A stretch of 43,501 nucleotides of DNA from Sandaracinus sp. (GTDB lineage: Bacteria; Myxococcota_A; Polyangia; Polyangiales; Houyiibacteriaceae): positions 9,783 through 53,283 of the forward strand of contig PABA01000234.1 in the NCBI GenBank assembly GCA_002699025.1, in the 5' to 3' direction. The notes beneath the pieces were generated by a model. That model did not search any database. It saw only the letters and a list, made by a program, of their open reading frames with translations, and was not told the DNA's origin. This document shows, piece after piece, positions 1 through 43,501 of this stretch. Every line of letters starts with the position of its first letter. Position 1 is the stretch's first letter. A program made the position numbers and the translations under genes.

Positions 1-90
1 TAGCCCGGCCCCACGGAGCCGCGTCACCGTACCCACGAAGAACCGACCCGTGTGACGCGAGCGCAGCGAGCGCCGAGGGCCCCACGGGCC
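1..90. repeat. Dispersed repeat, left-end copy
   Basis: This stretch is closely similar, in the same orientation, to the last 87 bases of the window (43415 onward). Both begin TAGCCCG, continue through CCACGGAGCCG, and share AAGAACCGACCCGTGTGACG and the purine-rich GCGAGCG(A/C)AGCGAGCGCC. There is no plausible coding sequence up to 116. The copy may begin before the window, so its true left edge is unknown. It lies downstream of the minus-strand gene ending at 117. Confidence 0.75.
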
Positions 91-116
91 CGCTGGTAAG
101 CCAAAACAGACGACGC

Positions 117-1595
117 TCAGCCCGGGAGTCGGTACTCGCCGGAGCGGCGCCGCTCGTTCGAGCGGAAGAGGTCCCGCAGCGCTTCGGCGGCCCCGCTCGG
201 GCGGTCGTAGGCGATCCCCGCGTCGACCACCCGCAACTCGTCGTGCTCCACGTCCCCCTCGAGGTCGAGGAGCGCGCGCGCCGGCGCCAGGAACACCGCC
301 CACCAGGGACGCAGCGCCGGGTCCCGCGGCAGCGCGAAGAGCTCCACGTCGGTCCCCCCGAGCCGCAAGAGGCCGAGCGGCCCGAAGGCGCCGCCCCCCA
401 CCGCCGCCGCCGCCTCGGCCGCCGCCACGAACTCCTCGATCCCGGCCAGCGCCCGCACGAAGCGCGTCATCGCCTCCGCGCCCCCGACCACCCCCACGCG
501 CACCGGCCCCTCCACGCCCGCGCGCCGCAGCCGGGTCGCCGCCGCCCGCATGGCCGGGACCTCCTCCTCGCTGCACAGGCGCACGCGGTGCACCGGGTCG
601 AAGGGCTGCAGCGCCCCGCGCGCGTGCAGCGCCGCCACCGCCTGCAGCACCTCGAGGTCGTGCGCCGGCACCAGGTCGAGGAGCTCGCGGATCGGCCGCG
701 GGTCGTCGAGCACGGCCATCACCTGCTCCACCACCGCCGCCGACGCGCCCTCGACGTGCCCGGGCCGCAGCGCGAGGTGCACCGGCGCGTCCAGCGGCGG
801 GAGCTCCCCCGCGAGCGCCGCCCGTTCGTCCGCGCGCTGCACCGCCTCGAGCAGGAGGTGGCTCGTGTCCCGATCGATGCGCGTCCGCCGGGGCCGCCTC
901 CCGGGGTGGAAGACGAACTGCCCCTCGCGCAGCCCGAGCACGCGGAAGAGCGCCTTCTCCCCGGTCACCTGCGCCTGCCGCGGATGCCCCGCCCAGCCCT
1001 GCGCGCAGGTCGCGTCCACGACCCGCCCCGCCGCCAGCCAGAGCTCGCCCGTCTGCGCCCCCGCCTCGACGCGCAGCAGCCCCGTCCGCTGGTTCTGCGC
1101 GAAGACCTGCAAGAGGTCGAAGAGCGCCACCTGCCCGAGCTCCCCCTCGAGCTCCGGCTGCTTGGGCGGCTCGCGCCGCGCGCGGATCACCTCGTGCACC
1201 CGCGCCGCGACCTCCTCCGCGTGAAAGGGCTTCACGATCGGCTCGACGCGCGCGTGGAGCGCCGCCAGCTCGCTCGGGTCGCCGCGCCCCATCACGAAGA
1301 CGTGCGCGTCGGCGGTCCGCGGGTTGTCGGCGAGCACGTCGAGGAAGGTCCGGATGTCGAGCGCCTCCACCTGCCAGTCGACGAGGACCACCTCGGCGGG
1401 GAGGTCCACGGCATGCTCGAGCCCCTGCCGCCCATCGGTCGCGAGCGCCACGTGGTGGCCGCGCTCGCGCAGGCTCCTCGCGAGCAGATCGAGCGTGTCC
1501 CAGTCGCCGTCGACGACCAGCACGCGCCCGCGCACCTCGCTCCGCTCGAGGCTCTCCGCCGACATCGAGGGCCGGCCCGTCGTCCGCCGCGTCAC
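117..1595 (-). CDS. Response regulator with DUF4388 (PATAN) and degenerate GTPase-like domain
   Basis: This 492-residue cytoplasmic signalling protein starts with a receiver domain (about 23-140) that keeps the acidic residues after VVD, the phospho-acceptor Asp73 (LVDWQ) and the VKP lysine. A DUF4388/PATAN domain follows (about 148-260; GELGQVALFDLLQVFAQNQRTG region), a module common in myxobacterial regulators. The last 140 residues look like a small Ras/MglA-like GTPase fold: a first strand VRVGVVGG, then LLRLGGTDVELFALP, then WWAVFLAP. The P-loop lysine and serine/threonine are missing, so nucleotide binding is doubtful. The ATG overlaps the upstream stop in an ATGA, so it is translationally coupled to the gene at 1592-3490. 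The partner and output are unknown. Receiver and DUF4388 are firm; the GTPase-like reading is inference. Confidence 0.85.
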   Translation of the reverse strand: MTRRTTGRPSMSAESLERSEVRGRVLVVDGDWDTLDLLARSLRERGHHVALATDGRQGLEHAVDLPAEVVLVDWQVEALDIRTFLDVLADNPRTADAHVFVMGRGDPSELAALHARVEPIVKPFHAEEVAARVHEVIRARREPPKQPELEGELGQVALFDLLQVFAQNQRTGLLRVEAGAQTGELWLAAGRVVDATCAQGWAGHPRQAQVTGEKALFRVLGLREGQFVFHPGRRPRRTRIDRDTSHLLLEAVQRADERAALAGELPPLDAPVHLALRPGHVEGASAAVVEQVMAVLDDPRPIRELLDLVPAHDLEVLQAVAALHARGALQPFDPVHRVRLCSEEEVPAMRAAATRLRRAGVEGPVRVGVVGGAEAMTRFVRALAGIEEFVAAAEAAAAVGGGAFGPLGLLRLGGTDVELFALPRDPALRPWWAVFLAPARALLDLEGDVEHDELRVVDAGIAYDRPSGAAEALRDLFRSNERRRSGEYRLPG

Positions 1596-3490
1596 TCGCC
1601 GAGCTCCGGCTGGAGGTGGTAGGTGCGCTGGAGCGCGGTCACGAGCCCGTCGACCAGGTCCACGTTGGAGGCGTGGTAGGCGAAGAGCGCGTCCCCGAGC
1701 CGCGCCGGCGTCTCGACGCGCCGCGCCGCGAGCAGATAGCCGCCGAGCTCGGTCAGGCCGAGCAGGAGCACGCGCTCGGTGAGCCGCGGGTCGGAGACGG
1801 CGAGCCGCCGGGGCTCGTCCGCCGGGCGCCCGCTCCCGTCGAGCACCCAGCCCCGCACCGGGCCGAGGTCCGGCCGGTCGAGCACGCCGAGGAGCGCCCC
1901 CGCCAGCCCCTCGTCGCCGGCGACGTAGACCACGCCCGGCACCCGGTGGCTCGCCGCGTCCTCCACGAGCGCCTGGCCAATGCGCGGCAAGAGCTCGCGC
2001 GGCAGGAGCGCGTGCTGCGCGTCGTCCGCGTGGGCCGCCTCGAGCGCCGCGTCGAGGGTGAAGCCGCCGTCGCCGTGCACGACGACGCCCCGGTCGTCGC
2101 CGACGAGCCGATCGAGCGCGTCCCAGAAGGGCATCTCGGCGAGCCCGAGGCGCCGCCAGACCCCGCGGCTCGATTGATCGGCGCGGCGGCGCGAGGTGCG
2201 GAGCAGGCGCCCGAGATCCGAGCCGTCGACCGGATAGACGGCGATGCCGCAGGCGAGGTCGAGGCTCGAGAGATCGACGCCGACCTCCGCGAGGAGCGCG
2301 TCGAGCTCCGGCAGCGCCGCGAAGCGCGCGCGGATGCGGCGGCGAGCGGCGAGCGCGCCGAGCAGACCCGTCTCCGGGAGGAGCAGATAGAACTCGTCCT
2401 CCTCGACGCGCGCGAGGACGTCCGAGTCGCGCACGGCGGCGAGGACCGCGTCGGTCACGAGACGGCGGAGGCCGAGGCGCGCGTCCGGCGGCAAGCGGTG
2501 CGCGTGGGCCTCGAGGCCGGTGAGCCCGAGCGTGATCAGGGCGAAGCGGCGGCCGTGGCGCGCCGCGCGATCGATCTCCCGGCCCGCCACGTCGCCGAAG
2601 TAGGCGAAGGTGTAGGCGGAGGTGTCGGGATCCTTCAGGCCCGTCCGCGCGATCGCGTCGACCTTCCGCGCCGCCATCAGCGCGGCCGTCCCGAGCGACG
2701 CGACGATGCCGAGCGCCTCGCGCGCCCCCTCGTCGAGCGGGGCGAGGGGCACGAGCACGGCGCAGGCGTTGACGTCCTGCTCGCCGAGGAAGAGGAGGCG
2801 CAGCACGGCCTCGTCCTCCTGCACCGGCTCCGTCGGATCGAAGGCCGCGAGGGCCTCCTCGTCGAGGCTCTCGGGGAGGTCCGCGCCGTCGGCCACGGTC
2901 GCCGTGCGGAGGTAGCTGTTCGCGCCCGGATAAGGCGGCACGTAGATGGCCCCGGCGGCGAGCTCGAGCTCCTCGGCGCAGGTGCGCAGGATGCGCTCGG
3001 CGACGATGCGGTGGTCGGTCTCGGCGACGAAGGCGGCGCAGCGCGCGTAGGTGGCCGTGCGCGCCTTGCCGCGGCGGGCCTGCTCCCCGAGCGCGTTGCG
3101 CTGCGCGACGAGCATGCGCCGTTCGCGGGCCCGGTCGATGGCGACGAGGAGCGCGTCCCCGGTCAGCGGGCGCATGACCGTCTGGGTGACGCCGAGGGCC
3201 ATCGCGTGGGAGGCCTCCTCGAGGTCCTGCGGGGTGGTCACGACGAGGACGTCGACGAGCGGGTGGAGGGCGCGGAGGTGGTGGACGAGCGCGAGGCCGT
3301 CGCCGCGCGGGAGCGAGAGGGAGACCAGGGCGACGTCGACGTCACCGCGGGCGAGGCGCTCCAGGGCGTCCGGCACGCGGAGGGCGATCTCGACGGCGTC
3401 GCCACGCTCCTCGAGCACGCGGGCGGCGAAGCGTCCGTCGCGGGCGTCGGCGGCGACGACGAGGATGCGGAGCCGGAGCGGATCGTTCAT
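1592..3490 (-). CDS. Pseudo-receiver / GAF / degenerate GGDEF protein
   Basis: The 632-residue product is read from the ATG at 3490 (MNDPLRLRILVV), because the frame upstream of it only translates a 12-bp DNA repeat. Residues 7-125 have the receiver fold, but the acidic pair is replaced by Ala, the phospho-Asp position is Ser57 (LVSLSLP) and the conserved Lys is Arg (MRPL). A GAF-like region spans about 150-285. A GGDEF fold follows, with the signature changed to EEDEF at 363-367 although the flanking motifs (SDVLARV before, GIAVYPVDG after) are kept. About 180 further residues are of unknown type. Neither phosphorylation nor diguanylate cyclase activity is expected, so it is probably a protein-interaction or ligand-sensing relic. 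It is coupled by ATGA to the receiver-DUF4388 gene downstream. Confidence 0.85.
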   Translation of the reverse strand: MNDPLRLRILVVAADARDGRFAARVLEERGDAVEIALRVPDALERLARGDVDVALVSLSLPRGDGLALVHHLRALHPLVDVLVVTTPQDLEEASHAMALGVTQTVMRPLTGDALLVAIDRARERRMLVAQRNALGEQARRGKARTATYARCAAFVAETDHRIVAERILRTCAEELELAAGAIYVPPYPGANSYLRTATVADGADLPESLDEEALAAFDPTEPVQEDEAVLRLLFLGEQDVNACAVLVPLAPLDEGAREALGIVASLGTAALMAARKVDAIARTGLKDPDTSAYTFAYFGDVAGREIDRAARHGRRFALITLGLTGLEAHAHRLPPDARLGLRRLVTDAVLAAVRDSDVLARVEEDEFYLLLPETGLLGALAARRRIRARFAALPELDALLAEVGVDLSSLDLACGIAVYPVDGSDLGRLLRTSRRRADQSSRGVWRRLGLAEMPFWDALDRLVGDDRGVVVHGDGGFTLDAALEAAHADDAQHALLPRELLPRIGQALVEDAASHRVPGVVYVAGDEGLAGALLGVLDRPDLGPVRGWVLDGSGRPADEPRRLAVSDPRLTERVLLLGLTELGGYLLAARRVETPARLGDALFAYHASNVDLVDGLVTALQRTYHLQPELGE

Positions 3491-3495
3491 GGGGC

Positions 3496-3567
3496 CGCCA
3501 TCGCTGCGCTCGTCGGTGCGCTCATCGGCGTGCTCATCGCTGCGCTCATCGGTCCGCTCATCGGTCC
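3496..3567. repeat. 12-bp tandem repeat, about six copies
   Basis: Six imperfect units of the type GCTCATCGGTCC / GCTCATCGCTGC run without spacers between the start of the response-regulator gene and the last codons of dapF (dapF stop at 3558-3560). On the minus strand the unit can be read as Asp-Glu-Arg-Thr/Ser, which explains the apparent N-terminal extension of the downstream gene. Copy number is a likely site of slippage. Confidence 0.85.
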
Positions 3568-4382
3568 GCCGCGTCGTCCAGCACACCGTCGAAGACGTGG
3601 CGGGCCGGGCCGCGCATCATCACGGGCTCGCCGGGGGCGCCGACGGTGATCGTCAACGTGCCGCCGGGGAGGTGGATGGGGAGGGGCGCGTGCCGCTCCG
3701 CGCGCCCGGTCTCGACGGCGGCCACGGCCGCCGCGCAGGCGCCCGTGCCGCAGGCCCGCGTCCAGCCGGCGCCGCGCTCGTAGACCGCGAGCTCGAAGCC
3801 CGCGTGCGCGGGGCGGGCGAAGCCGACGTTCACGCCCTCGGGGAAGCGGGCGTCCTCCTGCACGCGCGGGCCGAGCGAACCGCGGCGGGCGCCCACGTCG
3901 TCGAAGGTGACGGCGTGCGGGTTGCCCATGCTCACGGCGGTGACGCGCAGCCCCTCGAGGAAGGGCGCGTCGACGAGCGGCGCGGCGGCGTCGACGGGGA
4001 CGTCCGCGGGCGCGAGGCTCGGCGCGCGCATGGCGACCTCGACCTCGGCGCCGCCCTCCCCGCGCAGGAGGCGACAGGCGTGGGGGCCCGCGCCGGTCTG
4101 CACGACGACCTCGTCGCCGCCCGGGAGGGCGTCGACGCGCGCGAGGTGCCAGACCACGCAGCGGAGCCCGTTGCCGCACATCTCCGGCACGCTTCCGTCC
4201 GCGTTGATCACCCTCATGGAGGGCGACGCGCGATCGACGAGGAGCACGCCGTCGGCGCCGACGCCGAGGTGGCGATCGCACCAGGCGATGGCCTGCGCCG
4301 GGGAGACGTCGGACAGCTCGGCGCGCTCGATCACGACGAAGTCGTTGCCGAGCCCTTCGTACTTCGCGAAGCGGACGGGCAT
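3558..4382 (-). CDS. dapF: Diaminopimelate epimerase
   Basis: This enzyme interconverts LL- and meso-diaminopimelate in the cytoplasm, the step before meso-DAP is used for lysine and peptidoglycan. The 274-residue length is normal for DapF. Both catalytic cysteines are present in their family contexts: Cys69 in EMCGNGLRC and Cys211 in RACGTGACA. The N-terminal FAKYEGLGNDFVV and the GNPHAV segment are also typical. The ATG at 4382 gives the standard N-terminus. The gene is followed 67 bp later by the pseudo-receiver/GGDEF gene on the same strand. No other lysine-pathway gene is nearby, so it appears to be an isolated housekeeping gene. Confidence 0.97.
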   Translation of the reverse strand: MPVRFAKYEGLGNDFVVIERAELSDVSPAQAIAWCDRHLGVGADGVLLVDRASPSMRVINADGSVPEMCGNGLRCVVWHLARVDALPGGDEVVVQTGAGPHACRLLRGEGGAEVEVAMRAPSLAPADVPVDAAAPLVDAPFLEGLRVTAVSMGNPHAVTFDDVGARRGSLGPRVQEDARFPEGVNVGFARPAHAGFELAVYERGAGWTRACGTGACAAAVAAVETGRAERHAPLPIHLPGGTLTITVGAPGEPVMMRGPARHVFDGVLDDAADR

Positions 4383-4512
4383 GCGCCCCCCGGTCGTAGC
4401 ACGCCGAGCCGGCGTTGGGGCCGCCTCGGCGTCGGGCAGGCCCCGGCGCCCCCCGTTCGGGGGAGCTCGAAGAAGGGCGGCGTTCGGTCCGCGGAGAGAG
4501 CCCGGAGGAGCG

Positions 4513-4676
4513 CCCCGGGCGCCGCCGCTCAGGTGAAGTCCGCGCGATCGAGGCCCAGCTTCTTCATCCGGCTCTGCAACGTGGAGGGCTCGAGCCCCGG
4601 GCGCCGCCGCTCAGGTGAAGTCCGCGCGATCGAGGCCGAGCTTCTTCATCCGGCTCTGCAACGTGGAGGGCTTGAG
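4513..4676. repeat. 82-bp tandem duplication of a regulator's 3' end
   Basis: Bases 4513-4594 and 4595-4676 are two adjacent near-identical copies, with only isolated differences such as AGGCCCAGC against AGGCCGAGC. The right copy contains the last 22 codons and stop of the sigma-54 activator gene (stop at 4611-4613), including the recognition helix of its Fis-type HTH. The left copy lies after the stop and, because 82 is not a multiple of three, is out of frame with it. It is a clear recent local duplication. Confidence 0.9.
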
Positions 4677-6143
4677 CCCCAGGAGCGCGGCCGCGCCGTC
4701 GTCCCCGTAGATCTTCCCGTCGGTGCGCTTCAGGACCCGCGCGACGTGCTGCCGCTGCACCTCGTCGAGCGTCGGGAGGGCGCCGTCCGACGAGCGGCTC
4801 GGGGGGAGCGGCGCCACCCGGCGCGGCAGGTCGAGGTCGCCGAGCCGCAGCCGCCCATCGGGCGAGAGGATCGACGCGCGCTCCAGCACGTTCGCCAGCT
4901 CGCGGAGGTTCCCCGGCCAGTCGTAGCTCCGCAGGCGCGCCACGAGATCCGCGTCGGCGCGCGCCCGGCGGCCCGTGCGCCGCGCCTGCTCGTCGAGCAT
5001 CGCCTCGACCAGGGCGGGCAGGTCCTCGAGGCGCTCGCGCAGCGGGGGCAGCTGCAGCGGGAAGACCGCGAGCCGGTAGTAGAGGTCCTCCCGGAAGCGC
5101 CCCTTCCGCGCCGCCGCCTCGAGGTCCACGTGCGTCGCCGCGAGGACCCGCACGTCGACCCGCCGCGTCTGGTCGCTGCCCACGGGCTGGAAGGTGCCCT
5201 CCTGCAGCACGCGCAAGAGCTTCGCCTGGAGCGCCAGGGGCAGCTCGCCGATCTCGTCGAGGAGCAAGGTGCCGCCGTTCGCGACCTGGAAGCGCCCGGG
5301 CCGATCGCGCGTCGCGCCGGTGAAGGCCCCCTTCACGTGCCCGAAGAGCTCGCTCTCGATCAGCGTCTCGGGGATCGCCGCGCAGTTGATCGTCACGAAG
5401 GGCTGCTCCCGACGCTCGCTCCAGAGGTGGATGGCGCGGGCGAGGCGCTCCTTGCCCGTCCCCGTCTCGCCGGTGATCAGTACGGGCGTGCGCGTCGAGG
5501 CGACCTGCTTGGCGCGCGTGACGATCTTCCGGACGGAGGGGCTCGAGCTGCTCTCGAGGACCCCGTGCGGGTCCCCCCCGAGCGCGTCCTCGAGCGCCGC
5601 GGCATGCGCGCGCCCGTCCTCGTTGAGGCGCGCGAGCACGGCCCGCTGGCGCGCGTTCTGGATCGCGAGGGCGAGCACCTGCGCGTAGACCTCGACGAGG
5701 TTCACGGTCGCCGGCGCGTAGGTCTCGCAGCGGGAGCGATCGAGCGTGAGCACGCCGAAGCGATCGTCGCCCGCGCAGAGGGGCACGACCATGCAGGCGT
5801 GCCCCGGCGGCAGGTCGAGGATGTCGTCGAAGGGGTCCCCGTCGCCGTGGACGTGGTCGTCCTCCGTGTAGGCGCGGGCCCGGCGCGTCTCCAGGGCCTC
5901 CCGGATCGTCGGGAAGCGCGCGAGCGAGAGCCGATGCTCGCGCACCTCGCCCGCGAGCGGACCCCGGGCGGCGCGGACCACCAGCTCGTCCCCATCGAGC
6001 TCGAAGACGGTCGCCAGGTCGTACTCGGCGAGGCGCGCGACCCAGTCGAGGCCCCGCCGAAGCAGGTCGTCGAGACCCTCGTCGGTGCCCGCGAGCTGAA
6101 CGAGCTGCGCGAGGTCGGCGGTGAGGTCGAGGAGCTTGGCCAT
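4611..6143 (-). CDS. Sigma-54-dependent activator with GAF sensor domain
   Basis: This 510-residue NorR-type bacterial enhancer-binding protein starts at the ATG at 6143 (MAKLLDLT); upstream codons lie in the operator region. An N-terminal GAF domain (about 15-170) is followed by the AAA+ sigma-54 interaction domain: Walker A GETGTGKE (225-232), GAFTGA loop (272-277), Walker B LLLDEIGE (293-300) and an arginine-rich second region of homology. A C-terminal Fis-type HTH ends at [14 protein letters not shown]. There is no receiver domain, so it is controlled by a ligand or redox signal at GAF. It is divergent from ahpC, with three palindromes and a -24/-12 promoter between them, which makes it the likely activator of ahpCD. 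Its last 22 codons are duplicated just downstream of the stop. Confidence 0.93.
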
Positions 6144-6164
6144 GCCCCAGTCTGCGCCACGAAT

Positions 6165-6219
6165 CACCGAAATGCCAGTGCTCAAACACCGACATATCAG
6201 TGTCACCGAAATATCGGTT
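6165..6219. promoter_or_regulatory. Three-copy palindromic enhancer (candidate activator sites)
   Basis: Three 16-bp copies are visible: CACCGAAATGCCAGTG (6165-6180), CACCGACATATCAGTG (6187-6202) and CACCGAAATATCGGTT (6204-6219). Their consensus CACCGAMATRYCRGTK is close to palindromic. A weaker fourth copy, CACTGAAATCGTTGGG, starts at 6240. They lie roughly 80-120 bp before the predicted ahpC transcription start, the usual place for sigma-54 enhancers, and just upstream of the divergent activator gene. They are the natural candidates for its binding sites and for autoregulation. The AT-rich cores stand out from the GC-rich surroundings. Confidence 0.75.
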
Positions 6220-6265
6220 CTCCCGCTCCCGCTCCAACTCACTGAAATCGTTGGGTAAGCGTGCG

Positions 6266-6280
6266 TGGCACGGCTCCTGC
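6266..6280 (+). promoter_or_regulatory. Sigma-54 (-24/-12) promoter of ahpCD
   Basis: TGGCACGGCTCCTGC has GG and GC exactly 12 bp apart and a perfect TGGCACG -24 element. The -12 element CTGC differs by one base from TTGC. The predicted start is near 6291, about 29 bases before the ahpC ATG, with a GAGGAG ribosome site at 6308-6313. A small inverted repeat, GTGGC-AC-GCCAC, sits at 6292-6303, right at the expected 5' end of the message. Confidence 0.8.
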
Positions 6281-6319
6281 CCTACCTCGTCGTGGCACGC
6301 CACCCACGAGGAGAACCCC

Positions 6320-6847
6320 ATGATCAGCGTTGGACGACCCTTCCCCGACTACCGCCTGCAAGCCGTGATGCCCGACCGCTCCTTCGCGGAGCTCGCCGGC
6401 GACTCGCACCCCGGCAAGTGGCGCGTGGTCTTCTTCTGGCCGATGGACTTCACCTTCGTCTGCCCGACGGAGATCGCGGAGTTCGGTCGACGCCACGGCG
6501 ACTTCGCGGACCGGGACGCCGTCGTCCTCGGCGCGAGCACGGACACGCACTTCGTCCACCTGGCCTGGCGCAACGACCACCCGGACCTGAAGGACCTGCC
6601 CTTCCCCATGCTCGCGGACACGAAGCGCGAGCTCAGCGAGGCCCTCGGCGTGCTCCACCCCGAAGAGGGCGTGGCCCTGCGCGCCACCTTCATCGTCGAC
6701 CCGGACGGCGTCGTCCGCTGGGTGAGCGTCAACGACCTGAGCGTGGGCCGCAGCGTGCCCGAGGTGCTCCGGGTGCTGGACGCGCTCCAGACCGACGAGC
6801 TCTGCCCCTGCAACTGGGAGCGTGGCGAGGCCACGCTCGAGGTCTGA
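6320..6847 (+). CDS. ahpC: Alkyl hydroperoxide reductase, AhpC-type peroxiredoxin
   Basis: This cytoplasmic thiol peroxidase reduces H2O2 and organic hydroperoxides. The 175-residue sequence has the AhpC core HPGKWRVVFFWPMDFTFVCPTE with peroxidatic Cys48. The C-terminal DELCPCNW motif has Cys162 and Cys164, an arrangement like mycobacterial AhpC, which is reduced by AhpD rather than AhpF. The N-terminus is slightly shorter than in typical AhpC. The ATG at 6320 is preceded by GAGGAG at the right distance. It is followed after 11 bp by ahpD, its expected reductant adaptor, and is very likely transcribed from the sigma-54 promoter at 6266 under the divergent GAF activator. Confidence 0.96.
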   Translation: MISVGRPFPDYRLQAVMPDRSFAELAGDSHPGKWRVVFFWPMDFTFVCPTEIAEFGRRHGDFADRDAVVLGASTDTHFVHLAWRNDHPDLKDLPFPMLADTKRELSEALGVLHPEEGVALRATFIVDPDGVVRWVSVNDLSVGRSVPEVLRVLDALQTDELCPCNWERGEATLEV

Positions 6848-6858
6848 GGAGGATCGCC

Positions 6859-7392
6859 ATGGAGAAGATCGACGCCCTCCGCTCGCGGCTCCCGGACGAC
6901 GCGCGGGACCTGAAGCTCAACCTGCAGAGCGTGCTCACGAACAGCAGCCTCGAGCCGCGGCAACGCTGGGGTGTGGCCCTGGCGGTGGCGCACGCGCTCG
7001 ACGCGCCGGCGCTCCGCGAGGCCGTGCTCGGCGACGCGGCCGCCGAGGTGGACGACGCGACGCTCTCGGATGCCCGGGCGGCCGCCGCCCTCATGGGCAT
7101 GAACAACGTCTACTACCGCTTCCGCCACTTCATGGACCACGCCGGCGCGGCCGAGGACTACGCGCTCCCCGCGCGGCTGCGCATGAACCGCATCGCCCGG
7201 CCCGCGACCGACAAGGAGAGCTTCGAGCTCTACTGCCTCGCCGTGAGCGCCGTGGCCGGCTGCGAGCTCTGCGTCACCAGCCACGAGAAGGTCGTCCGTC
7301 AGGCCGGCCTGAGCGCCGAGCAGGTGCACGACGCGGTGCGCATCGCGGCCGTCCTCGCCGGCGTCGCGACCGCGCTCCGCTTCACACCCTGA
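6859..7392 (+). CDS. ahpD: Alkylhydroperoxidase AhpD
   Basis: AhpD supplies electrons to AhpC, in mycobacteria from the lipoamide of a dihydrolipoyl transferase, and has weak peroxidase activity itself. The 177 residues match the length of the mycobacterial protein, with the shared segments KLNLQSVL, GMNNVYYR and RMNRIA. The catalytic Cys135-x-x-Cys138 in GCELCVTSHEK and the nearby His142 are all present. The ATG at 6859 follows a strong AGGAGG ribosome site, and the gap to ahpC is only 11 bp. The pair therefore forms one operon for peroxide detoxification. Confidence 0.96.
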   Translation: MEKIDALRSRLPDDARDLKLNLQSVLTNSSLEPRQRWGVALAVAHALDAPALREAVLGDAAAEVDDATLSDARAAAALMGMNNVYYRFRHFMDHAGAAEDYALPARLRMNRIARPATDKESFELYCLAVSAVAGCELCVTSHEKVVRQAGLSAEQVHDAVRIAAVLAGVATALRFTP

Positions 7393-7639
7393 GCGGCCGC
7401 CCCACCGACCTCCACCGCGTCGGCTCCCGGGCGCCTCCGCCGCGTGGGCCCCGAGCGCCTCCGCCGTGCTCTCCCCACCGGCGCTCTCCCCCACAGGCGC
7501 TCTTTCGCTCCGCGCTCTCCCCCACCGGCGCTCTCCCCATCGACCGCGCCGACCCCCTCGCCCGGCCGCCCGCTCGCTCCCCCGTGCGCGGGCGGACCGG
7601 CCATGACCCCGAACCTCCCGTACGAAGGAACCGCTCGCC
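7393..7639. other. Spacer with CGCTCTCCCC-type short repeats
   Basis: The 247 bp between ahpD and dps contain several copies of a GCGCTCTCCCC(CA)CCGGC-like unit between about 7460 and 7545, for example CACCGGCGCTCTCCCC twice. No coding sequence is supported. No clear -24/-12 element is seen before dps, so dps may have its own unrecognised promoter. Confidence 0.5.
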
Positions 7640-8128
7640 ATGACCTCCCTCGCCCCCGCTCTCGCTCCCTCCGCGCGCCGCGCGCTCGCCGAGGGCCTCG
7701 CCGGCGTCTTCGCCGACACCTACTCGCTCTACCTGACGACCCAGCGCTTCCACTGGAACGTTGAGGGCCCGCACTTCCAGTCGCTCCACGCGCTCTTCCA
7801 GAGCCAATACGAGGGGCTCGCGATGGCCATCGACGCGCTCGCGGAAGCGATCCGCGCGCTCGGCTTCTACGCCCCGGGCACCTTCCGGGAGATGGAAGGC
7901 CGGGCGTCGCTCGCGCAGCCCGAGGCGCGCTTCGACGCGGCCGGCATGGTGCGCTTTCTCGCCGACGCGCACGGCCAGGTCGCTGCGCGCGTGCGGGAGC
8001 TGCTCCCGGCCGTCGAGCCGAAGGGCGCGGAGCTGGTCGAGAACCTCCTGATGGCGCGCCTCGAGGCGCACGACGAGGCGGCGTGGATGCTTCGCGCCAG
8101 CCTCGGCGAGGGGTCCGAGGCGCTCTGA
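7640..8128 (+). CDS. dps: Dps-family ferritin-like DNA-protection protein
   Basis: Dps dodecamers oxidise and store iron with H2O2 and protect DNA in starvation or oxidative stress. The 162-residue product has the family signature QRFHWNVEGPHFQSLHALF and DALAEAIRALG. By alignment to E. coli Dps, ferroxidase ligands His38, His50, Asp65 and Glu69 are kept, but the Asp67-equivalent is Gln54. That change could weaken iron binding. AAGGA lies about 11 bases before the ATG. It stands 248 bp after ahpD on the same strand, fitting the peroxide-defence theme. Confidence 0.93.
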   Translation: MTSLAPALAPSARRALAEGLAGVFADTYSLYLTTQRFHWNVEGPHFQSLHALFQSQYEGLAMAIDALAEAIRALGFYAPGTFREMEGRASLAQPEARFDAAGMVRFLADAHGQVAARVRELLPAVEPKGAELVENLLMARLEAHDEAAWMLRASLGEGSEAL

Positions 8129-8208
8129 CCGACCGCGACCGCCCCGCCTCGGCGAAGGGCCGCGAACCGCCCGGCCGCGAACCGCCCGGCGCTCCCGACC
8201 GGGGCCCC

Positions 8209-9834
8209 TCAGCGGCAGGGCAGCGGGCGGGTCTCCGAGGTGACCTCGAAGCAGTAGGCGACCATCGCGCTCCCGCAGAGGCTCTGGCAGTCCCACCAGG
8301 TGACGTCCTCGCCGCAGGCGCCGTTGCCCGAGTCGTAGCCGTCCAGGCAGCCACCGGGCCCGCAGCCCCCGCAGCCGTTCCGATCGGGCGGCTCCGTGTT
8401 CGCCGGGTCGCAGTCGTACTCCCAGAACGGCCGCTGGGGCTCGTAGATCAAGCACTGGGGGACGCCGCCGAGGAGGCGGAAGTCGCCGCAGCCGAGGACG
8501 CCCTCGTCGTTCATGCAGTAGTCGAGGCCCTCGCGGCAGCGATGGTGCGTCGGCTCCACGAAGTACTCCGTCTGGCCCGGGAAGGCGTCGGGGTTGGCGT
8601 CGTCGCAGTCGCCGCCGGCGAGGGAGAAGCCCGGGTCGCCGGGGCAGCCGCGCCGGACGCCCGCGCCGAAGCCGTCGCCGTCGCCGTCCACGTAGCCGCT
8701 CGGCGGCACGCCCAGGCCCGGGTCGCCGTCGTCGCAGTCGTAGTCCGTCGCCGTCGGCGCCAGGTCGACCGTGCGGTCCGGGCAAGTGCGGCAGGCGCTG
8801 TCGACCGGGTCGCCCGGCGCCGGCACCGCGTCCCGGTCGGCGTCCGCGTAGCAGGGGAAGCGCATGGACGCGTCGCCGTCGTAGGTCTCGTCGACCACGC
8901 CGTCGCAGTCGTCGTCCTCGTCGTTGCAGACCTCCGGGAGCGGCATGATCGAGCAGCTCGCGTCGTTCCAGCGACCGTCCACGCAGGTCTGCGTGCCGGC
9001 CGAGCAGCGCCCCGCGAGCATGCAGTCACGCGTCTGGCCGTCCGTGCAGTCGCAGCCTTCGGGCGGGTTGTTCGGGATCCCGTCGCAGTCGTCGTCGACC
9101 ATGGCCTCGTCGCAGCGGTCGCGGGCGGCCGGGTTCACGCCGCGGGCCAGGTCGTCGCAGTCGTCCGCGCCGGGGGCGAAGCCTTCGGGGGGCGTGCAGC
9201 CGAGGCGCTCCTCGGCGTCCGGGTCCGCGCTACCCACGCCGTCGCCGTCGACGTCCTCGCGGAAGACGAGCTGCACGCCCTCGTCGATCATGCCGTCGCA
9301 GTCGTCGTCGGCGCCGTTGCAGACCTCAGGGGCCGTGGGGTTCGCGCCCGGGTTGCGGTCGTCGCAGTCGCGGCCGCACTCCTCGCCGTTGCAGCAGCGG
9401 AGGTCCGCCCAGCCGTCGCCGTCCACGTCGCGGAAGCCGAAGGTGAGGGGATCGCAGTCCTCGTCGAGACCGTCCTCGTCGCAGACCTCCGCGTTCCCGG
9501 GGAAGCGACCGGGGTGCATATCGTCGCAGTCCGTGCCGCCGCAGCGGGCGTCGCGGACGCCGTCGCCGTCCACGTCGGTCTCGCAGCCGCCCGTGCACTC
9601 GCGCGCGTCTTCGTCGCAGCCGCGGCCTTCGCAAGGCCCGAGCGCGCGGACGCAGCCGACGGCGCTCGCGAGGGGCGAGGTCGGCACGCAGGCCTCCTCG
9701 CCGTTGCAGAAGACCCCGTCGTCGCAGTCCGCGTCGGTCTCGCAGATGGGCCCGAGCGGGCCGCCCCCACCGTCTTCCCCGCAGGCCAGTAGAGCGAGGG
9801 CGCCGAGGACGAGCGCAGGGGCGGAGTGCCGCAT
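8209..9834 (-). CDS. MopE-like lipoprotein with repeated DCDD metal-binding motifs
   Basis: This 541-residue predicted lipoprotein has an N-terminus ending in LALLAC (Cys18), a usable lipobox, followed by a Gly-rich linker. The body repeats the pattern DxDGDGxxD...DCDDxxPxxxPxxxExCNxxDDDCDGxxDE five or more times (TDCDD, RDCDD, DDCDD, YDCDD, GDCDD). This is the 'putative metal-binding motif' family that includes the copper-binding MopE of Methylococcus, and it is abundant in myxobacteria. Such Asp-rich loops resemble calcium-binding repeats. The C-terminus is Cys-rich (GCGGCGPGGC). Its location is probably the cell surface or the periplasmic face. The substrate is unknown, and the metal assignment comes from the family only. 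Confidence 0.88.
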   Translation of the reverse strand: MRHSAPALVLGALALLACGEDGGGGPLGPICETDADCDDGVFCNGEEACVPTSPLASAVGCVRALGPCEGRGCDEDARECTGGCETDVDGDGVRDARCGGTDCDDMHPGRFPGNAEVCDEDGLDEDCDPLTFGFRDVDGDGWADLRCCNGEECGRDCDDRNPGANPTAPEVCNGADDDCDGMIDEGVQLVFREDVDGDGVGSADPDAEERLGCTPPEGFAPGADDCDDLARGVNPAARDRCDEAMVDDDCDGIPNNPPEGCDCTDGQTRDCMLAGRCSAGTQTCVDGRWNDASCSIMPLPEVCNDEDDDCDGVVDETYDGDASMRFPCYADADRDAVPAPGDPVDSACRTCPDRTVDLAPTATDYDCDDGDPGLGVPPSGYVDGDGDGFGAGVRRGCPGDPGFSLAGGDCDDANPDAFPGQTEYFVEPTHHRCREGLDYCMNDEGVLGCGDFRLLGGVPQCLIYEPQRPFWEYDCDPANTEPPDRNGCGGCGPGGCLDGYDSGNGACGEDVTWWDCQSLCGSAMVAYCFEVTSETRPLPCR

Positions 9835-9933
9835 GACCGGAACAGTACACGAGTGGGTGCGGCGAGGGCGTGGACGCCGGGGCGCGCCGGGCGCGCATTG
9901 GATGGGCTGGCGCGGCGTCGTAGGATGCGGGCG

Positions 9934-11337
9934 ATGGGCGCCGAATCGGACGAGGCACGCGAAGAGGACGCGGTGGAGGAGGAGGCGCGGGCGGGCGGCG
10001 ACGCGGACGCGGAGGCCGGCCCGGACGCCGAGGCGGAAGCCCACGCGGACGCCGAAGCCGAAGCCGACGCGGACGCCGCCCCCGACGCGGACGCCGCCCC
10101 CGACGCCGCAGCAGATGGGACGGCCGACACCGAAGCCGAGGCCGACGGAGACGCCCCCGACGTCTCGGCGGATGGGACAGCCGAGTCGGGAGCCGATGCC
10201 GACGCCGAAGCCGAGCCGGGAGCCGACGCGGGAGCGGAAGCGGAAGCAGAAGCCGAGCCGGGAGCCGACGCCGGAGCGGAAGCCGAGTCGGGAGCCGATG
10301 CCGACGCAGGAGCGGAAGCGGAAGCAGAAGCCGGCGCCGAAGCAGAGACCGACGCCGCCGAAGCCGACGCAGGAGCGGAAGCAGAAGCCGGCGCCGGAGC
10401 AGAGACCGACGCCGACGCCGACGAGCGCGACCCGGACACCGGCTTCACCGCCGCCGAGGCCGCCGCCCTGCCCGACCCCAAGGCCCGCCTCGAGGCCGAG
10501 GCCAAGGCCGCCGAGGCCGCCCTCGAGCGCGCCCGCCTCGCCGCCTCCGCCACCAAGAAGGACGCGAGCTACCCGACCGCCGACGCCTCCTCCCAGCGCT
10601 ACGCCGGCTGGGGCTGCCTGGCGCTGCTCGCGCTCCTCACGTTCGGCTTCTGGTTCGTCTTCCACAACGCCTTCGACCGGCTCACGGCGCTCGAGTCCAA
10701 CAGCACGACGCACTTCGAGGACGTCACCACCGGCTACCACCAGGACACGCCGGACCGGACGCGCCGCGCGCCGAACCGGGAGCGCATCGAGTGGGAGCAC
10801 GACTTCGGCCTCGCGCTCGCCCGCGCCGAGTCCCAGCGCAAGCCGCTCCTGATCGTCTTCGAGGCGCGCTGGGCCACCGCCAGCCAGGACCTCCTCGAGG
10901 GCACCTTCTCCAACGCCGCCGTCGTCGCCTCCGTCGAGCGCTTCGTCCCCGTGCGCGTCGACCTCACGCAGCGGGGCGGCGAGAACGACCGCATCGCCGA
11001 GCGCTTCGGCGTCGACGGCCTGCCGACCGTGGTCTACCTCGCGCCCGACGGGACCCGCCTGCGGCCCGACTCCACGGACCTGGTGGACGCGCGCGACATG
11101 CAGGTCTTCCTGATGGAGGCGCACTCCTCCTTCGGCGACGACCGGCGCTTCGACCCGACGAGCGCGCCCCCGCCGCCCGTGCCCTTCGACCCGAGCGACC
11201 TCGACCGCATCCTCGCGGGTGAAGAGGGCCCGGACCCGAGCGCCGCGGACGGCACCGACCTCGACGCCCTGCTCCGGGGCGCGACCGGCGACGGCGACGA
11301 CACGCCGAGCGAAGAGAGCGACGACGCCACCGATTGA
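9934..11337 (+). CDS. Membrane-anchored thioredoxin-fold protein lacking the CxxC
   Basis: The product has 467 residues from the ATG at 9934, which follows TAGGA; an in-frame ATG at 9925 is possible. The first 165 residues are almost only Ala, Asp, Glu and Gly, built from imperfect DNA repeats such as GGAGCGGAAGCAGAAGCCG. A single membrane segment lies at about 224-246 (GCLALLALLTFGFWFVF). After it comes a DsbD-gamma/thioredoxin_7-like domain (about 283-380), with KPLLIVFEARW at the active-site strand and a cis-proline at Pro364 (GLPTVVY). The active-site WCxxC is replaced by W313-ATAS, so it cannot do disulfide chemistry. The acidic tail is probably cytoplasmic and the thioredoxin fold periplasmic, perhaps as a binding or chaperone domain. 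Confidence 0.85.
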   Translation: MGAESDEAREEDAVEEEARAGGDADAEAGPDAEAEAHADAEAEADADAAPDADAAPDAAADGTADTEAEADGDAPDVSADGTAESGADADAEAEPGADAGAEAEAEAEPGADAGAEAESGADADAGAEAEAEAGAEAETDAAEADAGAEAEAGAGAETDADADERDPDTGFTAAEAAALPDPKARLEAEAKAAEAALERARLAASATKKDASYPTADASSQRYAGWGCLALLALLTFGFWFVFHNAFDRLTALESNSTTHFEDVTTGYHQDTPDRTRRAPNRERIEWEHDFGLALARAESQRKPLLIVFEARWATASQDLLEGTFSNAAVVASVERFVPVRVDLTQRGGENDRIAERFGVDGLPTVVYLAPDGTRLRPDSTDLVDARDMQVFLMEAHSSFGDDRRFDPTSAPPPPVPFDPSDLDRILAGEEGPDPSAADGTDLDALLRGATGDGDDTPSEESDDATD

Positions 11338-11409
11338 GGCCGCGGCGCGACGCGACCTCCGCGCCCCGGCGTCCGACCAGGCGGTCCATCCGGGAGACGC
11401 AGCTCCGCT

Positions 11410-12717
11410 TCAGTCGTCCTCGAGCAGCCCGTGCTGCTTCATCTTCCGCCAGAGCGTGCTCCGGCTGATCCCGAGGATGCTCGCCGCCCGCCCCCGGTGC
11501 CCGCCCGCCCGCTCGAGCGCCCGCCGCAGCTGCTTCTCCTCCGACGAGGCCCCCTCCGGCAGCCGCTCCGGCACGTTCACCGTCGGCGCCATCGGATCCT
11601 CACCGCGAATCTCCGGCGGCAGGTCCGCCTCGAGCAGCACGCTCCCCTCGCCCATGGCGAAGGCGTACTCGATCACGTTCCGCAGCTCGCGCACGTTGCC
11701 CGGCCACTCCCAGCTCTCGAGCAGCTTCGCCGCCCCATGCGAGATCTGGTCGATCTTCCGCATGTCGTCGGCCAGCTCGTCCAGGAAGCGCCGCGCCAGC
11801 AAGGTCACGTCCTCGGGCCGCTCGCGGAGCGGCGGGATGAAGAGCGGGATGACCCGCAGCCGGTACATCAGGTCCTCGCGGAAGGTCCCCTCGTCGATCA
11901 TCTCCCGCAGCGAGCGGTTGGTCGCCGAGACGATGCGCACGTCCACGGGCACCGGCTCGCGCCCGCCGACGGGGATGACCGTCTTCTCCTGCAGCACGCG
12001 CAGCAGCTTCGCCTGCAGATCGAGCGAGAGCTCCCCGACCTCGTCGAGGAAGAGCGTGCCGCCCTCCGCCAGCCGGAAGTGCCCCGGCGCGTCGCGCACG
12101 GCGCCCGTGAAGGCCCCGCGCACGTGACCGAAGAGCTCGCTCTCGAGCAGGTTCGGCGGGAGCGCCGCGCAGTTGATCGCGCGGAAGGGACCGCCCGAGC
12201 GCCGCGACGCCTCGTGGATCGCGTTGGCCACGAGCTCCTTGCCCGAGCCGGTCTCGCCCCGCACGAGCACCGTGACGTTGCGCTTGGCCACGCGCTCCAC
12301 GTCGCGGAAGAGCTTCTTCATCAGCGGCGAGCGCGTCGCCATGCCCCACATCTCGACGGGCTCGTCGGGCCCCGTGCTCTCCCAGCTCTCCCCCTCGAGG
12401 GCGAGCAGCCAGCCGAGCCGCTCCCCGGCGCGCTCGAGCGGGGACGCGCGCACGTGGAGCATGCGCATGCGCCCCGACGCCGTCGGCCGCGGCACCTCGG
12501 CCGTCACCGCGCGCCCCTCGGCGAGCGCCTCGGCCACGGGGCGCTGCTCGCCCGCGCCGCAGAGCAGCGCCGGCGCCGGCACCATGCGCTCCATGGGCCC
12601 GACGAGCTCCTCGGTCCGCGGGGTCCACGCGAGCACGCGGAGCTGCGCGTCGAGCACGATCGCCGCCCCGAGCGCCTCCTCCAGCGCGGTGGTCAGCACC
12701 TCTTCGGCGTCCGCCAT
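11410..12717 (-). CDS. Sigma-54-dependent activator with PAS-like N-terminus
   Basis: This 435-residue enhancer-binding protein has an N-terminal PAS-like sensor (about 5-110; AIVLDAQLRVLAWTPRTEEL). The AAA+ domain has Walker A GETGSGKE (154-161), GAFTGA (201-206) and Walker B LFLDEVGE, and there is a Fis-type HTH at the C-terminus (RAASILGISRSTLWRKMKQHG). It lacks a receiver domain, so it is not a classical two-component partner. It is alone on the minus strand between two plus-strand genes. No -24/-12 promoter is evident in the 539-bp gap before the macroglobulin operon, so its targets are not visible here. Confidence 0.93.
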   Translation of the reverse strand: MADAEEVLTTALEEALGAAIVLDAQLRVLAWTPRTEELVGPMERMVPAPALLCGAGEQRPVAEALAEGRAVTAEVPRPTASGRMRMLHVRASPLERAGERLGWLLALEGESWESTGPDEPVEMWGMATRSPLMKKLFRDVERVAKRNVTVLVRGETGSGKELVANAIHEASRRSGGPFRAINCAALPPNLLESELFGHVRGAFTGAVRDAPGHFRLAEGGTLFLDEVGELSLDLQAKLLRVLQEKTVIPVGGREPVPVDVRIVSATNRSLREMIDEGTFREDLMYRLRVIPLFIPPLRERPEDVTLLARRFLDELADDMRKIDQISHGAAKLLESWEWPGNVRELRNVIEYAFAMGEGSVLLEADLPPEIRGEDPMAPTVNVPERLPEGASSEEKQLRRALERAGGHRGRAASILGISRSTLWRKMKQHGLLEDD

Positions 12718-13256
12718 GGCCGTAGAGGTAGCACGGTCCGAGCGCGGAGAGGGGCCGGCGCGAGGGCGGACGGCCCGCCGTCACGCGGAGACGTCCAGAG
12801 GGGCGAGAGGTGGGCGTCCTCGGTTCGCTCCTCTCCTCTCTCGGACCGTCCGAGCGCACCGGCTCTCGCTCCGCCATCCGACCGGCCGCGTCCCGTCGAC
12901 GACATCACGACGAGGCGGGGATCACCCGGGCCGCCCACTCCGCGAACGCGGCCCCCGGCGCCGCTGCGGTCCGCCCCCCACGGAACGCGGAGAGCGGAAA
13001 GCGGACGGCCGCGAGCCCCCCGAGCCCCCCGTCCGCTCCGCGAACGCGGGAGTCGCCGGCGAGCGAGGGAACCCGCGGGAGATCGGCGACACCAAAGCGT
13101 ACGCACAGAAGCGCGCCGAGTGCTGGTAGCCTCGCGGTGGGAGCCGGAGGGGGCGGCACCGGTGCGTCCGCGCGACGCCACCGCGACACCGTTCTCCGGC
13201 TCCGCGGCCCGAACGCCCAACCTTTTCGCGTCCCCATGCGTCCACATCCCCAGACG
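12718..13256. other. Non-coding gap with degenerate dispersed repeat
   Basis: No gene is supported. CTCCGCGAACGCGG occurs twice (12938-12951 and 13036-13049). With GGAGAGCGGAAAGCGGACGG at about 12989-13008 it echoes, in the opposite orientation, the 90-bp direct repeats near 43.1 kb. The promoter of the macroglobulin operon should lie between about 13050 and 13230, but I cannot name it. Confidence 0.5.
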
Positions 13257-16200
13257 ATGCGCACACCGACCTTCCGCCGGCTCCTCGCCGCCCTCGGGCT
13301 CCTCGCCCTCGCGCCCCTCGCCCCCGCGGCCCCCGCGTCCGCCCAGCGCAACACGGGCCTCGAGCTCTCGCTCCACGGCGCCCCGCGCGCCGACTACGGC
13401 GGCGCCCTGCGCGTCGCCGGGGTCGCCTACGAGGTCCAGGGGCTCGCCGACCTGAAGACGCTCGCCAACGCCGAGATCGTCGCGCGCCTCCGCACCTACG
13501 AGACGCGCCCGCGCAGCTGGCGCACGGTCCGCGAAGTCACGGTGCGCGCCGACCGCGACGGCCGCTTCGCCGTCGCCGTGCCGGTCCCCGAGGAGTCCTT
13601 CGCGCGCCCGCAGCTCCAGATCGAGGTGCGCGGCGCCGGACGCACGCGCACCTGGGAGTGGACCGCCCAGCTCACCTCGCCGCTCGCCATGGACCTCCTC
13701 CTCGACCGGCGCCGCTACGAGCCCGGCGAGACCGTGCACCTCTGGGCGCGCCTCCACCGCCGCGGCGACGGCGTCCCGATCACCGGCCGCACGGCCCACG
13801 TCACGGTCACGGACCCGGCGCGCCGCCCGCTCGCGGACCGGCGCCTCCCCATCGGCGCCGGCGGCGTCGTCACCCTCGACGTGGACCTCCCGGACTCGGC
13901 CCCCGACGGACGCTACGGCGTGCAGGTGCGCCTCGACGACAGCGTGGCCGCCGCGAACGCCGGCCAGAGCTTCGAGGTCGGCCGCCGCACGGTCGAGCGC
14001 CTCCTCGTGGACGCCGCCCTCGACCAGCGCGTCGTGCCGCCCTCCGGCCGGCTCACGGGCCAGGTCCGCGTGCGCACGCCCTCCGGCGCGCCCGTCGTCG
14101 GCGCCGACGTGCAGCTCCGCCTCGGGAGCACCACCGAGGAGGTCGAGACCGACGACGAAGGCGTCGCGCCGATCCGCATGCAGGCGCCCGCCTACCTCGC
14201 CGGCGACGTCGCCGCCCAGGCCATCGCCGTGCGCGTCACGCACCCGGGCCACGGCACGCTGAGCGTCAGCGCGCCCTTCCTCCTCTCGCGCGTGGAGTGG
14301 CGCGTCGAGGCGACGCCGGAGAGCGGCGGCATCGTCCCCGAGGTGGACGCGGAGGCGCTGGTCGCCGTCGTCGATCCGCGCGGCGAGCCGGCCCCGGCGG
14401 GCACGCGCCTGAAGGTGAGCGGCGCCGCCGTGCGCGGCCGCGAGGTCACGCTCGAGGTGGACGCCCACGGCCTCGCCGTCGTGCCCCTCCGCATCGCCGA
14501 CGGCGCGGCCGGCCCGATCCGCGAGGGCGACTGCGCCGGCCAGATCGCCACGCGCTTCGACGTCGAGGTGCTCGGCGAGCGCCCGGCCACGGCCACGGTC
14601 TGCGTCCGCGTCAGCCCGAAGGCGCGCGTCCGCCCGCGCGTCCTCCGGCGCGTCGTCGCCCCCGGCGGCGCGGTCGAGGTCGACGTCGCGCGCCACCCGG
14701 ACGCCCGCGGGCGCCCGGTGCTCGTGGAGGCGCTCGTGCAGGGCCACGCCGTCGCGGCGACCTTCACCGAGGGCGGCCGCGCGCGCGTCCAGCTCCCGGA
14801 GGGCGTCGCCGGCGTCGTGCAGATCCGCGCCCGGCCGCTGCTGTCGCCCTCGGACGATCACCCGCTCGACGAGCCGGGCGGCGCGGCCCTCGGCGCCGGC
14901 GCCTACGACGCCGTGCTCGTCCGCCCGGAGGACGCCTTCGGCTTCTCCATCGCCGCCGAGGAGGACGTCTACGAGGTGCGCGAGACGGCCCAGCTCGCCC
15001 TCCGCACGACCCAGAGCGCGCCCGAGGCCTGGGCCGCCTTCGTGGCCCGCGATCTGGCGGCGCACGGCGGCGAGGTGCCCTGGTCGCTGAGCTGGATGCG
15101 CGGCGCCGTGAGCGCGGCCGTCGCGGCGCCGGACGGCGAGGGGGCCGAGCTCCTCCTCCGCTCGGCCCTCACGAGCGGTCTCCCGCAGGACCACGAGCCG
15201 AACCGGCCCCAGCCGCTCGTGCAGCCCTACTGGCGCACGGGGCGCTACCGGGGCGGCCAGGCGGGGACGCTCCGCGACCCGGTCGCCATGCGCAGCGAGA
15301 TGCGGCGCCGCGGCGTCGGCCGCCTGATGATGACGCTCGAGCGCATCGTCGGCGGCACGGAGGCCGACCAGGCCGAGCAGCAGGGCATCGTGCAGCGCCG
15401 CGGCGGGCGCCTCGCCTTCCACCCGGACGTGATCGCCAACCTGAAGCGCGAGCGCCGCCTCGGCAGCCTCGGCGACACGCTCGGCGGCGAGACGGCCTCG
15501 CTCGCGATGATCCGCGCGGTCGACCCGTCCTTCTCCTTCGACGCGGTCGCGCGCCGCCTCGCGCGCCACCAGCTCGTGAAGCTCATGGTCGCGCTGATGC
15601 GCTTCACCGATCCGGACGACGAGAACGCCGCGCGCGCCTCCGCCGGGCAGCCGCCGGAGCGCTGGCTCTCGCGCCTGGTGCAGCTCGGCGTCCTCTCGCC
15701 GCGCGAGCTCGTCGACCCCTGGGGCAACCCCTTCGCCTTCCGGCGAGCGGCCACGCCGCGGGTCGTCATCACGGCGCGGGCGCCGAACTGGGAGCTCGTC
15801 TCGCCGGGCCCGGACGGGCGCGTGGGGACGCGCGACGACGTGCGCGATCCCTTCACGCGGATCGTGCCCCAGGGCACGCCCTACGCCGTGGCCTCCGGCG
15901 AGGACACGCTGATGAAGCAGCTCAGCACGCTCGCGCCCGGCCCGCGCGTCCTCCAGGGCATGGCGCAGGCCTACTCGACCGTGAGCCTCGCCGCGCGCGA
16001 GGAGCAGCGCGCCCGCACGGTGACGGCGACGGGTAGCGAGATGGATCAGACCCTCGGCGGGCTCGCGCTGAACGGCTCCGGCCGCGGGGGTGGCGGCACC
16101 GGCGAAGGCACGATCGGCCTCGGCAACCTGGGCTCGGTCGGCTACGGCCGGGGCGCTGGCCGGGCCGCTCCCTCGCGCCGCTCCCGCGCCTCCGCCGACG

Positions 16201-18638
16201 CGCCGGCCCCCGAGCCCATGGAGATGGAAGAGGCCGCCGCCGAGGACATGGACGACGGCGTCCGCCGCGAGCGCAACGCCCAGCAGCCGGCGCCCCCGCC
16301 CTCCACCTTCGGCACGCTCCGTGACGTGGTCCGCGAGCGCTTCCCGGCGACGCTGCACTTCGTCGGCCTCGTGCCCCTCGACGGCACGCAGACCATGGCC
16401 GAGCTCCCGCTGGCCGACGCGCTCACCACCTACCGGGTCGAGGCCATCGCCTGGAGTGCGAGCGGCTGGCTGACGACCGCCCAGACCGAGGTGCGCGTCG
16501 ATCAGGAGGCCACCATCGACGCGCCGGTCCCGCCCTTCGCGACCGTCGGCGACGCGCTCCGCCTCCCGGTCCGGGTCGCGAACCGCACGGCCCAGCCCCT
16601 CGAGGCGAAGGTCGTCGTGGAGGCCGAGGGGCTCGAGCTCGCGCTGCCGGAGGCCCCGCGGGTGACGGTCCCGCCGCGCGACGCGGTCGAGGTGATCGTC
16701 CCGGTCACGCTCCGGCAGGTCGGCGAGGGGCACCTGCTCGTGCGCGTGCTCCGCGCCAGCGACGACGGCCCCCTCGACGCCGTGCGCCGCCCCCTCGTGG
16801 TCTGGCCCGACGCGCGCCTCGTCCGCGAGCGCCGCGAGCGCCTCCTCGAGCCCGGCGAGGGCGCGGCCGAGCTCCGCTTCGACGTGCCTGCGGACGCCAC
16901 CGAGCGCGGCCCCGGCGAGCTCCGCATCGTCCCCGGCGCCGCCCTCTTCGGCGACGTCGCGGCCTACGGCGGCGCGCAGCCGCTGGCCGGCTGGGCCCTC
17001 GCGCTCCAGGGGCAGTCGATCCCCGAGGAGGTCCTCCAGCGGAGCCGCGCCCTGCTCCGCGCCGGCGACCCGGACGAGTCGCGCGACCTCTACGGCAACC
17101 CGCTGCAGATCGCGCAGGCCGTGAGCACGACCTGGCGCGACGCCACGGTCGACCCGCTCGCGCTGCGTCGCGGGCTGCGCTCCGTGAGTCGCATCCTCGG
17201 CAGCCCCGAGAGCACGAGCCCGGATCCGAACCGGACGCTCCTCTACGCGAACGTGCTCGCCGCCCTCGCGCCGGCCCAGCGCGCCGCGAGCGAGCGGCCC
17301 GCCGTGGAGCACGTGCTCGAGGATCTCTTCGCGCAGCTCCGGACGCGCGCCGGCGACGGGGCCGCGCGGGTGAGCGAGCAGCCCACGGTCTCGGCCAACG
17401 CCGCCTTCGCCCTCGCCCTCGCGGGGGACCCGGGCCGCGCCCGCGAGCTCATGCGCCGCGCCGAGCGCGGGGTCGTGCGCCTCGAGGACCAGGCCTTCCT
17501 CGAGCCCGCCGCGCAGGCCGGCGAGCTCCTCGCGCGCATCGGCCCCACGGCCCACATGGCCGCCGCCTGGGCCGCCCTCGGCGAGCCGGCGCGGGGGCTC
17601 CCGTACCTGCGCGATCTCGTCGCCCTCAGCCCGGCCGTCGAGCGCTGGCCCACCGAGGCGCGCCTGCTGGCGAGCGTCGCCGGCGGCCTGGTCGGCGGCG
17701 GCGGCGCGAGCGCGCCCGTCGAGGCCACGGTGGATGGGCAGCGCGTCCAGCTCGCGGCCCCGGGCGACGACCCGCGGAGCCCCATCCGCGTCGCGACCCT
17801 CCCCGGCCTCGGACGCCCCGGCGAGCACGTCGTGCGCGTCGAGGGGGTCGACGGCCTCGCCCTCGCCTTCGTCGACCTCCGCTACGGCCGCCCCTGGGAC
17901 GCCGAGCCCGCGCGCCGCGCCCGCGTCGACCTCGACATCGGCGGGCCGCTCGGGCCCCGGGACGCGCGCGCCGGCCTGGCGCTCACCGTGCGCAACCGCG
18001 AGGCGCGGCTGCTCGGCGCGCCCATCGTGGAGATCGATCTCCCGGCGGGCACGGAGCTCGACGAGCCGACCCGGCAGGCGCTCGCGGGGCACACCATCGC
18101 CACGCCGACCGTCGAGGGGCGCACGCTCCGGCTCCAGCTCCGGCCCCTCGCGCCCGGCGGCTTCGTGCGGCTCCCGCTGCCGCTCCGCTGGGCCGTCGGC
18201 GGGACGCTCCGGGGCCTCGGCGCGACCGTGCACGACGCCACCGCGTCCGGCCGCGCGGAGGCCCGCGCCGTCTCCGTGCTGCCCTCGCGCGAGCTGACCA
18301 TCGTCGACCGCGGCGCCGAGCCCGAGCAGGCGGAGGCCGAGGCCTCTCCGCCGCCGCCCCCGCCGCCTCCTCCCCCGCCCCCCATCGTGCCCTTCGGCCC
18401 CGTCGCCGCCGCGACGCCCGCCCACGCCACGCCGAGCGCGGGCTCGCGGGCCGCCTCGCCGCGGGTTGGCCGGGCGGAGACGGACTCGCTGGCGGCTGAC
18501 TCGACGGCGGCGGACTGGACGGCGGCCTCGCTGGCGGCCTCGAGGACGGGCCGCTCGCCGACGGGCCGCTCGCCGCACCTCGCGCCGGCCCCCCCTTCCA
18601 CCCACCTCTTCTCGCTTCCCACGGAGGTGCGCTCGTGA
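13257..18638 (+). CDS. Large secreted alpha-2-macroglobulin-like protein with GspG-like insert
   Basis: This 1793-residue protein has an Ala/Leu-rich signal peptide (cleavage after ASA, near residue 30); an in-frame ATG at 13236 would add seven residues. An MG2-like domain begins near 145 (RRYEPGETVHLWARL), with further MG-like beta domains after it and a cysteine pair within GDCAGQ...ATVCVRV. Around 700-870 is a helical segment, then LVDPWGNPF (D820) and WELVSPGPDGRVGTRDD, which resemble the GspG/T2SSG C-terminal core. A Gly-rich linker (about 934-975, GGGGTGEGTIGLGNLG) and an A2M domain (VRERFPATLHFVG...LTTYRVEAIAW) follow. The C-terminus is an alpha-toroid-like region, a run of 12 prolines and a low-complexity tail. 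No CxEQ thioester motif is present, as in E. coli YfaS. It overlaps the next gene in a GTGA. The role is unknown. Confidence 0.85.
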   Translation: MRTPTFRRLLAALGLLALAPLAPAAPASAQRNTGLELSLHGAPRADYGGALRVAGVAYEVQGLADLKTLANAEIVARLRTYETRPRSWRTVREVTVRADRDGRFAVAVPVPEESFARPQLQIEVRGAGRTRTWEWTAQLTSPLAMDLLLDRRRYEPGETVHLWARLHRRGDGVPITGRTAHVTVTDPARRPLADRRLPIGAGGVVTLDVDLPDSAPDGRYGVQVRLDDSVAAANAGQSFEVGRRTVERLLVDAALDQRVVPPSGRLTGQVRVRTPSGAPVVGADVQLRLGSTTEEVETDDEGVAPIRMQAPAYLAGDVAAQAIAVRVTHPGHGTLSVSAPFLLSRVEWRVEATPESGGIVPEVDAEALVAVVDPRGEPAPAGTRLKVSGAAVRGREVTLEVDAHGLAVVPLRIADGAAGPIREGDCAGQIATRFDVEVLGERPATATVCVRVSPKARVRPRVLRRVVAPGGAVEVDVARHPDARGRPVLVEALVQGHAVAATFTEGGRARVQLPEGVAGVVQIRARPLLSPSDDHPLDEPGGAALGAGAYDAVLVRPEDAFGFSIAAEEDVYEVRETAQLALRTTQSAPEAWAAFVARDLAAHGGEVPWSLSWMRGAVSAAVAAPDGEGAELLLRSALTSGLPQDHEPNRPQPLVQPYWRTGRYRGGQAGTLRDPVAMRSEMRRRGVGRLMMTLERIVGGTEADQAEQQGIVQRRGGRLAFHPDVIANLKRERRLGSLGDTLGGETASLAMIRAVDPSFSFDAVARRLARHQLVKLMVALMRFTDPDDENAARASAGQPPERWLSRLVQLGVLSPRELVDPWGNPFAFRRAATPRVVITARAPNWELVSPGPDGRVGTRDDVRDPFTRIVPQGTPYAVASGEDTLMKQLSTLAPGPRVLQGMAQAYSTVSLAAREEQRARTVTATGSEMDQTLGGLALNGSGRGGGGTGEGTIGLGNLGSVGYGRGAGRAAPSRRSRASADAPAPEPMEMEEAAAEDMDDGVRRERNAQQPAPPPSTFGTLRDVVRERFPATLHFVGLVPLDGTQTMAELPLADALTTYRVEAIAWSASGWLTTAQTEVRVDQEATIDAPVPPFATVGDALRLPVRVANRTAQPLEAKVVVEAEGLELALPEAPRVTVPPRDAVEVIVPVTLRQVGEGHLLVRVLRASDDGPLDAVRRPLVVWPDARLVRERRERLLEPGEGAAELRFDVPADATERGPGELRIVPGAALFGDVAAYGGAQPLAGWALALQGQSIPEEVLQRSRALLRAGDPDESRDLYGNPLQIAQAVSTTWRDATVDPLALRRGLRSVSRILGSPESTSPDPNRTLLYANVLAALAPAQRAASERPAVEHVLEDLFAQLRTRAGDGAARVSEQPTVSANAAFALALAGDPGRARELMRRAERGVVRLEDQAFLEPAAQAGELLARIGPTAHMAAAWAALGEPARGLPYLRDLVALSPAVERWPTEARLLASVAGGLVGGGGASAPVEATVDGQRVQLAAPGDDPRSPIRVATLPGLGRPGEHVVRVEGVDGLALAFVDLRYGRPWDAEPARRARVDLDIGGPLGPRDARAGLALTVRNREARLLGAPIVEIDLPAGTELDEPTRQALAGHTIATPTVEGRTLRLQLRPLAPGGFVRLPLPLRWAVGGTLRGLGATVHDATASGRAEARAVSVLPSRELTIVDRGAEPEQAEAEASPPPPPPPPPPPPIVPFGPVAAATPAHATPSAGSRAASPRVGRAETDSLAADSTAADWTAASLAASRTGRSPTGRSPHLAPAPPSTHLFSLPTEVRS

Positions 18639-21600
18639 GCCGTACCCTCTCCCGCGGCGGGCGCCTGCTCGCCCTCGCCTTCGCCCTCCTCCTGCCCGGC
18701 GCCCCCGACGCCGAGGGCCAGTCCACCACCCGCCGCCCCGTGCGCCGCGGCGACGTCACCGGCGTCGAGATGCAGCTCGAGGGCGCGCTCCACGCGACGC
18801 GCGGCGGCACGCTCCGCTGGTCCGTCGTCGCCTACGAGGTCGTCGGCCTGGACCAGCTCCGGCCGGCCGCCGGCGCCGAGATCCGCGTCGCCACCTCCCT
18901 CACGCCCGGCGAGCTCGCGGCGGAGGTCACGGCCGATCGCCGCGGTCGCGCGCTCGTGGAGATCGAGGTCCCGGAGGACGCCCCCGAGCGCTTCGGCGCC
19001 ACCGTCGTCGTGCACGCGCGCCGCGGCGTCTCCCGGCGCTTCGAGCTCGGCGTGACCACCCAGGACCCGCGCACGCTCCGCCTGATGGGCGCCGCGCAGG
19101 TCACCCCCGGCGGCGCGCTCCCGGTCTTCGGCCGCTACGCCCACACCGACGGGCCGGCCCTCGCCGGCGAGACCCTCGAGCTCACCCTCCGCGACGGCCG
19201 CGGCCCCCTCGGCGCCCCGGTGCGCGTCGAGACGGACGCCGGCGGTGTCTTCACGCACACCTTCGCGATTCCCCGCGACGCCGAGGGCGCGCTCCAGGTT
19301 CGCGCCACGGGCCCGCGGGACGACGCCCGGCGCCAGGTCCACGCGCAGCATGCCGCCACGCTCCTCGCTCCGAGCGAGCCGCCCCTGGTCGTCCAGCTCG
19401 CGCCCGCGCAGGGCCAGTGGCTCGTCGCCCCGAACGCGGACGTGCGCTTCGACGTGGTCGTACGCCGCGCCGACGGCCGGCCCGTCTCGAACGCGCGCGT
19501 GCGCCTCCACCGCCCGGTGCCGCTCACGGCCGAGCTCGACCAGGATCGGCGCGACCCCTGGGTGCTCACGGACGCGCGCGGCCGCGCGCAGCTCGAGTGG
19601 GAGGCGCCGCGGCTCCGGCAGGGCTGGCGCGACGTGAGCGTGACGGCCCACGCGGGCAAGGCCGGCGTCGGCCAGGGCAGCGGCGGCGCCCGGCTCCGCG
19701 TCACCGCCAGCCGCCACGGGGCGCGCCTCGCCGTCGAGGGCGGCGCGCTCACGCCCGAGCTCGGCGGCCGCGTCTTCGTGCGCGTCGCCACCGTCGACGG
19801 TCGGCCCGCCCCGGCCGGCGTCCCCGTGAAGCTCGTCGGCCCGCGCGTCGGCGAGGTCGAGGGGCAGACCGACGAGAGCGGCGTGGCGGCGCTCGACGTC
19901 TCGCTCCGGGACCCGGCAGAGGACGACCGCTGCGGGGGCGAGGCCGCGACCGCCGCGCGCGTCTTCGTCGCTGGCGCCCAGACCGCCGACTCCTACTGCC
20001 TCGCCGTCGACCCGGACGCCGCCGCCCGCGTGCACGCCACCCCGGCGCATCCGACCGCCGGCCAGGAGATCCAGGTCGAGGTCGCCCGCACCCGCGCGGC
20101 CCGCGGCCTGCCCATCGTCCTGACGGCGCTCCGGCGCGTGGGCGACCGGCTCGAGGCCGTGGGCGTCGCCGTGCTCGAGGGCCGCCAGGACGCGGCGACG
20201 ATCACGCTCCCCGAGGACGCCATCGGCGAGGTGCTCCTCCGCGCTCGCCCGCTCGTCGGCCGGAGCCTGCAGGAGGCCCGCGGCGCGCTCACCTCCCTCT
20301 ACGTGGAGCCCGGCCCGGGGCTCGCCCTCGAGGCCCGCGCCCGCGGGGAGCTCGACGCCGTGCGCGCCGACCTCTCCGCCACCGGCGAGCCCGCCTCCCT
20401 GCTCGCCCTCGCCGTGCCGCTCGGCCAGGCCGGCTCCCTCGAGCAGCAGACCGCCGGCCTCGTCGCCGGCCCCTTCGGCCGCCTCCCGGAGTCGCCCACG
20501 GACGCCCTCTACGCCGCCCTCCTCGCGGAGCGCACGCCCATGGACGTCGCCGCGCCGGTCGTGCTCCGCGGCCGCGACCTCGAGCCCCAGCCCGAGCCCA
20601 CGAACCCGACGCGCCTCGGCCTCCTCCGCGATCCCTGGCGCGCGAGCTCGCGCTTCGTCGAGGGCCGCCTCGCGCTCGTCTTCCGCGCCATCGAGGCGCG
20701 CGTCGACCAGGCCGTCCCGGAGGAGCTCGACGAGGTCGCCGTGGAGGAGCGCGGCCGCTTCCGCTTCAACCGGCAGCTCCTCGCCTCGCTCGCGAGCGGC
20801 AGCCTGGGCAGCGAGGGCGCGACGGGCCTCGGCGGCGAGCCGCTGACCATCGAGCGCCTCGAGGGCCTCGACCGCGCCTTCGACTACGACCACGTCGCGC
20901 GGCGCATCACACGCAAGCGCCTCTTCAAGGTGCTCCTCGCGCTGCGCAGCTTCGTGCAGCAGTCGGCCCTCGACCTCGCCTGGACCCGCCCCGGCGATCC
21001 GACGCTCTGGCTCGAGCGCCTGCGCAACCGGGGCGTGCCCGGGCTCGGGAGCCTCCAGCCGCGCGAGCTCGTCGACGGCTGGGGCCGCCCCTTCCAGCTC
21101 CGGGAGACGGCCCGCGCGCGCTTCTCGCGGGTGCAGCCGGTCGCCGGCTACGAGCTGGTCAGCGCCGGCCCCGACGGGCGCTACGGCAACGGCGACGACC
21201 TCGTCGACCCGACCGCGCGCGTGCTCCCGGCGGGCTCGCTCTACGCCGAGGCCGTGGGCGAGGACGCGCTCGTCGCGCGGCTCCAGGGCGTGGAGCTCGG
21301 CCGGGCCACGCTCGCCATGGCCGCCGGCGCCTTCTCCGCGCCGCAGCCGCGCATCGCCCCGCCGCCCGACGACGGGCCGCGGCAGACGAACCTCGGCACG
21401 CTCCCGCCGCTCTTCGAGCCGCCCGACTTCCCGCTCGCGATCCGGCGTCCGACCGAGCCGGCCGACGCGCGCCTCGTGCGGGCCGAGCCCGGGAGCGTGC
21501 GCCTCGAGGTCGATCGGGAGCCGCGCACCTGGCGCTTCTTCGCCGTCGGCTTCACGGCCCGCGGGCGAGCGGCCCGCGCTCGGGGCGGCGCCCGGGCCGG

Positions 21601-23380
21601 CGCGCCCGTGCTCTCGGATCTGGCGCTCCCCTCCCGGCTGCGCGTCGGCGAGCGGCTGACCTTCCCGCTCCACCTGACGAACGTCACGGAGGAGGCCGCC
21701 CAGTACGCCTTCGCCGTCGAGGCCGAGGGCGTCGAGGTGGCGCTGGACGGGAGCGAGCTGAGCCTCCCCGCCGGCGAGAGCCGGAGCGTGGCCGTCACGC
21801 TCACGGGCACGACGCCCGGCCGCCACCCGGTGCAGGTGGGCCTCGCGCAGGGCGAGCAGGTGGTGCGCGAGGTGCGCCGCCGCGTCGCCGTGGACCGGGG
21901 CCTCCACCCGATCCGGCGGCGCGTCGCCGGGCTCGTCGGCGAAGAGGGCTGGGAGGTCGACTTCCCGCTGCCCGAGGACGCCGAGGGGGCCCAGGCGCGG
22001 GTCGTGCTCGTGGCGCCGACGGCGCTCGCGGCGGACCCGGACTTCCACGCGCTCCGCGAGGACGACCCGGCGCTCGTGGCCTGGTTCGAGACCCTCGTGG
22101 GGCGGCGCCCGGCCGAGTCGCTCCGGGCCGCGCTGCTTCGCCAGCAGGATCCGGGGGGCGCGGTCCGCGGCGAGGAGGCGGCGCTCTCGACGGCGGCGGC
22201 GATCGTCGCCTGGAGCGCCGCGCTCGACGACGAGGGCCGGCCGGACGCGGAGGCGCAGGCGGCGCGCGCGCGGGCCGTGCGGCGCCTCGGCGCGCTCGGC
22301 GCCTTCCGCGACTCGGATGGACGGGCCGGGCGGCTGCGCATGCAGGCCGCGGTCGTCGGCGCGCTCGCGACGAGCGGCCTCGGCAGCCTCGACGTGGACC
22401 CGGCGCGGCACGCGGACCCGGTCGTGCGCACGCTGCGCGGCTGGCTCCCGCAGCTCCGGCGCGCGCTCCGCGACGTGCCCGGCGAGCCGACGCTCCTCGC
22501 CCGCGCCGCCGGCGCGCTGCTCCTCGCGGACCCGCGCGACGGGCACGGGCGGGCCATGCTCGCGGAGGCGCTCGAGCAGGTCGGCGAGGACGGCCTGGTG
22601 AAGCTCGGCGAGACGCGCCGCGGCGTGGGCGAGCGCGTGACGGCGACCCTCGCGCTCGCCGTGGCCGCGCACCAGGCGCGGGACGGGGAGGCCGCGCGCC
22701 GGCTCCTCGGCGCCGCGGCGGCGCACACGCCCTCCATCGCGCGGCAGGGCGGCGAGCCGGCCTTCTGGTGGTTCGCCGCCGGCGCCTACGGGGCGCTCGG
22801 CGGCGCGGCGCCCGAGCGCGTCCGCTTCGAGGCCGACGGCGAGGAGCAGGAGATCGCCCTCGAAGACGGGCGGGCCTTCGCGCCCTTCGCGATCGAGCCC
22901 GGCGAGACCGTGACCCTCGAGGCCGCGAGCCTGGAGGGCGAGCGGGCGCCGGTGCTGGTGCGCTTCGAGGCCGTCTTCGGGCGGCGCTTCGCGGCGCGCC
23001 GGGACGCGCCCTTCCGGCTCGAGCTCGAGGGGGACGTCGGCGGCGTCGGCCGGCTCGCGGCGCTCGAGCTCCGCGTGAGCGCGACGACCGCGGTCGACGA
23101 CGGCGTGCTCGATCTGCAGCTCCCGGGAGGCGTGGAGGCCGAGAACGCGCTCCTCCGCAGCCTCGAGGCCAACGCCATGGTGCGGAGCGCCGAGGCGCGG
23201 AACCCGGGCTTCGTGCGCCTCCGCCTCGCGCCCTTCTCCGCCGAGCAGAGCGCGCCCGTCCCCGTGCCGCTGCACTGGCAGGCCTCCGGCACCGTCACCG
23301 GCCTCGGCGTCGTCGCCTACCCGGAGGCGGATCCGGACCAGATGACCGTCCTCGCCCCCCGCGAGTGGAACGTGCCCTGA
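18635..23380 (+). CDS. Second alpha-2-macroglobulin-like paralogue with GspG-like insert
   Basis: This 1581-residue paralogue starts at a GTG that overlaps the stop of the upstream gene, so the two are translationally coupled and probably made in equal amounts. A signal peptide (LLALAFALLLPGAPDAEG) indicates export. The order of parts parallels the first protein: N-terminal YEVVGLDQL domain, MG-like beta domains with a conserved cysteine pair (DRCGGE...DSYCLAV), a helical segment, and a GspG-like stretch LVDGWGRPF (near 814) with YELVSAGPDGRYGNGDD. A divergent A2M-like region and a helical toroid-like region follow. It lacks the Gly-rich linker, the polyproline tail and the thioester. The two proteins may form a hetero-complex on the periplasmic side; that is inference. 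Confidence 0.83.
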   Translation: MSRTLSRGGRLLALAFALLLPGAPDAEGQSTTRRPVRRGDVTGVEMQLEGALHATRGGTLRWSVVAYEVVGLDQLRPAAGAEIRVATSLTPGELAAEVTADRRGRALVEIEVPEDAPERFGATVVVHARRGVSRRFELGVTTQDPRTLRLMGAAQVTPGGALPVFGRYAHTDGPALAGETLELTLRDGRGPLGAPVRVETDAGGVFTHTFAIPRDAEGALQVRATGPRDDARRQVHAQHAATLLAPSEPPLVVQLAPAQGQWLVAPNADVRFDVVVRRADGRPVSNARVRLHRPVPLTAELDQDRRDPWVLTDARGRAQLEWEAPRLRQGWRDVSVTAHAGKAGVGQGSGGARLRVTASRHGARLAVEGGALTPELGGRVFVRVATVDGRPAPAGVPVKLVGPRVGEVEGQTDESGVAALDVSLRDPAEDDRCGGEAATAARVFVAGAQTADSYCLAVDPDAAARVHATPAHPTAGQEIQVEVARTRAARGLPIVLTALRRVGDRLEAVGVAVLEGRQDAATITLPEDAIGEVLLRARPLVGRSLQEARGALTSLYVEPGPGLALEARARGELDAVRADLSATGEPASLLALAVPLGQAGSLEQQTAGLVAGPFGRLPESPTDALYAALLAERTPMDVAAPVVLRGRDLEPQPEPTNPTRLGLLRDPWRASSRFVEGRLALVFRAIEARVDQAVPEELDEVAVEERGRFRFNRQLLASLASGSLGSEGATGLGGEPLTIERLEGLDRAFDYDHVARRITRKRLFKVLLALRSFVQQSALDLAWTRPGDPTLWLERLRNRGVPGLGSLQPRELVDGWGRPFQLRETARARFSRVQPVAGYELVSAGPDGRYGNGDDLVDPTARVLPAGSLYAEAVGEDALVARLQGVELGRATLAMAAGAFSAPQPRIAPPPDDGPRQTNLGTLPPLFEPPDFPLAIRRPTEPADARLVRAEPGSVRLEVDREPRTWRFFAVGFTARGRAARARGGARAGAPVLSDLALPSRLRVGERLTFPLHLTNVTEEAAQYAFAVEAEGVEVALDGSELSLPAGESRSVAVTLTGTTPGRHPVQVGLAQGEQVVREVRRRVAVDRGLHPIRRRVAGLVGEEGWEVDFPLPEDAEGAQARVVLVAPTALAADPDFHALREDDPALVAWFETLVGRRPAESLRAALLRQQDPGGAVRGEEAALSTAAAIVAWSAALDDEGRPDAEAQAARARAVRRLGALGAFRDSDGRAGRLRMQAAVVGALATSGLGSLDVDPARHADPVVRTLRGWLPQLRRALRDVPGEPTLLARAAGALLLADPRDGHGRAMLAEALEQVGEDGLVKLGETRRGVGERVTATLALAVAAHQARDGEAARRLLGAAAAHTPSIARQGGEPAFWWFAAGAYGALGGAAPERVRFEADGEEQEIALEDGRAFAPFAIEPGETVTLEAASLEGERAPVLVRFEAVFGRRFAARRDAPFRLELEGDVGGVGRLAALELRVSATTAVDDGVLDLQLPGGVEAENALLRSLEANAMVRSAEARNPGFVRLRLAPFSAEQSAPVPVPLHWQASGTVTGLGVVAYPEADPDQMTVLAPREWNVP

Positions 23381-23447
23381 CCCGGATTCGGCCCGTCGAT
23401 CGGCGAGCCCCTGGCCTCTTCACCCTCCTGCGAGGGCAGCGCCACGC

Positions 23448-23597
23448 TCACGCCTCATCCGGGCGGCCCCCCGCCGCCCGACGCGCGAAGCGCGAAGCGA
23501 AGTGCTCGCCCTCCGCCTCCAGATACGCCTCCCACGTCGCGAGGAGCCGCTCGGCGTTCTGGCCCGGCGTCCGGTGAGCCGGCTCGTCGGAGGGCAT
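23448..23597 (-). CDS. Small hypothetical protein
   Basis: A possible 49-residue product begins at the ATG at 23597, with GGGA a few bases upstream. The middle (ERLLATWEAYLEAEGEHFASRF) reads like an amphipathic helix and the end is Arg-rich and Gly-rich. I recognise no family. It lies convergent to the macroglobulin operon and divergent from the Rieske gene, and fills an otherwise empty gap. The amino-acid pattern looks more natural than that of the shadow frames here, but the case is weak. Confidence 0.35.
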   Translation of the reverse strand: MPSDEPAHRTPGQNAERLLATWEAYLEAEGEHFASRFARRAAGGRPDEA

Positions 23598-23767
23598 GGC
23601 GCGTTCCCACGCTCGCTTGCGGTGATTGGGCGCGCCAGCGGGGCCGGGCGAGGTGGCGGCTGGGCCCCGGCCGGGGCGTTCTGCCATGGTGGAAGGGCGG
23701 GGGCTCGCTCGCGATCCTCGCACCGCTCTTGCACCCTCTTCGAAGCATGCCCGACGGTGCCCGCAGC

Positions 23768-24172
23768 ATGACCGCGCTCCCGGAAGGGGTGACCCGCCAT
23801 GGGGACGCCCTCCACATCGACCTGAAGGTGCGCACGGAGCTCCTCGAGAAGGGCGGGGTGCTCGAGCTCAAGGCCTTTCGCCTGCTCCTCGTGCGCAGCC
23901 GCAAGCGCGTCCGCGCCTTCTGCGCGACCTGCCCCCACAAGCCGAAGAAGCTCTACCGCGTGCACCGCGTGAGGAAGGCCGCCGTGCCCCTCTTCCGCTG
24001 CCCGAAGCACGACTGGACCTGGGACCACAAGGGGCGGCCGCGGGGCAAGGCGAAGAAGAAGCTCCCCCGTGCGCGCACGGAGCTCCTCGGCGAGACGCTC
24101 GTCGTGCAGCTGCCGGAGAACGCGACGGCGCCGCCGAAGAAGAAGAAGCGGAAGAAGAACGCCGAGCGATGA
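23768..24172 (+). CDS. Small Rieske [2Fe-2S] protein with Lys-rich tail
   Basis: The product is about 134 residues from the ATG at 23768; an ATG at 23747 would add seven, and neither has a convincing ribosome site. A Rieske cluster motif is visible as Cys55-Pro-His57 (ATCPHK) and Cys78-Pro-Lys-His81 (FRCPKHDWTWD), separated by about 20 residues that include many Lys and Arg. Stand-alone Rieske proteins of this size usually act as ferredoxin-like electron carriers. The C-terminal tail (KKKKRKK) is strongly basic, which could bind nucleic acid or a partner. No oxygenase or cytochrome gene is adjacent, so the electron partner is unknown. Confidence 0.8.
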   Translation: MTALPEGVTRHGDALHIDLKVRTELLEKGGVLELKAFRLLLVRSRKRVRAFCATCPHKPKKLYRVHRVRKAAVPLFRCPKHDWTWDHKGRPRGKAKKKLPRARTELLGETLVVQLPENATAPPKKKKRKKNAER

Positions 24173-24282
24173 AGGCGCCGGCCGGCGACCCGTTGGACGC
24201 CGTCGTCCGGGCCTCTCCCGGGCTCTTGCTGCGCTCGGAGCTTGGGCGCGGGGCATAGCCACGCTCCATACCGAAGATAGAT

Positions 24283-24298
24283 GACGCCTCGTGGCGTC
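24283..24298. other. GACGCC-TCGT-GGCGTC hairpin
   Basis: A perfect 6-bp inverted repeat with a four-base loop lies 30 bp before the Cys-rich lipoprotein gene and about 110 bp after the Rieske stop. It may be a small terminator or operator. There is no T-run. Confidence 0.4.
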
Positions 24299-24327
24299 TA
24301 TGACCGGGTGCCGGCACGCTGGAGCCC

Positions 24328-24906
24328 ATGCTTCGACTGCTCGCGATCGGCGCCCTCTGTCAGCTCGGCCTGGCCTGCTACGGCAGCCGCATGGACGGCC
24401 CCGCCGAGAGCCGCGACGCCGGCCCGCCCGCATCGGACGGCGGTGCGCCCGACGCCCGCGCGCCCGACGCCCACACGCGCAGCGCCTGCGACGATTGGTG
24501 CGCGTCCCGGCGCGTGGAGGAGGAGAGCGGGGGCTGGTGCGCCCTCGAGCGCTGGAGCGAAGGCGCGGCGTCGGGCTGCGCCGAAGCCTGCGCCAGCAGG
24601 CTCGAGCGGGCGCCGGCCGACGCGGTCCGCGCGTGCGTCGAGGGCGATCCGCTCTGCTTCATCTCGACGGAGGACTGCATCGAGGGGCAGCTCCGCCGAG
24701 CGCGCTGCGCGAGCTGGTGCGCGGCGCGGGCGGCGCGCGGGGGCGAGGGATTCTGTGCGCCCGCCCTCGAGGGCTTGCCCGAGCGCGAGTGCGAGCCGGT
24801 CTGCCTGCGGGCGCTGCACGAGGGGCTGGAGGGGGTCGAGCGCTGCCTGCTGGAGGACCCGCTCTGCTTCCGCGACCTCTCCGCCTGCGCCGAGGCCGAA
24901 GGCTGA
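24328..24906 (+). CDS. Cys-rich lipoprotein made of two eight-cysteine repeats
   Basis: The 192-residue predicted lipoprotein has a short signal ending LGLAC (Cys17) and GGAG before the ATG. After an Asp/Ala/Pro linker (to about 50) it contains two tandem units of about 65 residues. Each has eight cysteines in the same order: CxxWC, then (W/F)C, then CxxxC, then C, then a DPLCF box and a final C. The two DPLCF boxes (GDPLCFIST and EDPLCFRDL) make the duplication obvious. Eight cysteines per unit suggest four disulfides in an extracytoplasmic small domain. I do not recognise the family. It is followed by another lipoprotein gene. Confidence 0.8.
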   Translation: MLRLLAIGALCQLGLACYGSRMDGPAESRDAGPPASDGGAPDARAPDAHTRSACDDWCASRRVEEESGGWCALERWSEGAASGCAEACASRLERAPADAVRACVEGDPLCFISTEDCIEGQLRRARCASWCAARAARGGEGFCAPALEGLPERECEPVCLRALHEGLEGVERCLLEDPLCFRDLSACAEAEG

Positions 24907-24978
24907 TCGCGCGTAGGGCGTCGGTGCCGGACGACCTGGAAGGGGAGCCTCGGCCCCGCGCCGACGTAGCTGGCGGTG

Positions 24979-25953
24979 ATGGACGGGAGAGCGAGGCGAG
25001 GCGCGGCGGCGCTGGTGTGGGTGCTGCTGGTCGCCGGGGCGAGCGGCTGCGGAGACCCGGGCGCGGGTGAGGGTGACGCGGGAGCGGCTCCTGACGGCGC
25101 GGTCACGGACGGCGCGACACTGGACGGCGCGACACTGGACGGCGCGACACTGGACGGCGCGACACTGGACGGCGCGACCCCGGACGCTGGCTCGAGCGAC
25201 GCGGGCTCGAGCGAAGCCGACGCGGGCGACATCGACGCAGGCACCTTCGCCGATGGCGGGGTCCCCGATGGAGGCGGGTCCGACGACGCCGGCGCCGCCG
25301 ACGCGAGCGCTCCCGAAGACGCCGGCGAACCGGACGCCGGTCTCGACGCCGGCACGGACGCCGGTCTCGACGCCGGCACGGACGCCGGGACCGACGCAGG
25401 CACGGACGCCGGCACCGACGCCGGCACCGACGCCGGCCCGCCCCGCATCCCCGGCCTCGACACGCCGTGCAGCCAGGGCCCGGGCTGGAGCCTCTGGCGC
25501 TTCGGCTTCCACCGCGACAGCACCTCCCCCGCCATCGAGGTCTGGGACGCCACCTGCGACTACCGCCCCCTGAGCGCCTGCAGCGTCGTCGCCTTCGGCA
25601 GCGGCGTCCGCAGCGTCATGGGCGGCACCGCCGTCCTCGTCACCACCTCGAGCGGCACCGTCCGCGTCCGCTACTCCGTCGCCGGCCTCAGCTTCTCCGG
25701 CGCCACGCTCCACGTGCAGGCCCGCAGCTACTCCACCGGCTCGTCCACCGACGTCCGCGCCTGGTCCCCCCTCTACGGCGCCACCACCTTCGGCCCCGTC
25801 GACAACGACTTCACCTACGACTGGTACGCGGCCGACTGGAGCGCGTCCCTCTCCCCGAGCGACGACCCCCTCCTCACGGCCATCGAGCTCAACGCCTCCG
25901 GCGGCTCCGGCCAGCTCGCCCTCCGCGAGGTCGAGCTCTGCCTCGAGCCCTGA
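24979..25953 (+). CDS. Lipoprotein with DGATL and DAG tandem repeats
   Basis: The product has about 324 residues from the ATG at 24979; a GTG directly before it is also possible. The signal peptide ends in AGASGC, an acceptable lipobox. A long flexible region follows, made from two DNA repeat tracts: DGATL (25105-25179) and LDAGTDAG/GTDAG (about 25333-25437). This is the common myxobacterial surface-lipoprotein style. The C-terminal 170 residues form a globular beta-rich domain with four cysteines (CSQGPGWSLWRFGF, ATCDYRPLSAC, ELCLEP), possibly a jelly-roll or carbohydrate-binding type. No motif lets me name a ligand. Confidence 0.8.
   Translation: MDGRARRGAAALVWVLLVAGASGCGDPGAGEGDAGAAPDGAVTDGATLDGATLDGATLDGATLDGATPDAGSSDAGSSEADAGDIDAGTFADGGVPDGGGSDDAGAADASAPEDAGEPDAGLDAGTDAGLDAGTDAGTDAGTDAGTDAGTDAGPPRIPGLDTPCSQGPGWSLWRFGFHRDSTSPAIEVWDATCDYRPLSACSVVAFGSGVRSVMGGTAVLVTTSSGTVRVRYSVAGLSFSGATLHVQARSYSTGSSTDVRAWSPLYGATTFGPVDNDFTYDWYAADWSASLSPSDDPLLTAIELNASGGSGQLALREVELCLEP
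25105..25179 (+). repeat. 15-bp tandem repeat (five units, coding)
   Basis: Five consecutive units of CTGGACGGCGCGACA (the first with ACGG) encode DGATL repeats. The internal units are identical, which indicates recent slippage and a likely length-variable site between strains. Confidence 0.9.
25333..25437 (+). repeat. 12/24-bp DAG-coding tandem repeats
   Basis: Units of the type GACGCCGGCACG and GACGCCGGTCTC alternate, then run as a 12-bp repeat, encoding (L/T)DAG(T) repeats in the lipoprotein linker. Unit identity is high but less perfect than in the upstream 15-bp tract. Confidence 0.85.
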
Positions 25954-26094
25954 GGCGCGCCTGCCTCGAGCCCCACCGCGCCGCCGAGCTCGGCCCCGAT
26001 CTCCCAGCCACCCCCGGCCTCCGACTCGGGCTCCGCGCCCCGAGCCCAGCGCCGGCGAGCGCCCCCGACCCTCGCTGCTAGACTGACGGCGCCC

Positions 26095-27855
26095 ATGGTG
26101 GAGGCGCTCCCGCGGCAATTCGGCTCGTACGTGCTCGAGCGTCGGCTCGGTGTCGGCGGCATGGCGGAGACCTTCGTCGCCCGCCGCGCCGCCTACGACG
26201 GCGTGGAGCAGCGCGTCTGCCTCAAGCGCGTCCTGCCCGCCTTCAACCAGGACCCGACCTTCGTCCGCCAGTTCCAGCGCGAGGCGAAGCTCGCCGGGCG
26301 CCTCCGCCACAGCCACGTGGTCGGCGTGCTCGACTTCGGCGAGCACCAGGGCGAGCAGTACATGGCCCTCGAGCTGGTCGATGGCGTCGACCTCCGCGCG
26401 CTCCTCGCCTCGAGCGAGGACGGCCGCCTGCCCCCGGCGCTCGCGGCGCTCATCGCCCTCGACCTCGCCTACGCCCTCGAGTACGCGCACGAGCAGGGCG
26501 TCGTGCACCGCGACGTCACGCCCTCGAACGTCCTCCTCTCGCAGCGCGGCGAGGTGAAGCTCGCGGACTTCGGCGTCGCCAAGGCGCTGACGGGCGCGAC
26601 GATCGCCACCGCCTCGGGCTTCGTGAAGGGCAAGGTCCCCTACATGGCGCCCGAGCAGATGCGCGGCACGGACGTGGACGGCCGCGCGGACGTCTTCTCG
26701 CTCGGCGTCACGCTCTTCGAGATGCTCGCCGGGCGGCGGCCCTTCGTCGGTCAGCACGACGTCGAGGTCATGATGAAGATCCTCGAAGGCGAGCGCGCCA
26801 CGCTCCGCGAGGTGGCGCCGGACGTCCCGGAGGCGCTCGCCGCCGCCGTCGAGGGGTGCCTCCACACCGATCGGGAGCAGCGCTGGGACGACGCGGGCGC
26901 CCTCATCGACGCCCTCACGCCGACCCTCGGCTCCCCGAAGGCGCGGGACACGCTCGCCGAGCGCGTGCGCCAGGCGCACGCCGTCCCCGCCGAGCCCCTC
27001 GGCACGCGCGACACGGAGCTCGCCGAGGTGCCCGAGGCGGCCCGCGCCGCGGCCGACGTCCCTGCGACCATGGCGAGCGCGCCCGCCACCGACGCGCGAG
27101 GCCGGCTCCCCACGCCGGGCGCCGCCCTCGACTCGCAGCAGCCCGCGCCCCGGCTGACGGAGGAGACGCCCGCGCGCCCCGCCAGCAGCCGCAGGGGCCT
27201 CGTCGTCGCCGCCGCGCTCCTGCTCCTCGGCGGCGGCGGCGCGGCGCTCGCCATCGGCGCCGCCGGAGGCGACGAGCCCGAGGTCGCCGCGCCGACCCCC
27301 GTGGGCGCGCCCGCCAGCGAGGCGGCCGAGGAGGCCGCGGGCGAGGCCCCGCCCGAGCCCGTGCCCGCCGAGCTCCCGAGCGGCGTCGTCCCGCCCGAGC
27401 CCGAGGAGAGCGAGCCCGCCAGGCCGGCCGAGGGCGAGCCGGCGGAGCGCTCCCGGCGCGCCGCCGTCGAGCGCCCCGCCCGCGCGCGCCGGGCCGCCCG
27501 CCGCGCCGACGCGCCGACCACGATGACGGCGACCCCGCCGGTCGAGGCCGCGCCCGAGCCCGCGGTGGCCTCGGCTCCCGGCCCCGCGATGACCGAGCCG
27601 GCGCCGGAGCCCACGCCCGAGCCCGCGCCGACGCCGATGCGCGAGGCGCCCGGCACGGTGCGCGTCTCCGTCGTCCCCTATGGCTCGCTCTGGGTCGACG
27701 GGCGCCGCGTGGGCGACGCGCCCATGAACCTCGAGCTCGAGCCGGGCGCGCACCGCATCGGCATCGGCCGCGGTCGCCCGGAGGTCACGCGCCGCGTGCG
27801 CATCCGCTCCGGCCGCGCCACCACGCCCCTCGTCGTCGAGCTCCCGGGGAACTGA
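26095..27855 (+). CDS. Membrane Ser/Thr protein kinase with C-terminal PEGA domain
   Basis: The 586-residue product begins with a Hanks-type kinase domain (about 8-275). It has the glycine loop GVGGMAETF, catalytic Lys44, the HRDVTPSNVLL loop with Asp140, Asp158 in DFG and the APEQ motif, all intact, so it should be active. A Pro/Ala/Glu linker leads to one membrane span at about 364-390, then a long Pro/Ala-rich and Arg-rich periplasmic segment. A PEGA-type beta domain (about 521-586; VRVSVVPYGSLWVDGRRVG) ends the protein. The gene after it starts only 4 bp downstream and encodes a TonB-C-like protein, suggesting a joint role in envelope sensing or transport control. Confidence 0.93.
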   Translation: MVEALPRQFGSYVLERRLGVGGMAETFVARRAAYDGVEQRVCLKRVLPAFNQDPTFVRQFQREAKLAGRLRHSHVVGVLDFGEHQGEQYMALELVDGVDLRALLASSEDGRLPPALAALIALDLAYALEYAHEQGVVHRDVTPSNVLLSQRGEVKLADFGVAKALTGATIATASGFVKGKVPYMAPEQMRGTDVDGRADVFSLGVTLFEMLAGRRPFVGQHDVEVMMKILEGERATLREVAPDVPEALAAAVEGCLHTDREQRWDDAGALIDALTPTLGSPKARDTLAERVRQAHAVPAEPLGTRDTELAEVPEAARAAADVPATMASAPATDARGRLPTPGAALDSQQPAPRLTEETPARPASSRRGLVVAAALLLLGGGGAALAIGAAGGDEPEVAAPTPVGAPASEAAEEAAGEAPPEPVPAELPSGVVPPEPEESEPARPAEGEPAERSRRAAVERPARARRAARRADAPTTMTATPPVEAAPEPAVASAPGPAMTEPAPEPTPEPAPTPMREAPGTVRVSVVPYGSLWVDGRRVGDAPMNLELEPGAHRIGIGRGRPEVTRRVRIRSGRATTPLVVELPGN

Positions 27856-27859
27856 CCCC

Positions 27860-29056
27860 GTGCCGCGCCGCGCGCACGCCCCGGCCCCCTTCCGCGCCTC
27901 CGTGACGCGGGCGGCGGAATCGGCGCCGCCCGCTGGCGGTTGCGGACCCGTGCAGGGCGAGGCCGGGAGACGGCGGGGCCGCGCGCCGAGCAGTGGGCGC
28001 GGCCCCGGCCGATGGGGCGGCGCCGGGGCGTCGGCCCTGGCGTTCGCGCTGAGCCTCGCGGCGAGCGCGCACGCCCACGACGGCGAGGCCCCGGCCGGCG
28101 AGCACCCGGAGGCCACCCCGGACCCGGGCGCGGCCACCCCACCGCCGCCTCCGCCGCCCGAAGAGGCCCCGCCCGAGCCGCGCGAGCCCGACCTGATGCC
28201 GCCGCTCACGCTCGCCGAGAGCGTCGGCTGGATCTTCGAGCCCGCCCCCGCCCCGAGCGACCCGGACGAGATCGCCGCGCGCCGCCTCGAGCGCTGGCTC
28301 GTCGAGCAGCTCCAGCAGGACTCGCTCGAGCACATCGGCGCCGACGGCTGGTACCACCACTTCGGCCGCCAGGTCCGCCGCAGCGTCGACGTCGACTCGA
28401 CCGACATCCTCGAGGAGCGCCGCCGCGGCATGAACGTCGCCGAGCGCCTCGTCGACGAGCTCGGGCGCTACGCCGGCGGCCCCGAGGCCCCGCTCGACAC
28501 GCCCGGGCAGCCGTCCAACGAGAGCCTCGCCCGCCAGTCGGGGCCGGTCGATCCCGCCGAGCGCGAGGGGCTCGTGCGCATGGACATGGAGAACATGCTC
28601 AACGCGCCCGTGAACTGGTACCGGGTCGACGTGCGCTGCACCCACGCGCCCGACGGCGACCTGCTCGCCGTCTGGGTCGTGCGCTCGTCGGGCAACCGCG
28701 TCGTCGACGAGGCGGCGCTCCGGGCCATCCGCGAGGGCTCGGCCCGCGTCGCCCCGCCGCCCCCCGAGATCGTCGGCGATCGGAGCGCGATCGTCAGCGA
28801 GTGGGCCGTGATGATCGGCGAGGTCGCCACCCAGTGGAACCAGGCCGGCTGCACCACCGGGGGCCCCCAGGGCACGCAATGCGCGGCGCTCGGGCGCGGC
28901 ATCATCCGCACGCGCCTGCGCCTGCTCCGCGTCATCGACGAGCGCCACCCGACGCATGGCGAGCGGGAGGAGGCGGCGCGGCGGCGTCGCGAGCGCGAGC
29001 GCGAAGGCGAGGCCCCGCTGCGCCCGACCACGCCCCCCACGCCGCCACGACCCTGA
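27860..29056 (+). CDS. Exported TonB C-terminal-like protein
   Basis: The product is up to 398 residues from the GTG at 27860; in-frame GTGs at 27902 and 27950 are alternatives, since the first 45 residues are Arg/Gly-rich. A hydrophobic segment ending ASAHAHDGE looks like a signal peptide. A short Pro-rich stretch and a unique region with QLQQDSLEHIG and YHHFGRQVRR follow. Residues around 250-300 match the TonB C-terminal pattern, with YRVDVRCTHAPDGDLLAVWVVRSSG and VVDEAALRAIREGSA. There is no clear N-terminal membrane anchor or ExbB/ExbD gene nearby, so energy transduction is doubtful. It is in an operon with the kinase. Confidence 0.75.
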   Translation: MPRRAHAPAPFRASVTRAAESAPPAGGCGPVQGEAGRRRGRAPSSGRGPGRWGGAGASALAFALSLAASAHAHDGEAPAGEHPEATPDPGAATPPPPPPPEEAPPEPREPDLMPPLTLAESVGWIFEPAPAPSDPDEIAARRLERWLVEQLQQDSLEHIGADGWYHHFGRQVRRSVDVDSTDILEERRRGMNVAERLVDELGRYAGGPEAPLDTPGQPSNESLARQSGPVDPAEREGLVRMDMENMLNAPVNWYRVDVRCTHAPDGDLLAVWVVRSSGNRVVDEAALRAIREGSARVAPPPPEIVGDRSAIVSEWAVMIGEVATQWNQAGCTTGGPQGTQCAALGRGIIRTRLRLLRVIDERHPTHGEREEAARRRREREREGEAPLRPTTPPTPPRP

Positions 29057-29095
29057 GCCGCGAGGCGCCGCACGGGTTCGTGGTAGGACGGCTCC

Positions 29096-29956
29096 GTGCA
29101 GCTCCATCTCCTCGACGGCACCTTCGAGCTCTTCCGCATGTTCTACGGCGCGCCCCCCGGCGAGTCGGCGAGCGGCCAGGAGGTCGGCGCGGCCCGCGCC
29201 CTGCTCCGGAGCTTCGCGGCGCTCCTCCGGCAGCCCGACGTCACGCACGTCGGCGTCGCCTTCGACCACGTGATCGAGTCGTTCCGCAACGCGCTCTTCG
29301 ACGGCTACAAGACCGGCGAGGGCATGGACCCGGTGCTCCACGCCCAGTTCCCGCTCGCCGAGCGCGCGGCCCGGGCGCTCGGGCTCGTCGTCTGGCCCAT
29401 GGAGGAGTTCGAGGCGGACGACGCCCTCGCCTCGGCCGCTGCGAAGTACGCCGACGCGCCCGGCGTCGAGCGCGTGCTCCTCTGCTCACCCGACAAGGAC
29501 CTCGCGCAGTCCGTGCGGGGCGAGAAGGTGGTGGCCTTCGACCGGCTCCGGAAGAAGCTCATGGACGAGGAGGGCGTCGTCGCGAAGTTCGGCATCCCGC
29601 CGCGCGCCATCCCCGCCTACCTCGCGCTCGTCGGTGATCCGCAGGACGGCATCCCGGGCATCCCGCGCTGGGGCGCCAAGAGCACCGCCACCGTGCTCGC
29701 CCGCTACGGCCGCATCGACGCTATCCCGGCCGACGCCGCGGACTGGGACGTGAAGGTGCGCGGCGCCAAGACCCTCGCCGCCAACCTCGAAGCCGAGCGC
29801 GAGGCCGCCCGCCTCTACGAGCGCCTCGCCACGCTCCGCCTCGACGCCCCCATCCCCGAGCCCCTGGACGCCCTCCGCTGGACCGGCCCCAGCGAGGACC
29901 TCGCCCCCCTCTGCGCGGAGCTCCGCATCGATCCCCCACGCCTCCCGTCGCCCTAG
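29096..29956 (+). CDS. Stand-alone 5'-3' exonuclease (PolI N-domain / FEN family)
   Basis: This is a 286-residue FEN-type nuclease without a polymerase, starting at a GTG with no strong ribosome site. Conserved acidic motifs are present: LLDGTFELFRMFYG, EEFEADDALAS, CSPDKDLAQ and the helix-hairpin-helix region GDPQDGIPGIPRWGAKSTATVLARYG. It probably removes RNA primers or flaps, or acts in repair. The product ends in low-charge residues just before the GTGCCC repeat array. Gene order does not link it to a replication operon. Confidence 0.92.
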   Translation: MQLHLLDGTFELFRMFYGAPPGESASGQEVGAARALLRSFAALLRQPDVTHVGVAFDHVIESFRNALFDGYKTGEGMDPVLHAQFPLAERAARALGLVVWPMEEFEADDALASAAAKYADAPGVERVLLCSPDKDLAQSVRGEKVVAFDRLRKKLMDEEGVVAKFGIPPRAIPAYLALVGDPQDGIPGIPRWGAKSTATVLARYGRIDAIPADAADWDVKVRGAKTLAANLEAEREAARLYERLATLRLDAPIPEPLDALRWTGPSEDLAPLCAELRIDPPRLPSP

Positions 29957-29965
29957 CGACGGGAA

Positions 29966-30111
29966 CCCGTGCCCGTGCCCCTGCCCTTGCCCGTGCCCGC
30001 CGGCTGACGAGCCCCATCCGCGAACCCGAAGAGCGTCCTCGCTACCCCTGCCCCTGCCCCTGCCCCTGCCCGCCGGCTGACGAGCCCCATCCGCGAACCC
30101 GAAGAGCGCCC
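29966..30111. repeat. GTGCCC/CTGCCC hexamer arrays with a 42-bp duplicated unit
   Basis: Two arrays of CCCGTG/CCCCTG hexamers are each followed by an identical 42-bp segment (29994-30035 and 30067-30108) that begins TGCCCGCCGGCTGACGAG and ends CCCGAAGAGCG. A related but shorter unit recurs at 31115-31136 after another hexamer array, on the other side of sfsA. There is no gene here. Confidence 0.88.
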
Positions 30112-31029
30112 TCACTCCTTCTTCGCCGCCGCCCTCTTCGTCGCCGCCCTCTTCTTCGCCGCCGCCTTCTTCTTCGCCGCCGCCCTCTTCGCCCCCGCCT
30201 TCCCCGCCCGCTTCGCCGCATCCGCCGCCCTCTTCGCCGGGTCCCGCACCCACCCCGACCAGCGCAGCCGCTCCTCCCGCCACGGCCGGAGCCGCGCCAC
30301 GTCCACCCGCCGCAGCTCCACCGGGATCGCGTCCAGCACCTCGTAGGCCTCCGGCGTCACGCGGATCCGCACCGCCCGAAAGCGCACCCCCGCCGCCTTC
30401 GCCGCCCGCGCCGCCTCCGCGAAGCGCGGGTCGTGCAGCTCCGAGGGCCGCACCGCCACCACGTCGTCGCGCTGCACCGTGAAGAGCACCGTCGCCTTCG
30501 CCCCCGCGCGCACCTCCGCCGAGAGCGCCTCGAGGTGATGCGCCGCCCGCTCGCTCACCGAGTCCGGGAAGTAACCGCGCCCATCCGGGTAGACGAGGTG
30601 GCAGTTCTTCACCTCGACGAAGTGCGGCGTCTTCCCCTCGAGCAGGAAGTCCGCCCGGGAGCGCTCCCCGTAGCGCACCTCGCTCCGCAGCGCGGCGAAG
30701 CGCTTCAGGCCCGGGAGCACCCGCGCCGCGAGCAGCCGCCCCACGATCGCGTTCGGCACCACCGTGTTGGTGCCCACCACGCGCCCCCCGTCCTCCATCA
30801 GCTCCCACGTGTAGCGGAGCTTCCGCGGGCTCTCCGGCGGCACGGCCGAGAGCCAGACCTTCGCGCCCGGGCGGACCAGCCCCTCCATGCGCCCCGGGTT
30901 CACGCAATGCGCCCGCACCCGCGGGCCGTCGTCCAGCGCGACCTCGGCGATGAAGCGATCATAGCGCCCGACGAGCCGCCCCGTCTGGAGCGGCCCCGTC
31001 AGCTCGACGTGGGGAATGCGCAGCAGCAC
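30112..31029 (-). CDS. sfsA: SfsA family protein with histone-H1-like tail
   Basis: This SfsA-family protein (DNA-binding, nuclease-like fold; 'sugar fermentation stimulation') has 305 residues, about 65 more than usual. The core carries the family motifs VRAHCVNPGRMEGL, RKLRYTWEL, GTNTVVPNAIVGRLL, SRADFLLEG and EVKNCHLVYPDGRGYFPDSVSERA, including the acidic and Lys residues expected at the active-site-like pocket. The extra C-terminus, after about residue 270, is nearly all Lys, Ala and Arg (AKRAAAKKKAAAKKRA type), like the tails of histone H1-like bacterial proteins, and should bind DNA. The gene is flanked by hexamer repeat arrays. The biological role of SfsA is still uncertain. Confidence 0.92.
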   Translation of the reverse strand: MLLRIPHVELTGPLQTGRLVGRYDRFIAEVALDDGPRVRAHCVNPGRMEGLVRPGAKVWLSAVPPESPRKLRYTWELMEDGGRVVGTNTVVPNAIVGRLLAARVLPGLKRFAALRSEVRYGERSRADFLLEGKTPHFVEVKNCHLVYPDGRGYFPDSVSERAAHHLEALSAEVRAGAKATVLFTVQRDDVVAVRPSELHDPRFAEAARAAKAAGVRFRAVRIRVTPEAYEVLDAIPVELRRVDVARLRPWREERLRWSGWVRDPAKRAADAAKRAGKAGAKRAAAKKKAAAKKRAATKRAAAKKE

Positions 31030-31094
31030 GCCCCCGGTCTGAGGCGCCCCCCGACGGGCGGCAAGCCCATGCGCGACGCGCCCAGCGACGGCCC

Positions 31095-31290
31095 CGTGCC
31101 CGTGCCCCTGCCCCTGCCCGCCGACTGACGAGCCCCCGAGCCCACCTTCGAGCCCGAACCACGAGCACGTTGCGTCGGGTGGGTCGTCACGCCGTCGTTC
31201 ACGCCAGCGGCGCCAAGCTCCACGACCTGTTCATGTGCTCTCGACGTTCGCCTCGGCGGGCACGGGCAGGGGCACGGGCACGGGCACGGG
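31095..31290. repeat. Hexamer arrays upstream of sfsA, in both orientations
   Basis: CCGTGCCCGTGCCCCTGCCC-type units near 31095-31120 are followed by a shortened copy of the 42-bp unit (TGCCCGCCGACTGACGAGCC from 31115). At 31255-31290 the same hexamer appears in inverse orientation as GGCACG/GGGCAG repeats. A short run of GTTCCCCC units follows (31291-31315). The spacer 31030-31320 contains no supported gene. Confidence 0.8.
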
Positions 31291-31320
31291 TTTCCCCCGT
31301 TCCCCCGTTCCCCCCGCCCC

Positions 31321-31791
31321 CTACGGAGGCGTCTCGCCCTCCGGCCGCACCACCAGCACCGGGCAGCGCGCCAGCCGCGACACCCGCTCCGCCACGCTGC
31401 CGAGCAACATGCGCCGGAGCCCACGCCGCCCGTGCGAGCCGACCACGATCAGGTCCGCCTTCGACGTCTGTGCGTGCTCCGCGATCGCCTCGCCGGGATC
31501 GTCGTGGCTCAGCTCGTGCGTCTCCACGTCCAGCTCCGCCAGCCGCGCGGCCCGCAGCTCCTCGAGCGCCTTCGCCGCGCCCGCGCGCACCTCGGCGGCC
31601 GCCTCCTCCATGGCCCGCGAGGGCCCCTGGAGCGCCGTCGGCGCGTGGAAGGGCAGCGGATCGTAGACGTGCACCAGGTGGAGCGTCGCGCCGTGCGCCT
31701 CGGCGAGCCACGCCGCCGCGTCGATCGCCGACTGGCTCGCCTCGGAGAGATCGGTCGCCACGACGACGACCTTCGGGGGGAAGTGCTTCAT
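31321..31791 (-). CDS. Universal stress protein (UspA domain)
   Basis: This 156-residue single-domain Usp begins VVVATDLSEASQSA. It keeps the ATP-binding signature GSHGRRGLRRMLLGSVAE (G-2x-G-9x-G-S), so it probably belongs to the ATP-binding subclass. Its start lies 1 bp after the stop of the upstream Usp gene at 31793-32404, so the two form an operon. Such proteins are typical parts of low-oxygen or growth-arrest regulons. The sequence is close in style to the plus-strand Usp at 32789, which is probably a paralogue. Confidence 0.94.
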   Translation of the reverse strand: MKHFPPKVVVVATDLSEASQSAIDAAAWLAEAHGATLHLVHVYDPLPFHAPTALQGPSRAMEEAAAEVRAGAAKALEELRAARLAELDVETHELSHDDPGEAIAEHAQTSKADLIVVGSHGRRGLRRMLLGSVAERVSRLARCPVLVVRPEGETPP

Positions 31792-31792
31792 C

Positions 31793-32404
31793 TCAGAACG
31801 TCGGCGAGGTGGGCCGACCGAGGCCCTTCCAGGCGTCGATGAGCGTGGACTTGTAGTGATGGCGCTCCATGCCCTGCGCCGCGGACTTCCGCGCCTCCTC
31901 CTGCTCGGGCGTCAGCGGCTCGTCCGGGAGCGTCGTCTTCTCCATCTCGCCGAGCTTGTTCTCGTGCGCCACGAGCACCGGGAAGCGGCCGTCGCGGATC
32001 AGCCCATCGGCCACCGAGCCGAGCACCAGCTTCTTCATGCCCGTGTTGCCGCGCGTCCCGACGATCACCAGGTCGCCCTCGTAGTCGACGGCCACCTGCC
32101 GGATGACCTCGAGCGGCTCGCCGAGGCGCACGTGCTGCCAGATGGGCACGGCGTCGAGCGCGATCTGCTCCTGCTCGAGGATCTTCACGACCCGGTTCCA
32201 GATCTCCCGCGGCGCGTGGCCGAGCGCCTCGGCCTGGCGCTCCACCTTCGAGCCCGGCGAGGCCATGTCCTTCTCCGTCACGGCGTGGGCGATGTGCACG
32301 ACGCACTCCCCTGCCCGATGGGCGGCCATGCGCACGGCCTGGCGGAAGGCGCGCTCCCCGAAATCGGAGAAGTCCATACCCACGATCAGCGTCCAGCTCT
32401 TCAT
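31793..32404 (-). CDS. Universal stress protein with C-terminal extension
   Basis: The 203-residue Usp starts at the ATG at 32404 (MKSWTLIVGMDFSDFGERA). The nucleotide-binding signature GTRGNTGMKKLVLGSVAD is present. About 45 residues beyond the usual end (from ENKLGEMEKTTLPDEPL to the C-terminus) are charged, and I do not recognise them. It is the first gene of a minus-strand pair, divergent from the Usp at 32789 across a 384-bp gap. A -24/-12-like element on the minus strand at 32714-32729 could serve it through a long leader. Confidence 0.92.
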   Translation of the reverse strand: MKSWTLIVGMDFSDFGERAFRQAVRMAAHRAGECVVHIAHAVTEKDMASPGSKVERQAEALGHAPREIWNRVVKILEQEQIALDAVPIWQHVRLGEPLEVIRQVAVDYEGDLVIVGTRGNTGMKKLVLGSVADGLIRDGRFPVLVAHENKLGEMEKTTLPDEPLTPEQEEARKSAAQGMERHHYKSTLIDAWKGLGRPTSPTF

Positions 32405-32437
32405 CGTCTCGTCCTCGGTCCGGCCCGCACGTTCGCC

Positions 32438-32453
32438 GGGCATTCGGTTTGCA
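32438..32453 (+). promoter_or_regulatory. Candidate sigma-54 promoter for the plus-strand Usp
   Basis: GGGCATTCGGTTTGCA fits the -24/-12 pattern: GGCA and TTGCA with GG and GC 12 bp apart. The predicted start near 32465 gives a leader of about 320 bases before the ATG at 32789, and the 11-bp inverted repeat lies at its 5' end. The match is good but the distance makes it uncertain. Confidence 0.4.
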
Positions 32454-32713
32454 GTGTCTCGATCGCCGGTGCGATCAACGGTGCCATCAAAAGTGCGATC
32501 GAGACGGCGGCTGCGTTGGCAGCGCGCGGATGTCGTTCGGTCGTCTCGTTCAGTCGCGTCGTTCGTTCGATTCGGCGTCGGTGCCTCGGCGTCGGTGCCT
32601 CGGCCTCGCGCCGCATCCAAGCATCTCTTGCGGAGCCTGTCTCGCTGTGGTCGGCTCGCCTTCGTCGGCGGGCCTCGCGTCGAGGCCGAATCTGCCTTCG
32701 ACGCCAGCGGGTT

Positions 32714-32729
32714 TGCAACCCTCGGACCA
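32714..32729 (-). promoter_or_regulatory. Candidate sigma-54 promoter for the minus-strand Usp pair
   Basis: Read on the minus strand the site is TGGTCCGAGGGTTGCA, with TGG and TTGCA correctly spaced. It would start transcription near 32703, about 300 bases before the Usp ATG at 32404. This leader would overlap, in antisense, the leader from the promoter at 32438. Confidence 0.4.
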
Positions 32730-32788
32730 GCCCCCGCACACCCTTTTCGCGCGACGCCCAGCGGGCCGCGCCCCAGGAGACACCCACC

Positions 32789-33256
32789 ATGAAGCCGCCC
32801 AAGAAGATTCTCGTCGGAACCGATCTCTCCCAGTCGAGCCGCGCCGCCCTCGAGGCCGCCACCTACTACGCGGAGGCCTTCGACGCCGAGGTCATCCTGG
32901 CGAGCGTCTTCGACCCGACCCCCTTCGTCGCCCCCACCGTCATCCCCGGCCCGACGGACCTCCTCGAGAGCGCCACCCGGGAGATCGAGCGCTCGATCAC
33001 GGAGAGCCTGGAGAAGCTGCGCGACGAGCTCTTCGCCGATCGCGCCGACCGCGTGCAGCTCATCGCCATGCGCCACCCCTCCCCGGGCGACGCCATCGCC
33101 GAGCTCGCCAAGGAGCACGAGGTCGACCTCGTCATCATCGCCTCCCACGGCCGCACGGGTCTGCGCCGGGTGCTCCTCGGCAGCGTCGCCGAGAAGACGG
33201 TGCGCCTCGCGGGCTGCCAGGTGCTCGTCGTGCGCGCCGGCAAGGACGAAGACTGA
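32789..33256 (+). CDS. Universal stress protein (UspA domain)
   Basis: This 155-residue single-domain Usp starts ILVGTDLSQSSRAAL, with the signature ASHGRTGLRRVLLGSVAE close to the consensus ATP-binding loop and C-terminal LVVRAG. The ribosome site CAGGAGA lies 9 bases before the ATG. It is divergent from the two-gene Usp operon and followed by a 13-bp inverted repeat 35 bp after its stop. It resembles the minus-strand Usp at 31321 in length and motifs. The function is stress-related and otherwise not defined by sequence. Confidence 0.94.
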   Translation: MKPPKKILVGTDLSQSSRAALEAATYYAEAFDAEVILASVFDPTPFVAPTVIPGPTDLLESATREIERSITESLEKLRDELFADRADRVQLIAMRHPSPGDAIAELAKEHEVDLVIIASHGRTGLRRVLLGSVAEKTVRLAGCQVLVVRAGKDED

Positions 33257-33290
33257 GCTTCCGGCCCGCGCAATTCCTGCGCAGGCCCCA

Positions 33291-33328
33291 CGGCGCACGC
33301 AAGGGGTGCGAACATCTTGCGTGCGCCG
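33291..33328. terminator. 13-bp perfect inverted repeat after the Usp gene
   Basis: CGGCGCACGCAAG and CTTGCGTGCGCCG flank a 12-base loop. It is well placed as a terminator for the Usp gene, 35 bp past the stop, but has no T-run. It is also about 135-170 bp upstream of the predicted hemerythrin promoter, so an enhancer role is possible. A separate 10-bp palindrome CCTGCGCAGG lies at 33276-33285. Confidence 0.55.
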
Positions 33329-33460
33329 AACGGCTCCTCGGACGGAGGCGGCATGAGCCGGGTCCGAAGAACGCGTTCGTGCCCACGCGCTACGTGCTCG
33401 TAGGGGGCGTCCGCGATCCGGCCGACGAGGCCAGGCGGCCCTCGCTCCCCCGAGCGCCCC

Positions 33461-33476
33461 CGGCACGAAACGTGCT
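33461..33476 (+). promoter_or_regulatory. Candidate sigma-54 promoter of the hemerythrin-regulator operon
   Basis: CGGCACGAAACGTGCT has a GGCACG -24 element and TGCT at -12, with GG and GC exactly 12 bp apart. The predicted start near 33486 is about 115 bases before the hemerythrin ATG. The rest of the gap 33257-33600 shows only the inverted repeats at 33276 and 33291. Confidence 0.5.
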
Positions 33477-33600
33477 CAGCCGGAGCCCCGCGGGAGAGGT
33501 CGTGCCGCTCGAGCGCGTCTCTCGCCCGCACCGAGGGGGTCGGATCGCGTCGTGGTCGTCGACCCGCACCACGCGCCGGCCCGCCCGGAAAAGGAGCCCC

Positions 33601-34053
33601 ATGTCCGAGTCCCCGAAGCCCAGCGAGATCCGCGAGCGCATCCTCGCCCAGCACGCCCAGCTCCGCACCCAGCTCGACGCCCTGGAGAAAGCCGCCGCCG
33701 AGCTCGAGGCAGACGGGGACATGGGCCCGGTGAAGGCCGCCGCGAAGGACGTGCACGACCGGCTCTTCGCCCACGTCAAAGAGGAGGAGCAGCTCCTCGT
33801 GCCCGCCCTCCGCGAGGCCGACGGCTTCGGGCCGGTCCGCGTGGACGCGCTCCGCCAGGAGCATCGCGAGCAGCGGGAGCTCCTCGACGGCATCTGCCAG
33901 GGCGTGCTCGACGCGCACTCCTCGGCCGAGGTGAAGGAGCGGGTCGACGACCTCGTCCGCCGCATCCGCGAGGACATGGAGGAAGAGGAGCGCACGCACC
34001 TCGACCCGAACCTCCTCAAGGACGACCTGGTCACCACGAGCTTCGGAGGCTGA
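33601..34053 (+). CDS. Hemerythrin (HHE-domain) protein
   Basis: This 150-residue single-domain HHE protein binds O2 or NO at a di-iron site or senses them. Plausible ligands His18 (AQHAQL), His58 and Glu62 (AHVKEEE), His88 (QEHRE) and His133 (RTHLDP) sit in the family order. The ATG follows AAGGAG. It is followed after one base by an NtrC-type regulator whose GTG uses the GGAGG at the end of this gene, so the two are co-expressed. This suggests the hemerythrin serves as oxygen or NO buffer or sensor for that regulator. Confidence 0.92.
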   Translation: MSESPKPSEIRERILAQHAQLRTQLDALEKAAAELEADGDMGPVKAAAKDVHDRLFAHVKEEEQLLVPALREADGFGPVRVDALRQEHREQRELLDGICQGVLDAHSSAEVKERVDDLVRRIREDMEEEERTHLDPNLLKDDLVTTSFGG

Positions 34054-34054
34054 T

Positions 34055-35533
34055 GTGACCGTGCCGCCCCCCGGACCGCCGCCGGTCCCGCCTCCCGTTC
34101 CCCCCGCCGAGCTCCTGCTCGAGGCGACCCTGCCCAGCCACCCCTCGCCCCCGGAAAAGATGGAACGACCCAGCGGACGCATCCTGATCGTCGACGACGA
34201 GGAGAACGCCCGGAGCGCCCTCGCCGAGATGCTCGCCGACGAAGGCTACGAGACGCGCACGGCCGAGGACGGGCAGGCCGCCCTCGAGACCCTCGAGCGC
34301 TTCCCCGCCGAGGTGATCCTCACGGACCTGAAGATGCCCCGCCTCGACGGCCTCGGCCTCCTCGAGGAGGGCAAGAAGCGCATGCCCCACGCGGCCTTCG
34401 TCGTGATGACGGCCTTCGGCTCGATCGACACGGCGGTGAAGGCGATCAAGCGCGGGGCGGAGAACTACCTCACCAAGCCCCTCGACATGGACGCGGTCTC
34501 GGCGCTCGTCGCCCGCGCCATGGACCGCGCCAAGCTCGGCGCCGAGGCGGCCAAGCTCCGCGAGCAGGTCGGCCACCGGCTCTCCTACGAGGGCATCCTC
34601 GGCGACCACCCGACCATGCAGCGCGTGCTCAAGACCGTCGGCCAGGTCGCGCGCAGCAAGGCCACGGTCCTCATCCAGGGCGAGAGCGGCACGGGCAAGG
34701 AGCTCATCGCCGCCGCCATCCACCACAACTCGAAGCGCTCTGACGGGCCCTTCGTGAAGCTCAACTGCGCGGCGCTCGCCGAGAGCCTCCTGGAGAGCGA
34801 GCTCTTCGGCCACGAGCGTGGCTCCTTCACCGGCGCCCAGAGCCGGCGCGCCGGCCGCTTCGAGCAGGCCCACGGCGGCACCCTCTTCCTCGACGAGGTC
34901 GGCGAGATCCCGGCGGCGACGCAGGTGAAGCTCCTCCGCTTCCTCCAGGAGAAGGAGTTCGAGCGCGTCGGCGGCAACGACACCATCTCCGTGGACGTGC
35001 GCGTCGTGGCCGCGACCAACCGCGAGCTCAAGCAGATGGTCGAGGAGGGCGAGTTCCGCGAGGACCTCTACTACCGGCTCAACGTGGTGCAGCTCGACCT
35101 GCCGCCGCTGCGCGCGCGCCGGAGCGACATCCCGGTCCTCGCGCACCACTTCCTCGAGAAGTACGCGAAGGAGAACGAGCGGGAGCTCGAGGGCTTCACG
35201 GACGAGGCGCTCCGCGCGCTGATGGCCTACCCCTGGCCCGGCAACGTGCGCGAGCTCGAGAACGCCATCGAGCGCGCGGTCGTGCTCTGCGAGGAGGACC
35301 GGATCGACGCCGCGCTGCTCCCGGGCGCCCAGGGCCCGACCGCCGCGCCGCGGACCGGCGACGAGCTCGGCCTGCTGATCCCCGGCATCACGATGGGGGA
35401 GATCGAGCGCATCGCCATCGAGCGGACCCTCGACGCCGTGGGCGGCTCGACCGCGAAGGCCGCCGACATGCTCGGCATCAGCCGCCGCAAGATCCAGTAC
35501 CGCATCAAGGAGTGGGCCGAAGAAGACGGCTAG
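34055..35533 (+). CDS. NtrC-type sigma-54 response regulator
   Basis: The product has 492 residues from the GTG at 34055, which sits 5 bases after GGAGG; an ATG at 34160 would remove a 35-residue Pro-rich leader. The receiver domain (about 42-155) has the acidic pair in IVDDEE, phospho-acceptor Asp91 (LTDLKMP) and the TKP lysine. The AAA+ domain has Walker A GESGTGKE and LFLDEVGE. The sigma-54 contact loop is GSFTGA (256-261) rather than GAFTGA. A Fis-type HTH ends the protein (AADMLGISRRKIQYRIKE). It probably receives phosphate from one of the histidine kinases encoded convergently to its right and activates the -24/-12 promoters in this region. Confidence 0.95.
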   Translation: MTVPPPGPPPVPPPVPPAELLLEATLPSHPSPPEKMERPSGRILIVDDEENARSALAEMLADEGYETRTAEDGQAALETLERFPAEVILTDLKMPRLDGLGLLEEGKKRMPHAAFVVMTAFGSIDTAVKAIKRGAENYLTKPLDMDAVSALVARAMDRAKLGAEAAKLREQVGHRLSYEGILGDHPTMQRVLKTVGQVARSKATVLIQGESGTGKELIAAAIHHNSKRSDGPFVKLNCAALAESLLESELFGHERGSFTGAQSRRAGRFEQAHGGTLFLDEVGEIPAATQVKLLRFLQEKEFERVGGNDTISVDVRVVAATNRELKQMVEEGEFREDLYYRLNVVQLDLPPLRARRSDIPVLAHHFLEKYAKENERELEGFTDEALRALMAYPWPGNVRELENAIERAVVLCEEDRIDAALLPGAQGPTAAPRTGDELGLLIPGITMGEIERIAIERTLDAVGGSTAKAADMLGISRRKIQYRIKEWAEEDG

Positions 35534-35950
35534 CCCGAACGCCCCGCCCCCGTCCTCATCCGTCCTCGTGCACGTGCACGTGCTCGTGCTCGTCCTCGAG
35601 CCCCACGAGCTCGACACGCCTCGACGCTTCCTACGAGCCCCCCACACGCCTCGGTTCCCCGACCCCCGGCGCCTCCCTCCTGCCGAGCGACGCCGCGCCG
35701 CCGATCGCCGCCTCCCCACGGAGCAGCCGGGCGACCCCCCGCGGGATTCGCAGAATCCCGCCCCGCGCCAGCCCGAAGGGCTGGCCCGGATTCGTCACCA
35801 ATCGACGCGCCCTCGCACAATCCTTCGGGCCCGCAGCGGATTCTCGCTTCGCCGAAATACGGCCTGTATTCCTTGCTCCGCGAGAATCCACTGCGGGCCC
35901 GAAACCTTGCACGATCATCACGCCGCGTGGTGACTCATCCGGGCTGGCGC
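35534..35950. other. Convergent gap with hairpin cluster
   Basis: No gene is supported. An imperfect hexamer run (CGTGCA/CGTGCT type) lies near 35567-35596. Two adjacent hairpins follow: a 9-bp stem GCGGGATTC/GAATCCCGC with a 3-base loop (35741-35761) and an 8-bp stem GCCAGCCC/GGGCTGGC with a GAA loop (35767-35785). The 24-bp inverted repeat at 35824-35903 completes the set. The gap separates convergent genes, so termination is one role. Confidence 0.75.
35824..35903. repeat. 24-bp inverted repeat with 32-bp loop
   Basis: The left arm (35824-35847) starts TTCGGGCCCGCAG and ends GGATTCTCGC. The right arm (35880-35903) is its reverse complement with one mismatch. The loop contains a smaller AATAC/GTATT stem. 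It could fold into a very stable cruciform or RNA stem; a mobile miniature element, an attachment site or a terminator are all possible. It lies between convergent genes. Confidence 0.85.
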
Positions 35951-36310
35951 TCAGAGGACCTTCACCTCGCCCTCGTTCACCCAGTACATCTCCTCGTGGT
36001 CGTCGCGCACGCCCACGCGGCCCTTCGAGTAGAAGAAGACCTCCCCCTCGACGCCCTCGTGCTCGCCGGCCGTGACCCGCACGGTGCTCCCCTTCTTGAG
36101 CCCCCCGGGCCCTTCCTTCGGCCCGCCGTCCACGCGCTCGACGTCCTCCTCGTCGCACCAGTGCTTCGAGCCGTCGTCCGCCTTCACCCCGAAGCGGAGC
36201 CCGGGCCCGTACTTGCTGGGCCCGACCCAGTAGATCTTCCCCGTGACGTCCGCCTTGCCCAGGCGACGCACGTGCACTCGATCTCCCTTCACGAGCGGCT
36301 TCTCTGACAT
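35951..36310 (-). CDS. Small tandem SH3-like/KOW-like protein
   Basis: The 119-residue product starts at the ATG at 36310 after a strong GGGAGGT ribosome site. Two similar beta-barrel halves are visible: VKGDRVHVRRLG...GKIYWVG...CDEEDVERV and KKGSTVRVTAGE...GEVFFYS...VNEGEVKVL. This is the pattern of KOW, CAP-Gly or other SH3-like barrels with a KGD/KGS start and a tyrosine-rich middle strand. The function is unknown; such small barrels bind nucleic acid or protein tails. It lies 111 bp after the hybrid kinase gene on the same strand and may be the last gene of the sensor operon. Confidence 0.75.
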   Translation of the reverse strand: MSEKPLVKGDRVHVRRLGKADVTGKIYWVGPSKYGPGLRFGVKADDGSKHWCDEEDVERVDGGPKEGPGGLKKGSTVRVTAGEHEGVEGEVFFYSKGRVGVRDDHEEMYWVNEGEVKVL

Positions 36311-36421
36311 CCGGTACCTCCCACGCTGCGCGTGTGCACGACGCGTAGCACGCCCCCGTCGCCGCGCCCGCCCAGAGCCCCCGCAGGGCACGGCCGACTG
36401 CGCCCCACACGCACGCCGGCC

Positions 36422-37882
36422 TCAGGCCGCGGGCAGCGTGAACTCGGCCACGGCTCCGCCCTCCGGCCGGTTGCGCAACGAGATCTCGCCTCCGTGCAGG
36501 CGCACGATCTTCTGCACGATCGCCAGCCCGAGCCCGGTCCCCGCCGCCTTCGTCGTCACGAAGGGCTCGAAGACCTCGTGGTCCTCCGGCAGCCCGGGCC
36601 CGTCGTCCCGCACGGCCACCGTGATCCACCCGTCCTCCCCCGGGCTCGCGTCGAGCTCGATGCGCCCGCCGCCGTTGTCCGCCATCGCCTCGCGCGCGTT
36701 CGCGATCAGGTTGACGATCACCTGCCGCACCCGCGCCCGGTCGGCGATCACGTGCACCTTCTCGCAGGTCGCGTGCACCAGCTCGACGCCGTGCTCGGCG
36801 CAGTGTTCCGTCTCGAGCTGGGCGATCTCCCGAAAGAGCTCGCCCATGAGCACGTCCTCCCGGTCGACCTCCTGCGGCCGCGCCAGCCCCAGGAAGTCGC
36901 CGAGCATCGAGGTCAGGCGCCCGAGCTCCTTCCGGACCACGTCGACCCGCTCGAGGATGCCCGTCCCCGCCGCCTCGTCGGGGAGCTTCTTCGCGCGCCG
37001 CGCGAGGAGCTGGAGCTGGAGCGAGGCCGCGTTCAGCGGGTTGCGGATCTCGTGAGCGAGCCCGGCCGTGAGCGTGCCGATGGCCGCGAGCGCCTCCGCC
37101 TCGGCCGAGCGCTTGCGGAGGTCCACCTCTTCGGTGACGTCGAGCCCCACGGTGATGACCGCGATGCCCTCCTCGTCGCCGACGGGCGTGAAGGCCCAGC
37201 GGATGATGCGCTGCTCCCCCGCGCGCGTGTGCAGCACGGCCTGGCGCCCGCGCACGGACTCGCCCGCGAGCGCCCGCGCGAGCGCGTGGGCGATGCCCCG
37301 ATCCTCCGCCGCCCCGCAGATCTCGAGGAAGGGCTGCTCGTGCACGTCTTCGGGCTCGCTCCCGTGGGTCTCGAGGGCGAAGCGGTTGCAGAAGGCGACG
37401 TTCCCCAGCGCGTCGAGGCCGACGATCAGCACGTCCGCCGACTCGACGACGCCGCGGTAGAGCGCCTCCGACGCGCTCAGCGCCCGCGAGAGGGCCGAGC
37501 GCTCCCGCCGCAGCGCGACCTGCGCGAGGGCGCGCTCCGCCGTCCCGAGGAGCGCGTCCGGGTCGAAGGGCTTGAGCAGGTAGGCGAAGGCGCCGTGACG
37601 CACCGCCTCGATGGCCGACTCGAGCGAGCCCTGGCCGGTCATCAGGACCATCTCCGCGTGGGGCGCCCGGTTGCGCAGCTGGGGCAGGAGCTCGAGGCCG
37701 CTCGCGTCGGGCAACTGGACGTCGAGGAGCGCCAGATCGAAGCCGCCGCCGGCCTCCAGGGCGGCCGCCGCCGTCGGCGCGACCGTGACGTCCACCTCGA
37801 GATCCTCGAGGATCTCGCAGACGTTGTCCGCCAGCGCCTCGTTGTCCTCGACGAGGAGGACCCGCCCCCGACGGTCGCTCAA
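36422..37882 (-). CDS. Hybrid histidine kinase: receiver-PAS-HisKA-HATPase
   Basis: This 486-residue soluble kinase begins at a TTG at 37882, 7 bp after the upstream receiver gene. A receiver at the N-terminus (about 5-120) has phospho-acceptor Asp54 (LLDVQLP) and the LKP lysine. A PAS domain follows (about 138-255; VVESADVLIVGLDALGNVAF). HisKA has His277 in LAHEIRNPLN, and the HATPase has N-box NLIANAREAM, DDGPGLP and GTGLGLAIV. The N-terminal receiver lets another kinase control it. With the CheY-like protein and the globin kinase directly upstream, it looks like part of a phosphorelay. Confidence 0.93.
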   Translation of the reverse strand: MSDRRGRVLLVEDNEALADNVCEILEDLEVDVTVAPTAAAALEAGGGFDLALLDVQLPDASGLELLPQLRNRAPHAEMVLMTGQGSLESAIEAVRHGAFAYLLKPFDPDALLGTAERALAQVALRRERSALSRALSASEALYRGVVESADVLIVGLDALGNVAFCNRFALETHGSEPEDVHEQPFLEICGAAEDRGIAHALARALAGESVRGRQAVLHTRAGEQRIIRWAFTPVGDEEGIAVITVGLDVTEEVDLRKRSAEAEALAAIGTLTAGLAHEIRNPLNAASLQLQLLARRAKKLPDEAAGTGILERVDVVRKELGRLTSMLGDFLGLARPQEVDREDVLMGELFREIAQLETEHCAEHGVELVHATCEKVHVIADRARVRQVIVNLIANAREAMADNGGGRIELDASPGEDGWITVAVRDDGPGLPEDHEVFEPFVTTKAAGTGLGLAIVQKIVRLHGGEISLRNRPEGGAVAEFTLPAA

Positions 37883-37889
37883 CCGTCGC

Positions 37890-38255
37890 TCACGCGGCGT
37901 CGCAGAGCGCGCTGAGGAGCGCGTCTGGCGCGAAGGGCTTGGCGAGGACCCGGCGCGCGCCGAGCTCGCGGGCCGTGTCGAGCCGCTCGTCGCGGCTGAA
38001 GGCGGTCATCATGACGCAGGTCATGCTCGGGCAGCACCGGCGGAGGTGCCCGAGCAGCTCGACGCCATCCATGCCGTCCATGCGGACGTCGAGGAGCGCC
38101 GCGTCGAAGCAGGGTGTCCGATCGGCGCCCTCCTTCAGGAGCAGCAGCGCCTGGTCGGCCGAGAAGGCGACGGTGATCGCGTGACCCTCGTCCTCGAGGA
38201 GCTCGGCGACGTTCTCGGCGAGCTCCACGTTGTCGTCCACCACGAGGATGCGCAT
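37890..38255 (-). CDS. Stand-alone CheY-like receiver
   Basis: The 121-residue receiver starts at the ATG at 38255 (MRILVVDDNVEL) behind GGGGGAC; ATGs at 38291 and 38300 would add short tails. The acidic pair in VVDDN, Asp56 (LLDVRMDGMDG), the conserved Thr (MMTAF) and Lys in AKPF are all present, so it should be phosphorylatable. It has no output domain. It sits between the globin-coupled kinase and the hybrid kinase and is likely a phosphate shuttle between them. A hairpin CCCCGC/GCGGGG (38327-38348) separates it from the globin kinase gene. Confidence 0.92.
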   Translation of the reverse strand: MRILVVDDNVELAENVAELLEDEGHAITVAFSADQALLLLKEGADRTPCFDAALLDVRMDGMDGVELLGHLRRCCPSMTCVMMTAFSRDERLDTARELGARRVLAKPFAPDALLSALCDAA

Positions 38256-38350
38256 CAGGTCCCCCGCTCGCTCCAACACCGAATCCACCATGGGATGCAT
38301 CGTAACCATCCGGGCCCGGTGATCATCCCCGCGCTGCGATCGGCGGGGTC

Positions 38351-39499
38351 TCAGGACCGGACCACGTCCGGGATCCGTACCACGAAACGCGTGCCCTCGC
38401 CCTCCTGGGAGTCGACTTCGATGGTGCCTTCGTGTTTTTCCACAATTCGTTGGCACAACCACAAACCCAGGCCGATCCCCTTGGTCTTGGTCGTGAAGAG
38501 GGGCTCGAAGAGGCGCGCCCGGGCCTCCGCCGTCAGGCCGGGCCCGTCGTCGGCGACCTCCAGGAAGAAGTCCGTGTCGTCGTGGCGGGCCCTCACCTGG
38601 ACCTTCGACTGGGCGGCGTGGATGGCGTTCTGCACGAGGTTGAAGACCACCTGCTGGATCTGGCTGAGGTCCACCCAGATGCCGTGCACGTGGTCGAGAT
38701 CCACCGTGAGCTCGACCCCCTTGTGCTCGAGGTCCTGGACGGTCGCCTCGACGATCGCCGGGAGGTCGCAAACGACGCGGTTCGGCGCCCGGTCCCGGGC
38801 GAGCTCGAGCAGGTCGGTGATGATGCGGTTCGAGCGCCCGACCTGCTGGCCGATGCGGTCCACGTGCTTGGCGATCCGCGCGTCGTCGCTCACCCGCCGC
38901 TTGAGCAGGTGCAGCGAGCTGTCGATGACGGCGAGGGGGTTGCGGAGCTCGTGGCCGATGCTCGCGGCGAGCTGGCCGAGGCTGGCGAGGCGCTCGTTCG
39001 CCCGCAGCCGCGTCATGTAGTCCTCGTGGAAGGTCTCGAGCATGATGGCGAGCTCCATGTCGAGGAGCTTGTCCACGGCGGCGATGGCCACCTGCTGCTC
39101 GTGCATGCTCCAGCCGGCCCGGATGGCCTCGCGCCGCAGGAGGTCCTGTAGGCGCACGCGCACCACGTTCATCATCGAGAACATGTAGCGCTGGGGCAGG
39201 CGGATGCGGACGTGGGCGCGGCCGATGCGGGCGCGGCGCTCGAAGTAGGCCTCGTCGTAGACGCCGCCGAAGATCCCCTCGAGCCAGCCGGCGAGGTGCA
39301 CCTTCTGCCGCTCGATCGCGCTCTCGTCGGCGAAGACGGCGCGCGCCTCCGGGTTCTGCGCGATCACCTCGTAGAAGCGATCGACCACCTCCTGGAAGAA
39401 GGGGGAGACGAGCGGGTGCGCGGCGCGGAGGAGCTCGGCGTGCTCCTCCGCGAACCCGATGTCCCGCGCCATCTCCTCGAACATCGCGTAGCTCGCCAC
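38351..39499 (-). CDS. Globin-coupled sensor histidine kinase
   Basis: This 382-residue soluble kinase has an N-terminal globin/protoglobin-type sensor (about 1-165). The proximal heme ligand is probably His96 in RIGRAHVRIRLP, the place typical for globin-coupled sensors, so O2 or NO is the likely signal. The HisKA domain has His183 in IGHELRNPLA. The HATPase domain has NLVQNAIHAA, DDGPGLT and GIGLGLWLC. It follows the nitrate-reductase-associated-like gene by 9 bp and precedes a CheY-like receiver. It is probably the oxygen input of the local two-component network, with the NtrC-type regulator at 34055 a possible final target. Confidence 0.93.
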   Translation of the reverse strand: MASYAMFEEMARDIGFAEEHAELLRAAHPLVSPFFQEVVDRFYEVIAQNPEARAVFADESAIERQKVHLAGWLEGIFGGVYDEAYFERRARIGRAHVRIRLPQRYMFSMMNVVRVRLQDLLRREAIRAGWSMHEQQVAIAAVDKLLDMELAIMLETFHEDYMTRLRANERLASLGQLAASIGHELRNPLAVIDSSLHLLKRRVSDDARIAKHVDRIGQQVGRSNRIITDLLELARDRAPNRVVCDLPAIVEATVQDLEHKGVELTVDLDHVHGIWVDLSQIQQVVFNLVQNAIHAAQSKVQVRARHDDTDFFLEVADDGPGLTAEARARLFEPLFTTKTKGIGLGLWLCQRIVEKHEGTIEVDSQEGEGTRFVVRIPDVVRS

Positions 39500-39508
39500 C
39501 CGAAGCGA

Positions 39509-39937
39509 CTAGGACGCGCCGGGCCGACCCGTCAAGTCGTAGGCCTCGAGGATGCGACGCCGCTCGTGCTCGCCCCCAGCCACCACCAGCGCGTAGCGCG
39601 CGTCGATGCCGAGGAGCTGCCACACGGCCTGCTCGAGGCCGAGGGCCGGAGGCGGCGCCGACGCACGCCAGACGAAGGTGCCCTCGTCGACGGTCGGCGC
39701 GTCCTGGGCGTCCGACTCCAGGAAGGTCGTCCGGAGCCAGCCGATCAGCTTGGCGAAGGCCCGCCGCTCGACGGCGCGCTCGACCCGCATGTCGACGAGG
39801 CGCTGGCGAGCGAGCTGCGGCAGCGCGCGCCACTCCCCCTCGGCGAGCCGCCCGCCCGACTCCGCGAGCTTGCGGCGCACGGTGACGGGCATGACCGTCA
39901 GACGCCGGATGTCGACGTCTTCATGAGGCAGGATCAT
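39509..39937 (-). CDS. Nitrate-reductase-associated-like small protein
   Basis: The 142-residue product has an ATG that overlaps the preceding stop in an ATGA, so it is coupled to the tandem Usp gene. The N-terminal half (LTVMPVTVRRKLAESGGRLAEGEW...LARQRLVDM) fits the pattern of the family named 'conserved nitrate reductase-associated protein', as far as I can judge by eye. The C-terminal half (PPPALGLEQAVWQLLG and YALVVAGGEHERRRILEAYDL) is not assigned. No nitrate reductase gene is in the window. The function is unknown; the context points to respiration under low oxygen. Confidence 0.6.
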   Translation of the reverse strand: MILPHEDVDIRRLTVMPVTVRRKLAESGGRLAEGEWRALPQLARQRLVDMRVERAVERRAFAKLIGWLRTTFLESDAQDAPTVDEGTFVWRASAPPPALGLEQAVWQLLGIDARYALVVAGGEHERRRILEAYDLTGRPGAS

Positions 39938-40863
39938 GCGTCTGCCTCGCCTGCTGGGGGGACGACGAGCACGGGGACGGGGGCGTCGACGAGGACGCGC
40001 TCGGCGGTGCTCCCGAGGAGGAAGCGGCTCAGGCGGCCGCCCGCGTGGGCGCCGACGGTGATCAGCTGGGCGTCGTGCTCCTTCGCGAGCTCGGCGAGGG
40101 CGGCCCCGGGGAGGCCGCTGCCCACGTGCGCCTCGGTGGCGTTGGGTAGATCGCGCACCGAGTCCCCGAGGCGCTCCTCGAGCTGCTGCGTCCACTCGAC
40201 GCGGAGCTTGCCCCAGTCGATGGGCTGGTCGCCGGGCGCGAAGGGATCCTGGAGGACGTGGGCGAGCACCAGGGTGGCCTGGTCCCCGCCGACGCGCCGC
40301 GCCTCCGCCAGGGCCGCCGCGCCGCCCTCGGCGAAGTCGACGCCGACGAGGATGCGGAGCTCGCCCGTCTGAAGGGCCTTCTCGGCGGGCTCGATGTCGC
40401 CGGAGGCCACGAGGACGCGCCGCTGGGCGTGGCGGACGACCCGCTTGGCGGTCGTCCCGAGGAGGCGCTCACCGACGCGGGCCGCCCAGCTCTCCGAGCG
40501 GACGTGGGGACCGACGACGATCAGCTCGGGGTCGACCTGCTCGGCGAGCTCGAGGGTGACCTCCCAGGGGCGGCCGGCCTTCAGCGTCGCCTTGGTCTCG
40601 ACCATCCCGGCGCAGCGGATGGCGAGCGCGTCGAGCTTCTCCTCGGCGGCCTGGTGGCGCGCCCGGAGCCGCTCCTCCAGCGCCTCGGCCGCCGCGCGGA
40701 CGTGCGGGTCGAGGGCCTCGAAGGGGACCGCGTCCTCGACGGCGTGGACCAGGTGCAGGCGGCCGCCCACGTGCTTGGCGTAGGCGGTCGCGAGGCGGGC
40801 GGCGTCGTCGCCCGAGCGATCCAGGTCCGTGGCGCAGAGGATGGTGGGCGGGGTGTCGGTCAT
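39934..40863 (-). CDS. Tandem-domain universal stress protein
   Basis: The 309-residue protein has two Usp domains in series. The first (from TILCATDLDRSGDDAA) has a diverged nucleotide loop (GPHVRSESWAARVGERLLG). The second (from RILVGVDFAEGGAAAL) has GAHAGGRLSRFLLGSTAE, near the ATP-binding consensus. Two-domain Usps of this size are common in dormancy and anoxia regulons. The ATG at 40863 is about 140 bases after a predicted sigma-54 start. It is the first gene of a chain leading to the nitrate-reductase-associated-like gene, globin kinase, receiver, hybrid kinase and SH3-like gene. Confidence 0.93.
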   Translation of the reverse strand: MTDTPPTILCATDLDRSGDDAARLATAYAKHVGGRLHLVHAVEDAVPFEALDPHVRAAAEALEERLRARHQAAEEKLDALAIRCAGMVETKATLKAGRPWEVTLELAEQVDPELIVVGPHVRSESWAARVGERLLGTTAKRVVRHAQRRVLVASGDIEPAEKALQTGELRILVGVDFAEGGAAALAEARRVGGDQATLVLAHVLQDPFAPGDQPIDWGKLRVEWTQQLEERLGDSVRDLPNATEAHVGSGLPGAALAELAKEHDAQLITVGAHAGGRLSRFLLGSTAERVLVDAPVPVLVVPPAGEADA

Positions 40864-41406
40864 GGGAGCTCCGGCGCAGCACGCGCGCGGGGTAGCGGAG
40901 GGGCGAAGATCGGAAGAACGGGGCTCGGAAGAACGGGGCTCGGAGGACGCCTCGAAGACGCGGCTCCAAGACGCGGCTCGAAGACACGGCTCGGAGGTTG
41001 GACACCGTTCGAGCAAAGCTCGGGCCAAGTGCGAGCGTATGGCTCATCGCCCTCGATGGGGGAGGCTCCGTGCAGCACTTGCTCATGGGGCGCAAAACGT
41101 GCGCACGGGGTTTCGCTCGCTTTCCGTGGGGGAAACTCGACGCTCGAGGTCGACGTGACCTTCCCACCGCGTTCCAGAGAAGCGAACGAGGCGGCCGAAC
41201 GGAACCCCCCGCCCTCGAGACCGCGACGCCAGCTACGCGGCGTGGGGCGGCCTGCCCCGGCGGACGGCGCCGCCCGCGCCCGCCAGCCCGGCGCCACCGG
41301 TCCCGTTCCCGGTTCGCGCGTCCCATCGCCGCTCCTGGTGCCCCGTCGACGCGTCACCGCCGACCCGTCCCGGGGACGAGTCGGCGGCGAGCGCGCGGGG
41401 TGCGAC
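40864..41406. other. Gap between the Usp operon and ccoG, with tandem repeats
   Basis: A leader of short tandem repeats lies at 40911-40991: CGGAAGAACGGGGCT twice, one 12-bp variant, then CGAAGACGCGGCT-type units three times. Further out are the promoter at 41012 and a 10-bp palindrome CGTGCGCACG at 41098-41107. The part near ccoG (41160-41406) shows nothing recognisable. No gene is supported. Confidence 0.65.
41012..41027 (-). promoter_or_regulatory. Sigma-54 promoter of the tandem-Usp/sensor operon
   Basis: On the minus strand the sequence reads TGGCCCGAGCTTTGCT. Only one base differs from TGGCACG in the -24 element and TTGCT at -12 is perfect, with GG and GC 12 bp apart. The predicted start near 41001 leaves a leader of about 140 bases that carries the 15/13-bp tandem repeats. 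A palindrome CGTGCGCACG lies about 75 bp upstream. Confidence 0.6.
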
Positions 41407-42804
41407 TCAGTGCGGGCCGAGGAAGGTGGCCTCGAGCTGCCGCGGGTCCCCGTCGCCGTCCTCCGGGGCGACCTGCACGCGGATCGGCGGCGCCTCGGCC
41501 ATCTCCTCCCGGGGCAGCCGCACGATGACCGGCACGTGCCGGCTGCCGCCACCGTCGAGGCTCACCTCGGCCATGGGGAAGACGTACTCGAGGGCGCCTT
41601 CCTCGTCGGGAGTGCTCAACGTGTAGGTGACCTCGCCGTCGGTCTTGTTGACGACGTGGATCTGCACCGTGTTGCGCACGATGCCGTCCTCGACGACGAA
41701 GGGCTCGCCGCCACCGGGGCGGAGCAGGTTCGCCGCGAAGGGCTCGTGGCTGCGGAACGCGAAGGTCACGCCGACGACCCAGAGCACCAGGATGCCGGCG
41801 TAGATGAGCAGGCGCGGCCGGAAGAAGCGCCGGACGCCGCCCTCGAGGGCCTTCTGCGTGTCGTAGCGGACGAGCCCGCGGTCGCGGCCGAGCTTGTCCA
41901 TGACCTCGTCACAGGCGTCGATGCAGGCCGCGCAGCCGATGCACTCCATCTGCAGCCCGTTGCGGATGTCGATGCCCGTCGGGCAGACGTTCACGCAGCG
42001 CTTGCAGTCGATGCAGTCGCCGACCTCCTTCTCGGGCTGCTTCTTCGACTTCTTCCCGCGGGGCTCCCCGCGATCGACGTCGTAGCCGATGATCAGCGTG
42101 TCGTCGTCGAGGAGCGTCGACTGGAGCCGGCCGTAGGGGCAGATGATCAGGCAGAGCTGCTCCCGGAACCAGGCGAAGTTGAAGTAGAGCACGATGCTCA
42201 TGCCCGCCATCCAGGCGAAGGCCTCGGGGTGGTCCGAGGGAGGGCCGCCGATCATCTCGAGCATCGAGGGGAGCGAGACGAAGTAGCTCAGGAAGAAGTG
42301 GGCGAAGAAGAGGCTGAGCAGGATGAAGAGGACGTGCTTGAGGCCCTTCCGCCAGAGCTTGTCGCCGTTCATGGGGCCGGCGTTCCGCTTGATGCGGGCG
42401 TTCCGCGGGCCCTCGATGAAGCGCTCGATGCGCCGGTAGACGCCCTCGAGGAAGACGGTCTGGGGGCATGCGTAGCCGCACCAGACGCGCCCGAAGAGGG
42501 TGGTCACGACGAAGAGGAGGAACGCCAGGCCCGTGAGCAGGAAGAAGAAGAGCCAGAAGTCCTGCGCGTTGAAGCTCGAGCCGAAGAGGTAGAAGCGGCG
42601 GTGGGGGAGGTCGAGGAAGACCGCCGGCCGGTCGTTGATCTGGATGAAGGGGAGCGCCAGGTAGATGACGATCAGGGCCGCGAAGACGACGTAGCGGAAG
42701 CGCGTGAAGCGGCCCTTCACGTCGGCTGGCTGGACGAAATTGCGCGACCCGTCCTTGTTGAGCGAGCTGGCGGGCTCGTTGATGACGGGGAGAGACTTGG
42801 ACAT
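41407..42804 (-). CDS. ccoG: CcoG/FixG cytochrome c oxidase accessory protein
   Basis: This 465-residue membrane iron-sulfur protein is needed for cbb3-type oxidase biogenesis and has been linked to copper reduction. It shows about five membrane spans, including FRYVVFAALIVIYLALPFIQI, DFWLFFFLLTGLAFLLFVV and LLIYAGILVLWVVGVTFAF. The motif WCGYACPQTVF is present. Two ferredoxin-type clusters follow as CIDCKRCVNVCPTG and CIGCAACIDACDE. The C-terminal beta domain (IHVVNKTDGEVTYTL...) faces the periplasm. The start at 42804 has AGG at a fitting distance. No ccoNOP genes are in the window; they may lie beyond the right edge or elsewhere. Confidence 0.96.
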   Translation of the reverse strand: MSKSLPVINEPASSLNKDGSRNFVQPADVKGRFTRFRYVVFAALIVIYLALPFIQINDRPAVFLDLPHRRFYLFGSSFNAQDFWLFFFLLTGLAFLLFVVTTLFGRVWCGYACPQTVFLEGVYRRIERFIEGPRNARIKRNAGPMNGDKLWRKGLKHVLFILLSLFFAHFFLSYFVSLPSMLEMIGGPPSDHPEAFAWMAGMSIVLYFNFAWFREQLCLIICPYGRLQSTLLDDDTLIIGYDVDRGEPRGKKSKKQPEKEVGDCIDCKRCVNVCPTGIDIRNGLQMECIGCAACIDACDEVMDKLGRDRGLVRYDTQKALEGGVRRFFRPRLLIYAGILVLWVVGVTFAFRSHEPFAANLLRPGGGEPFVVEDGIVRNTVQIHVVNKTDGEVTYTLSTPDEEGALEYVFPMAEVSLDGGGSRHVPVIVRLPREEMAEAPPIRVQVAPEDGDGDPRQLEATFLGPH

Positions 42805-43045
42805 CGCAAACCTCGCGAGGGGACCGTGGGGGAGCGCAGCTTCTGCGCGGTGTCCCGGGCCATCCCCGCGCGTCGGTCGCGCCGGGGTGGCCGCTGTGCG
42901 TTGCCTCGCGGGGGTTGCAAGTCCCGGGCCCAACCTTCCCTTACGGAACCCGCCGCCCAGACCGCCCCCGAAGCGCCCCGCCCCGACCAAACTGCCGCGG
43001 CTGGCAGGCCCCCGAGCGCCGCCCACGGCGCCTGCCCTTCCGAAT
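42805..43045. other. ccoG upstream region with hairpin
   Basis: A short inverted repeat GCGCAG-CTT-CTGCGC lies at 42834-42848 in the expected leader. No FNR-type box (TTGAT-N4-ATCAA) is visible. Beyond about 42940 nothing is recognisable until the direct repeats. Confidence 0.45.
42916..42931 (-). promoter_or_regulatory. Weak candidate sigma-54 promoter of ccoG
   Basis: On the minus strand GGGCCCGGGACTTGCA has a full TTGCA at -12 and GG at the right spacing, but the -24 part deviates from TGGCAC. The predicted start would be about 100 bases before the ccoG ATG. Confidence 0.3.
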
Positions 43046-43250
43046 TCCCTCCCTTCGGTCGGGATGCTCTCCGCTCTCCGCCGTCCGCTCTCCGTGCTGG
43101 CGCTCGACTTCACGGTCCATGCCGCCTTCGCGGAGTCGGCCGCGTCGACTGAAGCGGGAATCCCTCCCTTCGGTCGGGGTGCTCTCCGCTCTCCGCCGTC
43201 CGCTCTCCGTGCTGGCGCTCGACTTCACGGTCCATGCCGCCTTCGCGGAG
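43046..43250. repeat. 90-bp direct repeat, two copies
   Basis: Copies at 43046-43135 and 43161-43250 begin TCCCTCCCTTCGGTCGG and end CCGCCTTCGCGGAG. They differ by a single base (GGGATGC against GGGGTGC). Between them lie 25 unrelated bases. Related degenerate pieces in the opposite orientation occur near 12938-13049. The open frames through this region only translate the repeat. Confidence 0.9.
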
Positions 43251-43305
43251 AACCCCGGCGAAGACAGCGCGAGAGCGGTAGAGCCACGCTGCGGCAAGGG
43301 CGGCG

Positions 43306-43397
43306 CACCGGCCGCGTGAGCGGCGAAGTCACGCCGCTGTAGAGGGGAGCACACCGGCCGCGTGAGCGGCAAAGCCACGCCCCTGCAGAGGGGAGCG
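43306..43397. repeat. 46-bp tandem repeat, two copies
   Basis: CACCGGCCGCGTGAGCGGC starts both units (43306-43351 and 43352-43397), and each ends with AGAGGGGAGC. A more degenerate partial copy seems to precede them from about 43265. No gene is supported. Confidence 0.8.
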
Positions 43398-43414
43398 CCC
43401 CCATCTCTGCCCGG

Positions 43415-43501
43415 TAGCCCGCCCCACGGAGCCGCCTTCGTGCACCGTCGAAGAACCGACCCGTGTGACGCGAGCGAAGCGAGCGCCGAGCGGCCCACGG
43501 C
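43415..43501. repeat. Dispersed repeat, right-end copy
   Basis: This begins TAGCCCGCCCCACGGAGCCG and ends in GCGAGCGAAGCGAGCGCCGAG plus flanking bases, matching bases 1-90 in the same orientation with few changes and small length differences in the middle. It runs into the window edge, so its full length is unknown. Confidence 0.75.

What the first reader, a model, noticed from the sequence alone, without database searches (positions are those of the whole stretch)
13257..23380. Paired macroglobulin-like proteins each carry a GspG-like pseudopilin segment
Both giant proteins contain, between the MG-like domains and the A2M-like part, a helical segment followed by LVD(P/G)WG(N/R)PF and then ELVS(P/A)GPDGR with a DD tail. 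That is the signature of the GspG/T2SSG C-terminal core with its calcium-loop region. I know of no described A2M protein with this insert. The pair lacks the thioester, shares a cysteine pair at the same place, and is coupled by a GTGA overlap, suggesting a hetero-complex that might interact with a secretion or pilus system.
Basis: partly seen in the sequence, partly recalled or inferred. Interest (0 to 1): 0.75.

Follow-up and report, generated by a model that had tools for sequence, protein, structure and literature searches.

The report
Macroglobulin pair with pseudopilin-like calcium domain
Two neighbouring, secreted, complement-like bacterial proteins carry a calcium-binding domain related to a secretion-system pilus protein in the slot where relatives keep their protease bait or the anaphylatoxin, and the same domain runs through many macroglobulins of the phylum Myxococcota.

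Summary
Window genes A (13257-18638) and B (18635-23380) overlap by GTGA, have apparent signal peptides, lack the thioester, share a cysteine pair, and each carries D-x-W-G followed by GPDG(x5)DD. Single-protein Pfam hits to T2SSG stay below cut-off, but a 51-member family profile finds only GspG structures in the whole PDB (best 3g20, E 0.005). Profile-profile comparison with GspG-like pseudopilins of the same order gives probability 96.7 (shuffles at most 1.7). The calcium side-chain ligands of 3g20 (D, T, D) are kept: both Asp in 78/78, the third T/N/S in 78/78. AlphaFold models (pLDDT 85 and 92) show macroglobulin/complement folds; the insert plus a linker lies between the two halves of MG6, the bait or C5a slot. 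It is not peculiar to this pair: single copies occur in Polyangiaceae, and it sits in thioester-bearing A2Ms of other Myxococcota. A and B are sister clades from an old tandem duplication; A has a long bait-like linker, B a short one. The insert lacks the prepilin leader and membrane helix, and nothing found links it to a secretion or pilus machine. Best reading: a calcium-stabilised domain in the trigger slot of a two-subunit, thioester-less protease trap.

The parts
13257..18638 (+). Gene A: secreted thioester-less alpha-macroglobulin-like protein, 1793 aa
   Evidence: Pfam MG2 1.6e-11, A2M 8e-9; AlphaFold model of aa 500-1660 matches A2M/complement chains
18635..23380 (+). Gene B: paralogous secreted macroglobulin-like protein, 1581 aa
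   Evidence: Weak Pfam bMG3/MG4/A2M; model pLDDT 91.6, pTM 0.85; matches Salmonella A2M and complement C5 from MG1 on, Z 17.7 and 17.2
18635..18638 (+). GTGA stop/start overlap between A and B, with GGAGG just upstream
   Evidence: Sequence read
13257..13346 (+). Likely Sec signal peptide of A (aa 1-30, ends ASAQ)
   Evidence: Sequence reading; not run through a predictor
18635..18721 (+). Likely Sec signal peptide of B (aa 1-29)
   Evidence: Sequence reading; not run through a predictor
15279..15932 (+). A insert domain, aa 675-892: helical domain with GspG-like core, modelled with pLDDT about 95
15537..15845 (+). A GspG-like core, aa 761-863 (long helix, short helices, DPWG, beta hairpin, calcium loop)
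15714..15725 (+). A DPWG motif, aa 820-823; D820 and W822 invariant in 78 relatives
15804..15839 (+). A calcium loop PGPDGRVGTRDD, aa 850-861 (PERCAL-type motif; same spacing and side-chain ligands as 3g20)
15933..16316 (+). A bait-like linker, aa 893-1020: Gly-rich and low-complexity, mostly pLDDT below 50
16389..16616 (+). A PF00207 domain, aa 1045-1120
16932..17702 (+). A thioester-domain-like toroid without the CxEQ motif, aa 1226-1482
   Evidence: C5 TE domain 9y6c Z 17.8, rmsd 3.4, 240 residues; no CxEQ
20633..21289 (+). B insert domain, aa 667-885
20879..21205 (+). B GspG-like core, aa 749-857
21164..21199 (+). B calcium loop AGPDGRYGNGDD, aa 844-855
21290..21454 (+). B short linker, aa 886-940, without the Gly-rich bait-like stretch
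14532..14603 (+). A conserved cysteine pair C426/C449
19931..19999 (+). B conserved cysteine pair C433/C455

Best explanation
A and B are secreted, thioester-less (Type II-like) alpha-macroglobulins that probably act together as a protease trap. Shown by computation: both have the complement/A2M fold (A with a thioester-less TED-like toroid), and in both a calcium-motif domain homologous to the C-terminal core of the major pseudopilin GspG sits between the two halves of the MG6 domain, the slot of the A2M bait region and of the C3/C4/C5 anaphylatoxin. In A, but not in B, it is followed by a long disordered Gly-rich stretch. Inferred: the domain works as a calcium-stiffened latch that anchors the start of the bait strand; a protease cutting the A linker (or loss of calcium) frees the latch and lets the MG and TED arms close non-covalently around the protease, while B is the scaffold partner.
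For: Homology of the insert: PDB profile search returns only GspG; hhalign 96.7% with controls; T2SSG is the one widely recurrent Pfam family over members, 20 of 51, the next has 2. Calcium ligands D853, T858, D861 match those of 3g20 (PMC3396595); over 78 relatives D/D invariant and T/N/S at the third. Slot: VIA alignments begin at A-model 57 = C5 565 and resume at A-model 529 = C5 767; in thioester A2Ms it lies between PF07703 and PF00207. Bait-like disorder. Pair: tandem in many genera, A and B clades 100/100. Type II precedent: MagD traps a protease without a thioester and assembles with co-operonic proteins (PMC5764988); the bait-region domain lies within MG8, human MG6 (PMC4498604).
Against: No experiment. 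The latch role is inference; the domain could be a spacer or a docking site. B has no obvious bait. A-B contact was not modelled. Masking both motifs removes the profile similarity, so homology rests on two motifs in order and spacing plus a compatible predicted topology; the insert could not be folded and searched alone. Its invariance is partly ascertainment, since the loci were found through the insert.
Confidence: 0.45

Rival explanations
1. Docking adapter: the GspG-like domain lets the macroglobulin pair bind type II secretion or type IV pilus machinery, for example to guard against proteases passing through it.
For: Homology to GspG; T2SSG-family genes occur in 33 of 38 genomes of the order.
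Against: No prepilin leader or membrane helix in the insert; the domain is internal; neighbours not conserved; same domain in canonical A2Ms across the phylum.
Confidence: 0.12
2. Inert structural spacer: the domain is an old fusion that merely fills the bait slot, its calcium site serving folding alone.
For: Calcium-stabilised folds are common outside the cytoplasm (general knowledge); the helical part diverges between clades (R767/R770 not kept in thioester A2Ms).
Against: The calcium and DPWG motifs are the only invariant part of a 1160-aa region over 78 proteins (with the ascertainment caveat).
Confidence: 0.2
3. Anaphylatoxin-like effector: cleavage around the domain releases or exposes it as a signal or effector, as C3a and C5a are in complement.
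For: Same MG6 slot as C5a by structural alignment ranges; split A2Ms in other Myxococcota end their first chain with this domain or a degenerate form of it.
Against: No sign of a second cleavage site N-terminal of the domain; the part before it is modelled as folded, not as a long linker.
Confidence: 0.1
4. The motifs are a convergent calcium loop (PERCAL-type insertion, as in bacterial peroxidases) unrelated to GspG.
For: PERCAL motifs occur in unrelated proteins (PMC3396595); similarity vanishes when both motifs are masked.
Against: With either motif masked the other still gives probability 55-90% against pseudopilins; order, spacing and preceding helix match; GspG-like pseudopilins of the order share the GPD..DD loop.
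Confidence: 0.08

Closest known systems
Pseudomonas aeruginosa MagD, Type II bacterial alpha-macroglobulin (PMC5764988)
   Same: MG domains, bait-like region, no CxEQ, secreted, encoded with likely partners
   Different: MagD sits in a six-gene operon with smaller partners; here two macroglobulin paralogues form the conserved unit and both carry a GspG-like domain, which the passages read do not mention for MagD
E. coli / Salmonella Type I A2M (ECAM, SaA2M; PMC4498604)
   Same: Overall fold (Salmonella 4u4j Z 17.7 for B)
Complement C3/C4/C5
   Same: Match from MG1 on; a folded domain between the MG6 halves; C5 too lacks a thioester (general knowledge)
   Different: The inserted domain is GspG-like, not a helical anaphylatoxin; bacterial
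GspG / T2SSG major pseudopilin (3g20, 1t92)
   Same: C-terminal core motifs, calcium-ligand residues and their spacing
   Different: No prepilin leader, no N-terminal membrane helix, embedded inside another protein
PERCAL calcium motif G-x-D-G-x(5)-D-D (PMC3396595)
   Same: Exact motif match in A and B
   Different: In heme peroxidases it is a loop insertion; here it is part of a GspG-like core

Membership tests
Alpha-macroglobulin superfamily | MG-domain scaffold with PF00207 domain | tested here: met
   Pfam for A (B only E 0.024); structural matches for both
Alpha-macroglobulin superfamily | Thioester-type alpha-alpha toroid | tested here: met
   A: C5 TE domain Z 17.8, rmsd 3.4 A, 240 residues. 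The C-terminus of B was not modelled
Type I A2M | CxEQ thioester motif | tested here: not met
   No such motif in A, B or 116 family ORFs
Type II A2M (MagD-like) | No CxEQ but a bait region and protease trapping | tested here: inconclusive
   CxEQ absent, disordered linker in A; trapping not testable here; mag operon partners were not searched for
T2SSG / GspG C-terminal core | Score over the curated Pfam cut-off | tested here: not met
   PF08334 12.4 bits for whole A, 16.7 for its segment, cut-off 21
T2SSG / GspG C-terminal core | Family-profile similarity to GspG beyond chance | tested here: met
T2SSG / GspG C-terminal core | Calcium-ligand residues as in 3g20 | tested here: met
   Residues and spacing match in sequence; binding itself not tested
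T2SSG / GspG C-terminal core | Fold superposes on GspG | tested here: inconclusive
   Confident helix / DPWG / beta-hairpin / loop models, but the domain could not be searched alone
Pseudopilin (T2SS component) | Prepilin leader [GAS]F[TS]LxE and N-terminal membrane helix | tested here: not met
   No such motif in A or B; the segment is internal

The most novel reading that the evidence does not exclude
A bacterial complement-like system: an obligate A/B macroglobulin heterodimer in which a pseudopilin-derived, calcium-gated domain occupies the anaphylatoxin/bait slot and acts as the trigger, with the same module also in thioester A2Ms and in A2Ms split into two coupled genes just after it.
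Probability: 0.2. Interest if true: 0.85.

Novelty: new variant of a known kind. Interest (0 to 1): 0.6.

Why it matters
It shows a pilus-protein core reused as a calcium domain in the trigger slot of bacterial macroglobulins, parallel to the anaphylatoxin domain of complement, in a phylum with many predatory, protease-secreting bacteria. It makes two questions directly testable: what a folded domain in the bait slot does, and how thioester-less macroglobulins trap without covalent capture. It also gives a clear two-subunit case, with the long bait-like linker in only one partner.

Tried and rejected
Single-protein Pfam and NCBIfam scans: T2SSG below cut-off; the NCBIfam GltG hit in A covers only the Gly-rich linker. 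An A1-profile scan of 30 phylum A2M loci gave no hit, with minus-strand loci read in the wrong orientation; redone by pattern in both orientations, 7 of the 14 loci with GC[FLGV]EQ carry D-x-[WF]-G plus G-x-D..DD, and 0 of the other 16; the pattern was loosened along the way, so these counts are a rough survey. Foldseek and VIA on the whole models list only macroglobulin and complement chains in the rows shown; with over 1000 residues this says nothing about the insert. Conserved gene neighbours: none found. Considered and rejected: chance motif; a feature special to this pair. The EpsG calcium paper itself is not held; ligands were taken from PMC3396595.

Full report
OBSERVATION. Genes A (13257-18638) and B (18635-23380) are as described: a GTGA overlap with GGAGG just upstream, apparent Sec signal peptides, only two cysteines each (A 426/449, B 433/455), no CxEQ. 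Each has D-x-W-G then GPDG(x5)DD: A at 820 and 851, B at 814 and 845. None of 20,000 shuffles of A gave the combined pattern. Pfam gives MG2 and A2M for A, and only weak MG matches for B; T2SSG is E 0.17 in A, below cut-off.

IS THE SEGMENT GspG-LIKE? I collected relatives with the genome search, fetched the loci and aligned 51 insert segments (A1). Scanned one by one, T2SSG is the only family that recurs widely: 20 of 51 members, best E 0.0019. The A1 profile against the whole PDB returns four hits at E up to 10, all GspG: 3g20 (0.0048), 1t92, 5wda, 29jd; three align from the long helix to the DD, the fourth from DPWG on. Against 16 GspG-like pseudopilins of the same order (A4) hhalign gives probability 96.7, E 3e-10. 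Controls: 40 column shuffles reach at most 1.65, reversed 0.1; masking DPWG leaves 90, masking GPDG..DD leaves 55, masking both leaves nothing. So the sequence case rests on two motifs in the right order and spacing, each informative alone. The A1 profile also rings on many short, pseudopilin-sized ORFs across the phylum.

CALCIUM SITE. PMC3396595 defines G-x-D-G-x(5)-D-D (PERCAL) as a calcium motif, reports calcium binding by a consensus peptide, and lists the 3g20 pseudopilin ligands as P114 and V119 main chain and D117, T122 and D125 side chains in PGPDGVPNTEDD. A reads PGPDGRVGTRDD, B reads AGPDGRYGNGDD. Over 78 relatives, the two ligand Asp positions (A 853 and 861) are D in 78/78, and the ligand Thr position (858) is T 53, N 17, S 8. 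D820, W822, G851, D853 and D861 are the only invariant columns of the 1161-residue region. Caveat: the loci were found through this segment, so its conservation is partly ascertained.

FOLD AND SLOT. The AlphaFold model of A 500-1660 has mean pLDDT 84.9. The insert (A 675-892) is about 95; A 893-1020 is mostly disordered; a toroid at A 1226-1482 matches the C5 TE domain (Z 17.8, 3.4 A, 240 residues). B 25-1110 has pLDDT 91.6 and pTM 0.85 and matches Salmonella A2M (Z 17.7) and C5 from MG1 on. In A, matches to C5 begin at model 57 = C5 565, and those to the C-terminal chain at model 529 = C5 767. The insert plus linker therefore sits between the halves of MG6, where complement carries the anaphylatoxin (general knowledge) and A2Ms the bait region (PMC4498604). 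Only alignment ranges were available, and the insert could not be folded alone, so its superposition on GspG is untested.

DISTRIBUTION. The genome-wide search names Sandaracinaceae, Polyangiaceae, Labilithrix, Sorangium cellulosum So0157-2 and Minicystis rosea. The tandem pair is found in many genera, often twice per genome, including a second pair in this genome on contig 28 (L052). Polyangiaceae-type loci have one copy. In other Myxococcota, canonical A2Ms with TED and an intact GC[FL]EQ carry the segment between PF07703 and PF00207, or just before PF00207 where PF07703 is not called (L157-L162). In a PF00207 survey of 30 loci, 7 of the 14 with GC[FLGV]EQ carry a matching pattern and none of the other 16. 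A tree built without the insert columns gives A, B and single-copy clades at 100 and the thioester group at 99, so the insert probably predates the A/B duplication, and the thioester was probably lost in the A/B/single lineage. One row labelled B by BLAST score (L043_+_3601) falls in the A clade. The linker after the insert has a median of 115 aa with 19% Gly in A, 53 aa with 10% in B, and 60 aa with 31% in single-copy forms (four rows could not be assigned to A or B and are left out).

MECHANISM. Shown by computation: fold, slot, ligand residues, co-inheritance, linker asymmetry. Inferred: a Type II-like, non-covalent protease trap made of A plus B, with the calcium domain as latch or anchor for the bait strand. 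MagD shows that thioester-less A2Ms can trap a protease and assemble with operon partners (PMC5764988). Docking to a secretion or pilus machine is weaker: no prepilin leader, no conserved neighbour, and the domain is in ordinary A2Ms too.

NOVELTY. Full-text searches found no paper that joins macroglobulin with pseudopilin; three that hold both GspG and macroglobulin appear unrelated, judged from titles and abstracts. The library is open-access papers only. I file it as a new variant of a known kind.

Noticed in passing
L165:3466-8480 (-); also L203, L204, L205, L209, L213: A2Ms split into two genes at the bait position: the first ORF ends with the GspG-like domain (L165, calcium motif intact) or what looks like a degenerate DxFGRPL form (the others); the second starts with its own apparent lipoprotein signal (TGATGA junction read in L165) and holds A2M and, in L165, TED domains.
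   Followed up: partly
L052 (G000:C28:17000-34000): A second, diverged A/B pair in the same genome, with insert and linker asymmetry.
   Followed up: partly
L164:5380-6720, L169:3849-6560, L163:6783-8606, L168:6579-7625: GspG-like cores attached to other proteins in Myxococcota: an S26 signal peptidase, an ABC ATPase C-terminus and two proteins with no other clear family.
   Followed up: no
window 16041-16226 (A aa about 929-990): The Gly-rich linker of A resembles part of the gliding protein GltG (NCBIfam NF033760, E 4e-4, aa 928-968); G[TS]IG-type Gly-rich stretches recur in many family members.
   Followed up: no
window 18340-18635: A ends in a proline-rich, low-complexity tail of roughly 95-110 aa; BLAST matches to most relatives stop near aa 1697.
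   Followed up: no
window 11410-12717 (-) and 8209-11124 (-): Upstream, divergent: a PAS/sigma-54 activator and an ORF with MopE-type metal-binding motifs; not conserved beside other pairs.
   Followed up: partly
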